A DNA stretch of 64,000 nt. Origin: Cliona cf. orientalis (lineage: Eukaryota; Porifera; Demospongiae; Clionaida; Clionaidae). The notes beneath the pieces were generated by a model that did not search any database, was not told where the DNA came from, and worked only from the letters and a program-made list of their open reading frames with translations. Numbering within the stretch: position 1 is the first letter of the stretch; the number at the start of each line of letters is the position of its first letter. Of the stretch, positions 1 to 64,000 are shown piece after piece. Location of the stretch: positions 32,597,235-32,661,234 of the forward strand of contig OZ005689.1 in NCBI GenBank assembly GCA_963930775.1, written 5' to 3'. The position numbers and the translations under genes were made by a program.

Positions 1-2400
1 AAGAAATATGGTATCTCATAAATAACACCATAATTACCCCACATATAACCACAGAAAGTAAATTGCTGCTGGAGATACGTACATAAGAACACACTGCATG
101 TACATAAAACAGAAAGCAGTGGGACCACAGCACGCAGTGACACACACACACACACAATAATATGTATACACACAGACATACATGATTGCATCCACATATG
201 TACGTACATGCATGTTTAATTTGTGGAAATAAGAGAGAAGATACATCCTAGTGGTGCACATTGCAGTTCTCTGCACTGCTTCTCTCTAGCATGGTTATCA
301 CACCCACCTACCCCTCTCCACCTTTTAGACACCTCCACAGTGTACGAGAATGGGTGCTTGTTCTATGAATTTATATAATTATAGTAACTCGGAATAGAAA
401 GATAGAGATTACTAGCACTATAGCTGAAATGGATTTTAAAAATACGTCTCCTAGCTCAGAATGGGTCGAAACTAGTGAAAGAATTTGATTCATACCTTAA
501 AATTTAAAAAGTTATGATACTTTAAAATTTTCCCATACATTCGTATTCCGCCCACACACTAGATGAGGGGCGGGGCCACGCACGCACATAAATGTGACAA
601 CCTGTGTTTCAAATTATAGTATGGGGCCTGCTTGCATTGTATGGCTCTACAATGCAGTCTAGGTGGTTTTTCTGAGTTACATGTGCAAGAAGTATTGCTC
701 GAAGAAGGCAATGGCAGTCGGCAAATGTCACCAGAGCTAAAGGAAATTCACACAACATGTATCCTGAAATGCCACAAAAAGCCTAACTGCACCTTGTTTT
801 CAACGTATAAACAGGCATGTATGTGTAGTAGCTAGCTAGCTCGGTAACTCGGCCCCAACCACCGCACAACAACTTCCCAGATACTTGGTTTAATGGTGTG
901 CCATAATTTTTCCATAGACCTTACTCTCCATGTAATACTGCATGCGTAGTACTCCATAGCAGCTAGGGTATGAAAACAGTGTGCACAACACCCTTAACTT
1001 CATACTTTGTTGAGAAATTTCGGCATAATTGGATAATTGGGGAGTGAGCGTGCCCATTCCTCGGAAATGGACATATAAATAATTACATCTTCTAGAGAGA
1101 GAGAGAGAGGAAAGAGAGCACTATCTCTGTTGATCCATGACCTCTTCTCATTATTAGCAGGAGCATTATTAACCCAACAATTAACTATGGTTGCTAGACA
1201 ATAGCCAAGTCACCATGCAATGCATGTATTTTAATGATCAACTCACAAACAAATATTTCTACGTAGACTGTTCCCTCCTTGCTACTGGTGATGAACTGCT
1301 ACTCCTTGGAGAGGATGTGTTGCATTATAATTGCCAACTTTTCTAGTCTAGTTATACAACGGTATATATTATATTACAATCACAAAGAAAGTGATAGAGA
1401 CAGCTACCAATCCAAACCCAGATCCATATGCTCAGTTACAAGCATGCATAAAATTTGTGTCATTTACTTGATTAATCCATGCAGTGCAGTGTTGCTGAAG
1501 CCTGCAATATCAGTAATTATCTACTCCAAAGAGGACTCATATTTTGAAGACAAGCTCCAGAGACATTGTGGAGTCTTTTGTAAATTAGTAGCAATACGTG
1601 CAGTAGTGAAGAAGTGGGAACCACCGACAGAACACGTGTTCTGTTTCGCTGTTATTGCAGCTCTTCAGGGTGGTGTACCATAAATTCAAGTATCAAATAA
1701 TTGCACCTATTATTGGCCTGAATGTTTTCCCTTTAGCAATACCTTGTCAAAATTGATAATGCCTCTGAGCTACTGGACTCAGAAGAGAGATTCTGATACA
1801 TAGTCGGAATTTGAATGAAATCCTATGGAAATGCCATCTTCCTACATTCTGCTGCCACCTGGGTCCAGTAGCTCAGTGGTAATAGTGTCTGACTAAAAAT
1901 CAGGAGGTACCCGGCTGGATCCTGGAATTTTTTCCAGAATAATGTGTCTCTCTTCTCTAGCCTGTTTCCACATCTGCCTTTACCAAGGCCATTGATAATA
2001 AGCTTATCATTACACCAACGCCAACCAAGGGGCGGTGGGTCTGAGCTGTGCTTGCTGCAAAACAGCGAGATGCACAACTCCCTCTTTGTTTACATAGGCA
2101 ACCTAACTGAAAAATCTAATACTTGTGGTGGTGTCAATGTCTGTTCTATGTCTGCTACTGCAATGTGTTCTCCTATGTGTGTGCATTCAACCTCTATGAT
2201 CAAGCCCATTTCTCAAGTTCAACTGCCGAGTTGTTTCCAAGTACATTTTACACTTGCTCAGTTGCTATAATATATGCAAGATCTCTACTGTGATTGGCTC
2301 AAGTACCCCCCTGGGGAAAGTATGATATCTTCATATCAAACGTATTGCCCGTATGAGAACTTCTTAATAGGAGTGTAATACTAGGGATTTAAAGAAACAA
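1..2400. other. AT-rich flank without a recognised gene
   Basis: I see no recognisable gene here apart from the tRNA-like segment listed separately. A short CA run lies near 140-156 and a GA run near 1095-1110. A 67-residue plus-strand frame at 632-835 ends with cysteine spacing (TCILKCHKKPNCTLFS) faintly like a PAN/apple repeat. It has no supporting splice sites or extended domain, so I do not call it a gene. The 134-residue frame at 1279-1683 shows no known motif. Confidence 0.5.
1861..1937 (+). repeat. tRNA-like segment (tRNA pseudogene or SINE head)
   Basis: The segment carries a good Pol III A box (TAGCTCAGTGGTA), a CTGA/TCAG anticodon-like stem around a 7-base loop, a degenerate B box (GGCTGGATCC) and a run of six T that would terminate Pol III. 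The T stem pairs poorly and the acceptor stem is incomplete, so a functional tRNA is unlikely. A tRNA pseudogene or the head of a tRNA-derived SINE fits better. Confidence 0.45.
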
Positions 2401-2406
2401 TCTTAC

Positions 2407-3043
2407 TTGTCTCTGACTGCTAGTTCATCCTTCTTCATTTTGATCTCCTGGACAGCTTCATATAGACCATACTCACCCTGCAGGCAAATTAATAATTATT
2501 ATAACCATCATTCACATCAGTATCAATAGCAGCTGAACGACATGCCCATGCACAACGTATGCATGTACATAACAATAATATTATACATCTGTTCAAATCT
2601 TTACCCTCTCGTATTCCCCCAGCCTGGCAAGAGCACCCGCCAGCTCAGCATCTTTTTTCTCCAGTTTTAGTTGAGCATGCATCGATATTGGCAGGGTCAG
2701 CCCGGATTCTGGTCTCATCAAACTGAGAGGTGAGTAGCTCCACCCGCTCTAAGGCAGAGGACAGCTCTTCTCTCACTGAAGATAGTTCAACCTCCCTCTC
2801 TTGAACTTGCTGAAACAGGGACACATAATACTACATGTATTATGGAAGATTTGCTATATAAGTGCACACTACTGACGGTCTGTGCTACTCTCTCTCTCTC
2901 TCTCTCTCCTTACCTTCCCTATTGTAACCTTCTTTAGCTTGAGTAGCATAGCCTTATCCATAGCCTCTGAGCTACTTTCAGTTGCTCCTCCAGAAACACC
3001 ATCTTCTTTTGGCAATCATCCAGCTCCATCCTTCCAGCGAAAC
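2407..3043 (-). pseudogene. CEP290-like coiled-coil exons (gene fragment)
   Basis: Three minus-strand exons lie at 3043-2914, 2809-2605 and 2477-2407, each with AG before and GT after. In order they read a coiled coil containing EEQLKVA, MDKAMLLKLKKVTIGK, VQEREVELSSVREELSSALE, KKDAELAGALARLGEYER and GEYGLYEAVQEIKMKKDEL. The order and wording match the N-terminal coiled coil of CEP290, the ciliary transition-zone protein, including its stretch KDYESGVYGLEDAVVEIK (recalled, not searched). All junctions are phase 0. Exon 1 needs a one-base shift between its halves and exon 2 another near 2680, so the fragment is decayed. Only this small internal part of a very long protein is present. The next minus-strand exons upstream belong to an unrelated ABC transporter. 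Confidence 0.7.
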
Positions 3044-3329
3044 CTATAGTAATTGTAAGTGTAGACCCCTATAATTAGTACCAATCCATGATATAAAATT
3101 GAGCAATATTGATAGCCAATGAGCTATCAAAGTTTTATCTGGCCCAAAAATTTAGGGGGGGGGGGAACATGGGAGAAGTTGAAGTAATGGGCCGCCAAGG
3201 CGGCCCAAGGGGGTGGGGTGCGGGAGGGGGATGTGCCCCCTCCCACATGAGGCACGGGAAGCTGAAGCATAAATTAACATTAATGTTCCCATAAAGGCAC
3301 ATAAGCAACACTTTAACATAATTAGTCCA

Positions 3330-3805
3330 GGTAATATGTATATTGCTATGTAGCGTGGTCTGGTCCACAGCTATCTCAAGGAGATGGTACGTGCCAGATC
3401 CTGGCGAGAGATAATCGGTCAGTCCCATGATAATCACATCTGCATTGTTTTTGGCATTTTTTTTATCATACACACACACTTACTTTGATCTAAGCAGTGG
3501 GTCAACGCCGACTGTTGGTTCATCCAGGATGAGTAGAGGTGGCTTCTGAAGCATCACTACAACAAATGAAAACCTCCTCTGCTGTTCACCACTAGGAAAA
3601 ATTCAAATAATGGAGGAAATTGAAAAATTGCTACAGTTGCATATTCATCGGTAATATCATACTGTGGACTCTTTTACTCCACAGACTGTTGCAGTTAATA
3701 CCTAAGCTTCCTGATGAGTCTGTTGCTCTGCGGCAGTCCCAACAGCTCAAGGAAGCGCATCCTTTCCTGAATGTATTTGCGACTCATTTGAGGGAGGACG
3801 TTCAT
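3330..3805 (-). pseudogene. ABC transporter ATPase exons (ABCG/ABCH-like fragment)
   Basis: Exon 3805-3702 reads SRKYIQERMRFLELLGLPQ and RLIRKL. Exon 3591-3484 reads SGEQQRRFSFVVVMLQKPP and LLILDEPTVGVDPLLRSK. Together they give an ABC signature (SGEQQ) and Walker B (LLILDEP) followed by the D-loop. The junction is phase 2 with good GT-AG sites. A third piece from 3400 downward reads IWH, then, after a one-base insertion, HLLEIAVDQTT, and then degenerates. Walker A and the membrane domain are missing. The wording suits ABCG/ABCH half transporters. The upstream limit at 3805 is only the first in-frame ATG; a splice acceptor there is not clear. Confidence 0.75.
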
Positions 3806-3926
3806 CCCCTCTCTCTCCTTCTCTCTTCCTCCACCTTCCTCTCCCTCTCTCCTCCTCCTCTCTCACTCTGTCTCTCTCCAGTCTCTTATCAATCCATCAG
3901 TGTCATGTTTACAAGCTACTAGCTAC

Positions 3927-3929
3927 TGG

Positions 3930-3975
<46 letters not shown>

Positions 3976-4002
3976 GGGAGAGAGAGAGGGGGAGAGAGAG
4001 AA
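3927..4002. repeat. GA microsatellite
   Basis: An almost pure (GA)n tract with a few GGGA interruptions, in the intron-like space between the ABC and SND1 fragments. A CT-rich stretch lies just before it at 3811-3880. Confidence 0.9.
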
Positions 4003-4047
4003 ACAAAATTTGCTTAGGCTCAAGTAAGCGATCGCAAGCAAACTGAC

Positions 4048-5550
4048 CATCAATTTGTTTATTCTCCACAGAAGTCCTCAGCTCGTCGTTCGACATACTC
4101 CACACAATGTCACGAACAGTCTGAAATAGCAATTACAAAAATTTATGCAGTATTCCCCCCAGAAGTATGGCATAGTGGGAGGAATCAACATCCACATCAA
4201 GCAAACGAGTCATACCTATATCAAGACCAAGGGAAACTGTCCACTAAAAGCCCTTACATAAAGTATACTGAGGAGAACACCAATATGCATATACGCTGTG
4301 TGTTTATGCTAATAGAACACAAGCTAATTAAAATTTTATTTTGCATGATTTTCTGGTAAAGGTCATCACACACTCCACTAAAATCCTAGAACGCCAATTT
4401 TCTAACGCTAATTAGATCATGCATTTTATTAGCACAAACACGGTATAATATTCTAGCAATCAGGTACCAGTAAGATAAAGGAAGCAATTCAGAGGTAGCT
4501 TCAGAGACTGAGGAGAGAAGACTATAAGCTTACCTTTGTAGTGTCCTTGTTCCACTTGCCCTTGCTGGAAGCCTTGGCAGCTGCTTCAAGGGCTCCTAGA
4601 TGCTGCAGCTCATTAACAATGAACAATACAAGGTAAGTAGAACCACTTAACACAAAACACTTTCTGACTGACTGCATGTACAAGGTGTACCTCAACAGAA
4701 TGAACAGTGCAGGGTATATACATAAAACAACTTGCACTTCCTGGAGTACATGCACAAAGGCTTACCAACCATCACTAGATATCACACACTTAAGTGGCTC
4801 TGCTTTTCGTTGGGAATAGGTTTGCCTGAGCAGGCAATTAATGGGATGGTTGCCCCTTATGTTGAGGGAAGCTCAATAATATTTTCCATGTACATGTATA
4901 GGTGAGAATATCAGTGCAAGGTACAATCACTTCACACAAACACGACCACAACAACGATCCCACAAGTATATGAAGATAAATGGTGGGAAATTGTCAAGTG
5001 GTTCAATTTCCACGGGATAGGCGATCTTTACCATTTCATTGTGTTGGGAGAGTGTCTACTAACAACGGTATTGGAGTGTAGGGAACTTGTATTGGGGGGA
5101 GAAAGTGGTGTGACCAGCAGGCTTCCCTCCCGCTCTATACCACCATTAAGAGCAGAATTAAAAATTTTTAATAATTAATAGAGAGCAGATGAATATTCAT
5201 GAACACACTACTGTACATAGACATACAGTGATGCAGAATGGAGAGTGTATGTACTCACTCGCTTGCTCTTTCAGCCTGACGAGCCTTCAGAGATGAGAGT
5301 ATCGGTGATATTCTGAGGCTGACCATCAACCTTCAGCCACACTGAGCCATACTCACCACCACTGGATGGTAGAGAACAATCTTGAGTAATGGCAGGGAAG
5401 AGAGAGTGAGGGGGAGAGAGAGAGAGGAAAGGAAGAAGATATAGAGAGTTGGATGGGAAACCCCTAACTTACCTTGTATTCAACACTGAACATGATTTAT
5501 TTTCCAATGAGCATCTTCCTCAAGAACTCACGGGCTTCCCAAGCAAACGG
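4048..5550 (-). pseudogene. SND1/Tudor-SN first nuclease-domain exons (gene fragment)
   Basis: Four minus-strand exons read in order. 5550-5473 gives PFAWEAREFLRKMLIGK, a TAA stop, then MFSVEYK. About 5338-5265 gives GEYGSVWLKVDGQPQNITD and, after a frameshift, ARQAERASE. About 4612-4534 gives ELQHLGALEAAAKASSKGKW. 4120-4048 gives TVRDIVWSMSNDELRTSVEN. This matches in order the first staphylococcal-nuclease repeat of SND1, a multifunctional RNA-binding nuclease. Exons 1, 3 and 4 have clear GT donors, and exons 1 and 4 clear acceptors. The nonsense codon and frameshift make it a pseudogene. The rest of SND1 does not follow; the next exons belong to an ABC transporter. Confidence 0.8.
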
Positions 5551-5581
5551 CTACAAACAAACAGAGTACACTAATAACATA

Positions 5582-5799
5582 CCGTATAGCCGGAAAATTT
5601 GGCGGGGAATTAAATTTGGCGGTTTGGCGGTCTATATCACAACCGCCAAATTAAAATCCGCCAAAATTTCCTACTCGCATATATACGTATGGCGATCCCA
5701 TACCGAACCGCCACAATTTAAATCCGCCAATATTCTTCTAATAGCGATTTGGGGCTCAACCGCCAAATTCAATGCCCGCCAATATTTCCAGCTATACGG
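5582..5799. mobile_element. MITE with CCGTATAGC termini
   Basis: Inverted ends CCGTATAGCCGGAAAATT and AATATTTCCAGCTATACGG are flanked by TA on both sides (5580-5581 and 5800-5801). The 218-bp interior repeats GGCGG and CCGCC motifs and has no coding potential. The TA duplication suggests mobilisation by a Tc1/mariner-type transposase. Relics of related ends flank another MITE near 40.0 and 40.86 kb and lie at about 30.91-31.08 kb. Confidence 0.75.
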
Positions 5800-5888
5800 T
5801 AATATTATTATCATGACGCACTCAAATGTACATATACAGATGACTCAGTCGAGTAACAATAGTTACTAGTTACTACTATGAAAAATAT

Positions 5889-6399
5889 ACCCGGATCGCC
5901 AGTACTAAAGTTTTGCAAAAAAATTGTAATGAACATTGCTACATATGTTGCACGCAAAAGTCCGTTTATGGTAAATACGTGGCCCCGCCCACCAAGTCAA
6001 TGAGCTAGCTGGCTGCCAAAACGCTCGATTGAGAGCAGCAGCCAACCTTTTGATGGAAAGGAACAAGAAGACAAGCGTTTCTAAAGATCGTTAGTACACA
6101 GAATCGAAGAAAGAAGTGGCTGGAGACTTTTTGTGTGTGCAGCTGCCATGCTTGCCTACCTGCAACTACGGCAACAGCTCTGTATCATGGACAGCCAATG
6201 TTAGCTACACGGCCGACTTCTTCGAGCCATAACTCGGTAAGTATAGCGTTCTAGAAGCTACGAAGCAGAATTTTGCGTAGAGGAATGACTCCTCTATCGA
6301 TCTATACCAAAAAGTGAAAATCACCATAGGTAACTATTTTGGCCTGTATCTCAGATTGATATCCAGTGCATTATGCATGGCTTTCTCGTGGACGGTCAC
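5889..6399 (-). mobile_element. GTGACC MITE, truncated copy
   Basis: This is the reverse-oriented relative of the repeats at 38391-39811, 40088-40762 and 56879-57545. It shares the segments around CTTCGAGCCATAACTCGG and GTAGAGGAATGACTCCTC and ends in CTCGTGGACGGTCAC. The other terminus is missing. Confidence 0.75.
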
Positions 6400-6666
6400 A
6401 TATGTGACTGAGAGACAAAATCACTCATCTGATCGCTCCATCACGCTTATTGTCATCACTCACACACTATCACAAATACATAGTATTTAATGTGTAGTAA
6501 TGTGTGGTGTATATGTACCACACATTACTACACATTAATATTGTGGAAATGATATGAGCTTGCTATCATTAAAGTTGGCCATGACCTAGGACTCCCTCGG
6601 TACAGTATAGTACTGGTCATATGCCTCAACTAATGACGTACATACATTATCCTGTACCATACATAC

Positions 6667-6823
6667 CTGGAGCTGTTGCTGTCGGACAAAGATGCCATGG
6701 TTTTCTCGGCAATTGAAGCACATGTAGGTCTTGCCCTCGACCACTCCATTATTCTTCCCGAGAGTCTCATCCAGCTCCACACCAACCCACTTCCCAGGCG
6801 CAAACATCGTAGAACCAACATAC
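6667..6823 (-). CDS. CAP-Gly domain exon (dynactin p150-like)
   Basis: A single 157-bp minus-strand exon has a textbook acceptor (TTCCCAG) and donor (CAG then GTATGT). It reads [36 protein letters not shown] and [20 protein letters not shown] and NHGIFV are the microtubule-tip and tubulin-tail binding hallmarks of CAP-Gly domains; the best recalled match is dynactin subunit 1. The exon itself is undamaged. I find no other dynactin exon in the window, so it may be an exon of a real gene with long introns or a captured fragment like the CEP290, ABC and SND1 pieces below it on the same strand. Confidence 0.75.
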
Positions 6824-6924
6824 CTGGGAATAATAATTACAAAGGGTGTTACAACAGTAGAAACCCTCCATAAGGAAACCCCTCTGAAATTAGGATGTCT
6901 TATACCATGCATGGTCCCATGCAG

Positions 6925-7300
6925 CTCCATATAATTTAGAGCATCCATGAGTATCCAGTTCTCAAAGCCATATAGTAGCACTAACATCACACAGGACTCT
7001 ATCACCTCTCTAGATGATAGAGGACTGATGTCACCTTGGAAAATACCAATGCTGCCGTAGTGGAAAAATGCACGATGTGCCTTCTTATGTTCTCCTCAAC
7101 TGACCTTGAAGCTGAGAGGTCACCTTTCCACCAATAACCCAGGCATTTTCCGGTATCACCAGCAGGTAGAACTGATCCATCCACCTCACACACTGGGAGA
7201 GCACTAGAGCTTGCTTGCTTTGAGAACAATACTATTTCACACTTGCTGATGTTAAGTTTCAGAAGGTTCTGCTCAGCAACGATTAGGCTTTTAGTTTTAA
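6925..7300 (-). pseudogene. LINE reverse-transcriptase C-terminal scrap
   Basis: The minus strand reads NLLKLNISKCEIVLFSKQAS, VCEVDGSVLPAGDTGKCLGY and [18 protein letters not shown]. After a frameshift it reads [20 protein letters not shown] and [20 protein letters not shown]. This is the thumb and connection region found downstream of the catalytic motifs in non-LTR retrotransposon polymerases (N-K-C then L-G-Y then L-Y-G-E-W). Catalytic motifs and 3' end are absent. It sits just upstream of the CAP-Gly exon on the same strand. Confidence 0.65.
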
Positions 7301-7402
7301 TTGCGCATGCACACCAGCCGAGCTGTGTATCTAGATAATTTCCGCTTATTATTATTATTTTGGATGTTTTGCACATCAACATTAGTATAAGCCAACTGGA
7401 AG

Positions 7403-7478
7403 TGAAAAGACCCACGGGAACCGCTGGGAATCGAACCCAGACCCTCCTGCTTTAGCTGCAGGTGTAATTACAAGAGCC
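7403..7478 (-). repeat. tRNA-like segment, minus strand
   Basis: The minus strand contains a perfect T arm (CTGGGTTCGATTCCCAG) with B box GGTTCGATTCC, a CCTGC/GCAGG stem around a 7-base loop, an A-box-like TGGCTCTTG, and TTTT shortly downstream. The loop lacks U33 and the acceptor stem does not pair, so this is a tRNA pseudogene or SINE head. Confidence 0.5.
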
Positions 7479-7501
7479 AGTATGCAGTGCTTGCAGTAAC
7501 A

Positions 7502-9609
7502 GCGGTACATAAGTAAACACAGCATTATGCAGTATCACTAACCTCTAGCTATTATCTTTAGTAGTTGCAGTTAACGAGCTCCACCATCTTCAGTGGCGGC
7601 TGGCTGAAAGGGAGAGAATATTGACTGAGATAGAGAGGAGGTGGAGAGCAGCAGAACGGCTATCTCATGCAGGTAAAACTGAACGACGTATAAACATACA
7701 AAATTAACTCACTCACCTACATGTGTAACAGCAGATCGTCATCCAAAGAGGAGCCATAAACGTAGGAGAGGGCGGCGAAGGCATCCTCCATCTTCCCAGC
7801 CTTCTACTGCTGGCAAGTCTTTCCGTTCACCTGGGTCCACTCCCACTGGAAGCTGTAGTCCCGGGCCTTCTGCCTCAACAGTCTTCTCCTCTTCCTTCTC
7901 CTGCAGAGAATTTGATTAACCTTGATGACGTACCACAACCTACATCTGGACAGTCAATGGAGGGACTAATGGCTACATTGAATCTTCATTGAAAGCAAAT
8001 AATCCAATGACTGATACATAATATTGCATTTAAGGTACCATTAAATTGCGTGGGCGTGAGGTGGGGATATGACACCTAAACCACATCAAAGTCATTAGTG
8101 AGGTGCATGTTGTGTAACCACGCCCTTTTAATTGCACAGGTCTCAGGGGTGTGGCTGCTAGAGCCGGAAGTGTTCATTTAATATCCTCCATGGACCGGAA
8201 GCCGAGCCGGAAGGGAGGGGCCAGGCCACGCCCAAAACAGCCACACCCTGTTCCCCAAGGACCACCATTCTCAATCAAGTGCCTACTAACCACCGGATGT
8301 CCACCGGAAGCCCACAATCAATCCCAATTAAAACACACAGCTTCCTCAAGGCCAAAACACAAACAAACACTTGGAGGCCGTTCTGCCACACCGCCCACAC
8401 AAGAGCTCACCTCATTTCCTGTGTGGGCGGAGTAACAACACGTCATCGCAACCACATCCGCTTCAAACCATCGTCAGCTTCCGTCCAGCCGTACAGGCCC
8501 CTCAATCGCACCGCCGTACAGTGCCTCATTAACAGACATGGCCTCACCTTTGACCTCCTGCCACGCCCCCAAAGCCTCCTGGACGGGTTCAAAGGTCACC
8601 ACCGCATCCGGGACACGCCCACCTATCGCCGCAGCCAAGTCCCCGGCCCCGATGTCCAAGCACTGGCCCGTGAAGCCACGCCCAATCGGAAGCAATAAAA
8701 CCTGCATTAACGCACACGCACACACTCCACACAGTGCCAGGAACACGCCCACATGCTTAATTAGGCCTAATTAGCTTTTTTTTTTTTTTTTTTTTCAAGG
8801 AGGTCGACCAGAACACTAAGCAGAAAAAAAATTGTCCAAAACCACGTAGTTGAGCTGGATGCTTAGTAGAGCCATAAAATGCAAGCAGGCATCCTATACT
8901 CCAATTTTGACCAAAGTAGGTAAAGGTCGTCACGTTTGTGTGCGTGCGCCTAACGGGGATTCCCCGTTTTTCACGTAGCGCGTGGGCAGAAAATATTGCA
9001 TACGCATGGCTTCCCTATACAAACATATGGGAAAACTTCAAAGGGCCGTAACTTTAATTCTAAGGTGTGAATCAAAATTCCCCAGGATCAAATCTCTAGT
9101 TTCGACCCATTCTGCATGCCCATGTAAAAATTGTCCCCCCAAGTGCTCCCAAACCCCGCATGAATTAGATTATTTATTTAAATTTGCTTTTTTTTTCTTA
9201 GTGTTTAATCTTAGTGTTTAATTAAGTCGTTGCGGTTAATAGTTAAGCAAGAATGCTTTGATCTTGCTTTGATGTGGGCAATTACCGGCCTTTTCTTCAG
9301 GGGCCACTTCCGGTCGCTAATTACACGCGCATAATCATCCCTGGCCGATTCTGGACACGCCCACCTTCGACCAAAAGCACTCGTATGGCCTCTTCGGCCA
9401 CGCCCCTTCACGATTCGCTAATTGAATTAGCCATTCCTGACGCTCACGCCCACGCAATTAAATGGTACCTTAAAATTGTGAAAATAAAGATTCTCTATGG
9501 AGAACTTCGTGATTGGTGGCAAGTTGTACACCGACCACTAGTTATTCACAGAGAATCTTCGTTGTCTTATTTACGATTCATGTTTATTGTATTTATTATA
9601 ATACTATTA
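7502..9609 (+). repeat. Long direct repeat, copy 1 (interrupted)
   Basis: 7502-8033 and 9470-9609 match 20319-20921 and 20922-21056 almost base for base. Copy 1 is interrupted by the TTAA-flanked element at 8034-9469; copy 2 instead has about 65 extra bases (CACCCGGGAA to CTCCTGATA) near 20846-20908. A stretch at about 7720-7925 translates as a basic, serine-rich peptide (HPKRSHKRRRGRRRH and onward), which may be a captured exon. Nothing identifies its source. Confidence 0.8.
8034..9469. mobile_element. Non-autonomous DNA transposon with TTAA target duplication
   Basis: The ends are perfect inverted repeats, GGTACCATTAAATTGCGTGG and its complement, with GCGTGAG extending the match. TTAA flanks both sides (8030-8033 and 9470-9473). 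The paralogous sequence at 20918-20921 keeps a single TTAA, which is an empty site. TTAA duplication is known for piggyBac and Kolobok. There is no transposase. The interior is GC-rich relative to its surroundings, with overlapping open frames on both strands at 8151-8774 and a 20-odd T run at 8777-8796. These frames resemble no family I know. Confidence 0.85.
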
Positions 9610-9829
9610 ACCATTCATAAAACTGTTGCATGTTTAGCAGATGTTGTATGTTATACATAATATGGACATGGACTAAAACAAATCCATAACAAGAGCTCTC
9701 CATGGAGAGCCCATTTGGGAGAAACCAATCTGGAGAGTACACCTGCATGGCTAACGTTGAATTAGTGACAGCAAACCCTTTCATTATCGGTGGTACTGGA
9801 GTAACTGGTTAAGACATGGTGACACTTAC

Positions 9830-10130
9830 CTACATTGAGATCAAGTATTCGCTGTCGAGTGGCATCAGCACATATGGAGTGGGTGCAGCCAGTAAACCAC
9901 AGGTATGGTAACAGAAAATGCACAATTTGTAGCGCTAATGAGCCACGTTCAGCAATTCAAAGTGCACAGAAACTAGTTTTTCAACGTCTACCGATTTGTT
10001 GTAGTTACAGCATGCATGCACAGATGCCTAGAATCCGAGAACTGGCAAACAGACAGACAGACGATATCGATAGACAAAAAAAATTACTTTATCCCTTGCA
10101 CAAGCGTGCGGAGCCACTAGTTTTTGTATG
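9830..10130 (+). repeat. Dispersed repeat, copy 1
   Basis: This matches 15868-16150 in the same orientation: both carry GAGCCACGTTCAGCAATTC, a CCGATTTGTT segment and a terminal TTGCAC block. A more distant reverse-oriented relative lies around 54300-54500. No inverted ends or duplication can be set. Apparent frames across it are not conserved between copies. Confidence 0.7.
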
Positions 10131-10222
10131 TACTACTGGGAATAACTAAGCACTAGACATACCCCACTCCTCAAATTGGATAATAGCCATAAAGGACTGA
10201 TTTACAAATTTCTGTGTATATC

Positions 10223-10347
10223 AGGAGTATGAGCATGGCAGTGTTCTCAGCCCCTCAGAAGGTACTATTTCTGAGGATCCAGGCAGCACCATCACGAGGA
10301 GGTGACACTGCATTGCTGCCCTCCCACCCTCTCATACTCCTTCACAG
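10223..10347. repeat. Imperfect hairpin downstream of the Ulp1 ORF
   Basis: AGGAGTATGAG at about 10223 pairs with CTCATACTCCT at about 10332, with an inner GCAGCACC / GCATTGCTGC pairing. It lies about 80 bases past the stop of the Ulp1-PHD ORF. It could be part of that element's terminal structure. Confidence 0.45.
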
Positions 10348-10427
10348 CAACTAGTATACTATAATAGTATACATGTATACGAATATTACTGAAGGAATAA
10401 GAGCAAATCTCAGGATGACACGAAGTT

Positions 10428-12092
10428 TCACAGAGATTCACACTTTTTACACTTCCAGGGAACATCTGGATTGTTAAAAACTTCAGGTGGAATATCCATG
10501 CAGTGTTGATGGTACCAAACCTTGCAAGCATCACACTCGGCCATTTGATCAATACCTACCTCTTCAGGTAATCGGCAAGAACAGTGAAGTTCAGTCTTCT
10601 GAATGTGCTTCATACCAGAGGAATTATGCTCACCAAGTATTGGAAAGCGGGTAAACTTGCATTCCTCCAAGCACCTGGCCAAATGATGCCTTATACATTT
10701 GTGATCAAATCTTATACTGCATGGATCTTTCCCACAGCAAATGTCAAAAGCAAAGGCTGAACCACAGTCTGAGCCATTAGACTGTTGTCCCACATCCATA
10801 ATTCTAACCTCAAGCTCTGATGCTGGACTAAATACAAGGGAGGCAATGAGTTGCATAGTTGTTGAGGAAACAGAAGGATACATGCTATCGTAGTAATTAA
10901 CTATACCATCTTCACATCCAATATTAGAAACAACACTCCAGTGGCTATTGTGAACATGAAGGATCTGTACAAAATCCCCTCTATGTACGTCAAAACCCCA
11001 TGCATGCTGAAGAGTAGGTGGTTGCAGCCCAGAAATGAGAGGGAAATGCTGTAACATTAGCTTTTGTGCTGCTGAGATGATGCTATCATTTAGCCACCCA
11101 GACGGTGACAGGATTATTTCTTTATCACTGTTTGTCAAAGAGTACACTGCATTGTGCACCCACATTGTGATACCAGTACTTGTCTCATCATCAGAACTAG
11201 TGAGCTCAATGACATTTTCTGCAGACTTACTAAGAACACAGTGGCAAACCTCCATGCACGAGGAATCATTTAGTACACTCTTGAAAGAGATTTTGGATGC
11301 TTGACGCCAGGCATCAAGTGTAGTGCACCTGTTACCATCCAAGCTAGTTAGCTCGTCACTGGGGTAGGTTGTGTTAAGTATGCCCTTCCTGCAGTACAAT
11401 TGGTAACCTTTCTTGGATTTTCTGACGATACGACAGGGCACATGCTGATTAACCAGTCTACTACTATGCAGGCAGACATAGTTACCAACCTCAAAAGAGG
11501 AAGTAGTGACTCGCTGCTTCTTTAATACAGGATGCTTGTCTTCCTCCTGCCTCTTTCTCTTGCCTGATTTGCTCAAGTTTGGCTTAGGTTTGGCAATTGC
11601 TTCCCATACAGAATCAGATTGGCTAAGACGACAATCTGTACTATACACTTCTGTAGGGAAACTACTTCTTGAGCTCATGGGACAATCTCGTTTATGTGCT
11701 CGACCAAGGGCTCCACAAACACACATATCACTTCTGATAATGTCATCTTCATAGCACCAGTCATCATTGGAGGTACTTTCACTTTCATCGGATAAATTGT
11801 CACTGGGGAGTGACAAATTGTCATCTGACAGGTCACTGTCAGGTGGAGATGCATCATCATCTATGTGTGGTGGAGTGGGAGCATTTTTTAATCTCCTACT
11901 ATTGTAGGGGCACTGCTTATGGGAGGTACGTAAGTGTGTTGTAGACCCACACTTACATTTCCCTTCCATTTTTTGTCCCTTTTTGCTTTTCTTTTTTTCT
12001 TTGGGCTTTAGCTCAGCAGTATCACTGTCTTCATCGTCACCATAAGTATCATGGCCATGTTTTTTTTTACCATTCCTTACGGCGCTGTGCAT
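10428..12092 (-). CDS. Ulp1/SENP-type cysteine protease with C-terminal PHD finger (transposon ORF2)
   Basis: The frame encodes about 554 residues from the ATG at 12092; it is open five codons further, overlapping the transposase. Order: Lys/Asp/Glu-rich tail; two short Cys/His knuckles (CKCGSTTHLRTSHKQC and CVCGALGRAHKRDC); a basic patch GKRKRQEED; a chromo/Tudor-like segment near residues 205-245; a Ulp1 protease around residues 335-485; and a PHD finger at the end (CSCRLPEE to WKCKKC). The catalytic set is visible: His in NSHWSVV, Asp in YYDSMY, Gln in VGQQSNG and Cys in SDCGSAF. Ulp1 enzymes cleave SUMO or other ubiquitin-like proteins; PHD fingers usually bind histone H3 tails. No stops interrupt it. 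It follows the transposase directly, so it is almost certainly that element's second product. Substrate and role in transposition are unknown. Confidence 0.85.
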   Translation of the reverse strand: MHSAVRNGKKKHGHDTYGDDEDSDTAELKPKEKKKSKKGQKMEGKCKCGSTTHLRTSHKQCPYNSRRLKNAPTPPHIDDDASPPDSDLSDDNLSLPSDNLSDESESTSNDDWCYEDDIIRSDMCVCGALGRAHKRDCPMSSRSSFPTEVYSTDCRLSQSDSVWEAIAKPKPNLSKSGKRKRQEEDKHPVLKKQRVTTSSFEVGNYVCLHSSRLVNQHVPCRIVRKSKKGYQLYCRKGILNTTYPSDELTSLDGNRCTTLDAWRQASKISFKSVLNDSSCMEVCHCVLSKSAENVIELTSSDDETSTGITMWVHNAVYSLTNSDKEIILSPSGWLNDSIISAAQKLMLQHFPLISGLQPPTLQHAWGFDVHRGDFVQILHVHNSHWSVVSNIGCEDGIVNYYDSMYPSVSSTTMQLIASLVFSPASELEVRIMDVGQQSNGSDCGSAFAFDICCGKDPCSIRFDHKCIRHHLARCLEECKFTRFPILGEHNSSGMKHIQKTELHCSCRLPEEVGIDQMAECDACKVWYHQHCMDIPPEVFNNPDVPWKCKKCESL

Positions 12093-13806
12093 CCTTTGTT
12101 CGCTCAACCTTGAGAATTATTCTCCTCTTTTTAGACTTTTCAGTCTTTACATGCTCCAACTTTTCCATTCTCAGTTCATTGAATTCTTCAAGTGCCCTAT
12201 GAACACCATCAAACACCGGTAGCTTCAAACGTCTGAACAATTCAACTACCCAATGATACTGCAGTCCACGCTTTCTGTACATGTAAGTCATGTTAGACTG
12301 CAACAGTGCAAGCTCTGTGGATAAGGTATAGTGAAGCCTCTCTAGGTAGATATGTTTTGGCCGAAAGCGTATGAAAACATTGTGTGATGCCTCAAGCCAG
12401 TTTGAGTGGCCTCGTTTGAGAATGGGGTGAATAAGTTGCTCAGACTTTGAAGCCCTTTGATGGCACTCAATTTCATAGGCTAAAGAATGCATAGGGCACT
12501 TGAGCATCTGCCTTGTGTGATAGTCTTTTCCATCACACTTGAGCTCTGCATCATCTGGGCACTTACCACAAGAGCAAAATTTCAGTGCATGAAACATGCA
12601 CTTCCCTCCATCCCACTCATGCTTATCACATGCATGCCTAGGTAATGCTTTCAAAGCTTCAGCAAACTCATGCGCAGATTCACTGTTTGAGAGGATGAGT
12701 GAAAAATTGTTTCGTGCTTTCTCAATAAATGCTTCTGACAAACAACCATATCCAGGTTTGTGCCGTTTCTCACAATGACAGACCACTGAATCAACTTGTG
12801 GAAATCTTTCATGATGCTTCTTCTTGAATTGATCAGTGAAAGATTTCTTTTTAGCAAGCTTTTCCAATTGCTTTTTGTGAGCCTTCCCAGCATGCCCACC
12901 ACAGGTCATGATCTCTGCATCAGGAAAGTGCTCTGTCATTGCATTTGAAGAGGAGGAATCAGCATCTTGCCAGTGAATGGCAATGTTGATGCCTTCCTCC
13001 TTTGCTTTTTTGAAAGTGAGGCGTGCAGCATATCCTTCCGCTCCCTTGGATGTTCCCTGGTAGAGTTCCTCATTTATCAAATCATCTCTGCCTTTCTGGC
13101 AGAGATGCTTTCGATAAAGAAGAGCTCCAGTGTAGTAGTTGCGAATACTGAACGTAAAGTTCTTGCTGTGATGACCAGGTGTCATCCATGCATCATCAGC
13201 AGATGTGACAGCATGATTCCATGAACCAAGTTCATCTTGGTTCATGGTTTTCATCTCTGTTTTAGCTTCTTCACACATTCTGTCAACCATCTCTTGCACA
13301 ACTGGAAACATTCGCTTGATGGTTGACGGAAAGGTGATCCACTGAACAGCGTCAATACCCAGTGCATGCTTTAGTGTCTTATAGTAGGTGGTGTGGGTGC
13401 ATCCAGCCACAATGAACGCCACCTGTACAGACATACTAATGTCACTGGTATTGTACAACTCATTCTTGGAGGATGTTTCAAAGTGTGCCTCATGTTTACC
13501 ACAACCATTACAGTTGTACTTAATGGAAACAGCTCCTCCAAGCCCAAAGGTGCTCACTTTAACAGGGGTTAATTCACCCTTGCACCCTTGAGTGGCACAC
13601 ATTCGCATACTGTTTAGTTGCTTTATGAACTTATCCAGCTGGGTCAAGTCCATAAAGCAAAGTTTCTGTGGTACACTAACAGCCTGTATGGTATGACTAC
13701 ATATAAATGGAGGGGGTGTTGTAGGGAGGTGAATAGAGTCATCAGCAGATTCGATCATAAACGATTCATTAGGATCTTCATTAGTAGTGAAACTGATATC
13801 GAAGTC
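12067..13806 (-). CDS. DDE-type transposase, Mutator-like, sponge/cnidarian type (ORF1)
   Basis: The ORF runs from an ATG at 13758 (563 residues). An open in-frame extension to a good acceptor near 13807 (CTATATAG) suggests a 5' exon upstream. N-terminally there are zinc-knuckle cysteines (CATQGCK then YNCNGCGKHEAH). The core has TSADDAWMTPG near residue 188, HWQDADSSSSNAM near 266 and CGGHAGKAHKKQ near 288. A Cys-rich tail follows (CHCEKRH, CSCGKC), then RGHSNWLEASHNVFIRFRPK. Acidic residues followed by an H-x-x-K segment fit a DDE nuclease of the Mutator group; the exact family is not certain. It ends in a basic tail overlapping the Ulp1 frame by about 26 bases. It has no stops and looks recently active. 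Confidence 0.75.
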   Translation of the reverse strand, partial: DFDISFTTNEDPNESFMIESADDSIHLPTTPPPFICSHTIQAVSVPQKLCFMDLTQLDKFIKQLNSMRMCATQGCKGELTPVKVSTFGLGGAVSIKYNCNGCGKHEAHFETSSKNELYNTSDISMSVQVAFIVAGCTHTTYYKTLKHALGIDAVQWITFPSTIKRMFPVVQEMVDRMCEEAKTEMKTMNQDELGSWNHAVTSADDAWMTPGHHSKNFTFSIRNYYTGALLYRKHLCQKGRDDLINEELYQGTSKGAEGYAARLTFKKAKEEGINIAIHWQDADSSSSNAMTEHFPDAEIMTCGGHAGKAHKKQLEKLAKKKSFTDQFKKKHHERFPQVDSVVCHCEKRHKPGYGCLSEAFIEKARNNFSLILSNSESAHEFAEALKALPRHACDKHEWDGGKCMFHALKFCSCGKCPDDAELKCDGKDYHTRQMLKCPMHSLAYEIECHQRASKSEQLIHPILKRGHSNWLEASHNVFIRFRPKHIYLERLHYTLSTELALLQSNMTYMYRKRGLQYHWVVELFRRLKLPVFDGVHRALEEFNELRMEKLEHVKTEKSKKRRIILKVERTKDAQRRKEW

Positions 13807-14160
13807 CTATATAGATCAAAGTAAAAGAATCAAGCTCGCATACAACAACACAATTTGTACTATGAATAGATAGAAATTCTTTATAATATTATATATATTA
13901 TGTAGCAGAGTGGGTTATGTGAATAGATATTCAATGCATGATCTTAGATCCTAGTTGTTACAAACAACTGAAAATCTGGTTGGACCAAGCAGGTGCATGG
14001 TATATTAATTTCCATATGAACACTCATAAACATTGTTGCCTATGGTTTAGGATATTGTTGATAGGCAGCAGTTTATTATGTAAAGCTTTAATTTACATGG
14101 GCATTGTTGCTAGGATCCAAAATTGTTTCTACGTGATTTAATTATAGGCTCAATTGCTTG

Positions 14161-14850
14161 GTAATCTAGTTAGACACTGTTTATGAGGTTTCTATGTGAT
14201 GTAGAAGATCGAAGGACTCTATATATAGAATCCCGAGCGAAGCGAGGGTTCTATGAGAGCCCTGAGGTCTTCTAAATCACATAGAAACCGACTAAACAGT
14301 GTCTAACCATAGGTGGCGGAAGGAAGTTCTATTTGGGGGGGCAGATAGTCATTCATTTTTGGACCACACCCACTTAATTGAAGTTTAAAGGTCACTCGTG
14401 GATTGTGATGGTGCTATTGCTGTCTAGAAGAAACGATGGAAAATTGGCACAATGATCAACTTTTGAGGCTATTCTAGGCAGCTTTTGACTGTATCTTGGT
14501 GTATCTATCATGAAAAGAGATAAGTCTGGCTGATTTGTGACGTCATTAGGCCCTAGATTTGGGGGGGGGGGGGCAACGGCCCCCCTGCCCCCCCCCGGTT
14601 CCGCCGCCTATGCTAACAAGTTTAGATCATATAGTTTTGTATTGCTAAGAGCCAGAGGGCAAAACTTGTAGGTGACTATGAAAATCTTGTAGGTGACTAT
14701 GAGAAGCTTGTAGGTGACTATGAGATATAGATACCTGTCAGTAGCCAATCAAATTGCAGTGTTCGTTACAGCTATGATCTAAATACATACAGCCCTTTGG
14801 TCTATAGATCTTCTATTAAAATCACATAGAAACCTCCTAAGCAGTGTCAA
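14161..14850. repeat. Degenerate inverted repeats with flanking GTTAGACACTGTTT
   Basis: GGTTTCTATGTGAT and ATCACATAGAAACC occur as inverted pairs, together with TTAGACACTGTTT and AAACAGTGTCTAA. The interior holds G and C homopolymers (14560-14597) and a triplicated CTTGTAGGTGACTATGA unit at about 14667-14722. It looks like a MITE with a second insertion inside. Confidence 0.5.
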
Positions 14851-14889
14851 ATATTTGTTCACTTCCCTGCCTGCTTTACCCAATTTAAG

Positions 14890-15677
14890 CAGGGACTATA
14901 CATTATCATTCAGATGGACTGGAAACACGCGCGCTGCCCTATTACAAAGTACACATTTCCGTTTCTGCAATCATCGTTACGGGTAAAAAATATCGCGAGC
15001 GGTAAGAAGCTACAAAGGCTGCTTGGAAACACCAACGGTGGTCGACCTGACAACGGAGTCAGCGTCTGTGAGGGCGTCTACAGTAGACCATGGTCGTATT
15101 ACAATGTGCTCAAAGCCATTTTGTGGTGAGTGTGCTTCTGAGTGCGCTCTCTATCAGTGAAAAAGTTCAATATGGCTACTTTTCATGTCCTGGCAATACT
15201 TTGTGCTGGATTAGCTCAGAAAGTGAAGCTCTCATAGGATTCTACACAGCGCCAGTAGTAAGCTCCAATCTTGCTTTACTGGGTGCACAGTATTCTTTTG
15301 AGCTGGAAGGTACTCTAGGAGCACAAGACCCCCTAAGTTTAAAAATTTACTTGACAAAGATGGACACCTTTTTGTGCTGGACAATCTCACAAACTAAAAC
15401 AGACATGAGCATTATTCAAACGTAAAAAGTAAGTTTACCCGTTGCTTCACTGGGTAAACAACATTTGGTGTGCTAAATGTTATCAAAGAGATTCCTACAA
15501 GCCTTCATAGAGGTACTAGACGGCCATATTGGCTATCTTGGCACCCTAGTCCAGTATAGTAGCAATACTGTCGGACATTTCCGGGTACACTTCCGGGCGT
15601 AACGATGATTGTAGAATTTTCGCGAGCGTAATAATGTAGCGTTTCCAGTCCATCTGAAAGATAATATATAGTCCCTG
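14890..15677. mobile_element. hAT-like non-autonomous element
   Basis: The termini are CAGGGACTATA and its complement, extended by shared subterminal sequence AGATGGACTGGAAAC. ATTTAAG repeats directly on both sides (14883-14889 and 15678-15684). A CAGGG end with a 7-8 bp duplication is typical of hAT transposons. No transposase is present; frames at 14914-15425 resemble nothing known. Confidence 0.65.
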
Positions 15678-15867
15678 ATTTAAGCTTCCACCAGTTGTAT
15701 ACATGTAATGGTATAGATAGGGACTGAGGAAAGAACTTACAATTATAGCTGATGTAGGCATAGTACAGTACAGGGTAGAGCTTTTTGGGTCAGAAGATAT
15801 TGCATATACATGTACAGTACAGTTGGGCTGCTGTCAACATAGATATGATTGGAAGGGTCTGTGGTGC

Positions 15868-16150
15868 TCCTACTTTGAGATCGAGCATGCGCAGTCGAGT
15901 CACATCAGCAAGTACATGCAGTGGTGCAGTCAGTAAACCATAGGCATGCTGAACGGAAAGTGCACAATTCGTAGCGCTAGTGAGCCACGTTCAGCAATTC
16001 GAAGCATACAAAAACCAGTTTTTCACCGATGTCAACCGATTTGTTATAGTTACAGCATGCACAGATGCCTAGCACTCAAGATCTGGCAAGTTTCATAATA
16101 ACAGAAAAAAAACAATTGCTTTACCCCTTGCACGTGTGCACGGGGTAATT
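15868..16150 (+). repeat. Dispersed repeat, copy 2
   Basis: Direct copy of the repeat at 9830-10130, about 80 to 85 percent similar by eye, sharing GAGCCACGTTCAGCAATTC and the final CTTGCAC block. Confidence 0.7.
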
Positions 16151-16618
16151 ATGGAGTAGACTATGTTCATGTCTGTTTGCTTGGCTTCAACTACATGTGT
16201 ACAGCCCTCAGCTCTTGAAAATGCTGACAGCTAGGCAAAGCTCCATCTTTAACTTGCAAAACATGAGAATGAGCGAAACTGCATGACATTTCCACTTTTG
16301 CTCAGGAGCCAGTTACTTATGGCAGCATTATGCCACCATAGATAATACTCCAACATACAAGGAGACAGGCTAGGGAGAAGCAAGTTAATAAGACTAGTCA
16401 GTTTACCAGCCAGTTCTGTCACAAATCTGTGACTATAGACCTCTGAGTACTAATGCACTATTAGAACTGGCAAAGTTGTATTTAAACTACCCACCTTTAA
16501 TAACTTTATGGGATAGTATTCTGCCCAAGCACGTACAGTACATGTAAATTATTATGCATGCCCATACCACAGCACCACCTATCACATAATAATTTATTGT
16601 TATATAATAATGTAGCTA

Positions 16619-16763
16619 CCGTAAAGCGACATTTTTTGTTGCACCATGTTACAATACATGGAACATTAAAATGCATAAATAAAATAAATTGCACAAATTA
16701 TCAACAGGGCCGTTTTGACGAATTTGCATAAATTTTTCACGCGCATAAAATGTCGCTTTACAG
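16619..16763. mobile_element. Short MITE with CCGTAAAGCGAC termini
   Basis: The left end CCGTAAAGCGACATTTT and right end AAAATGTCGCTTTACAG are near-perfect inverted repeats flanked by TA (16617-16618, 16764-16765). It is 145 bp long. The first eight bases equal those of the MITE at 31296-31821, so both may use the same TA-targeting transposase. Confidence 0.75.
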
Positions 16764-19700
16764 TACCTTGTTTGTACCTAATGAAACTAACATCATAGTG
16801 TTTCCTTTTAGGCTTTAAAGAATGATATTGTTGTGTGCATGAACTTCGCCAAAATATTTTGTTCAAGAGGTATTGCGTAACTCAGCTCTTGATGAGAAAC
16901 ACAACAATACAACTGCAAATGACCCACACCGTTTATAGAAACACCGAATGAGTCATGTAGTACAAAAAAATTGGTGATCGTTATAGCTACAGTCCTCCTT
17001 ACTGGGCAAGAGGCTACAGCCAAGAATCTTGCCTGCCTATCCAAACAGTCTTGATGGGTGCAAAAATGGGCACGGTGTGAACAAAAGGTGAGCATGGTAA
17101 AAAAATTTCGTTTACAATTATAATTATTTATGGCCCCCTCAATCTTCAACTTGTTCTTACGCCTATGAGAAGTTGGATTGAAGGGCATAGCTATAGGTGT
17201 TTTCATGGATGTCATCCACCCTACTTAGTATACCCTTGCTTACAAAATACTGTAATAATAATGGGAAATTTAGCATGGTGCAAAGTTTCGTGTTCTTTTA
17301 TGGATAGGTTGGGTGCCACAAAAATAAAAACCATGATATTATGAATGCGGCTAGATAGCCGTGCTGATCAAACGATCAAAAGCCAGTTTCAAGAGTTATC
17401 CTGATGTAGGTTGTGTAAAACAGCTCTGCTGGTGCTGCCACTATCTGCAGGGATCCTCAGTTCAACATATTTCAGAATTTTTGAACATATACTTGCACGC
17501 CTGTGATGGACCTATAACTTGGTACAGGACTTCAATACCATAATATCTACAACATACATTCTTTAAGAGTTACAGGTTGGCCCTAGTTGGGATCTGTGAG
17601 GTGCATAAAACCGAAAATTTCCACTATATTCAAGGCCCCCAGTCAGAGCCTACCCAATGCTGATGGTTGGATTAAATGGATGATCTCAAGATTCTGTCCT
17701 AACACTCTCCAGTAGAAGCAACCCTATACTCCAATTCACTATAGTTTTCGAGTGATGGTCTATTTAGTACAATACATTTGGAGATTTTTATGTCTGGAGC
17801 ATTTTCAAAATTTGTGAACATGGTGAAGTCAAGCAGCCAATCTTTCAAAAACACCAGTGTAGATACATTACAACCAGTAGTTTAACATAATTATGTTATA
17901 GCTGAATCTTGATTGTTTCTATTTGTAAGAGATTTTTTGGTATCAAATCCTGATTTTTGTAATATGGTGCACTTGGCTCCCTTGACCCCAGCTTGGCCCG
18001 CTGACCTTTTTGGTGGTGGCGCTAATATTAATCGTAAAAACGTGCACAACCGTATACAGTGACGTTTATACAGGGTTTGCGCAATATATTACCATGAATG
18101 CGCATACGTTTGACGCTCGCACAATGCGCTAGCCCTAGGCGCATGCGCCTGACGATCAAAGTAAACAACGTGCTTCCTGTGACAAATAAGAAAGTATGTG
18201 GAAAACGTGACCCCTTCGTGCAGACTGACAGTGTGAAAGGAAGACTTAAAATCAATATGCTAAACAAAATTTAATAACAAACAGTTGGCACTCACTTCAA
18301 CCTGAGAACGTAACTCCATCATGGAGAGGTAAACTTAATTGCTAACAACAAGAGATCAGCAAGCAAGCCAAAGTACTGGTCCAGCCACACAGCAGGGTTA
18401 GCCAACAGGAAAAATTAATGGTCCAATACTGCAACTATTGGAGTACATAGCCAATATTGCTCATGCATGCAATCTTATTGCATCACTTCCTTGCAATACC
18501 TTACATATACATAAAAATATGTAATGGCATAATTATTATGCAGTGGCTAATTTGTGAATACCACACTACTAATTTTAGCGATAGATAAACAGTTGTACAG
18601 TTTCATGCAAAGGATATTGAAATGTACATGTACAATAGAGCGCACTAATGTAAAAAAAATATTGAGATCATTGTGATTGCTACACTACAGTAACAATGCT
18701 ACATGACTATACATAAACCTACTTAGTCCTGGAGATTCCGGGAATTGTAATTGCAGCTACGTTTCACTATTACGACTAATCTTGCATGAGCTTCTCCTGG
18801 GCTGTCCACTATGAATAGATCTATATACACTTCCAAAACTGTCAATGTCTGCATGGAATAACATTAATGGGTTAATGGCACACTGCATAAACAGTTTATC
18901 TCTCTTGTATTAATCCCATCTAAATATACATGTATGGACTATACTATAACACGGAATGGAACCACTAATCCATGGAACGAACCAGGAAGTTGAAGGCGTG
19001 GTTAGAAGACCGTATTCGCTCGATCAGACGCCGCTCTCGAATAGTGGCTGCACCTTCGGAAGTGTTGAATGAAATAGTGGCCGCTCTCGAATAGTAGCCG
19101 CGCCACGCCTACTATTCGAGAATACCAGCACGTGGACATGCCTCACGACTCGGTTTCGATGGCAGGTACACGATAAACAGTCTAGAATAAGTTCTAACCT
19201 TCTTCTACATCAGCAAAGGGGCCAGAATATCCTAGATCAGTGGTATCAATCGACCGTTTCCCTAAGGATTGCCTCTCTGGCAGCTACTGAATGCCGCTCT
19301 CAAATAAACGCCGCACAAATTCGGGCGGTGAAATAAATAGTAGCCACGGCGCTTGATGAAGAATAGTTATATCACAGACACGAGGGATGTATGGCATTTA
19401 CACAGTCGATTTCGAATGCGTTTGAATGTGCATGTGTGCGTTAACACGCTGCGTACCAATGGGTGAAGAAGCTGGCCATTCATGCAAGTCCCTAAATTCA
19501 TAAATTTGTCAGAATTATCCACTAAGAGGCATAAAGTGCGTGAAGTTAGTGGCCTCCCACATGCTCCCACACACTAATGCACACGTTCAAACGCAGCCGA
19601 AATCGACTGTACTGCACTCACCCGAGGGTGCAAAGATCACACTCTGCAATATGTATTGGTATAATACTTAAGGGGGAAATCCTTAGGTGCCCCCCTCTAC

Positions 19701-20095
19701 CTGCTGGGTGTATACGTTACAATGCTAAGTTCAAAGATAGGGCAGGCCACAAAAGCTTTATAAAAATTATGATTTCCCGGTGTAAAGTATGTCCAGGTGA
19801 AAGATTGACTCTCCTCCGTGCTGTAGGTTAGTTGTGTTCTGACCGTATATGCTGTACCTGGATTGCAATGCTTGTGGGCGGCAAGTTTAAATATTAATCG
19901 CCCACAAGCACTTTCTATGTGGCTCACACCATCTGAGTATGCATATGCACAGTACAGCTCACGTGAAAGGTTGTGAAAAGTAAACGCTACAGACACGTTT
20001 TGCATTACCTCTAGACGCTGTATTCTTGCATCAACTTATTTTGCCATTGTGGTTGTGTAACCCTGTAAGCCACATGCTACATGTATGTACACCTT
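16764..20095. other. Gene-poor repeat-rich stretch
   Basis: I find no exon that can be tied to a known family. The 135-residue minus frame at 16808-17215 has no motif. Around 19010-19345 several copies of GCCGCTCTCGAATAGTG in both orientations mark a degenerate repeat. Confidence 0.45.
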
Positions 20096-20245
20096 GACCT
20101 TGTGCTTGCACCATAGAGCTAGAGCTTGAGCTTGCACCACAGAATTAGCTAGATCTTGCACCATGAATCTTGCACGATAAACAGCATGGTGCAAGACCTA
20201 GCTACATAGCTCTATGGTACAAGCTGTATGGTGCGAGGTCATTTC
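20096..20245. repeat. Imperfect fold-back of TTGCACCA motifs
   Basis: GACCTTGTGCTTGCACCATAG on the left pairs imperfectly with CTATGG..ATGGTGCGAGGTC on the right. Internal copies of CTTGCACCA and TGGTGCAAG would fold into a long hairpin. Confidence 0.55.
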
Positions 20246-20318
20246 TCATTATATAAAAAGATTCTTGGATTAGGGATTAGCAATGATTACAAGAAGTAGT
20301 AATGGGTGATATTTTGAG

Positions 20319-21056
20319 CGGTATGTAAGTAAATACAGCATTATGCAGTATCACTAACCTCTAGCTATTATCTTTAGTATTTGCAGTTAACGAGCTCCAC
20401 CATCTTCAGTGGCGGCTGGCTGAAAGGGAGAGAATATTGACTGAGATAGAGAGGAGGTGGAGAGCAGCAGAACGGCTATCTCATGCAGGTAAAACTGAAC
20501 GACGTATAAACATACAAAATTAACTCACTCACCTACATGTGTAACAGCAGATCGTCATCCAAAGAGGAGCCGTAAACGTAGGAGAGGGCGGCGAAGGCAT
20601 CCTCCATCTTCCCAGCCTTCTACTGCTGGCAGGTCTTTCCGTTCACCTGGGTCCACTCCCACTGGAAGCTGTAGTCCCGGGCCTTCTACCTCAACAGAGT
20701 CTTCTCCTCTTCCTTCTCCTGCAGAGAATTTGATTAACCTTGATGACGTACCACAACCTACATCTGGACAGTCAATGGAGGGACTAATGGCTACTTTGAA
20801 TCTTCATTGAAAGCAAACTATCCAATGACTGATACATAATATCACCCGGGAAATCATCATGTTTGTAAAGCTTTTGTGGCCCTTCGGGTGGCTCATATGC
20901 TCCTGATAATATTGCATTTAAAATTGTGAAAATAAAGATTCTCTATGGAGAACTTAGTGATTGGTGGCAAGTTGTACACCGACCACTAAGTTATTCACAG
21001 AGAATCTTCTTGTCTTATTTACATTTCATGTTTATTGCATTTATTATAATACTATT
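20319..21056 (+). repeat. Long direct repeat, copy 2 (empty site)
   Basis: This is the uninterrupted partner of 7502-9609. The single TTAA at 20918-20921 marks where copy 1 received its element. An inner pair AGATTCTCTATGGAGAAC / CACAGAGAATCT forms a short inverted repeat. Confidence 0.8.
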
Positions 21057-21994
21057 TATAAAAAATATTTTTCAGACAATCAATTTTTTATATAGTCCGT
21101 GTCATAACCTACGATTGGTCAGAACTGTACGGCCATGTGCACAAATAAGGGTGGCCATAGAGATGCATTCTTGAACGAGTGCACAAAGCACCACGCGTTT
21201 TGAGAGGCCTACTGAGCAGGCCACCGAGCCTCGAGCGAAGCGAGAGGTGAGTTGGACTGTTCTTTGTCATACCTGTCAATAGTCCAGTAGATTCGACATT
21301 CTCGGTCTGCTCGAATGTCTCCCTTGCACACTTCTTAGTGGTGGTTCGAGCATACAGCTACTGTTGGCCTGAGAGGAGTGGCCTACGTGATATTAGGTTC
21401 AAAGTTCATTTACTTTTATCTGTGCATGCGCACGGACTATCTACTGTTGACATGCAGGGAGACAATACCATTTAGATTTTCTCTTTTGAGCACGTACTGT
21501 CATTAGCTCGTGCATGTTAGCCGCACTATCCCATTATTGTGACATCAAACATACTTCTTGTTGTATACTGTCACATTTTGTTTGACGCCACAAACACATA
21601 ATTCTATTCAGTGGACTCTATACAAGTAGAGATGGTCCGGATATGCCCATATACACGTGTAGTATCATACCAAGGTCCTAAAATTCAACTAAAATATGGT
21701 TAACCTTGATTACAGCCTGATTTTCTACCTAGAAGCCCTGGTATATAATGCAAGTATACTGTATAAGTAAACGGGGTCGACAAAATGGTCAGGTTGTCAA
21801 CCTCCAAATGGATCAGAATGGCCAACTTGACACAGCCACCCTGGTTACCATACAATGGAAAACTTCACTAGGAGAAAATTTTTGTCATCACTACTTATGG
21901 ACATCACTTGGGAAAGGGACTTTTTGCTATCCTCCACAGAATTCAGTATGATCTCTTCCGTCAGGGGGTGCAACTAGCAACTAGTAAAATTAAT

Positions 21995-22165
21995 AGGAAT
22001 GGCCACAAACAAGACTAGGGACAATGTACACATAAGATGCATCCCTACACACGTTTTCAATGAAACTCTGTTGCTTGAACTGTGTAGGGATGCATCTTGT
22101 CTGTGCATTATCCCTACTAGTCTTATTTGTGTACTATTTGGTCCTGCCATCCCTACTTACTTCTA
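21995..22165. mobile_element. Fold-back MITE (AGACTAG / TAGGGAT family)
   Basis: Left and right halves are inverted copies around a short loop at about 22057-22080: AGATGCATCCCTACACA pairs with TGTGTAGGGATGCATCT, and CAAGACTAG with CTAGTCTTATT. Its layout resembles the fold-back at 45295-45676. Confidence 0.6.
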
Positions 22166-23458
22166 AAACTCAAGCACTGAAACCCCATCTGACCTAATGT
22201 GGAGGCTATGCAAAGTTCTATCTTTGACTAACACGACAGTGAAAGTATTATCAAGAGCTACTGGCCACAAACAAGTAAAACTGCAAGCTTTATTACTAAA
22301 CTTTATAAATAATTTCATTAACTCACTTGAGGAAAGAGAGAAGAGAAGAAGAAAGAGGCCACAGAGAGGGGCGGATGCAAACTATCTTCCCATCACTGAT
22401 ATCAGCACACTATGCCTGAATGGAAGGAATGTGATGGATCATGTATGTCCATACATGTATTGGTTTACTAAAAGAAAGCTGTATACACACTGAACTACAA
22501 ACGCTGGCCTCATCCCCAGGCTCCCCGATCTTTTCAAAGTATAGTACAGAATGCTTCAAGGGAGCAATCAAGTGCTTGATACCCTGCGCGCATGCGCAAG
22601 ATGTAAAGTAATCAGTCGTGTCCTTGTCAACAAGATATTACGGCACCTGTGTGAGCTGTAAGAATAAATCTGTCAATTTTGAAAAAAATACTTGAATTGA
22701 GTGGTAAGACCTACAAGTCACAAATAGTGCATCTGGGTCATTCCATGTCAAATCAACACGCAAAATGGACGCCCGTCACAGATTTTGCCAAAACTTGGTG
22801 AGCACATACTTTACCCTAAGTGATGAATTGGTGCGGAATTTTAGCCCCTGAACTTGTATGGTTTCTGAGTTACAAGCATTTTAACTTTTCCAATTTGGCA
22901 GGATTTTGCTTGTACGCACTAACTTTGATGGACTGTAACTCGGATATGCTTCAGTTTTGAGAAGTGGGACAGCAATTTTCTGAAAGTACGTGAAATATAC
23001 TTTTCAGCGATATGCTTAATTAGATTAAAATAATTAATCTACTTAATTAAGATCAGTGAAAATATCGATTTAATTAAATTTGTAATTTCGAGAAAAAGGA
23101 TTTTTAGATATTTTTCATTTTCGGTCGACAACTTCCTTCACTATCTGGCTTTATGTGGTACGAGTTTTGTTTTGGGACGGCAGTGGGATCAGGAGATATT
23201 GAAGTAGTTGTTACAGCCACCCTGGTAAGGTTGTACATGAATGTAATGTGTGTCAGGTTCAATTGAAGGTCTACACTTCAATTAAAGAAAGATCTAGACT
23301 TCATTCATTATATTATTATTTGTATAGTGCTTTGCTGTCCATCTCCTAGCAACAGACTGTATTGTGACCACCAAGGTCACAATCTTGCCATATAAAATAG
23401 TGTACTTGGACAGCAAAATAGTTCCAGCCACCATGCATGGCTGTAACTATTATTTGCA

Positions 23459-23655
23459 GGTTGGTTATCTACTGTGCTTTGCAGGTCAGCTGTCCAGGAG
23501 GAATAGGCAATAGGCAGCTGGAGATGTCACTGTGTAAACTGTTAGCCTCTAGACAGCCTAACCTAATTAAACACATGATATCCACTGCCTATTTCCCTTA
23601 TCCACTGGACAACTGACCTGAAAAGCACAGTAGTAACTTATTACTAACCAACCAG
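23459..23655. mobile_element. Fold-back insertion inside the long-TIR transposon
   Basis: GGTTGGTTATCTACTGTGCT at the left is inverted at the right as AGCACAGTAGTAACTTATTAC..AACCAACC; inner GGTCAGCTGTCCAG pairs with CTGGACAACTGACC. It separates the left inverted repeat from the transposase. Confidence 0.6.
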
Positions 23656-23696
23656 AAGTGTCAAAAAAGTAGATTTGCAGTTGTTGATCTGTTGTA

Positions 23697-25912
23697 ATGG
23701 CTCAGCCAGAGTGGAAGAGTACTTGCTGCAACCACTAAAATGTATGTGGTCACACGTCCAAGCAGAAGAATCTTAGACCTGTTTCCAAGTGGATGTGTGA
23801 GAAGGCCCCTCATATTTCAATCGGTGCACGTATTTGTGACTCTTGTAGGAAGAAGCTAAGCAGAGCCTTCATACCCGGATGTACATGCAGAAGATTCCTC
23901 ACTGCAGCAACCATCATCACTTGAAGATTCTTCTATACAGCCATCTTTCTTTGAAGACTCCCAGCCATCATCAGCTTCACTGGCATTGGCAAATCAGTGC
24001 TTGAAAGAGAGTGGTAAGACACCAATTACGAAGAGAAAGCTAAGAACGAGAAAGTATGCCAAAAAGAAGCTGGATGAGGTTACTTCTATGATGGAGAAAC
24101 TTGTTATTGGGGAAGATTCAAAATCAGTGAAAGAAGCATCCGAGTACAAATACTGACGATATTACCGCAGAGTTGGTCAATTAGAAAAATTGAAACAGAG
24201 TTTGGTGTGTCGAATTTCATGGCCCGGACTGCCAAGAAGCTAGTCAGAGAGAAAGGCATCCTCTCTACTCCTAACCCCAAGCTAAGCCATTCTATTACCG
24301 AGACCAAGGTAGATCTTGTTATCAGAGTTTCTATGAAAGCGATGAATCCAGCCGCCTGATGCCAGGAATGAAGGACTTCGTTTCCGTTAAACAACCAGAT
24401 GGGAAAAGGGTGCACATTCAGAAATGGCTTATTTTGAGCAATTGGCGAGAGCTAAACATCCTACTGCAAGTATTGGTTTCTCCAAATTTGCTGAGCTCCG
24501 ACCAAAGCACTGCATCTTAGCTGGTGCAAGTGGTACCCACTCTGTGTGTGTTTGTACCATCCACCAAAACGTCAAGTTAATGCTGCACACTTTGAAGCTA
24601 CCTTCACCATTCACCACTTATCAAGAGTGCTTAGCCTGGCTGACATGCAATCCTGCCACTCCAGGCTGTCATCTTGGTTCTTGCTCTTCTTGCCCTGGAG
24701 TTGACAATTTGAAATCGCGTCTTATGAGTCTTCTAGATGACAACTTGATTGACTGCGTTGTTTATAAACAGTGGACAAGCGTTGACAGATCAACTCTTGA
24801 AACTGTTTCTCAGCCTGCCGATGAATTTGTTGAATCTTTCGGCAGTAGGCTGGAGGCTCTACTGACACACTCCTTCACTGCCAAGCAGCAAAGTCAGTTC
24901 TACAGTGAAACGAAGACTTCTCCACCACCAGGGGTGTTTGTGGTTTCAGCAGAGTTCTCTGAGAACTATGCATTTGTTCTTCAAGATGCAGCTCAAGGAT
25001 ATCACTGGAATAATGCTCAAGCCACAGTACACCCTTTCGTGATCTACTACACCGATTCGAGCAGCACAAATCACCTCAATTTTGTTGTGATATCAGAATG
25101 TTTACGTCACGATACAATTGCAGTTTATCTCTTCCAAAAGAATCTGATTGCCTTCTTGAAGAAACAGTGTTCCACTATCACAAAGATAATCTACTTCTCT
25201 GATGGTGCTGCTTCGCAGTACAAGAATCGCAAGAACTTCCTCAACCTGTGTAACCACCAAGCTGACTTTGGAATTGAAGCGGAGTGGCACTTCTCAGCTA
25301 CCTCTCATGGGAAGAGTGCATGCGATGGGCTTGGTGAGCAAGCTTACAGCATCCCTATGAACATCAGATTATGACTCCGTTTCAACTCTATCAGTGGGCC
25401 ATGGAAAATGTTCCAGGAGTTCATTTCTGTTACTGTAGCACTGAAGAGTATGAGAGGCAGAAGATTTTCTTACAAATTAGGTTTGAACAAACAAAAACAA
25501 TTCCTGGTACGCGCAAACTGCATTCTTTCATTCCAATTTCCAAAGACACATTAAGGACCAGAATCTATTCCTCTTCCATCATCACAAGAGAAGATCGTGT
25601 TACCAAGCTACCAGGTGATCTGGAACTGGAGGAAGTTTCCGGATTTGTTACATGTTCATACAATAGTGAGTGGTGGTTAGGATGTGTTCTAGAGACACAC
25701 ACTGAGGAAGTACAGGTATCCTTGACTTTGCTTCACCCACCTGGTCCTTCTCGTTCATTATTATAAATACCCTGATGTACCAGTGATTGTCACTTTGCCT
25801 CTTACTGAGATACTAATTAAAGTTTGCCCCCGTAGTCGAACAGGACGTGTTTATACCCTCATTCAGAAAGAGATTAAAACTGCAGTGGACAAATTTGAAA
25901 TTAGAACACTTT
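23697..25912 (+). pseudogene. Broken transposase of the long-TIR transposon
   Basis: The coding sequence is readable but split over several frames. An N-terminal Cys cluster comes first (TCCNH, stop, CGH, then VSKWMCEKAPHISIGARICD and SCRKKLSRAF). Then come SGKTPITKRKLRTRKYAKKK, ILTILPQSWSIRKIETEFGV, VSNFMARTAKKLVREKGIL, SRLMPGMKDFVSVKQ, ILAGASGTHSVCVCTIHQN, IIYFSDGAASQYKNRKNF and WHFSATSHGKSACDGLG, ending TGRVYTLIQKEIKTAVDKF. The D-G and S-H-G-K blocks look like a DDE nuclease core found in many uncharacterised cnidarian and sponge proteins. There are at least three frameshifts and several stops. The longest intact piece is 24424-25374. Confidence 0.7.
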
Positions 25913-26577
25913 AACTTATTGTCTCTATTGCACGTTTTGTTTTGTCAATGTATTCTCTATTATGTCCGTGTCAATGTGCTTCAGTGTACTTACCTTACCT
26001 TGCATAACTACTTCAATATCTCCTGATCCCACTGCCGTCCCAAAACAAAACTCGTACCACATAATGCCAGATAGTGAAGGAAGTTGTCGACCGAAAATGG
26101 TAAATACCTAAAAATCCTTTTTCTCGAAACCACAAATTTAATTAAATGGATATTATCACTGATCTTAATTAAGTAGATTAATTATTTTAATCTAATTAAG
26201 CATATCGCTGAAAAGCACATTTCACGTACTTTCAGAAAATTGCTGTCCCACTTCTCAAAACTGAAGCATATCCGAGTTACAGTCAATCAAAGTTAGTGCG
26301 TACAAGCAAAATCTTGCCAAATTTGAAAATTTTAAATGCTTGCAACTCAGAAACTATACAAGTTTAGGGGCTAAAATTCCACACCAACTCATCACTTAGG
26401 GTAAGATATGTGCTCACCAAGTTTCGGCAAAATCTGTGACGGGCGTCCATTTTGTGTGTTGATTTGACATGGAATGACCCATCTTGGTTGGCCATTGTAG
26501 CCATGCTTACTGACCGTGCCCAGGAGCAGCGCATGCATTTATGCATGTTTCAGAGAACTTCTTGATTGGGTAGTCAT

Positions 26578-26607
26578 AATTATTGATAGCTACAAGCTAG
26601 ATCTTGT
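26578..26607 (+). repeat. 30-bp inverted repeat, left of the Penelope-like element
   Basis: The sequence beginning AATTATTGATAGCTACAAGC is found inverted and identical at 28723-28752. Together they bracket the reverse-transcriptase ORF. Confidence 0.85.
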
Positions 26608-28598
26608 GTGCTGCAGTGCAGAAAGCACCCCAACCAGAGAGAAATCTCACTGCCCAACAACTTAAAGCTGTAGGGTCACTAAAGAAGAAGAGACAGTCCA
26701 TCGTCATCCTCAAAGCAGACAAGGGCAATGCTACAATCGTGATGAATAGGGAAGAATACCACAGGAAATGCGTAGCGTTGCTCCAGCCACCCACCTACAC
26801 CACGCTGAAGACTCAGAAGATTGAGAGGAAAGTGCTGGAAGTCCTGAAAGAGTTGAAGAATGAAGGAGTGATCAACAAACCCATGTTTGAGAGATTGAGA
26901 CCAACTTCAAGCAAGGCCCCTTGGTTCTACGGATTACCAAAAATCCATAAACCCGAGACCCCCTTGAGACCTATTGTTTCAGCAATAGGCTCTCCTACTT
27001 ACAGCCTGGCCAAGTTTGTAACATCAATCATCTCTCCCCTTGCAGGTACAACTTCCTCCTTTGTCAAGAATTCTAAGCACTTCACTGAAATGATATCTGA
27101 AGAGAGCGTAAACAGAGATGAAGTGATGGTAAATTTTGATGTTAAGTCTCTGTTTACCAATGTTCCTGTAGGTGAGGCCTTGGATGTCATCCACGAAAAG
27201 CTGATAGCAGATGACACACTCGCGGAGAGGACAGCACTATCACCACCTCAGATCACCAAGCTCCTCCAGATCTGTCTTAGAACCACCTACTTTTTGTACC
27301 AGGAACAGTACTATGAACAGAAAGACGGCACCGCAATGGGTTCCCCTGTATCTCCGGTGGTGGCAAACATCTTTATGGAACACATTGAAGAACGAGCCAT
27401 CAGATCATCACCGCATCCAATTAGATTTTGGAGAAGATACGTGGATGACACCTTCAGTTTCCTTAGCAAGTCGTCGGTTGAAGAAGTTCAGAAACACCTG
27501 AACAGTGTGTCACCGGCAATCCAATTTACAGTGGAGAAAGAAACAGATAACCAGCTCCCATTCCTTGACGTACTAGCGATGAGGGACGAGGGTGAAAAGC
27601 TGAAAACCACAGTGTACAGAAAGAAAACCCACACCAAAAGATATCTCCCCTTCCACTCTTACCACGGAATGCAGGCCAAAGCCAACTCAGTGAGAACTCT
27701 GATGAAGAGAGCACATGACCTGATGTCGGACCAACACCTCTTGAAGGACGAATTACACCATGTACAGGGGGTGCTGAAATGCAATGGATACCCCAAAGGT
27801 TTTGTGAGGAAGTACAGGGTCCAACACCGAGAAGAGAAAGAAAAGAAGAGTGAGGATGACGATGAAGAAAACAAGCTACTGTCAACAGCAAAGATTCCAT
27901 ATATAAAAGGCCTGAGTGAGGAGATAAGGAGGATCTTAGGAGAATACAAAATCAGAACAGTGTTTAGGACGACAGAGACCCTAGGCCGGATCCTGACGAA
28001 AGTCAAAGACCCGACTCCACCGGAAGAAAGACCAGGTATTGTGTATAAGATTAAGTGCATTTGTGGTGACTTTTACATAGGTGAAACTGGAAGAAGTCTA
28101 ACAGCTAGGATGAAGGAGCACAGGGCAGCCTGCAGACTTGCAGCCTTCGAGAGATCTGCAGTAGCTGAGCACGCCTGGCAAGCCGGCCATGAGATAGAGT
28201 GGGATGACGTCGAGATACTGGACACAGCGACAGACTTGCAGGAGAGGAAAGTGAAAGAAGCAGTATACATCAGATTAGCTCCAAAGGGGTTGAAGATGAA
28301 TAGGGATGAAGGGAAAGAGCTCTCCCCCCTTTGGATCAGGACCATCTCGCAAGCTCGGAAGAAGCCGCCCCACGAACCACACCCCCCGAGAGAACCGCGG
28401 CCAAGAGACAACAGGCCACCGCTCAGAGTCAGACGACGGGCTCCTACCACGTCACCGGCTCCACAACAACCGACTCCACCCGAAGGACCGCCACCAGCAG
28501 TCAGGAGACCTACTCCATCCTTAAGAAGAAGCAAGTGGTTAGCGTCGACCACGCCCCAAGTAGCGTCGGACACGCCCACCGTAGAACTGACTATTTAA
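26604..28598 (+). CDS. Penelope-like retroelement: reverse transcriptase plus GIY-YIG endonuclease
   Basis: The frame is open for about 664 residues with no stop, but a TAG lies just upstream and the first ATG is near residue 47, so the 5' end is truncated or uses another start. RT motifs in order: KADKGNATIVMN (near 37), WFYGLPKIHKP (107), NFDVKSLFTNVP (177, catalytic Asp), GTAMGSPVSPVVANIF (242), YVDDTF (279, catalytic Asp pair) and NQLPFLDVL (315). A GIY-YIG nuclease follows at 478-560 with GIVYKIKCICGDFYIGETG, the Arg in ARMKEHR and the Glu in KVKEAVYI. The tail is rich in Pro and Arg. RT plus GIY-YIG defines the endonuclease-bearing Penelope-like elements, which prime reverse transcription at a nick. 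The intact length suggests a young copy. Confidence 0.93.
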   Translation: MCAAVQKAPQPERNLTAQQLKAVGSLKKKRQSIVILKADKGNATIVMNREEYHRKCVALLQPPTYTTLKTQKIERKVLEVLKELKNEGVINKPMFERLRPTSSKAPWFYGLPKIHKPETPLRPIVSAIGSPTYSLAKFVTSIISPLAGTTSSFVKNSKHFTEMISEESVNRDEVMVNFDVKSLFTNVPVGEALDVIHEKLIADDTLAERTALSPPQITKLLQICLRTTYFLYQEQYYEQKDGTAMGSPVSPVVANIFMEHIEERAIRSSPHPIRFWRRYVDDTFSFLSKSSVEEVQKHLNSVSPAIQFTVEKETDNQLPFLDVLAMRDEGEKLKTTVYRKKTHTKRYLPFHSYHGMQAKANSVRTLMKRAHDLMSDQHLLKDELHHVQGVLKCNGYPKGFVRKYRVQHREEKEKKSEDDDEENKLLSTAKIPYIKGLSEEIRRILGEYKIRTVFRTTETLGRILTKVKDPTPPEERPGIVYKIKCICGDFYIGETGRSLTARMKEHRAACRLAAFERSAVAEHAWQAGHEIEWDDVEILDTATDLQERKVKEAVYIRLAPKGLKMNRDEGKELSPLWIRTISQARKKPPHEPHPPREPRPRDNRPPLRVRRRAPTTSPAPQQPTPPEGPPPAVRRPTPSLRRSKWLASTTPQVASDTPTVELTI

Positions 28599-28631
28599 GA
28601 ACTGTACACTTGTAGTTCTGCATATTTTGCC

Positions 28632-28662
28632 CTGAGGAAGACTGCAGTATAGCAGTCGAAAC
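28632..28662 (+). ncRNA. Hammerhead-like motif in the 3' part of the Penelope-like element
   Basis: CTGAGGA is followed by a perfect 6-bp hairpin (GACTGC, loop AGTATA, GCAGTC) and then GAAAC. This is the CUGANGA - stem II - GAAA order of a hammerhead core, and hammerhead ribozymes are known in the terminal repeats of Penelope-like elements. One extra A precedes the stem, and I could not identify stems I and III or the cleavage triplet. Confidence 0.4.
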
Positions 28663-28722
28663 TGTAGGCATTATGATGAATTATTATTTTTCATTTGAGA
28701 GAAATAATGCCAGATTGGTGTA

Positions 28723-28752
28723 ACAAGATCTAGCTTGTAGCTATCAATAATT
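28723..28752 (-). repeat. 30-bp inverted repeat, right of the Penelope-like element
   Basis: Inverted, identical partner of 26578-26607. Penelope-like copies often carry an inverted partial copy of their terminal repeat, which fits this arrangement. Confidence 0.85.
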
Positions 28753-30460
28753 TATGCATGTTCTTTCTGTTCTTGTACAATCGTCCTAGGTAAAGGTCGT
28801 CTTCAGCATTATGTCAAGGCGTGCGGGGTATGTCCTCTGTTTTGCCAATCCAATCAGTGTCCATAAATCTTCAAATTTCAGGCTTGTATAGCTCAGCACC
28901 AAAGAGTGAGCCACTAATCCCCCACTACCTGCCTACTCCTGTGGTGTAACATGTCCCCCCCCTCACCCAAGCGAATACACGTAGTTTACGATATAAAAAC
29001 TTATTATGCTGACATAAATTTACGTTCCTAGTTCTCTGACCCGGCTGCCAAAAGGCATAGCGGGACAGTCCATCGATAGCCCATCCCTTGCGATGCGCTA
29101 TCCCGCTAGACTATCATCTTGGTACTTCGGCACACAGTCACGTTCTGAGATTACAGTACTAAGGTAGGTAACTTACCTAACAACTGCCTAACTGCCACCA
29201 GACTGTTGAGTACTTTGACCCAGGCCGTGCGTCAATTTGTGCAATTGCGCGTGCGCAAACCTGATCCTATAACCCCGCCCACCTAGTTATCAATAGTTAC
29301 AGCGTCACATCTGCGCACGTGCACGAAGGCGCCGCGCACGCAGTGCAGTGCGGCTATGGTACTTTTAAAAGTGACGACCCTAACCTCCGAAAATCTCTTC
29401 TACTGGACTTGCAGAAGATGAGAGTGCCGTGTTGTTAACAAGCTAGTTGAGACGATCTAAAAGGTATATTTTCGGATGAATTTGGTCAATATCCACCCAC
29501 GCATTTTTACTCAATCAAGATCGGACCTTAACCCTTTAATGACCAATATTGACGGTACCCGGAAACGCGTAAGCGTAACGACCGAATATTTTATGAGCGC
29601 GTGACCTACTCGTGACCGAGGTCGGGTGGGGTCGAACGATCAGTTGCCTCATGGATGTCTTTTGCTCTGAGGCCTTGCTATTGAAGCGGCGGAGAGAGGA
29701 TACCCCGAAGAAGGATTGAGTAACACGTAGAAGTCCTTCCTTGGTGATCGTGAAGTAAAAAGAAGCGGTATGAATCGAAAACGGTAAGCGATAATAAACT
29801 TACTATAACGGGGGGCGATACTTCAGCCAAGAGTGCATGATCAGACTCGCTAGTAAGCCCCTCCCTATTTATAAAGTCGTTATTGTATAGATATCATGCC
29901 ATTTTTGCTCACCAAAGAGTTCCTTATAGTTTTGTGACAAGAAATACTTGTCAGCTGTACAACATGTATTATTGAGGTCAGAGTACATGCATGCATAATA
30001 ATATGATACAAAAGGGAGGAGCAGATGGAGAGGGGAGGGGAGTGAGAGAGAGAGAGAGAGAGGGAGAGAAGGTAAGAGAGAGATGGATAAAGTTCTTGGC
30101 AACACTGATAATTTTAGTCCACATGATTAAAGTGGCAAATATATCTGAATAGCCACTTAAAATGGGAAAATTGTATTCTGATGATTAGGATAGTGCCATA
30201 TTTTGTTTCATCTGCTCTAGATTAAGTGTAAAAGCCCATGTATATTATTAAAATAGCTACTAGGTATGGTATCTCCGCAAATGCTGGTTCTGAGACTTGT
30301 CTTGCTGGTCGGGTAATTTGACGTGTAAATGCTGGTCGGACCAGCGAGATGAGGGTCACTTGAGAGGTATGCAGAGGCGTGTATGCATGTACATACATAC
30401 ATACATGTATACGAATATCTACAACTTTAGACTACAACTTTAGATGTACATGTATCATAC
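28753..30460. other. Stretch without a recognised gene
   Basis: It contains inverted GCGGGA / TCCCGC motifs at 29058-29115 and a GA microsatellite at 30040-30075. A short plus-strand peptide begins at an ATG near 29652 (MDVFCSEALLLKRRREDTPK) and stops after about 22 codons. Nothing here can be assigned. Confidence 0.45.
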
Positions 30461-32925
30461 CTCACCTTGACCAACTTCATCTGCAACCATGACCGTAATT
30501 AACTTGAACCCATAGGTATTGGTACCATAGATAGCATCCACACAGAATATTGGCAGCATACTGTTGATAGCAATCCTTCTGAAACTGTCTGCATGGCAAA
30601 TACAAAATACTCCTTTGGTAGTGATGAGTAGCTTGGATTACTATCATGTTGCCATTTGTAGAGAAGAATGGGGTTGTATGGCTCCTTTTGCAACTTATTG
30701 ACGAACATGTCGACAGAGACAGCATCTTTTCGATTTCGAATGATGGTTAGGTCCTTGACCTTCACACGCACATTAGTGATGTCCTGTCTAGTCATAAAAT
30801 TTAATGTTTCCTTGTGGATTCATTTTGAATCTGCCCTTTTACTCCTGTGTCCCACATCTGACCTAATATCTGTGATTACATGTACAATTTGTGTAGCTGT
30901 ATTGTATACCACATAGCCAGAAATTTTCACCATGAGAAAAATTTCACCACACAGCATGCTCTCATTTTGTGAACATTTCATCCTATGAATGGTTGTGAAG
31001 AGATTGTGATTTTAGTGAAATGTGATGCTAAGATAGCTGGGTTTGGTGAAATTTTTATCCAGCGAAAATTTTGGCTATAATAATATTTTATGGCAATAAT
31101 ATTATATTTATACCTTCCATTATCCTTTCAGGTGGGATACCATTTGCGAGGTTTAGTGCGATTTCCTCTCGTGTACTGGGAAGGTAAGCATCCTCTGATG
31201 GTCCTGGCTGATTTGTATGAGCTGTCACGTATGTAAGCTCAACATGGCCATCCCCATATACACTGGCATACATGCATGCATGCGCGAGATGCATACCGTA
31301 AAGTCTGGTTAATAAGCGCATGCGCTTATCACTCTGCTCTGGGTGGCAAGGAAATATGTGCCTATTAGACGATGTGCGCTTAATAGAGAGTGACGTTTTG
31401 GCCCGGCCCACTACCAGCACGTTCGAGCCCTCAATCACAAAGCTAGCAAGTTATGAACACAGCGATTCTTGGACTAAGCTCTGTAATAGTTCATGGGAGT
31501 ATGATCGGAAGCCATCGCTGGAAGAAAACCGTGGAAAAATAGCCAACTTCTTTGGCGAGACTCGCTTCGGTCAAGGTCAAGAGTCCGAACCCGTCTCAGT
31601 GGAACATAGCAGGGTTGAGTATATAGTCGATCTCGTGCAGCTGGCTACCCGAAAATAGGTTGATAAATTAGTTCTAGCCATATAGGGCATGGAACACTCT
31701 TGATCGAACGATGACTATTACTGTCGTCTTTATTGGGCGCATGCGCTTATTAGACGATGCTTAACAACAGGAAGGAAGCATGCACTTAATAAGCGTGTGC
31801 GCTTATAACCAGACTTTACGGTATATCTTCAAGCTTCCGTGATGGTTTTTGATTTGGTCGACATTTATCTGTTAGTCGAGGTGTTTTGCATTTCCTATAG
31901 TCTCCATCACGACAGCAAACTAGACACACCCTTTCAGTTAGCCCTGGTTTATACCAGTGATAAATTAACAGTATCTAATATCAAGGGCTGGCCCTCGCTA
32001 TAATTCTGCTAGCATACCTTCTTTACTGTTGCTTGGCCGATACCTCTTCTCTGTTGTATAGTATGTATGAGTTTGTTCCTCCTCTTTTTCCTTCCAAGGG
32101 CAAATTTAAACCACGAATCAAACGTTAGTTCCTTGACTCCTGCATAAAAGCTAGTCATGCATGCTTGTGATACTCTGCTACCATCAAATATGCCTCTAAC
32201 TTTATTGTACATTACCAAGTTGCTTTCATGTTCAATTTCACAGTGCACCTTCAGCTGATTGAAAGTATGAAAGGAGGCGTCATCACAGCATGGACACTTG
32301 AAATGATTCTTTTATTTGGATTGTTCAATATTGTGTTCTGTTTTCAAATGAGCTGTTAGCCGATCCTTTCGAGAGTATCCTTTTGAACATTTATTGCACA
32401 TATATGCTATCTCTTTTTGTATTATGTGTGTAGGGTCATAGATAATTAAGACTGCGTAGGGTGAGCCTGAATGTGCATGCTTAATTGTGTGTACTCTTGA
32501 TCTACCTGAACTTGAGATGCTGATTCACTACAAATGGGGTCCTCATCGTTATCAATCTCAGAGCTGGCCTGATCACTGACTTGCTCGTTCTCTTGCTCTG
32601 CCATCTACTCTCATGTATACTCCGAGTCGATCTCCTATATAGCACACGTCAAATTTCCCGCCAGTACGTGTTTGGTAAGGGTCGTAAAGGGATGTCCCTG
32701 CTCATTATCGTAACTCCGGGTTTCGGGTATATAATGCAATTCTTAGAATTCTCTACCTAGATACAGCTAGATTCATCGAACTACTGTACGTTCGCTCACC
32801 TTTTTAGCTTCTTGGGCATCTAAGAACAATCGGCTGTCGTCAACAACAAAATTCAACTCTTGCTCGATCTTTACGTTCATTTCCAATGGCTCCGTCCAGG
32901 TCCATTTAATTGATTTCCGGATCAT
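30461..32925 (-). pseudogene. Mutator-like (MULE) transposase with C2H2 fingers, decayed and truncated
   Basis: Minus-strand exons in order. 32925-32800 ends VDDSRLFLDAQEAKK with a good donor. One near 32603 begins MAEQENEQVSDQASSEIDND. The next reads two C2H2 fingers (CNKCSKGYSRKDRLTAHLKT and CPCCDDASFHTFNQLKVHCE) separated by a TAA, then LTFDSWFKFALGRKKRRN. About 31937-31822 reads CLVCCRDGDYRKCKTPRL. After a MITE inside this exon it continues YGDGHVELTYVTAHTNQPGP and REEIALNLANGIPPERIME. The last, to 30461, reads RQDITNVRVKVKDL, NPILLYKWQHD, LPKEYFVFAMQT, then after a frameshift FCVDAIYGTNTYGFKLITVM and VADEVGQGE. The VDAIYGTN and ADE blocks are the first part of a MULE catalytic domain. 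The C-terminal half is missing. Confidence 0.75.
31296..31821. mobile_element. MITE inserted in a MULE exon
   Basis: Termini CCGTAAAGTCTGGTT and AACCAGACTTTACGG, extended by inverted AATAAGCGCATGCGCTTAT-like sequence, are flanked by TA (31294-31295 and 31822-31823). Removing it rejoins the MULE reading from KPSRKLED to the ASVYGDGHVEL segment. The 112-residue frame inside it (31320-31658) resembles no family. Confidence 0.85.
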
Positions 32926-33386
32926 GCGTAGTATGCGGAAACGCCATACGCGTGCATAGCAACGCCTTTGGACCGTAATTTCTTGATTATTGAGGGTGTG
33001 GCGCGATCGCAAACAAAGCGCTGTATCTCCACAACGAAGCGCATGATCGGTCTAGAACTTGAACGCGAGTTAGCTCTATGGTAGAGCTTATCATAGATGC
33101 ATCAAACTCAATTTTCACAAAAAAATTCCATATGGCGGGTTTTAATTTACTAGTATTCTGCTAGTGGTACTCTCCTTCCAGCCGAAGTATGAAACCCTCA
33201 GCAGTCTTCGCATCAGGTTATCCAGAATGTTGAATGTGAATCTAAAGTATAAAATTCCTGTAGTGATATTGACAATATGGACATTTTCTAACCTGCCCAA
33301 CCAGCCAAGATCTTTCATGATCTTCAGCTCAATGCTGCTAAACTGTCACTAGCCACTGTCATCTAGCTGATCCACACCAAGTGTGC

Positions 33387-35611
33387 GATGAAGTGCGGTT
33401 TCCAGCTCCTCGCTTGCGTCGTCTTGTTCGCGTTCCTGCGGTCAAGGCCTCCCCCGAACGCCGACCCACAGCTGACGACAGATACTGGGGAATCCCTTCT
33501 CAATCAGATTCGCCCCAGCTAGCCTGAAGCTGCAGGCCTGCGATCTAGTCATCGGTCGGAGATCCTCACACCTCCGCGTCCTTCGGGCTCTGCTGAGCAC
33601 CTTGCTCCTGTTTCTCCTGGCTGGGGACATCGAACTGAATCCGGGGCCTAGAATCTGGAAGTACCCCTGTGGAGTTTGCTCAGGACCAGTCGGAAGCAAT
33701 CAACGCGGTTTGCAGTGCGATGTCTGTGCCTACTGGCTCCACACAAGATGCATCGGCCTGTCATCCGAGCAATATGCCGAACTATAGCGCTCAGACGACC
33801 CATGGTGTTGCAAGAAGTGCCAGAAGGAATCCTTGCCCTTCTTTAATGTATCCACCTCAGACTCCATCTTCAACACCTCCAGCAGCTCCATCCTTAATAC
33901 CTCATCAGACGAATCTCCCGCCTCTAGTGCAAATACCCATCAAACAGAGACACCTCCCAGCTCATCTCCAAACTCACTCTCGGTTATCTACACTAATTGC
34001 AGAAGTCTCCTCCCGAAGATAGACCACCTCAGACTTCTTGCATCAGCCCAAACCCCCCATATCATTGCCAACACCAAATCCTGGTTGGATTGTAACATCG
34101 CTGATAATGAACTAGCCATCCCTGACTACAAACTGGCCCGCAGAGACAGATATCGACATGGTGGTGGTGTTGCTATTTATATCTTCCATACACCATACAC
34201 CATACACCATCATCCTCTCATACTCAAATGCTGAGCTCCTTGTCATCGAGCTCAAGCTGAGGCGCTCCTCGGTACTCTGTGGAATTTTCTACCGCCCTCC
34301 ATCCTCTGACACTTCAGTCCTTACCTGTTTGGAGTCTGCCCTCGAACAACTACCCCCATCAAAACTAAATGCCCTACTACTGCTAGGCAACTTCAACATT
34401 GACCGTTCTCAAACATCAAACCATCCTCTATTAAGCAACCTTCTCCATTGAAGACAAATTGGGCCTACATCAAGTCGTAACCACCCCCACTCGTACTACC
34501 TCCACCTCCTCTACCCTGATTGATCACATCTACATCTCGGACTGCTTAAGCCACTCACCTTGTATCAGCCTCCCACCACTAGCGGGCTCTGACCATGATA
34601 CATTGCAGTTATCCTTGACCAGCAGTGTACCTCCTCGTCAACGTGCCAAACACAGAAAAATCTGGCTATACAAAAACGCTGATTTCGAGAAGGCAAAGAA
34701 CATCCTGAAGTGTCTCCCAACAGCGATCTTTTCCTAAACCAACGTCAACACTTTCTGGATTGAATGGTGTGATATTTTCATGACTGTGATTGACGAGTGC
34801 ATCCCTAGTAAAATGATCAAACCCAAGACCAAACTGCCATATCTCACCACCGAGATTCTTCACCTTGTCCGAAAAAAGTGCCACCTTTTTAACATGGCAA
34901 AAAGGCTGGACCTATCAAGGCCTGGTCAAGATACAGCAAAGTTAGGAACCGAGTAACTGCCGCCCTCCGCTCTGCAAAGAAAGTGTACTTCCACCAGATG
35001 GCAACCAACATATGCTCTCCAAGAGATTTCTGGTCTTCCTACCACAAACTTAACTCCAAATACAGCCACATCCCCCCAAACCTTCAACATCAAGGGGTCA
35101 CAGCCTCAAACTCTACAGAGAAAGAAAACCTCTTGAACTCCTTCTTTACCTCCTGTTTCACTAGGTCAGTGCCATTCCTCCCAAACCTCGTCCCACCTCT
35201 CCGTCCAGACCAGTTCTCACAGACATCGAGTGTTCTCTGGAGGAGATCCACCATCTGCTATCATCCCATAAGGTACACACAGCCTCTGGCCCTGATGCGA
35301 TCTCCAGTCAGATGCTACGTGGTACTGCTGACTCGATCGCGCCTGCCTTAACTACCCTCTTCAACCTATCCTTAAAGCAAAGTACCATACCAGATCAGTG
35401 GAAAAAATTCAGGATAACACCCATCTTCAAATCGGGCGATACCACTGACGTATCGAACTACAGACCAATCTCACTAGTCTCTAAAGTCCTTGAGAGGTGC
35501 ATTCATAGCCAGGTGATGAATTTCCTTTTGAAGCACAAACTGCTATCAGACAATCAGTTTGGCTTCCAACCAAGGTCTTCCTCCTAAGACGCTCTACTCA
35601 CTGTCACAAGG
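33387..35611 (+). pseudogene. CR1-like LINE, 5' part: 2A-like peptide, PHD finger, endonuclease, RT start
   Basis: A hydrophobic leader (LRALLSTLLLFLLA) runs directly into GDIELNPGP at 33623-33649, a canonical 2A-like ribosome-skipping motif (D-I/V-E-x-N-P-G-P). A PHD finger follows (CGVCSGPVGSNQRGLQCDVC, YWLHTRC, then a TAG at 33785, then WCCKKC). After a Ser/Thr-rich linker comes an APE-type endonuclease (VIYTNCRSLLPKIDHLRLLA, then GGGVAIYI, a frameshift, CGIFYRPPSSD, LLLGNFNID, SDHDTLQLSL). The usual catalytic Glu of the T-E-x-W-L block is Lys (NTKSWLD). The RT begins at about 35390 (WKKFRITPIFKSGD, VSNYRPISLVSKVLER, DNQFGFQPRSSS). Several stops and shifts make it inactive. It is split by the 7-kb element and resumes at 42665. 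Confidence 0.85.
33623..33649 (+). other. 2A-like peptide motif GDIELNPGP
   Basis: Codons GGG GAC ATC GAA CTG AAT CCG GGG CCT read exactly the consensus at which ribosomes skip the Gly-Pro bond. A run of Leu and Ala precedes it, as in retrotransposon 2A sequences that may double as signal peptides. It lies upstream of the PHD finger in the same frame. Confidence 0.8.
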
Positions 35612-35617
35612 GACTGG
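35612..35617 (+). repeat. Target-site duplication GACTGG, left
   Basis: GACTGG directly before the 7-kb element is repeated at 42659-42664 directly after it. Joining the flanks at one copy restores the LINE reading VTRDWHQSLTSHKQ. Confidence 0.9.
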
Positions 35618-35662
35618 GATCAGTGGACCAAAGCGGCCAAGTTGGATTTGTGCTAATCGGGT

Positions 35663-35868
35663 GCAGCTTGTAGCTGCTCAGCCACTAGCTCTGGGCTCAC
35701 TGCCTTCTTGGTGAGTGGATCTGCTGGCTGCTTGCAGTTGACTGGATTGCAGCTTGTAGCTGCTCAGCCACTAGCTCTGGGCTCACTGACTTCTTGGTGA
35801 GTGGATCTGCTGGCTGCTTGCAGTTGACTGGATTGCAGCTTGTAGCTGCTCAGCCACTAGCTCTGGGT
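35663..35868 (-). repeat. 86-bp tandem array, left end
   Basis: Units start at 35663, 35749 and 35835 (exact 86-bp spacing), each beginning GCAGCTTGTAGCTGCTCAGC; the last is partial. The array is the inverted counterpart of 42318-42615. Confidence 0.95.
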
Positions 35869-36011
35869 TTTGTATTATTATGATCGCGATCGCGGATTAG
35901 CTCTGCGCGAAAATATTAATAATTAAAAAAAATTACGCGCACGCGCACTATTTATTATAATACATGTAAATGACATTAGCGACCATTACCGGATCATTTT
36001 TGGCGGGGAAA

Positions 36012-36218
36012 ATGGAGCTCGTGTCGCAAGACCTTGTTAAAAGTTTGCTCACAATGGGCAAATCTTACCTGGAGATCTCCATAGAACTGATTGATGTCTA
36101 TCCTGAAATTAAGAGGGGTCTTTCTGAGCGAAGCGTAAGACTTTATGTCAAGCAGCATGACCTGAAAAGTCTGTGTGAGCAGGATAAGGAGCAAGCTATA
36201 CAAGTGTTCAAGAGGTAG
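36012..36218 (+). CDS. Helix-turn-helix N-terminal exon of the integrase gene
   Basis: From ATG 36012 it reads MELVSQDLVKSLLTMGKSYL, EISIELIDVYPEIKRGLSER and SVRLYVKQHDLKSL. This is a short helical domain predicted to bind DNA, presumably the terminal repeats. A homologous exon lies on the minus strand at 52635-52318. The coding part probably ends at a donor near 36198 (CAA then GTGTTC), which joins in frame to the exon starting at 36405. The reading to the stop at 36218 is then intron. Confidence 0.7.
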   Translation: MELVSQDLVKSLLTMGKSYLEISIELIDVYPEIKRGLSERSVRLYVKQHDLKSLCEQDKEQAIQVFKR

Positions 36219-36404
36219 TAGCTAAATGTATACTACAAATAGATCAAGATGCATAAGCGAAATGAGTTTGAAGATACTTATGATAATCACTGTGTATGTT
36301 ACAGTACATGCATACTATATTGAATGGCATGCTAAATCTATAGTACAATGTCATGGTAATTTTAATTAGCTATATAAATATTATAATTGGTCTAACTTTA
36401 ATAG

Positions 36405-37418
36405 GTTGGAGGATTATACGGAAGGAAACTGTTAAAAGGGTACCTTTTATCGAAAGGAATATCCACTTCTGAACGTAAGCTAAAGAATGTTTTACCAAGA
36501 ATATCCCCACAATGGCATCTGGCCCGACAGCAAAATTCCCAAGCATGGTCAAATCCTTCAGTTTATATTGCAAATTATTTTGGTCACAAACTGCACATAG
36601 ACCAGAATGAGAAACTTGTAAATTATGGTGTCACCTATGTTTTAGCTAGAGACGGATACTCTGGGAAGATTGTTGGAGCAGCCATTATGCCACAAAAGAA
36701 TAATGAAATCATCTACGAGGAAGTGTATCGTGACTGTGTAGTTCGGTATGGTCTGTGGGACGAAATTAGAGTTGATCATGGAAGAGAATTCTACCTCAGT
36801 TTGTATGTGCAAGAGCAGTTACGAGGTGAAGGACGAGGTGACCCTCATATTGCATCATACATGCAAACAAGCTCAACCCATAACCACATCATAGAACGTG
36901 TGTGGGTTGAAGTTAACCAAAGGGTTACCTACCCAATTAAACAGATCATTGTGGAAATGGATGATCAACATGTTGTCAACATGGAGAGTGATACAGAGAG
37001 GAGTTGCGTATCAAATATCCTGAGAAGAGTTTGTATGGTTGGATAAAGAAGAATGGTAGATGCTTGGAACAGTCATACCATTCCCAAAAAAGGTATTCCT
37101 AATGCCCTTCAAATACAAAACAACAGGACTACTCCTATCAGCCCATCTGATGTGCCATCAGTTGTGGATGCAGTTTCAGCATACAGGGAACAAGGTGGCA
37201 GAATCACTGATCCAAGTGACTTTGGACAGGATCCACTAAGCTCTGACATTACTCTCTTACAGCTTCGTGAGCAAGAATGGTCAAAAAGATGTGGTAGGAC
37301 AGCTGAAGATATTTATACTCAAGTCATGTGTGGAAATACACAGCCCCTTAGAGATGCAATGGTAAAATTTATTGGAATTGTCGACCTAAATCCTATATTA
37401 TTATTGTATCTGTTTGCA
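36405..37418 (+). pseudogene. IS3EU-like integrase/transposase, one nonsense codon
   Basis: After an acceptor (TTTAATAG) it reads VGGLYGRKLLKGYLLSKGIS, YIANYFGHKLHIDQNEKLV, YVLARDGYSGKIVGAAIM, LWDEIRVDHGREFYLSLYV and SSTHNHIIERVWVEVNQRV. The catalytic triad is visible: Asp in HIDQN, Asp in RVDHG, and Glu in NHIIERVW with 39 residues between the last two, like retroviral and IS3-type (rve) integrases. The C-terminal region continues MVDAWNSHTIPKKGIPNAL and SDFGQDPLSSDITLLQLREQ. A single in-frame TAA at 37044-37046 interrupts an otherwise intact frame. Confidence 0.8.
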
Positions 37419-37523
37419 TAACATTGTTATGATTACTTTATTGCGCATGCTCAGTTAGCTTATTCTACACGTGCGTTCCAGCGACATCACAATAATCATT
37501 TATATCACGAGACGAAAAGTAAG

Positions 37524-38137
37524 ATGTCTTTTTTGCTCTATTCGGTGAAGAACAACTCCCTCTCTGTCAAATTACGATGGACACAAATGACGGTAGAAAC
37601 CTTGGGGAAAGTATTTAACATTGCTTCGGCCACAATATTTTTGGTAGGAGATGATGGAACTGTCGCCACTCCCGGGGAGGACGGCACGTTTGATACTTAC
37701 GAAATGAATTACGACGTTGTTTGGACGATTTGTGGCAGTCCATCGGTCACTCGAGAAGTGCCTGGAGGTAGTGCATCGTCATCTATCACTCGCCAACAAA
37801 CAAAAGCTGGAGGCGGGAAGTGGAGGCCAAGCGTTGGCTCTTCCATAGTGGCTTCGTCATCAACCGCAACACCACCAGTTGGTAATCGTGTATCCAAGCA
37901 CGAGTCAAAGAAGGCGTCAGGGGGAGGTGGCCCTGGACAATCCTGGACCAAGACCGTGGAGATTTGCTGCTACGAATTATCCTGTGCCTGTATAAAGAAA
38001 ACTTTATCTCCCTCTGACCTTAAACGAAAATACGGCTACTGTCACGAGAATTGCTGATATAACCTCTGCTGAGGCTTTCGAGGGTGATGCCGTCGTATTA
38101 TTGGACTCAGAAAACCTGCGGATACCGGATAGTGTTG
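37524..38137 (+). pseudogene. Accessory gene of the 7-kb element, exon(s) 1: N-terminal domain, copy 1
   Basis: ATG 37524 opens a domain reading LSVKLRWTQMTVETLGKVFN, SATIFLVGDDGTVATPGED and YDVVWTICG, followed by a Ser/Gly-rich linker, SWTKTVEIC and, after a frameshift, NENTATVTRIADITSAEAFE and VVLLDSENLRIPDSVGTRG. The exon ends in phase 1 (ACA AGA G then GTATG). A homologue at 52849-54264 aligns over all these blocks (PDTIILVSDRGTLALPTDG, SWIKSIEIC, EEGTATVPYIVDKLSKEAFG, ADTEGTRG). The L-V-x-x-D-G-T-V pattern recalls CIDE-N or beta-grasp folds, but that is only a guess. Confidence 0.65.
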
Positions 38138-38390
38138 GCACAAGAGGTATGATAATAGTACCTGTGGCTAGTTTAGCCCCGTCCCCGGAAAGAATTTAAT
38201 GGGAGTGGTCTGGGGACGAGGCTATGGGTAGTTTGAAGGGGAGCACTGGTGGACTGATTTGTATGACAGTTTATCTTTTAGCTACAGAGGTGCACTAATT
38301 CAATTATGGTGGCTTAATTGGTTCAAGGGAGCCTCAGTAATGGCTGCTCTGCTCATAGTAATCAGCCAAGTGTGACCAACAGAATAATTA

Positions 38391-39811
38391 TGACCCTCCA
38401 CGAGGAAACCAAGCATAATGCGCTAGACATCAATCTGAGATACAGGCCAAAATAGTTGCCCAAGGTGATAATTATCTTTTTTCACGTTTTGGTATAGATC
38501 AATAGAGGAATCATTCCTCTACACAAAAATCTGCTTCGTAGCTTCTAGAATGCTATACTTACCAAATTATGACTTGAAGAAGTCAGCCATGTACATTGTA
38601 GCTAATACTGACCATCCATGATATGGACCCATTGCCATAGTTGTAGTAATCAAGCACGGCAGCTGCACAGAAAAACTCTCCAGTTGCTTCTTTCTTCAAT
38701 TTAATGTACTAACAATCTTTGGTATATGTTACTATGGCAACAATATCTAACGTCACTAACCTGTAGAACATCCATAGTCAAGTCATGTTCAAAAACTAAT
38801 AAAACAGAGCTACCCTAGCCCACAGTAATTTAATCAGTGTACAGTGCCAGTATGGTGGAGCACTGGTATACCATAATAACAATATACCATGTACCTTAGA
38901 TGATTTCCACCTGCTCTAACTGCGCCACATAGACACGCTTATCTTTTCGTTCTTTCCACCGAAAACCCGGCTGCTACTCTCTTTCCAACATTAATATTTG
39001 GCAGCCATGCATATCTATAGCTCTTTGACTTAGTGGGCAGCGCCACGTATTTTGCATAAATGGCGAATATATCGACTTCCGCGTGTAACGTACGTAGCAA
39101 TGTTCATTGCATTTTTTGCTCATATCTCCATGACTACACGGGGTATCATTATACTAAGATTATAGTTGTCCGTGTGTGTGTACGAGCGGGAGGTGACCGG
39201 AAACGATTCGACCCGAGCAAAAAAGTTTTATTTCTAGGCATCGCTGGACTTGGGGTGATACAACAGATAGCCCAATGAAACGGCTGGCTAAGGCCCCAGC
39301 AGCGACTAAAGTGAGCTGCTTCAAAATAACGCCAGGGCAGAATTAGACTGAATTGTACCACTTACAATGGCGGCTGGGAGAATGCAAAGGGGTGACACTC
39401 TGGAGCCAATGTTGCCCATAGGTGCTTTCCAGAAGGAGGCGATTCTATTCTAAGCGTCTTCTCTTCCGAGCCCTTGCAAGTGAAACTGCAAGACAACTAA
39501 CGAATTTCTCGAGCAAGCTGATTGACAAAGTCACATGATCAGGCAGGATGTGCACGAGCTCTAGCTTGCTCATGCGCATGTGCACAAATATGTAGGTATA
39601 GGTCATCGATGGCACATGCACAATAATATGCGGCACAGAGATAAAGGAGTGAGCGAGCGAAGCAAGCTCACTCCTTATAATAGCTGTATATATATATAGA
39701 GAGACTTCAAATTTACTGGAGCAATAGTTCAAAGGTTGTAGTTGGTAATGGTGGCCTTAACTCAAAAAGTTTTTTCTGCGCATTATGCTTGGTTTACTCG
39801 GGGAGGGTCAC
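38391..39811 (+). mobile_element. GTGACC MITE copy with two internal insertions
   Basis: It starts TGACCCTCCACGAGGAAACC and ends GGTTTACTCGGGGAGGGTCAC. Against the 675-bp copy at 40088 it carries extra DNA at about 38720-38930 and 39140-39690. It lies within the intron of the accessory gene. Confidence 0.75.
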
Positions 39812-40087
39812 TATTTATGGCACATCACATGTGCGGGTACATAAACCCTTTCCTCTGGTAGGGTGAGTCCATGATGACTGACTCATTCTATAGTTGATGT
39901 ATACTGAACATATAAGATATAGCAGCAACTGACAGTCATATTATTACAGTCAATTTTGACTATTTAATATCATAATACATTACAGTCTAATACCATAATA
40001 TTATAGCTGGAAAAATTGGCAGGGAATGAAATTTGGTGTCTGCCTTAGCAACCACCAAATTATATATTATACTATATGCAATAATAT

Positions 40088-40762
40088 GTGACCCTCCACG
40101 AGGAAACCAAGCATAATGTGCTGGATATCAATCTGAGATACAGGCCAAAATAGTTGCCCAAGGTGATAATTACCGTTTTTCACTTTTTGGTGTAGATCGA
40201 TAGAGGAATCATTCCTCTACACAAAAATCTGCTTCGTAGCTTCTAGAACACTATACTTACCGAGTTATGGCTCGAAGAAGTCGGCCGTGTAGCTAACATT
40301 GATTGTCCATGATACGGGGCCGTTGCCATAGTTGCAGCTAGGCAAGCACGGCAGCTGCACAGAAAAAGCTCTCCAGTCACTTCTTTCTTCGATTTTGTAT
40401 ACTAAAGATCTATAGACACACTTATCTTTTCGTTCATTTCCATCAAAACGCCGGCTGCTGCTCTCTTTCCAACGTTTTAGCAGCCGTCTGGCTCTTTGAC
40501 TTAGTGGGCGGGGCCACGTATTTACCATAAACGGCAAATATACGGACTTCCGTGTGCAACATACGTAGCAATATTCGATGCAATTTTTTGCAATACTTCA
40601 GTACGGGCGATCCGGGTATACGTTTGCTCATATCTCCATGGCTACACAGGCTAGAGACTTCAAATTTGCTGGAGCAATAGTTCAAAGGTTGTAGTTGGTA
40701 ATGGTGGCCTTAACTCAAAATTTTTTCCGTGCATTATGCTTGGTTTACTCGTGGAGGGTCAC
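40088..40762 (+). mobile_element. GTGACC MITE, complete copy
   Basis: Inverted ends are GTGACCCTCCACGAGGAAAC and its near complement, about 32 bp long, flanked by ATAT on both sides. It is itself inserted into a relic of the CCGTATAGC MITE family (relic halves at about 40000-40087 and 40763-40865). The ORFs on its minus strand are shadows shared by all copies. Confidence 0.8.
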
Positions 40763-41039
40763 ATATGGTGATACAGTATTCTGGACCGCTAAATTAAAAT
40801 TTGCAAATATTTTTGCAATGGTGATTTTATGCAAATTTACCAATCTTTCTGGCTATACCGTGTAATACCAGTAAGTCCAGGAATGAATATCACATAGTCT
40901 TCATACTTTTACATTTCTCAACAAGAGCCATTTGACATGGAGACATGTGATGACGCATGTCCAACCTCCTCTGGTCTTTTGGCTTCATGCAATATTTGTG
41001 TAAATTTAATTATGATCACTTTGGTATATTATTTTGTAG

Positions 41040-41626
41040 GTTCAAAGTTTTGGAAATCAACCAGAAAAATCAAAGTGATTAGCCAAAGTGATTATTCGGC
41101 ATTCCGGGGAATGAAGAAGATGAAAATGCCTGAATTTTCTGACTCAGATTCTGATTTCGAAACAATAGCTCCAAAAAAGCGACAGTGCATTGATTCAACA
41201 GCTCCTGATGATGGAAGTAGTATGGGCAGCTTAATGAGCAGGATGGAGAATTTGGGAAAATGTGTGCAACAGTCTCTTGGCCATCATGAAGAACAGGAAA
41301 AACTGAAGAAAACCATCACAACCCTGGAAAGTGAGAAGGCAAGGTTGATTGAAGGAAAGCGAGGAATTGAAAGGTCCCTGGATGATTTCAAGAACAGTCT
41401 TTCATGCATTGTATGCAAGTCTCTGGCAAACTTTCCATGGCAGGTTACTCCTTGATGTCGTATTATATTGTGTTCAGAATGTGGTGATAGGTGGCTGATG
41501 ATGGAATCATCTTGTCCTCATTGTCGATCGATTGTAGTACCTGGAAGCTGCCTCACTGTTGAAGAAATCCGTCCAATTCAGCAGCTTGTTTCACCACATG
41601 TACCAGAGGAGGAGGAGGTTAATTAG
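41040..41626 (+). pseudogene. Accessory gene, RING-finger exon, copy 1
   Basis: After an acceptor (TTTTGTAG) it continues phase 1 as G-SKFWKSTRKIKVISQSDYS, then an acidic segment (SDSDSDFETIAPKK), a coiled coil (EEQEKLKKTITTLESEKARL) and a RING: CIVCKSLANFPWQ, a TGA at 41453-41455, then ILCSECGDRW and CPHCRS. RING domains usually recruit E2 ubiquitin-conjugating enzymes. Here a Cys/Ser replaces the usual His, as in the other copies. The nonsense codon falls inside the RING. Its homologues lie at 57719-58985 and 62124-62722. Confidence 0.75.
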
Positions 41627-42317
41627 GCAAAGTGGTATCATTCGTATCCATTTTTGACTACGTAGTACTGCTGTGATTTCATTTATCTTAACTCAAGTCA
41701 TGCAATATTCATTATTCTCAGCCGGTATTGAATTCACTGCCCTATCATGGGATCCAAGCAGACCAAAATAATGATATATTTAACTCACAACTGATTGATA
41801 TGGAGCTAGTCTTGATTGAACAGTGATCATACTTCTTATCCTTCATTTTATTTAAGTAACATTGCTATTGATGATGTAATTCAATTTTAATCATTTTAAT
41901 CACGGAACGACGTCCATCTTCTTTCCAAATAATGCACACTATGTTAGCACATGACGCGAAAATAAAATGCGCATTCTTAATGCATTAGCGTAAGCGCTAT
42001 TATTATAAATACGTTATTGTGCATTAGATATCAATCAATATGGCTCTAATATAATAATTATAATCGTACGATATAGTAATTAATAATAATAGAAGCAGTT
42101 CTGCACTCGTCCACATACAGTAGTCTTAGCCATAGCTACCTGCATAATAAAAAAAAAATTTAATAATTATGGCGATCATGCCCAGCCCCTAAATTAGAAA
42201 TTAGTATTGCAGGCTCTGTAGCTAAGTTGTATGGGTCTGCTTATCAATCCTGCCACCTGCTAACTCGACGGTTAGGGCGTGAAGCCATTGCCAATGACCC
42301 CAAAGTGCTGATAGGCG

Positions 42318-42615
42318 GTGAGCCCAGAGCTAGTGGCTGAGCAGCTACAAGCTGCAATCCAGTCAACTGCAAGCAGCCAGCAGATCCACTCACCAAGAAG
42401 GCAGTGAGCCCAGAGCTAGTGGCTGAGCAGCTACAAGCTGCAATCCAGTCAACTGCAAGCAGCCAGCAGATCCACTCACCAAGAAGGCAGTGAGCCCAGA
42501 GCTAGTGGCTGAGCAGCTACAAGCTGCAATCCAGTCAACTGCAAGCAGCCAGCAGATCCACTCACTAAGAAGTCAGTGAGCCCAGAGCTAGTGGCTGAGC
42601 AGCTACAAGCTGCAC
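42318..42615 (+). repeat. 86-bp tandem array, right end
   Basis: Units begin at 42318, 42404, 42490 and 42576 with exact 86-bp spacing, each GTGAGCCCAGAGCTAGTGGC; the last is partial and runs into the terminal motif. The array is inverted relative to 35663-35868. Confidence 0.95.
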
Positions 42616-42664
42616 CCGATTAGCACAAATCCAACTTGGCCGCTTTGGTCCACTGATCGACTGG

Positions 42665-43012
42665 CATCAGTCACTCACCTCTCACAAGCAAGTAGCAGCA
42701 GTCTTTTTCGACATCCGGAAGGCTTTCGACTCCGTCCCTCATGACCACCTTCTTGCAGCAAAGGAATATCTGGCTCTCTCCTAAAGTGATTTGCAAAGTA
42801 CCTGACTGACAAACAACAGGTAGTCTTGGACAGTTTCGCATCAAATTTCACAAGAGTGACCTCTGGAGTACCCCAAGGCTCCATACTTGGGCCTCTGCTA
42901 TACATCATATTCATGGACTCCATCTGCCAACTACCACTCTCAGTCGTTAGGCCAGCGGTCCAAAATAGTACAAACGTTGCAGATCCAGGAAGTGCATCTG
43001 GTGGCACATTCC
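42665..43012 (+). pseudogene. CR1-like LINE, RT continuation
   Basis: The interrupted RT resumes with HQSLTSHKQVAAVFFDIRKA and FDSVPHDHLL (motif A), has a stop and a shift, then SGVPQGSILGPLLYIIFMDS (motif B). The YADD motif and the rest are missing, cut off by the MITE that begins near 43010. Confidence 0.8.
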
Positions 43013-43412
43013 AGTGCATGCAATTATTGCCGTTTTTTATTTATTTTTCTTCCCTGTCATATCTAGGCTACTTTCTGCTTGTTCAAGTCCCATAATTCCA
43101 GTCTTATATTGTAGAGCAAAACAAGAGATATTGAATGGTGCTTGAATCATGGGAATCCATCCAGGGGAACCAAAACGTACCACTTTTTGCGCGAGGCACT
43201 TTTTGTGAGTGCTTGCGAATAACATGCACAAAAGCACTTGCCACGGAGCTCATGAATGTCTCCAGGTTATGGGACTTGAACGAGCAGAAAATAGAAGAGT
43301 TCCTCTGTCTTCTGGTCTTTGTTTGGAGTCCTAGAAGTGAAAGATGGCCTAGATAGAACAAGTAAGAAAAATTGATAAAAAACGGCAAAAATTGCATGCA
43401 CTGGAACATTAT
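43009..43412. mobile_element. MITE with CCAGTGCATGCAATT termini
   Basis: Left end CCAGTGCATGCAATTATTGC and right end GCAAAAATTGCATGCACTGG are inverted, with GTTTTTTAT and ATAAAAAAC extending the pairing. ACAT or ACATT flanks both sides. It truncates the LINE. Confidence 0.65.
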
Positions 43413-45294
43413 TCTGTACATAAATTATTGAGGAAAACGCATTCAAAGTTGGCGTTAATTATAGCATTTTCTGACTAACCTTTTCATGAGCTTAGAAGCT
43501 TATATACACTTCTATTACACTCGCCTGCACTTCTATGACAGGCAAACGCTGCCTGAAAGCTTCAGAAACGGCTCAACTGCTACACAAACTGATGCTTCAC
43601 CGGCACACTGCCGTAGGCAACTTACAGGAATGGCGGCGGAATTTCAACAGGTTTGAAGCTTTTGTCCCCTTCGCGTTACTTTTGCCATAGTTTTTCGCTC
43701 ATCTAGCTGATAAACAAGCGTCGAAAAGTCCTCTAAGAACCAAACCGCTCTTTGTCTCGATATTTGCTAATCAATTTCTGCTGAGCATGTAAAAATTGAC
43801 AATGAAGGAATGCCCAAACGGGCAGCGTTTGACGATCAATACCTCATCGCGTAGATGCGCTATCGCGATGGCCATCGAGAAATGCACACAGTATGCCTTT
43901 TGGTGACAATAGGTGTGGAAAACTCAAGTTTAGTCAAAACGGAATAATGTTCATTTTCTACATCTACATGGGAATGCCACGTTTATATTTATGCTCACCT
44001 CAATGTCTATATTCACTGCACCTGGCCAGGTTAGTAGTGCCAACTATAATTAAATATTTGTGGTATGCTCATGTGGTACTTTAAGTTTTCACTTGCATAT
44101 GCAGTGAGAAATGCAACATCAGTATGTCTTAACATTGATAGACTACCATAACTGTTAATGGGAGGAAGGTGTGATAATAAAATTAATTGTAATGTTGATG
44201 TATACGAGCACACAGGTGGCTGTTTACAATTTATATGCTTAAGTAGAAAACCAGACTGATCAATAACTCACCAGGTCAACAAATGGTTGATACAATGTCA
44301 TGGAACCAGGGCTGTTGTGCCAAATATTTTGTCCACCCAAATTAATAGCTGAAAAAAGTGCCAACAGCCACCAAATTGACACAATTTTTCTTGATGATTG
44401 ATGGGCCACACAAAGGTACAAATTTACAGGTATAAAGCTTGCTGCTAAACAGTGTTCATTTTTCCATATGAGGTTTATCCATAAATAAATATGTACATAC
44501 TCACGTTGGTGCAAAGGGTTTTTTAATTAATGTAGTATATGGAGACAAGTGGTGAAGAAACACTATCAAGAGTGATGCAGGTGAGTGCATGTGTTAGTCT
44601 TATAATATTATAGTATAATGTGGTGAGAGTACCATGTAGGATTCAAGATTTTGAGAGGGGGGGGGGGTGGGTGAGATCACTGATAGTGTAGGTAATGCCC
44701 CTTTATTTCCTTGTACTATACGAAAATGATCTGTCCGAATCGTTAAATTTCAACTCGAGAAACATCTTGCCCACCTCAGATATAACTCTGATGGTGTGGT
44801 TGAAGAGTATTATAATTATTATTGCAGTTATCTCTGCAAGAGTTACAGTCACTGTCATTGGAAGGTAAATAATGGATTGACGTATCATATGTGTTACGAA
44901 CTTTAATGTATTACAGACCCAATGAAGCTGCGCCTTCTTGAAGTCGTGGGTGAGGGAGCTTTTGGGATTGTCCATAAGGCCTGTTGGAGAGGGTGCGTAG
45001 TGCCAGCAAAGGTGGTTCCATGGGCAATTGAAACTAGTATATGTTCCAAGGAAATGGAAAATTTTAAATAAATGCCATGTTTTATAATTCGTATTATTAA
45101 GTTGTCATTAGTACCATGCATTGTACTATTCCAAACTAGTCCAGCATCCCAACCTAAGTTCACTGTTGGGAATGGTGCCCATGGGTCATAGCAAGATGGC
45201 AATTATCACACAGCTGGTTAGGGGTGTGAGCTTGAATAAGTATATATTTGGAGAAGCCCGAAAGGTATTAATTACACCACTTCAGATACTGTAT

Positions 45295-45676
45295 ACAAGT
45301 ATAAAAAACAATTGAATAAATTTGAAGGATGAAGTAGGGGTGGTAGTGCCAAAAAATACACAAACAAGACTTGTAGGGATAACGTATCACACCCACTATA
45401 CATCCCTATGCTTGCTTTTCTCAATAATTAATATCATATACTTCTGATTTAGTATGTAAAGTATCGCTATCCATGGGTTTACGGTATTGATTTTCCATTC
45501 CTGCATGTGCCCCATATATTATAATAATATTGTGTGTGTGCACGGCTACTCAAAAAGCAAGCGTAGGGATGTATAGTTGGTGTGATACGTTATCCCTACA
45601 AGTCTTGTTTGTGTATTTTTTGGCACTACCATCCCTACTTCATCCTTCAAATTAATCAATTGTTTTTTATACTTGT
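45295..45676. mobile_element. Fold-back MITE in a kinase intron
   Basis: About 150-bp arms beginning ACAAGTATAAAAAACAATTG are inverted at the right end, with GTAGGGATAACGTATCACAC pairing to its complement, around a central TG-rich loop. Same general family as 21995-22165. Confidence 0.8.
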
Positions 45677-46593
45677 TAGTGTTCTTTTTTTAGAGCCCTT
45701 GGGGTAGCTCATGATTGTCAATTTCATCAGTGCCACCTAGCTGACTAATTTCGTGGGGACAGAGGCTGGGCATGAAACTATACATACCATGGTGACCTGA
45801 TATTATGGTTTGCCTATTCATTGTTATTTATAAATGCTTAGAACTAGCTAGAACTTCTTTTTTCCTGGACCAAGGTACATACGACCGTGCTCCAACAATA
45901 ATACAATATTATAGGGAAGTAGGTCAACCTGGACCACTGATTCAGCATGTTTGTGTGATCCTAGCATTTGTATCAGGCCTGAGCTATGGTACCGCAACAC
46001 ACCGTGATTTCAAAACTTGAATATTCCTGTAAGTGCAAATCCCAGATAGCTAGCTAGGACGTCTTCTTTTGCATCACACACTAGCTATTGAACATAATCA
46101 GTGGGATTCTCGACCTGCGAATGAAGCCACGCCCCTCCTTATCTCGATCCTGAAGCTTGCTGACTGGCAAACTTGAAAGAAGGCCGTTTAGAACTAAGTA
46201 GCGACAAAAATCTTTTGTTTCGGGAGCGTATTCTATAGCCTATAGGCCAGCAAGTTTACTGTTGGTAGTAGCCACCATAATTTTTAGTTCACTGAGCTGA
46301 TCGATCAGCTGAGCGCTTGAGCACTCGAGCAGGTCCCAGCGCATGTGTACCACTGACATAGGTCACATGACTTCACCATGGCAACACCGTATGAGCATGC
46401 ACATTATATGACAAAATGGCTAATTAGACACACCCACTCGCAAAACGCGTGCTGTACACACCCACAATTAAATCGCTTTCCTGATAACACAAAACGAGCA
46501 TGCCACAGACGTGCGCGCCCCAAAAAGAAGTTGATTTATACTCAAACTAAGGTGAGCGGTCATGGTAGTCTTGAGCTAGCCCGGGAAAACAGA

Positions 46594-46616
46594 AAGAAAG
46601 AAAGAAAGAAAGATTG
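46594..46616. repeat. AAAG microsatellite
   Basis: A run of AAAG units within the kinase pseudogene region. Confidence 0.8.
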
Positions 46617-47779
46617 AGAAAATGGCTATTTTTTGAACATCTGGTTCTGGCATATACAATGGAGTTTGATGAATGATCTTGGTCTTGTTAGATAGATAAT
46701 TTGCTGTAGATTCTGATTTTGACACTTAGAAATCTCACAGAATTACCTGTTTTAAGATATTTTGATATTTGTAATGTACTACATATATGGAGTATCCGTG
46801 CCATCCTACTTATAGAGTCACCGACTCTATGATATATGTGATACAGTATACGTAATTGTGAACATTATTGTTGTGCAGCTTTCTATGACTGAGAAGCTAC
46901 TAGTTTGTGTGCAGATATTGCAGGCAGTCCTTTTCCCGCACACCAACTCTCCACCGATGGCTCATTTAGACATCAAACCTGCCAATATATTGGTTAGTGC
47001 CTGTTTGCATAGACGAACTGATTATAATATGTTCCCTGAACCACGGTCCCTACCTCAAGCATGCCCAAAGTAGCACTGCTTGTTTCTCATCCCCCCTGAG
47101 CCCAAAAAACTGAGGTGGGTAGGTGGCTGGAAATGGTCGTCAAAACCATAAGTTCGGCAGTCACTGGAATTGGGAGACTGACCGTCGAGTTCAATTGCAC
47201 GTGTGATTGACGCATCAAATGTAGGCTGCATGTGTGTGCACAGTATTGACAACCATATACCATAATTATGTACCACTAGAACTACTGGAGATGTAATTTT
47301 TCATTTTTATTGAACCCATAGAGCTCTATTCATAGTTGTTTAATTATTAATATTATTACTATTAATTTTTTTTAGATTGATGGTATCACCCTTCATGTGG
47401 TGTTGACAGACTGGTCTCTCTAAAGTTATAACTGAAACCTCGGGAAAGGCTGGTACAAGGATGATGCTTGCTGGGACACCAGGATTCCAATCCCCTGAGC
47501 GACTTTAAGCCAGCTCGATTGGTGTTGAGTGCGATGTATATCCTCTTGGAGCAGTTATGGTCGTGATGTTTGGTGAAAAGCCACTTTGGCCTTCACTGAC
47601 TCCTTTCCAGATCATGCACAAGGTGACAATAGAAAAGGAAATGCCCAGTGTTGCTGGAATTGAACCAAGGATTGGGGAAGTATGCTCAAAGTGTTTTCTG
47701 ACCATTGAGAGGAGGCCAACAATTCAAGTGGTCCTCCATGGTCTTATAAAGATCATGGAATGCTTGTGACATCTCCAAG

Positions 47780-48285
47780 CACAGGTATAGTCCGACTCCA
47801 AATATGGATGATTATGACCCATAGAAAAGCATCCATTATTTGATGATATTATCACTGACAGTTGAATTTCATCCATTTTATGATGAAAATGGCCCATAAA
47901 TTATCATCCACAATTGGATGTTTCATTGGCAATGACATGCATTTCATCACTTTTTGGATATTAACACATCTTTCTCTATTTAGTGACAGCACTGGCTAAA
48001 TTCATCCACAGTTGGATGATTTTGATCATCATTATTTGGATGATATTTGTTCATATTTAAAATCATCCACAATTGGATGATTTTGATCATCATTATTTGG
48101 ATGATATTGGCGTACCTTTAAATTCATCCACAGTTGGATGATTTCGATCACTATTTGGATGATATGATGTATGTATGTTTAAAAGCATCCACAATTGAAT
48201 GATTTCGATCATCCAATTGTGGATGATATGAACTCATGTTTAAGTTCATCCATAGTTGGATGATTTCGATTACAGTATTTAACGT
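47780..48285. repeat. 61-bp tandem array of a palindromic TCATCCACAATTGGATGA motif
   Basis: The motif recurs with CATCCA at 48003, 48064, 48125, 48186 and 48247, exact 61-bp spacing; looser copies occur upstream from about 47780. Each unit carries ATCC(A)-TTGGAT palindromes plus GATCATCATTATTTGGATG. It ends about 55 bp before the Tigger element. It has the look of a subterminal transposase-binding array from another element. Confidence 0.85.
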
Positions 48286-48596
48286 CGATGAGTATAATAA
48301 TCGATAATAACATACAATTAATTATGATAATTATTATATTACAGTAGAACCTCGATTATCCGACCCTCGGTTATCCGGAATCTCGATTATCCGATCAGAG
48401 CTTTGAAGGTCAATTCGCTTAATTAGAACAAGCGCGTTCCGGACTCCACCCCCTGATCTGTGTGCGCGAGAGCAGCACGCATGCATCTGCCCGTATCGCA
48501 TATCACGCGCGCTATCGCTCGCGTAGCAGCTGATCAGTGCAGCACATGTTGATGAATCGGCATTTATTAAACGTGTAAAAGTACGTAGCTACAGCC

Positions 48597-50393
48597 ATGG
48601 CGTCTGGTAGCGCTTCTACGAAAAAGAAGCGAAAGAGAGTTGTTTTGACTATAGAGGAGAAAGTGAAAGTTTTAGATATGCTTGATAAATCTGTTTCCTA
48701 TAGTATTATTGCTGAAAAGTTTGGAATAGGAAAGAGTACAGTGAGCGATCTAAAAAAAAACAAAGAGAAAATTCGCGGTTTCCAGAGAGATATGATGGAC
48801 ATGGGAATGAAGAGGCAAGCAAAAACGATGAAGTTAGGTGATGACAAGCAATTGGACCAGGCTTTATACCTATGGTTTAAACAAAAGCAAATGGAAGGAG
48901 TGCCAGTGACTGGTCCGTTGTTGTGTGCAAAGGCACTGGAACTCAGCAGGACCCTCAATGGTGAGACTAACTTCCAGGCAAGTGAGGGCTGGAAATGGAG
49001 GTTTTGCCAGCGTCACGGAATACGTCAATTGTCTGTACAAGGGGAAAAACTTTCCAGTGACAAGGAAGAGGCTGATAAATTTGTATCTGAGTTTAGGTCA
49101 TTCGTCATGGAGAGAGGGTTTACGAGGAACCAGATTTTTAACTGTGATGAAACTGGCCTTAATTTTCGACTTCTACCTGATGCAACTCCTGCTGGAAGCT
49201 TTGAGAAGACAGTAAGTGGAAGAAAAAAGTCAAAGGAGCGTGTGACATTGAATTTATGTTCCAATGCTTCGGGCACAATCAAGTTACCTGTGCACTTAAT
49301 TGGCAAGGCCCAAAGACCTCATTGCTTTCGAAATATGGACATGAAGCTATTGCCTGTGAAGTATACAAATCAAAGAAACGCATGGATGACGACTGATCAA
49401 TTTATCGAATGGTTTCATAATGATTTTGTCCCCTACATACCCAAGGAATTGGAGTCACTAGGAGAAGAGCCGAATGCAGTTTTAGTTCTTGATAATTGCT
49501 CTGCCCATCCAGATTCAGATGATTTGATCAGCACCGACAGCAAAATCTTCGCGAAATTCTTGCCACCTAATGTTACAGCATTGATTCAGCCAATGGACCA
49601 GGGTGTTATTGAGTCAGTCAAAAGAAGATACAAGATGAAATTGCTGCGGAGACTTGTCCTTGGAGATGAACCTGGTGTGTCAGTTGTGGAGTTCTTAAAG
49701 GGAATCAATCTCAAAATTGTTGCTGATCTAGTTCACGAGTCATGGAAAGAAACCAGCTGCACTACACTTCAAAAATCCTGGCAAAAGATTCTTCCAAGGC
49801 CCACTCCAAGTCCACCTATTGCACCTTCATCACCACTGAAGGAATTGTACGAGATGGCAGTACCTGATGAGGAAGTTGTATGTACTGCGAGTCCAGATAA
49901 GCCGGATGTGAATGAGACCCAATGTGGGTATGGTTTATGGCAGGGTATTAGAATTCGAATTGCTCACTCAGATGACTTTACCATGGATGCAACTACCACA
50001 GATGCAGTGTCCGATATTGACGATGAACTTGGTTTCCAAAGTCTTTTCAAAGCAGTAGGTGTTGAGATTGAACTTGACAAAATCATGGAATGGCTTAATA
50101 GTGATGCTAATGACAAGGGGGTTCAAATCTACACTGATTCAGAGATTTGTGAGTTAGTGTCTCACTTAGAAGACAGCATTGAATACACAGATGACGAATC
50201 CTCTGATGAAGAAATTCCTGTGATATCTGACGGTGATGCAGCTCGCTTTTTTGGATTATGTTTAACGTGGCTTGAAAGTCAGCCAGAAGCTACAGTGTAC
50301 AACACATCTGTTGTGAGAGAATTGCAATCATTGGCTGCTAGGAAGAGAATTGATTCTTTGAAACAATCCAAAATCACCAGTTATTTTAAGTAA
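48597..50393 (+). CDS. Tigger/pogo-family transposase
   Basis: It is uninterrupted at 598 residues. The N-terminus has a CENP-B/psq-type helix-turn-helix (EEKVKVLDMLDKSVSYSIIA, EKFGIGKSTVSDLKKN), then a second CENP-B-like DNA-binding domain (residues 80-165; QALYLWFKQKQMEG, GWKWRFCQRHGI). A DDE_1 catalytic core follows with Asp in FNCDETGL (184), Asp in VLVLDNCSAHP (299) and Asp in IQPMDQGVIES (334), giving DD34D. An acidic C-terminal tail ends SLKQSKITSYFK, which resembles a PIP-box (Q-x-x-I-T-x-Y-F) as in other pogo-type transposases. Perfect ends and an open frame suggest recent activity. Confidence 0.96.
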   Translation: MASGSASTKKKRKRVVLTIEEKVKVLDMLDKSVSYSIIAEKFGIGKSTVSDLKKNKEKIRGFQRDMMDMGMKRQAKTMKLGDDKQLDQALYLWFKQKQMEGVPVTGPLLCAKALELSRTLNGETNFQASEGWKWRFCQRHGIRQLSVQGEKLSSDKEEADKFVSEFRSFVMERGFTRNQIFNCDETGLNFRLLPDATPAGSFEKTVSGRKKSKERVTLNLCSNASGTIKLPVHLIGKAQRPHCFRNMDMKLLPVKYTNQRNAWMTTDQFIEWFHNDFVPYIPKELESLGEEPNAVLVLDNCSAHPDSDDLISTDSKIFAKFLPPNVTALIQPMDQGVIESVKRRYKMKLLRRLVLGDEPGVSVVEFLKGINLKIVADLVHESWKETSCTTLQKSWQKILPRPTPSPPIAPSSPLKELYEMAVPDEEVVCTASPDKPDVNETQCGYGLWQGIRIRIAHSDDFTMDATTTDAVSDIDDELGFQSLFKAVGVEIELDKIMEWLNSDANDKGVQIYTDSEICELVSHLEDSIEYTDDESSDEEIPVISDGDAARFFGLCLTWLESQPEATVYNTSVVRELQSLAARKRIDSLKQSKITSYFK

Positions 50394-50543
50394 AGCTTGT
50401 TTTCATCTGTACCATGACAACTATAATAATATACTATTGAATTTTGATTTCTTAATCTAACTTGATCTGCATGCATGAACACCACCCCTCCCCAATTTCA
50501 CAAAAAGTTAGCCACTGAAACTTGATAATGTGACAAATTAAAG

Positions 50544-50945
50544 TTAATACGGACAAGAGTGTGTCTGCCTATCACCTGTAGGTTTACGTGTGTTTATCTT
50601 GTCGAGTGATTTCTTCAGTTTTTCCACAAGTTCATCCTTTCCTTGGATTTTATAAGTGCATGGAACCTCCAGCCCCCTACCTCTCTTCCTTCTTCCAGTC
50701 ACCTCACAGCTTATTTGTCCCCCGTTTGATAAAAATATCCAGAAAAGTTTGGAGAGTTCTCTAGGTACACGGCCAACTATCAAACCATCCTTTTTAACTG
50801 TAGTTGCATAAAAATCATGGCTGTTTCCATGCTCTTGCCCCAAGGACAGCTCCTCTCCTACACAAGGAGTCTACACATCTTTATATATATGATGGCCACG
50901 TATCACACTGTCCACAGTAAAGTAGCTTGAGCTTGATTCTGCCAT
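50544..50945 (-). pseudogene. HIRAN-like gene inside Tigger, antisense, one TAG
   Basis: From ATG 50945 the minus strand reads MAESSSSYFTVDSVIRGHHI, YKDV, a TAG at 50873-50871, then TPCVGEELSLGQEHGNSHDF, YATTVKKDGLIVGRVPREL, FLSNGGQISCEVTGRRKRG and LEVPCTYKIQGKDELVEKL. The N-x-H-D-x-x-A and V-G-x-V-P-R pattern recalls HIRAN domains, and similar small proteins are frequent in cnidarian and fish genomes (recalled). The rest of the frame is open, so a single base change separates it from a full reading. It faces the transposase and ends about 150 bp from its stop. It may be a second Tigger gene or a captured host gene. Confidence 0.65.
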
Positions 50946-51129
50946 TCTCAGTCGTTACTACACTGTACACACATGTATGTATGACTTAGATTCTTATTCA
51001 TGCCCACCTAAATTCCATCACTTCACTTATCTGAACAAATTCAGTTATCTGAACCCTTGACAAATTCTCAGTGCCCAAAGGGGTTCGGATAATCGAGGTT
51101 CTACTGTATAGTGTATTATAGTTTGTTCA

Positions 51130-51277
51130 TTAGTTCCTCCTTGTACGACGAAGGGCCAGTGGTGTTGGATTGCTGCTGAAGGGATCATAGAACCTGGGTC
51201 TTTTACTTGCTGGTTCTCTAGGAGTGCTAGTTAGTTGTTCTTCCTCATCATCTTCGTTGTCCAAAGTTCTCCTCTGG
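51130..51277 (-). CDS. C-terminal exon of an unknown gene
   Basis: After an acceptor (CATTGTAG) the minus strand reads an acidic then basic tail: RTLDNEDDEEEQLTSTPREP and KRPRFYDPFSSNPTPLALRR, stopping at 51130. It lies just outside the Tigger element. Parent unknown; it could belong with the minus-strand HTH exon at 52635. Confidence 0.45.
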
Positions 51278-51447
51278 CTACAATGTAGAAATACCAAGTG
51301 ATATCTGTTCTCGAGATGTGCGATCTTGCCTTAGCTCCCTTTAGTCGTCCTTCTTCATTTCCACCTCCGACACCAGAGAACAAGCTCCCAATCTTCCAAA
51401 GATTCATGGAACTCGCTGCTATTCTGCCGACCAGCGTAGGAAAGGAT

Positions 51448-51865
51448 TAGAAGACATCGATGCATGCAGGAAGTATTCATTAAATCACCCGACTCTAACC
51501 CCAGGAATCTTCACAATCTACTGCCCGCATGGAGTCTGCTGTGGTTTCGAAGTTATGGAACAGCACGAATCACCGTGACATCTCTTCAAGATCTTTTTGT
51601 TATGTTTTGAAACCCTTCCAACAACAATAATTCATGCAAGCTACACCAGTATACCCTAAACCGCAAGCCAACTCATTTTAAGGACACATATTTCTTTGTG
51701 GACAGATTCCATTGTCGTGGACATATCGGTTGCTCAATGGACAAGTATGCAACGCAATCAATTGGCAGCATAAACTCCCAAGTGAATGAACAAGCTAATG
51801 CCGGTCTTCAACGGATCAAAGGACAACTTGCGTACATGAAGCCAGATAATTTTATGTTTCAATGA
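51448..51865 (+). pseudogene. KDZ-type transposase fragment
   Basis: Plus strand reads EDIDACRKYSLNHPTLTPGI, FTIYCPHGVCCGFEVMEQHE, a stop and shifts, then CKLHQYTLNRKPTHFKDTYF, FVDRFHCRGHIGCSMDKYAT and INSQVNEQANAGLQRIKGQL. The C-P-H-G and N-S-Q-x-N-E-Q-x-N blocks are characteristic of Kyakuja-Dileera-Zisupton transposase-like proteins as I recall them. Both ends are missing. Confidence 0.65.
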
Positions 51866-52222
51866 AGGCTAAACATCGAAAAGTAAGTACGTTCTCCTTT
51901 CTGCTTCCTTTAGTATCCTCGCAGTCAATTTGGCTGAAGTATGCGCCCAGTCACAGCACTTGGCCTGGCAAGTGGTGTGCACGTGATCACCATGTCAGGG
52001 GATCCTTATTCAGCTTCGATTACTAAAAATATGTTTATATCATGACACAGTTCCTTGAATTCTTTTTATATTACAAGGAGTGTACTGGACCACACCCTCC
52101 CCATCTCTGGATGCATTGCATCAAACAGTGCAACAGTGGCCGGACCCTCCTTTCCGCGTGCTGCTGATACAATACATCAAGAGCTGGGGAGGGAGTGGTT
52201 CAGCACACAAGACTAGGCCCTG

Positions 52223-52249
52223 ACCCTCCCCCCCCCCCCCCCCCCCCCA
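52223..52249. repeat. Poly-C tract
   Basis: A run of more than 20 C residues near a second C/T-rich stretch at 52338-52352. Length is likely unstable. Confidence 0.9.
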
Positions 52250-52389
52250 GTGTAATAATGATGATATTAAAAAAATAGTTTGGAAGTGTCCCCTAATGGC
52301 ATAAACTTCTCTCCAAATCAGTGATGGTATAATAATCCCCCCCCCCTTCCCCGGCCAAAAAAGCTGAAGCAAAATTCTAACCCCCAAAC

Positions 52390-52635
52390 CATGCCACACT
52401 CAATAAGGTGGTATGCTGGGTAACCTACCTCACCAATACATTGCTCCACTACCTCAATTTTATCCTTTTTTGCTAAATCTTTCAATCTATTCTGAGCCAC
52501 ATATCTCCTCACACTTCGCGTCGATAGTCCCCTAGTAATGTGAGGGTACAAATCCTTCAGCTCTGATGAGATTTCTTCGTATGTTTTGCCAATCACCAGT
52601 AATCCACGCACAATGTCAATCGAAACGCTGTCCAT
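52390..52635 (-). CDS. HTH exon homologous to that of the 7-kb element
   Basis: From ATG 52635 it reads MDSVSIDIVRGLLVIGKTYE, EISSELKDLYPHITRGLSTR and SVRRYVAQNRLKDLAKKDKI, aligning along its length with 36012-36218. A GTGAGG donor follows VVEQCIG, so the later residues are intron. No integrase exon follows below; the space holds KDZ scraps and Tigger. It is divergent from the accessory gene at 52849. Confidence 0.65.
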
Positions 52636-54264
52636 CTTGCAGCTTCATGAGCTTGCAGTAACTGTTTGATTCTAAATAAGGCACACCACCAAAATATGGC
52701 GCCAAATTGGCCAAAGTTCACAATAATTAAGATCGTAGGTTCTCATCTGCCACAGTACCAATAGCGCGCGTGTTGTTCGACCTACTTCTTCCCAATCCCG
52801 GAGCTCTGAGGCTACCCAGTGATCGGATCATCCATCCAAGGCTGAGTCATGATGGATAGCTATCTCGACTTTGTTGACATCTCTTTCGAGGGCCGCTCAC
52901 TCCAGATGCGGCCGTCTCAGTTGACCACCACCAACATTGCTAGAGCCTTCAGACTCATACCAGATACAATAATCTTGGTCTCTGATCGAGGAACACTGGC
53001 TTTACCAACTGATGGAGTATTTGATGATGTTGACGAATGTTATACGTGGACGGTAGAGGGTGACACAAAGCAACTAATGGTGGCGGAAGCATCGCTGCGA
53101 GGGCTCCTAAATCTGGTGTTGAACGATGGAAGCCTAAAACTTTCCAGCCCTGTATTAGCACTGCAACCAGCCACGGTTGCAGAATACAGGTTGGTCAGCA
53201 TGAGCATGAGCATGCACAAAAGATTGCTTGACTGCCAGGCTAATTATTGCCCATGCCCATACAACATAATATTATTTTTGTCCCTGGGAAAGGACAGATC
53301 CCCCACCCCGTCAATGAATAGTTTTATCAAAATCCCAATACTGCACCTATCAATGTCATGCCCCAAGTCGGGCCAGGTAAAGGATTTTGTAGAGGGCTCA
53401 GTGAAGATCATCGAAATGTAGGCATGCTCATGCACAGTCATCTCTGTAGCTACAGATTTCCGGGTATGACGTTGTGCTCTAAAGACATCTAGTTATACAA
53501 AGATCCCTACGGATCCGTATATACAATAGATGTTTTAATCTACGAGTTGCCCTTAGGGTAAGTACTTTGCTAATTAATAGATGCAAAACTCCTATGCCCC
53601 CCCCCCCTTGGGGCATGACATTGATAGGTGCATAATTAATCTGTGAAAATAGAAGACCAATATCCTACAGGTACACCAATACAGTCCTTAAGGCCACTCG
53701 GAATTACATGTTTGTTTGAACTAACCTGACTGACTGTAAAAATAATTTCAAGCATCCAATAGCTAAGGTTACTACAGGCATATATATATATACCAACTTA
53801 GACTTTTATTAATAGGACTGTCTTAAAAATATATTTTTAAAGCTACCACCCAGCACAAACTTCTAGACTGCTGGAATACTACAAGTTTACATAGTGACAC
53901 TTGTAATTAAAATTCTTTAGTTAAATTATCATCCACCCAACACGTGGTCATGTTAGTTCAATCAAACATTTTTTTTCTGTGTGGCCTAATGCTTGGTTCT
54001 AGCTAGCTCACCCTCTCCACCTTAATTGTTTCCTACTAATTTAGGGAAATGGAAATTCATGGATAAAATCCATTGAAATTTGCTCTTTGAGGGGAGATAG
54101 TGGGGAAGTGGTTTCCTACTCTGAACACCCACTGGCTATTGAGGAAGGAACAGCTACTGTTCCATATATTGTAGACAAGCTTTCCAAAGAAGCATTTGGT
54201 GGGGTGAATGTGCAACTGCTAAACAGCAAAAACATAATGATTGCGGATACTGAGGGAACCAGAG

Positions 54265-56870
54265 GTAAAAGTGCCAAATAATTATAGAATTTTGTGTGTG
54301 TAATTACCTCACATGCGCAGCAGGGGGTAAAGCAATCGGTTTGTCTGTTGTCAGCACAAAAATCCCTAGATTTGGAGATCTAGGCACCTGAGTGACTCGT
54401 AAGCACAACAAATCGGTCAAATCGTTGTGAAACCTGCTTCATTTTGCTTCAAATCGTTTGGTAAGGCTCACAAGCATCCCAAATACGATGTTTAGTTAGC
54501 CACGCCTATCAACCATACTCCCAAGTGCTCTATGCACATGCGCACAGAATATGTAGGTAAAGGTCGTCAACAAGCATGCATGCTGCTAGCTGTGTAGCGG
54601 TGATACTGAGTCCTGCATGCACCATGGCACGTAGGGTATGTGCTCTATGAGCTCTAGTTACTTATTAATCCTTAATGCACAGCATAGGCTGAGGGGTTGC
54701 TGTAATCGTTTGGCGATGTTTGTCCGTCCATCACAATCTCACTTTATTTACTTGTAAGGAAGGCAAGCGGTCGTCTGAGAGAAAGTACTCAGAGCAAATT
54801 CTACGTACTCCAGTGCAGCTGTTGCCCCTATACCTCAGCTACATGCTACATGACTGATTGTACTTTTGTGCTTTACTTGTCTGTTATCCAATGGGAAGTG
54901 TAAATGGGTAGTGGCTCTCAAGTGCTTAATTCAGTTTAGAGATATTCAGCAGTGGCTTTCAGTTTATATAGTGACATAGCCAGGTGCCTTCCCAACTTTT
55001 AGATTACTGTACCATCCTAGAATACCTTTGCAGGTAGGTTATAGCAGTGAGTGTTTTGCACTCGTGTGTATTCACTGTACATTCATTAGTAGTTTTGTGA
55101 GAGCCACAAAATGTTGTATTATTATATCCCTAGTAGCAATTTACTTTTCTGTGATTATGAGCTGCATGTAATAACGAGAAAATTCAGGGCCCTGACAAGT
55201 GTTGCTGTTCACACATTCTCTTGGTTTGCGTAATCCCGTGGATAAATGAAGCTAGCTTTGTGCTATATATAGCACGCATCATGTACGAGTTCAGTCGTGC
55301 ATATAGCATGCCGCGACCAATGGAAGCTGTACTACCTGCATTTTTGAGTTAGTCCCTGCGATTGAAGCATAAAAACTTGTCACCATCAAGGTGGAGTCTA
55401 GACGTCTCAGAGTCCATCTCTATGATAGAGCATTGATGTAAGATTAGACTGTGTATGTGTATGTACTATGTTGACGACTTTTACCACAATGACATGCACC
55501 ATTAACTGTTGGGACATGCTCAATTCATACTGTTCATAGCATAACATGTGAAATATCTGTTCCATTTGCATTTCTGAAAATTAGGTGTAACAATCATGGC
55601 TAATGTATACATGACATTGTATTATTTCTTTATGTGCAGTAAATCTGGTACGCATACCCATTGACCTCACTATGCATGCTTGTTACATGCACTTTAGTCA
55701 ATAGGACACGAGACCACTCCGTAAATTGTGTATACTGCACAACCAAGTGCTTACGTTATAACCGGCTTATTAGCTATATGACACTCCGACTTGGACTGCC
55801 CTGGCATGACGGCTAAACCTTAGTCATGGCCGGATATGTAACTTATAATAAAATCACTTTGAAAGCTTCTTCGTGACAATCATTCGTTCAGAAGTTAGTC
55901 TGAACAGTAACAAGGTGAATTCTTGCTACTTTATGACATTGTGCCTTTAGACCTTTAAAAACTTAAATTCCTAATTAACACCCACTAGCATGCTTTATGA
56001 TACTGGCCATAATATGGAGAGCACTCTATGCCTTTGATGATAGACTATTATAGCTTAATTCACACAAATTACTATCACACGTCATGACATGTAATAACTT
56101 ACATGTACATGTAGTATACCTATACAGTGGCGTAGGAAGCGGGGCGGCCGGGGCGGCCATGGCCGCCCCACTTTTTGGCAGATCAAGGCCACACCCACCA
56201 ATTTATTGCATGCCACTGAGCATGCTCATAGCCTCATTCAATAATCTAGCTAGCTAGATCGACGACCTTTTCCTACTCTCTACTGCAATAATTTACACTG
56301 TACCACCACCCATTGGATTGGAGGGTTTCTAATTATAATTGGCTCCACCTATTGACACACCCACAGCCTACCCACATCCAAAATGCTTCCTACGCCCCTG
56401 CTATAAGCAAATTGCTGACTACTATGGAACGAGAGTAGGTGATCATAGGGTAGCTTGATGATGTCATGCATGGGTAAGCAAATTAGTTACATGCCTTTGA
56501 TTGGGGTGCATGAGATACATGGCCATCGAGGGTCGATTAAAATTAAATTTTAATGGTGTATATTTATGTGTACAGGTTCCCGTAAGTCTGATGTGATGTA
56601 TAGTTGCATGTATGTGGTACGTACTACGTAATAGTGCATGTGATACACACATGTATGCCTGCCGGCAAGTGGATATAATGCACCCCAATTAAGGTATTTT
56701 GTGGGTCCATGACCCCTCTCATCATTGTCCAGAGGGGTGCTGGTACTCGTTATACGAGTGATCATAGAGAAAGTATCCATCTGGAAAAAAAAAACTTTTG
56801 TCTGCTAAGTAATGGCCAACAAGCAACCCTGTACGTGTATATAACCCTTGATATAATGTGAGTTTGTCAG
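54265..56870. other. Intron of accessory copy 2: no recognised gene
   Basis: It contains a distant reverse copy of the 9830 repeat (54300-54500), a dispersed repeat shared with 62985-63560 (about 55680-56040), and a GGCGGCC palindrome near 56140-56165 (GGGGCGGCCATGGCCGCCCC). No exon is evident. Confidence 0.5.
55680..56040 (+). repeat. Dispersed repeat (CGAGACCACTCC family), copy 1
   Basis: It shares ACGAGACCACTCC, GGCTTATT, TTTGAAAGCTTCTT, ACTTAAATT(C/T)CTAATTAA and GATGCCTTTGATG, in order, with 62985-63560 and partly 63690-63960. No inverted ends found. Confidence 0.65.
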
Positions 56871-56878
56871 ATACATAT

Positions 56879-57545
56879 GTGACCGTCCACGACAAAACCA
56901 ACCATATTGCGCTGGATATCAATCTGAGATACAGGCCTATTTAGTTGCCCAAGGTGATAATTATCATTTTTCACTTTTTGGTATAGATCGATAGAGGAAT
57001 CATTCCTCTACACAAAAATCTGCTTCGTAGCTTCTAGAACGCTACACTTCCTGAGTTATGGCTCGAAGAAGTCGGCCGTGTAGCTAACATTGACCGTCCA
57101 TGATACGGAGCCGTTGCCATAGTTGCAGGTAGGCAAGCACAGCAGCTGCACAAGAAAAACTCTGCAGACACTTCTTTCTTCGATTTTGTGTACTAACGAT
57201 CTATAGACACGCTTATATTTTCGTTCTTTTCCATCGAAACGCCGGCTGCTGCTTTCTTTCCAACGTTTTGGCCACCATCTGGCTTTTTGACTTAGTGGGC
57301 GTGGCCACGTATTTTGCATAAACGACGAGTATACGGACTTCTGCGTGCAACGTACGTAGCAATGTTTCATTGAGCTTGATGAACATTTTTATTACGGGCG
57401 ATCCGGGTACATTTTGGCTCATATCTCCATGACTACACGGGCTAGAGCGTTCAAATTTGCAGGATCAGGTTGTAGTTGGTAATGGTGGCCTTAACTAAAA
57501 ATCGGTTGTCAGCGCAATATGGTTGGTTTTGTCATGGAAGGTCAC
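56879..57545 (+). mobile_element. GTGACC MITE in accessory copy 2
   Basis: It starts GTGACCGTCCACGACAAAAC and ends TTTTGTCATGGAAGGTCAC. Same family and orientation as 40088-40762, about 85 to 90 percent similar by eye. Confidence 0.75.
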
Positions 57546-57912
57546 ATGTACATGTAGTCACACCATAATATTATTATACACTGTAGTTTGTCTGCGTGCA
57601 TGAGTGGTATCTGCAGTGATTACATGCTGGTACACGAGGGCTTATAGACCCCATAGTCTATAAGCCCTTGGTATTTGATTTTGGGGTTTCTTTTAAGTAA
57701 TTCTTGCCCATTCTATAGGAGTGAAGTTTTGGTGATCAAGCAAGATTATCAAAGCTGTTTCAGAAAGTGACTACTCCAATTTGCAGAGGATTAGAGGTGG
57801 GAGGAGTTTTGGTGATCCAGGTCCTAGCCGTGCACCTACTATTCTGTTGAGTGATAGTGATTCCGATGGACCTGTTCGGCCACTAGTGCGGAAGCGTAAA
57901 TTCAAATACATA

Positions 57913-58634
57913 CAGTGCTCCAAGCAAAGAGAGCAAAACTTTTTAGATTGGGTCAAAAATCAAATTCTATGTTACTTATTGTTGTTCATTATTGAGGCCT
58001 GACACTATTAACATGTCCTTCTGAGATGACATACCAGGTCAAATTTGACAAAATATGACACACCCACCCTAATTACCTGCCATTTTGTTTTATGTAAATA
58101 TTTCCGATTTTCAAATTTTGAAATTTTTTTGCCGATTTTGGCTCATAACTTCATTCATGCATAAAGATAGGAGTTCAGACTTGACATATATAAACTCTGG
58201 GGACTTATCTAACATACCCTAGAGCGTGGACCCCTAAATCACAGGAATTTCCTTATATGGATCTAAAGCAAACAGCAACAAAATGGCTGCCAAAAATACA
58301 CAAAATTTGAATTTTCTGAAGAAGTACTGAGGAGATTTAGTTGAAACTTACTTGGAGGCTTCTACCTTAGTAGCCCTACATTAGTGCCACATGTGGTTGT
58401 GTATCTCACTGTGGTTCTCATGTATTTATCTAAAGCTTTTTTTGAAGGATCTCTTCACTGGTGAAGCCATAAAACTGTAGTGACCTCAAATAGTTTGATT
58501 ATAATTGAATCATAGTTAGAGGACATATTGCTGAACCTACATACCAAGTGTAGTGGGTTGAAAACTTAAGAGTGAAAAGTTATGCCCATATTGGTAAAAA
58601 ATCAAAAGTTTTGCCCTCTTTGCTTGGAGCACTG
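57913..58634. mobile_element. MITE inserted in the exon of accessory copy 2
   Basis: Inverted ends CAGTGCTCCAAGCAAAGAG and its near complement (CTCTTTGCTTGGAGCACTG) are flanked by TA (57911-57912 and 58635-58636). Interior has no gene. Its removal restores the host reading frame. Confidence 0.85.
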
Positions 58635-58985
58635 TAGATGAATTGGATTCTGACTCAGGCCCATCAAAGGTGAAGGTACAGAAAACTGAGTCTTCTTGAA
58701 GACATCCAAGGAGGTGTGAAAAAAATCAACGAAGGTTTAAGTGACCAAATTAACAGATATTATCAGATAATATCTATTCACTTGTTTAATCTGCAAACAA
58801 GTGACACTTGAGGAATCAAAGCCCACCATTCCACCATGCTGTAGGAGTGTCGTCGTTTGCGAGTCCTGCATTCAGCAATGGTTGCAAACTAAATCCCATA
58901 TGCCCACACTGCAGGAGTCCACTCAGTTTTGACAACTGCATGCCACAGCCTCTTCTCAGACCCATGTTCGAGTTATTGCAGTGAG

Positions 58986-60027
58986 ATTCTCGGGTTGACT
59001 ATATAGCCGAACTAACTTTGAGTTGATTCTATACTACTAACGTTGATTACACAATCATACAGATTGATTCGATCAATTGATTACACGGCATTCCGGCTAT
59101 TTAACACATCATTCGGATTCAATCAGAAGACCTCAAAATTATTTATGATTAACGACTGAATTGATTAATAATATCTGTTAATTGCAATTTGTTAGTATGT
59201 ATTGGTATATACTATTCTTTAATCAGCAGAGCAGGCATTTGTTTCTCCTGCCCATTGTCATGACTGTAGCTAAAAGTTCAATTATTAACATCCTATTTAA
59301 TAGCCTGTGGTCTGAAAGTCATATCATAATACATATAGCAGGAAACTTTCATGGGAGAAAGCTTTGATGAATCAGCGGAAGTGAGCAATGAGCATTAATT
59401 TTTGCAGAGAAACGTTTATGGAATGCAATCATCTACATGACTATTGTAGCTATGCCTTAATTTGGACAGAATGGAGACCACTTGACTTACCCATTGGTAC
59501 AAGCTGGATATGATTATTATTGTGAACACGTTATATTGTGGGTGTAACCCAATAGAAGCTGAAAAAAGGTTGGAGAAAACTTTCATGGGTGGCACACAAA
59601 CTGCAAAATTTATGAATGTTTCCTGCTATTATAATTATGGTAATTATGAAGTTAATCATTGCAACATTCCTGCAGTACTAATATTAATTTTAATGTTGCT
59701 GAGCATATATTTCATCCTATGGCAAATATGGTCTAATTAGAATCCTCTTGTGTACATATCATCAGTACAGAATGTTGATCTTTACCGTAATAATTGTGTG
59801 CTATGAGCAAGCACGTGGACCATATTATATCATAATAATAATAATTATTATTAATATTTAAGTATTGCTACAAATGTCGTGCACACACAATGCATACAAT
59901 GTATTTCTGGTAAGAATGATAACTGGGGCACGCATCAGATGTGGTTAGTCTTATAATGATTATAATATTATATTGTGTACATAACATTTATTCTGTTTAA
60001 TTTTAAAAATTAATTATAATAATAATA
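58986..60027. other. AT-rich stretch without a recognised gene
   Basis: No exon or inverted repeat that I can support. Open frames at 59182 and 59510 show only AT-driven hydrophobic runs. Confidence 0.45.
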
Positions 60028-60684
60028 ATTATATGGCCATTTTGGTCCAACATACGTAATTTTGAATTTGATCCATTCATGGAGGCTAGAACTGAATGGC
60101 CACTTTGGTCCTATGTAATGAATTTTGAATTTCCTCTATTTTTGATGGCTAAACTGAATGGCCACTTTGGTCCAACATAATAAATTTTGAATTTCACCTA
60201 CTAGGAGTGACACTAACTGAATGGCCACTTCGGTCCAACATAATAAATTTTGAATTTCACCCACTAGGAGTGACACTAACTGAATGGCCACTTCGGTCCA
60301 ACATAATAAAATTTGAATTTCACCCACTAGGAGTGACACTAACTGAATGGCCACTTCGGTCCAACATAATAAAATTTGAATTTCACCCACTAGGAGTGAC
60401 ACTAACTGAATGGCCACTTCGGTCCAACATAATAAAATTTGAATTTCACCCACTAGGAGTGACACTAACTGAATGGCCACTTCGGTCCAACATAATAAAA
60501 TTTGAATTTCACCCACTAGGAGTGACACTAACTGAATGGCCACTTTGGTCCAACATAATAAATTTTGAATTTCACCCACTAGGAGTGACACTATGTGAAT
60601 GGCCACTTTGATCCAACAAAATAAATTTCTGATCTGAGTGAGTTTTTGTGACCGCTATGGTTGGCCACTTCGGTCCTACACAAT
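60028..60684 (+). repeat. 63-bp tandem array A
   Basis: About nine units of 63 bp each carry GGCCACTT(C/T)GGTCC followed by AACATAATAAA and CACCCACTAGGAGTGACAC. The motif is the inverse of TTGGACCAAAGTGGCC. Because 63 is a multiple of three, long frames run through both strands (60136-60606 minus and 60207-60611 plus); these are repeat artefacts. Confidence 0.95.
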
Positions 60685-60734
60685 GGATTGTACATTTCCG
60701 CAATGAATTGTCCGTTTAAGGACTATATCATGTC

Positions 60735-61225
60735 GATCAGTGGACCAAAGTGGCCAAGTTGAAAGTGGAGTGTTTTCACTACAGAATGCCACACATCCAC
60801 TTGCTACTGCAACAGCTTTCCCGAAATTCTGTCCCAATCGAGTCCAAATGCAGGATGGCCACATTGATCCAAGGGAGCTCTTTGGTCAGTGGACCAAAGT
60901 GGCCAAACAGTTTTCTGTTGAAAATGAGGCCAAATTTGCTTTTGCAGCCAAGTGCCTAATGATCGGGCCAGTACATAGTCTGTTCCTGAATTGCGGCAAA
61001 ATCTGGATTTTGTAAGGTTGGACCAAAGTGGCCAGTAAATATCTTTCTGTACTAGCATAACAGAATCCAGATTTCTCAAGGTTGGAACAAAGTGGCCAAC
61101 AAATACCTATCAGTATGCATGGAAAATTCTGAATTTTGCATAGTTGGACCAAAGTGGCCAAATGAACACAACCTTATATTGCATGGCAAAATTCAGATTT
61201 TGCAAGGTTGGACCAAAGTGGCCAA
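60735..61225 (-). repeat. 63-bp tandem array B with a transposon-like terminus
   Basis: It begins GATCAGTGGACCAAAGTGGC, nearly identical to the end of the 7-kb element. Further GGACCAAAGTGGCC copies occur at 60891, then at 61019, 61082, 61145 and 61208 with 63-bp spacing. Orientation is opposite to array A; 51 unrelated bases separate the two arrays. Confidence 0.9.
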
Positions 61226-62110
61226 CGAGCATAATGAAAAACTAACAAGATTCTACAAGAGTACTATGATGTACATGCGATACTAGAATTAATATTATTA
61301 CAATGTTATGAGGTGGCTAATAATCATAATAATAATAATTATTAATAATTAATACTTGGCATGTAATTTGTGCTTCCAAAAAACCTCGACTATCATCAAT
61401 ATTATTATATGTTATTATTATTGAGTTACAACATACACTGATTGCTGAGTGATCATTGCTTGAAAAGTTTTGGATTGTGAACAGGCATGTGGCTAACTAT
61501 TGTACATTTTCACATGGTTAATTATAATAGTCTCATGTACCCCACTACTCAAAATTGAAGAGCAGAAAATTTTCATGGGTTTCAATTATCATGGTTTAAA
61601 AGTAAATATTATTATTCCAGGATATAATATACATGCACTCATGCCTATTACATATACAGTCCATTATCCACGAAAATAGAACCCCTGAAACTAAAGTTTC
61701 TAATTATGGTATGATAGGATGTGGTAGGTAGAATCATTATTATTACTATAATCACAGTAACTAATGACAGAGTTAGTGAAAACAAAAACCGATATTTCAG
61801 TCGTCTAGATGACGTCAAGTCAATGAAAGCTGTGATGGCATTTTCAAGAACACTGTCATTACCAGAAATCAATCATGAAAAATTAATACGGCATCGACAT
61901 CCATACCACACACTGTGTGCCACATAGTGTATGCAGGAACATCCACAATAGATTGCTCAATCATTTGAATACATAGATGATCACGCAAATGGTAGAGAAA
62001 AAATTGGTTGGAGTAAAGTTTAGTGTCCACATAGGTAGCTATAAGTGATCCAAAACATGATTGGATAGATAGATAATCATGTAAATACACCAGATTGGTT
62101 GAAATCACGT
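61226..62110. other. Stretch without a recognised gene
   Basis: AT-rich with TAATAAT runs. Short frames on both strands (61648-62108) show no family features. This is the spacer between array B and the RING exon. Confidence 0.45.
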
Positions 62111-62123
62111 GTCCACATCACAC

Positions 62124-62722
62124 TTACTCATCACTGATATGTTCAAACAAAGGCCTGAGGAGTGGTTGCACTACACAGCTATCAAGGCTAATCTCACTCC
62201 GGCAGTGGGGGCAGATAGGAGAGGTATCAACCCACTGACTGAGGCAATCAGAGCAACACACTATACTCTTACAACATGGTGGCATGATGGGTCTGCTGCT
62301 TTCATTCACCACCTGCTTACACACAATGCATGTAAATACCTCCTTTAGGAAGGAGGTAACAGCAGCTGAAGGTGTAGCTGCACCAGACGCCAGTGGAGTT
62401 TTCTCTAATTTCTGTTTTATTTCATCAATACTCTCCAATATCTTATTAAGAATGCCCTTATCTGAACTTCTGCGTGGCATTTTTGTTGGTGGTGGTCCAG
62501 GTGAATCAGAATCAGAGATCTGAGGGGGTGGTGGAATATGAAACCTCTTTTTCTTGCGAATCAAGGGACGCAGCGGCTCAGAATCTGAATCTGTGAGGAG
62601 GATAGGTGATCCACTACGAACACTGCTTGGACCTGGCTGGCCGATTCGGATCCTTTGTAGCTTATTGTAGTCCGACTCAGCTATTGCCTTAACAATCTTT
62701 GCTGTTTTCCAGAACTTTGGTC
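62124..62722 (-). CDS. Accessory RING gene, copy 3, intact last exon
   Basis: After an acceptor (TGTATGCAG, exon base 62722) it reads in phase 1 G-PKFWKTAKIVKAIAESDYN, LQRIRIGQPGPSSVRSGSPI, LTDSDSEPLRPLIRKKKR, a Pro-rich acidic linker, a short helix GILNKILESIDEIKQKLEK, then the RING: CIVCKQVVNESSRPIMPPCC, KSIVCCSDCLSQWVD and SPICPHCRSEI, ending LLRPLFEHISDE. No stop interrupts it. A Cys stands where RING-HC proteins have His. Upstream exons (N-terminal domain) should lie beyond 62760 on this strand, but I do not see them before the window ends. Confidence 0.8.
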
Positions 62723-62984
62723 CTGCATACACAAATAAATTAGATTCTGTAAATCCGAAATAATATTATTATGACTACTTGTAATATTCAAGTCCCTACT
62801 ATACTTGGGGGATGACTCAGAGTTGGTTTTGCATTGAATATAGAGTAGTTGCCATATATGGGAATTATGTGAATGTCGTGTAATCTCTCCTTAATGTAAA
62901 AAATTTATTTATAGTTAATGAGTGCGCCGAGTGCAGTACCCGATTTACAGCACGAGAAGAGTGGCCGAGTGGCTGATAAAACAC

Positions 62985-63960
62985 GAGGTGAAGCCGAGTG
63001 CTTTATCAGATACGAGACCACTCCTCGAGTGCTATAAATCATGTACTGCACGACCAAGCGCACGCATTAACTGGCTTATTGTATGGCACTCTGATGTGGA
63101 CTGCCACGACAGTCTACTGGTACATGTAAGTTTACATACAGGGCCGCTTGTATACCCGTTGATCTGTCACTATTTAAAATTTATTTTTGTGAAAAACGGT
63201 CAAATAAAGCTTTATTTTCAAAAGTAGCAAGTTATACATACGCAGATCAGTGCTCTCTGACTTGGACAGTTTGTAGGTAGCTAGCTCTAGTACATGTAGC
63301 CAAGGCTATCTAACACAAAAAATACTGACCTTTGTCAATTTGAAAGCTTCTTTGTGACAACTGTTCAGTCTAGAAGTGAGTATCAAGGGGAATACTTGCT
63401 TTCTCATGTGCTTTTAGACTTTCAAAAACTTAAATTTCTAATTAAAGCCCGCTAGCGTGCTTTATGGCTAATAATGTCTGTGCAATATTGGCCATATTGA
63501 GCACGCTCTACGTGTACCCAATATATAGCATGCACGGGTGATGCCTTTGATGTTATATGGCTTCATACAATAATGTCAGTTTGCCTGTGAGTGCAAAGTA
63601 ACACCTATTTGATGAGTATTGTGATAACATAGGTCACCCTGCTATATAAACAGTGTACTTACATGGATGGTACACCCACCATACATGTGTAATTTACAGC
63701 AAGAGAGAAGTGATTGAGAGGCTCGTGCTTGATCAGCCATTCGACCACTCCTCTTGTTTTATTCTACATGACCAAGCACACACATTAAATGGCATATTGT
63801 GCTCACTGATATGGACAGTTTCTAGCTAGCTAGCTGTAGTAGCACCTACGGCTGCAATAAAAGTACTGAATTTTGTTGCTTTGAAAGCTTCTTTATGAAT
63901 CTAAAGTTTGGAGGGGCGCTTCTGATGTTATAAAGCTTCATACAGTAAATGGCTACTATA
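62985..63960 (+). repeat. Dispersed repeats (CGAGACCACTCC family), copies 2 and 3
   Basis: 62985-63560 and 63690-63960 are tandemly placed relatives of 55680-56040, sharing TTGAAAGCTTCTTT, the CGACCACTCCTC block and a GATGTTATA..GCTTCATACA end. Around 62925-63030, ACGAGAAGAGTGGCCGAGTGG and its inverse ACTCCTCGAGTGCT form a short palindrome. Confidence 0.6.
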
Positions 63961-64000
63961 CAATATTATTCACACCATGTTTGTAACATTCTGACCAATT

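Follow-up and report, generated by a model that had tools for sequence, protein, structure and literature searches.

Our preferred reading, which we hold with moderate confidence, is that the sponge Cliona cf. orientalis harbors a family of transposons in which an integrase-type transposase is accompanied by an accessory RING-finger gene, whose product would act as an E3 ubiquitin ligase on a host factor or on the transposase. The family is probably a lineage near IS3EU and GingerRoot, with a RING gene that has been selected, has been exchanged between element lineages and encodes a probable ubiquitin ligase.

The copy at positions 35618–42658 of the window (the whole 64,000-nucleotide stretch that was analysed) is one complete DNA transposon of 7,041 bp, here called element A. 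A preliminary description of this DNA had set its boundaries by a perfect 6-bp duplication (GACTGG) and inverted ends, and both were confirmed (Table 1). An 86-bp tandem repeat recurs about 2.4 times in the left terminal inverted repeat, and at the right end these repeats extend inward as far as 42313. Element A is hosted by a LINE. When the flanks are joined, the LINE frame crosses the site (...TRDWHQSLTSHKQVAAVFFDIRKAFDSVPH...), as predicted for excision; an older stop, already present upstream of the insertion site, remains in the LINE.

Table 1. Features of element A and of neighboring elements of the family (window positions).
Feature	Positions	Strand	Remarks
Target site duplication, left copy	35612-35617	none	GACTGG
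Left terminal inverted repeat of A, 250 bp	35618-35867	+	starts GATCAGTGGACCAAAGCGGCCAAG
Integrase exon 1 of A	36012-36217	+	N-terminal region before core; frame change near 36203
Integrase exon 2 of A	36405-37421	+	rva_4 core D-57-D-39-E (spacing in residues); TAA at 37044-37046
RING gene exon 1	37524-38146	+	predicted ubiquitin-like N-domain, low-complexity linker, second domain; frame change near 38000
RING gene intron, phase 1	38147-41039	+	donor and acceptor conserved in relatives
Foreign repeat, two copies, inside RING gene intron	~38391-39815 and ~40089-40762	none	ends GTGACCCTCCACGAGGAAACCAAGCATAATG
RING gene exon 2	41040-41626	+	coiled coil, then C-terminal RING; TGA at 41453-41455
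RING finger of A, stop read through	41402-41527	+	zf-RING_2, E 1.3e-4, under Pfam cut-off
Right terminal inverted repeat of A	42409-42658	-	247/250 identical to left
Target site duplication, right copy	42659-42664	none	GACTGG
Decayed second element of family	52318-60683	none	integrase exon 1 on - strand
RING-gene N-domain of decayed element	52846-53421	+
RING pieces of decayed element	58771-58981	+
Subterminal array of decayed element	60050-60683
Element C, left part	60735-64000	none	left end 60735; duplication CATGTC; reaches C1:32676596 beyond window
Element B, left part, nested inside C	60884-64000	none	left end 60884; duplication CTCTTT
RING exon of element B	62127-62765	-

The integrase core of element A matches the Pfam family PF24764 (rva_4) with an E value of 5.5e-17. 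Other than rva_4, Pfam returned for these integrases an HTH_21 match in element N, which was below threshold. No HHCC zinc domain was visible upstream of the core when the sequences were read by eye, and a sequence search of the PDB with the integrase as query found nothing usable. Among the matches listed (120 of 200), the named relatives of the integrase come from fish, anthozoans and sponges.

The second plus-strand gene had been proposed to join its spliced parts in phase 1 (GTRG to SKFWK). Two observations support this model. Both splice sites are conserved across elements A, H, I, J and M, and O and P have an uninterrupted open reading frame of 365–366 codons that encodes the same protein across this point. 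The acceptor had been placed correctly at 41039/41040, and the donor has to be moved from 38137 to 38146/38147. The claim that element A is autonomous did not survive inspection, since each of its genes is interrupted by a frameshift and a stop codon (Table 1). This copy is dead, and it could move only if what it lacks were supplied in trans.

The mobility of the family is documented by its other members. With up to two mismatches allowed, the terminal 23-mer of element A occurs 39 times in the genome, and a reversed control not at all. Perfect 6-bp duplications flank 14 of 15 elements for which both ends were located, and the flanks of the remaining one (L050) agree at four of six positions. 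The ends of these 15 elements start with GA, GG or AA, plus TG at one end of element C11b. In ten elements (A, B, C, H, J, N, O, P, S17 and S2) both genes lie between ends with perfect duplications that differ from element to element. The ends of A, B, C, H and P were set without recourse to the duplication (those of A in the preliminary description, followed by a check), and the scan that delimited J, N, O, S17 and S2 required one. Palindromic 6-mers within long inverted repeats represent false duplications and were left out; element M, which has a left end and inverted repeats, was not counted because its flank is palindromic. The end scan found no ends for D, E, F, G, K, L and R. A subterminal repeat unit includes the terminal motif in B, C, D, E, G and L050, and does not in A. 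Element B is inserted within C, each bounded by its own duplication.

Along their length, elements O and P differ by 17 mismatches and 8 gap openings (99.0% identity). They reside on two chromosomes in opposite orientation, next to different duplications, and their compared left flanks do not match. Such near-identity at unrelated sites implies that the RING-bearing unit moves as one. Copies with the same ends and no RING gene, which had been named as potential evidence against a transposon-borne RING gene, do exist. However, the four that were examined (922–1,501 bp, with family ends and perfect duplications) contain no open reading frame longer than 92 amino acids, so they lack the integrase too. 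These short elements are non-autonomous derivatives without either gene.

The association of the two genes extends across the genome. A search of the 217-Mb genome with the integrase exon returned 92 rows; the 67 rows with at least 35% identity correspond to 31 loci, for which the RING neighborhood was covered, and the 25 rows below 35% were left out. The RING exons of elements A, B, S2, O and S17 were used as queries, giving lists that are lower bounds. Of the 31 integrase loci, 23 have a RING match no more than 12.5 kb away, including element D, whose right end is not known and which was counted through a match 11.6 kb away. Four further loci (E, F, M and Q) contain the N-domain of the RING gene without a RING match. 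The last four have neither: three are decayed, and the fourth, locus R (C1:26013773), has an intact integrase reading frame, no RING match in the roughly 4 kb to each side of it and no ends that could be found. Read from the other gene, 29 of 32 RING matches have an integrase within 12.5 kb. The 12.5-kb zones around the 31 loci cover 0.37% of the genome, a chance estimate that considers genome fraction only and ignores the clustering of loci (elements A to D fall in one 90-kb span). One of the three RING matches outside these zones, L050, is located between two element ends and holds a C-terminal remnant of an integrase.

These data also address the origin of the RING gene. A single-copy host gene, which had been envisaged as an alternative, would not give 18 matches in one RING-exon search and more in the others. 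Host-like rows in which the RING alone matched (8, 1 and 26 in three RING-exon searches) had been dropped from these lists. We rejected the host-gene reading on the basis of the linkage to integrase loci. We also considered the idea that two unrelated genes were brought together in this window by nested insertions, so that the RING gene would not be transposon cargo. The region is indeed rich in nested repeats, and the two genes of element A stem from different clades (see below), but ten duplications bound both genes together and 23 of 31 loci are linked, which makes this explanation extremely improbable. With the four additional loci that contain the N-domain, we conclude that the RING gene belongs to the transposon.

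Within the elements, the arrangement of the two genes varies. Divergent orientation is seen in B, C, I, J, K, G and other elements, the same direction in A, N and S17, and convergent orientation in L and S2. Element H contains a 3.27-kb inverted repeat of 99.8% identity with a RING gene in each arm. Elements O and P show the same doubling in inverted-repeat arms of at least 1.97 kb, and at C1:28197713 RING matches flank the integrase, which suggests another instance.

Comparison of phylogenies provides evidence that the RING gene has been exchanged. In the integrase tree, element A groups with C and D (support 95/94) and together with B and E (100/100). The tree of the N-domain places it with H, M and J (98/100), and in a tree of the RING only its placement is not fixed, on the side of H, I, J and K. 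The same discrepancy is evident from identities: the integrase of A is 77% identical to the core of C, whereas its RING is 52% identical to that of H and 31% to that of C. By these sequence relationships, element A is a chimera with an integrase from one clade and a RING gene from another. Integrase and RING distances are correlated without A (Mantel r = 0.60, p = 0.002) and less so with A (r = 0.39, p = 0.02). From the trees of A and from this correlation with and without A, we conclude that the RING gene travels mostly with its integrase and has been exchanged at least once.

Comparison of coding sequences further shows that the RING protein is under constraint. In 15 pairwise comparisons of N-domains, dN ranges from 0.18 to 0.45; dS is saturated in 13 pairs, and the other two give dN/dS ratios of 0.14 and 0.19. 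The only recent pair, I–M (16 differences), has a ratio of 0.61, a value expected for decay after insertion, although it gives no evidence of constraint. These observations bear on another view of the RING gene, as a recurrent passenger: a host gene captured repeatedly and carried without benefit. Such a history would account for the variable position and orientation of the RING gene, including its doubling in arms, and for its acquisition by element A from another lineage. Nevertheless, we regard it as improbable, because integrase and RING distances correlate, because the same four-part protein is found even in the most distant elements, and because the host-like RING-only matches in this genome cover nothing but the RING.

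This protein has four parts: it begins with the N-domain, which is predicted to be ubiquitin-like, continues with a second small domain and a coiled coil, and ends in the RING. The structural search of the N-terminal half covered residues 1–75. In ten RING domains, 19–51% identical to the first, seven cysteines and one proline are invariant, and nine contain a further cysteine beside the third ligand. None of the ten has a histidine at position 4, where a set of eight zinc ligands would place one. The RING of element H scores above the Pfam cut-off (zf-C3HC4_3, 28.9 versus 27 bits), and RING profiles match three of three members at E ≤ 10. Among the rows listed for a Foldseek search with the C-terminal half, all 50 are RING or U-box structures, matched weakly. 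Two protein searches, in each of which about 8,000 candidates were scored, gave 23 and 3 matches to the RING protein; of the 23, only two show 95% identity or more to loci of the Cliona genome.

The absent histidine and the weak models leave room for a protein that is not a ligase: a partner with a structural or DNA-binding role beside the transposase, which would oligomerize through its N-domain and coiled coil and use the histidine-less RING as an interaction module. We consider such a role unlikely, since RING profiles still recognize the protein and its C-terminal half resembles RING and U-box ligases only, if weakly. The combination of a ubiquitin-like domain with a RING would also fit best with ubiquitin pathways.

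We propose the following mechanism. The integrase-type transposase, with its rva_4 core and without TA..TA ends, moves the element together with both genes and produces the 6-bp duplications; it would do so by binding the subterminal repeats. The RING protein may dimerize through the coiled coil and, as an E3 ubiquitin ligase, would tag a host factor of silencing or repair that limits transposition. Alternatively, the target may be the transposase itself, with tagging serving to tune its activity. As a tentative specification that we would not yet bet on, the ubiquitin-like domain and the histidine-less RING may form an exchangeable ubiquitin-ligase module that is swapped between clades, is sometimes doubled in inverted-repeat arms and disables a host factor restraining transposition.

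Enzymes that erase silencing marks are known cargo of transposons. To these, a separate RING gene associated with an integrase-type transposon would add the ubiquitin system, and it would make a transposon RING testable in a system outside RAG1. That the gene has passed between clades and is doubled in some inverted repeats also bears on the way in which transposons acquire and retain accessory genes. In literature searches that did not extend to the Repbase reports themselves and were judged by titles and the beginnings of abstracts, we found no paper on a RING gene in an integrase-type element of this kind.

The label IS3EU-like given to the integrase in the preliminary description holds in part. 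Like IS3EU and GingerRoot, as portrayed in the pertinent passages of PMC10045372, the elements combine an integrase-type DDE transposase with terminal inverted repeats and 6-bp duplications. According to these passages, however, complete IS3EU elements always have TA..TA ends and usually 6-bp duplications, and GingerRoot ends are mostly TA..TA and occasionally TG..CA; a RING gene is not mentioned there. TA..TA occurs in none of the 15 elements from Cliona, so that, set against IS3EU by description, we assign them to a related integrase-type lineage and not to IS3EU.

DNA transposons that encode a RING do have a precedent in Chapaev and RAG1/TransibVDJ. As of 2015, the RING passages of PMC4411706 name Chapaev and RAG1 and no other known transposable element, and describe ubiquitin ligase activity for the RING of RAG1. 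In these systems the RING is fused to the transposase, whereas in the family of element A it is encoded by a separate gene, on the opposite strand from the integrase in several relatives, and accompanies a transposase of another superfamily.

The closest parallel comes from fungal IS3EU elements (PMC12730594). Their accessory genes differ, encoding TET/JBP dioxygenases and alpha-kinases, and the words "RING" and "ubiquitin" do not occur in the main text of that report. What they have in common with the elements from Cliona, in the account given by that text, is the architecture and the history: accessory genes lie beside the transposase, some of them in opposite orientation, and an accessory gene for which an anti-silencing role has been proposed was transferred between transposon lineages.

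The RING-bearing transposons of this family vary in their arrangement (loci are collected in the table below). The element on C4 contains a single integrase gene flanked by a 3.27-kb inverted repeat, the arms of which are 99.8% identical and carry one RING gene each. Of two further RING-bearing elements, B (13.0 kb) is inserted within the terminal region of C, and each has its own 6-bp duplication. In a decayed relative, integrase exon 1 and the N-domain of the RING gene are divergently oriented, pieces of the RING are situated downstream, and a subterminal array is built from a 63-bp unit.

A related integrase frame on C1 is intact, and neither a RING match nor inverted repeats were found in the approximately 10 kb inspected around it. 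Either an element without a RING or a gene that the host has retained could explain this locus. Two matches to the family RING have no integrase match within 12.5 kb.

Loci of family members and of other open frames
Feature	Location	Strand	Codons
Decayed relative	window 52318-60683		
Element C, start	window 60735 (C, with B nested in it, extends to C1:32676596)		
Element B, start	window 60884		
Element with two RING genes	C4:507416-519730		
Intact integrase frame	C1:26013773-26014369		
RING match	C1:19357626		
RING match	C3:3370059		
Foreign frame in B	C1:32667149-32668279	-	377
Transposase-like frame	window 48579-50393	+	604

Two other open frames were observed. The foreign frame inside B perhaps originates from another mobile element nested there. 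The frame in the window resembles a transposase of the pogo/Tigger type (CENP-B/DDE).
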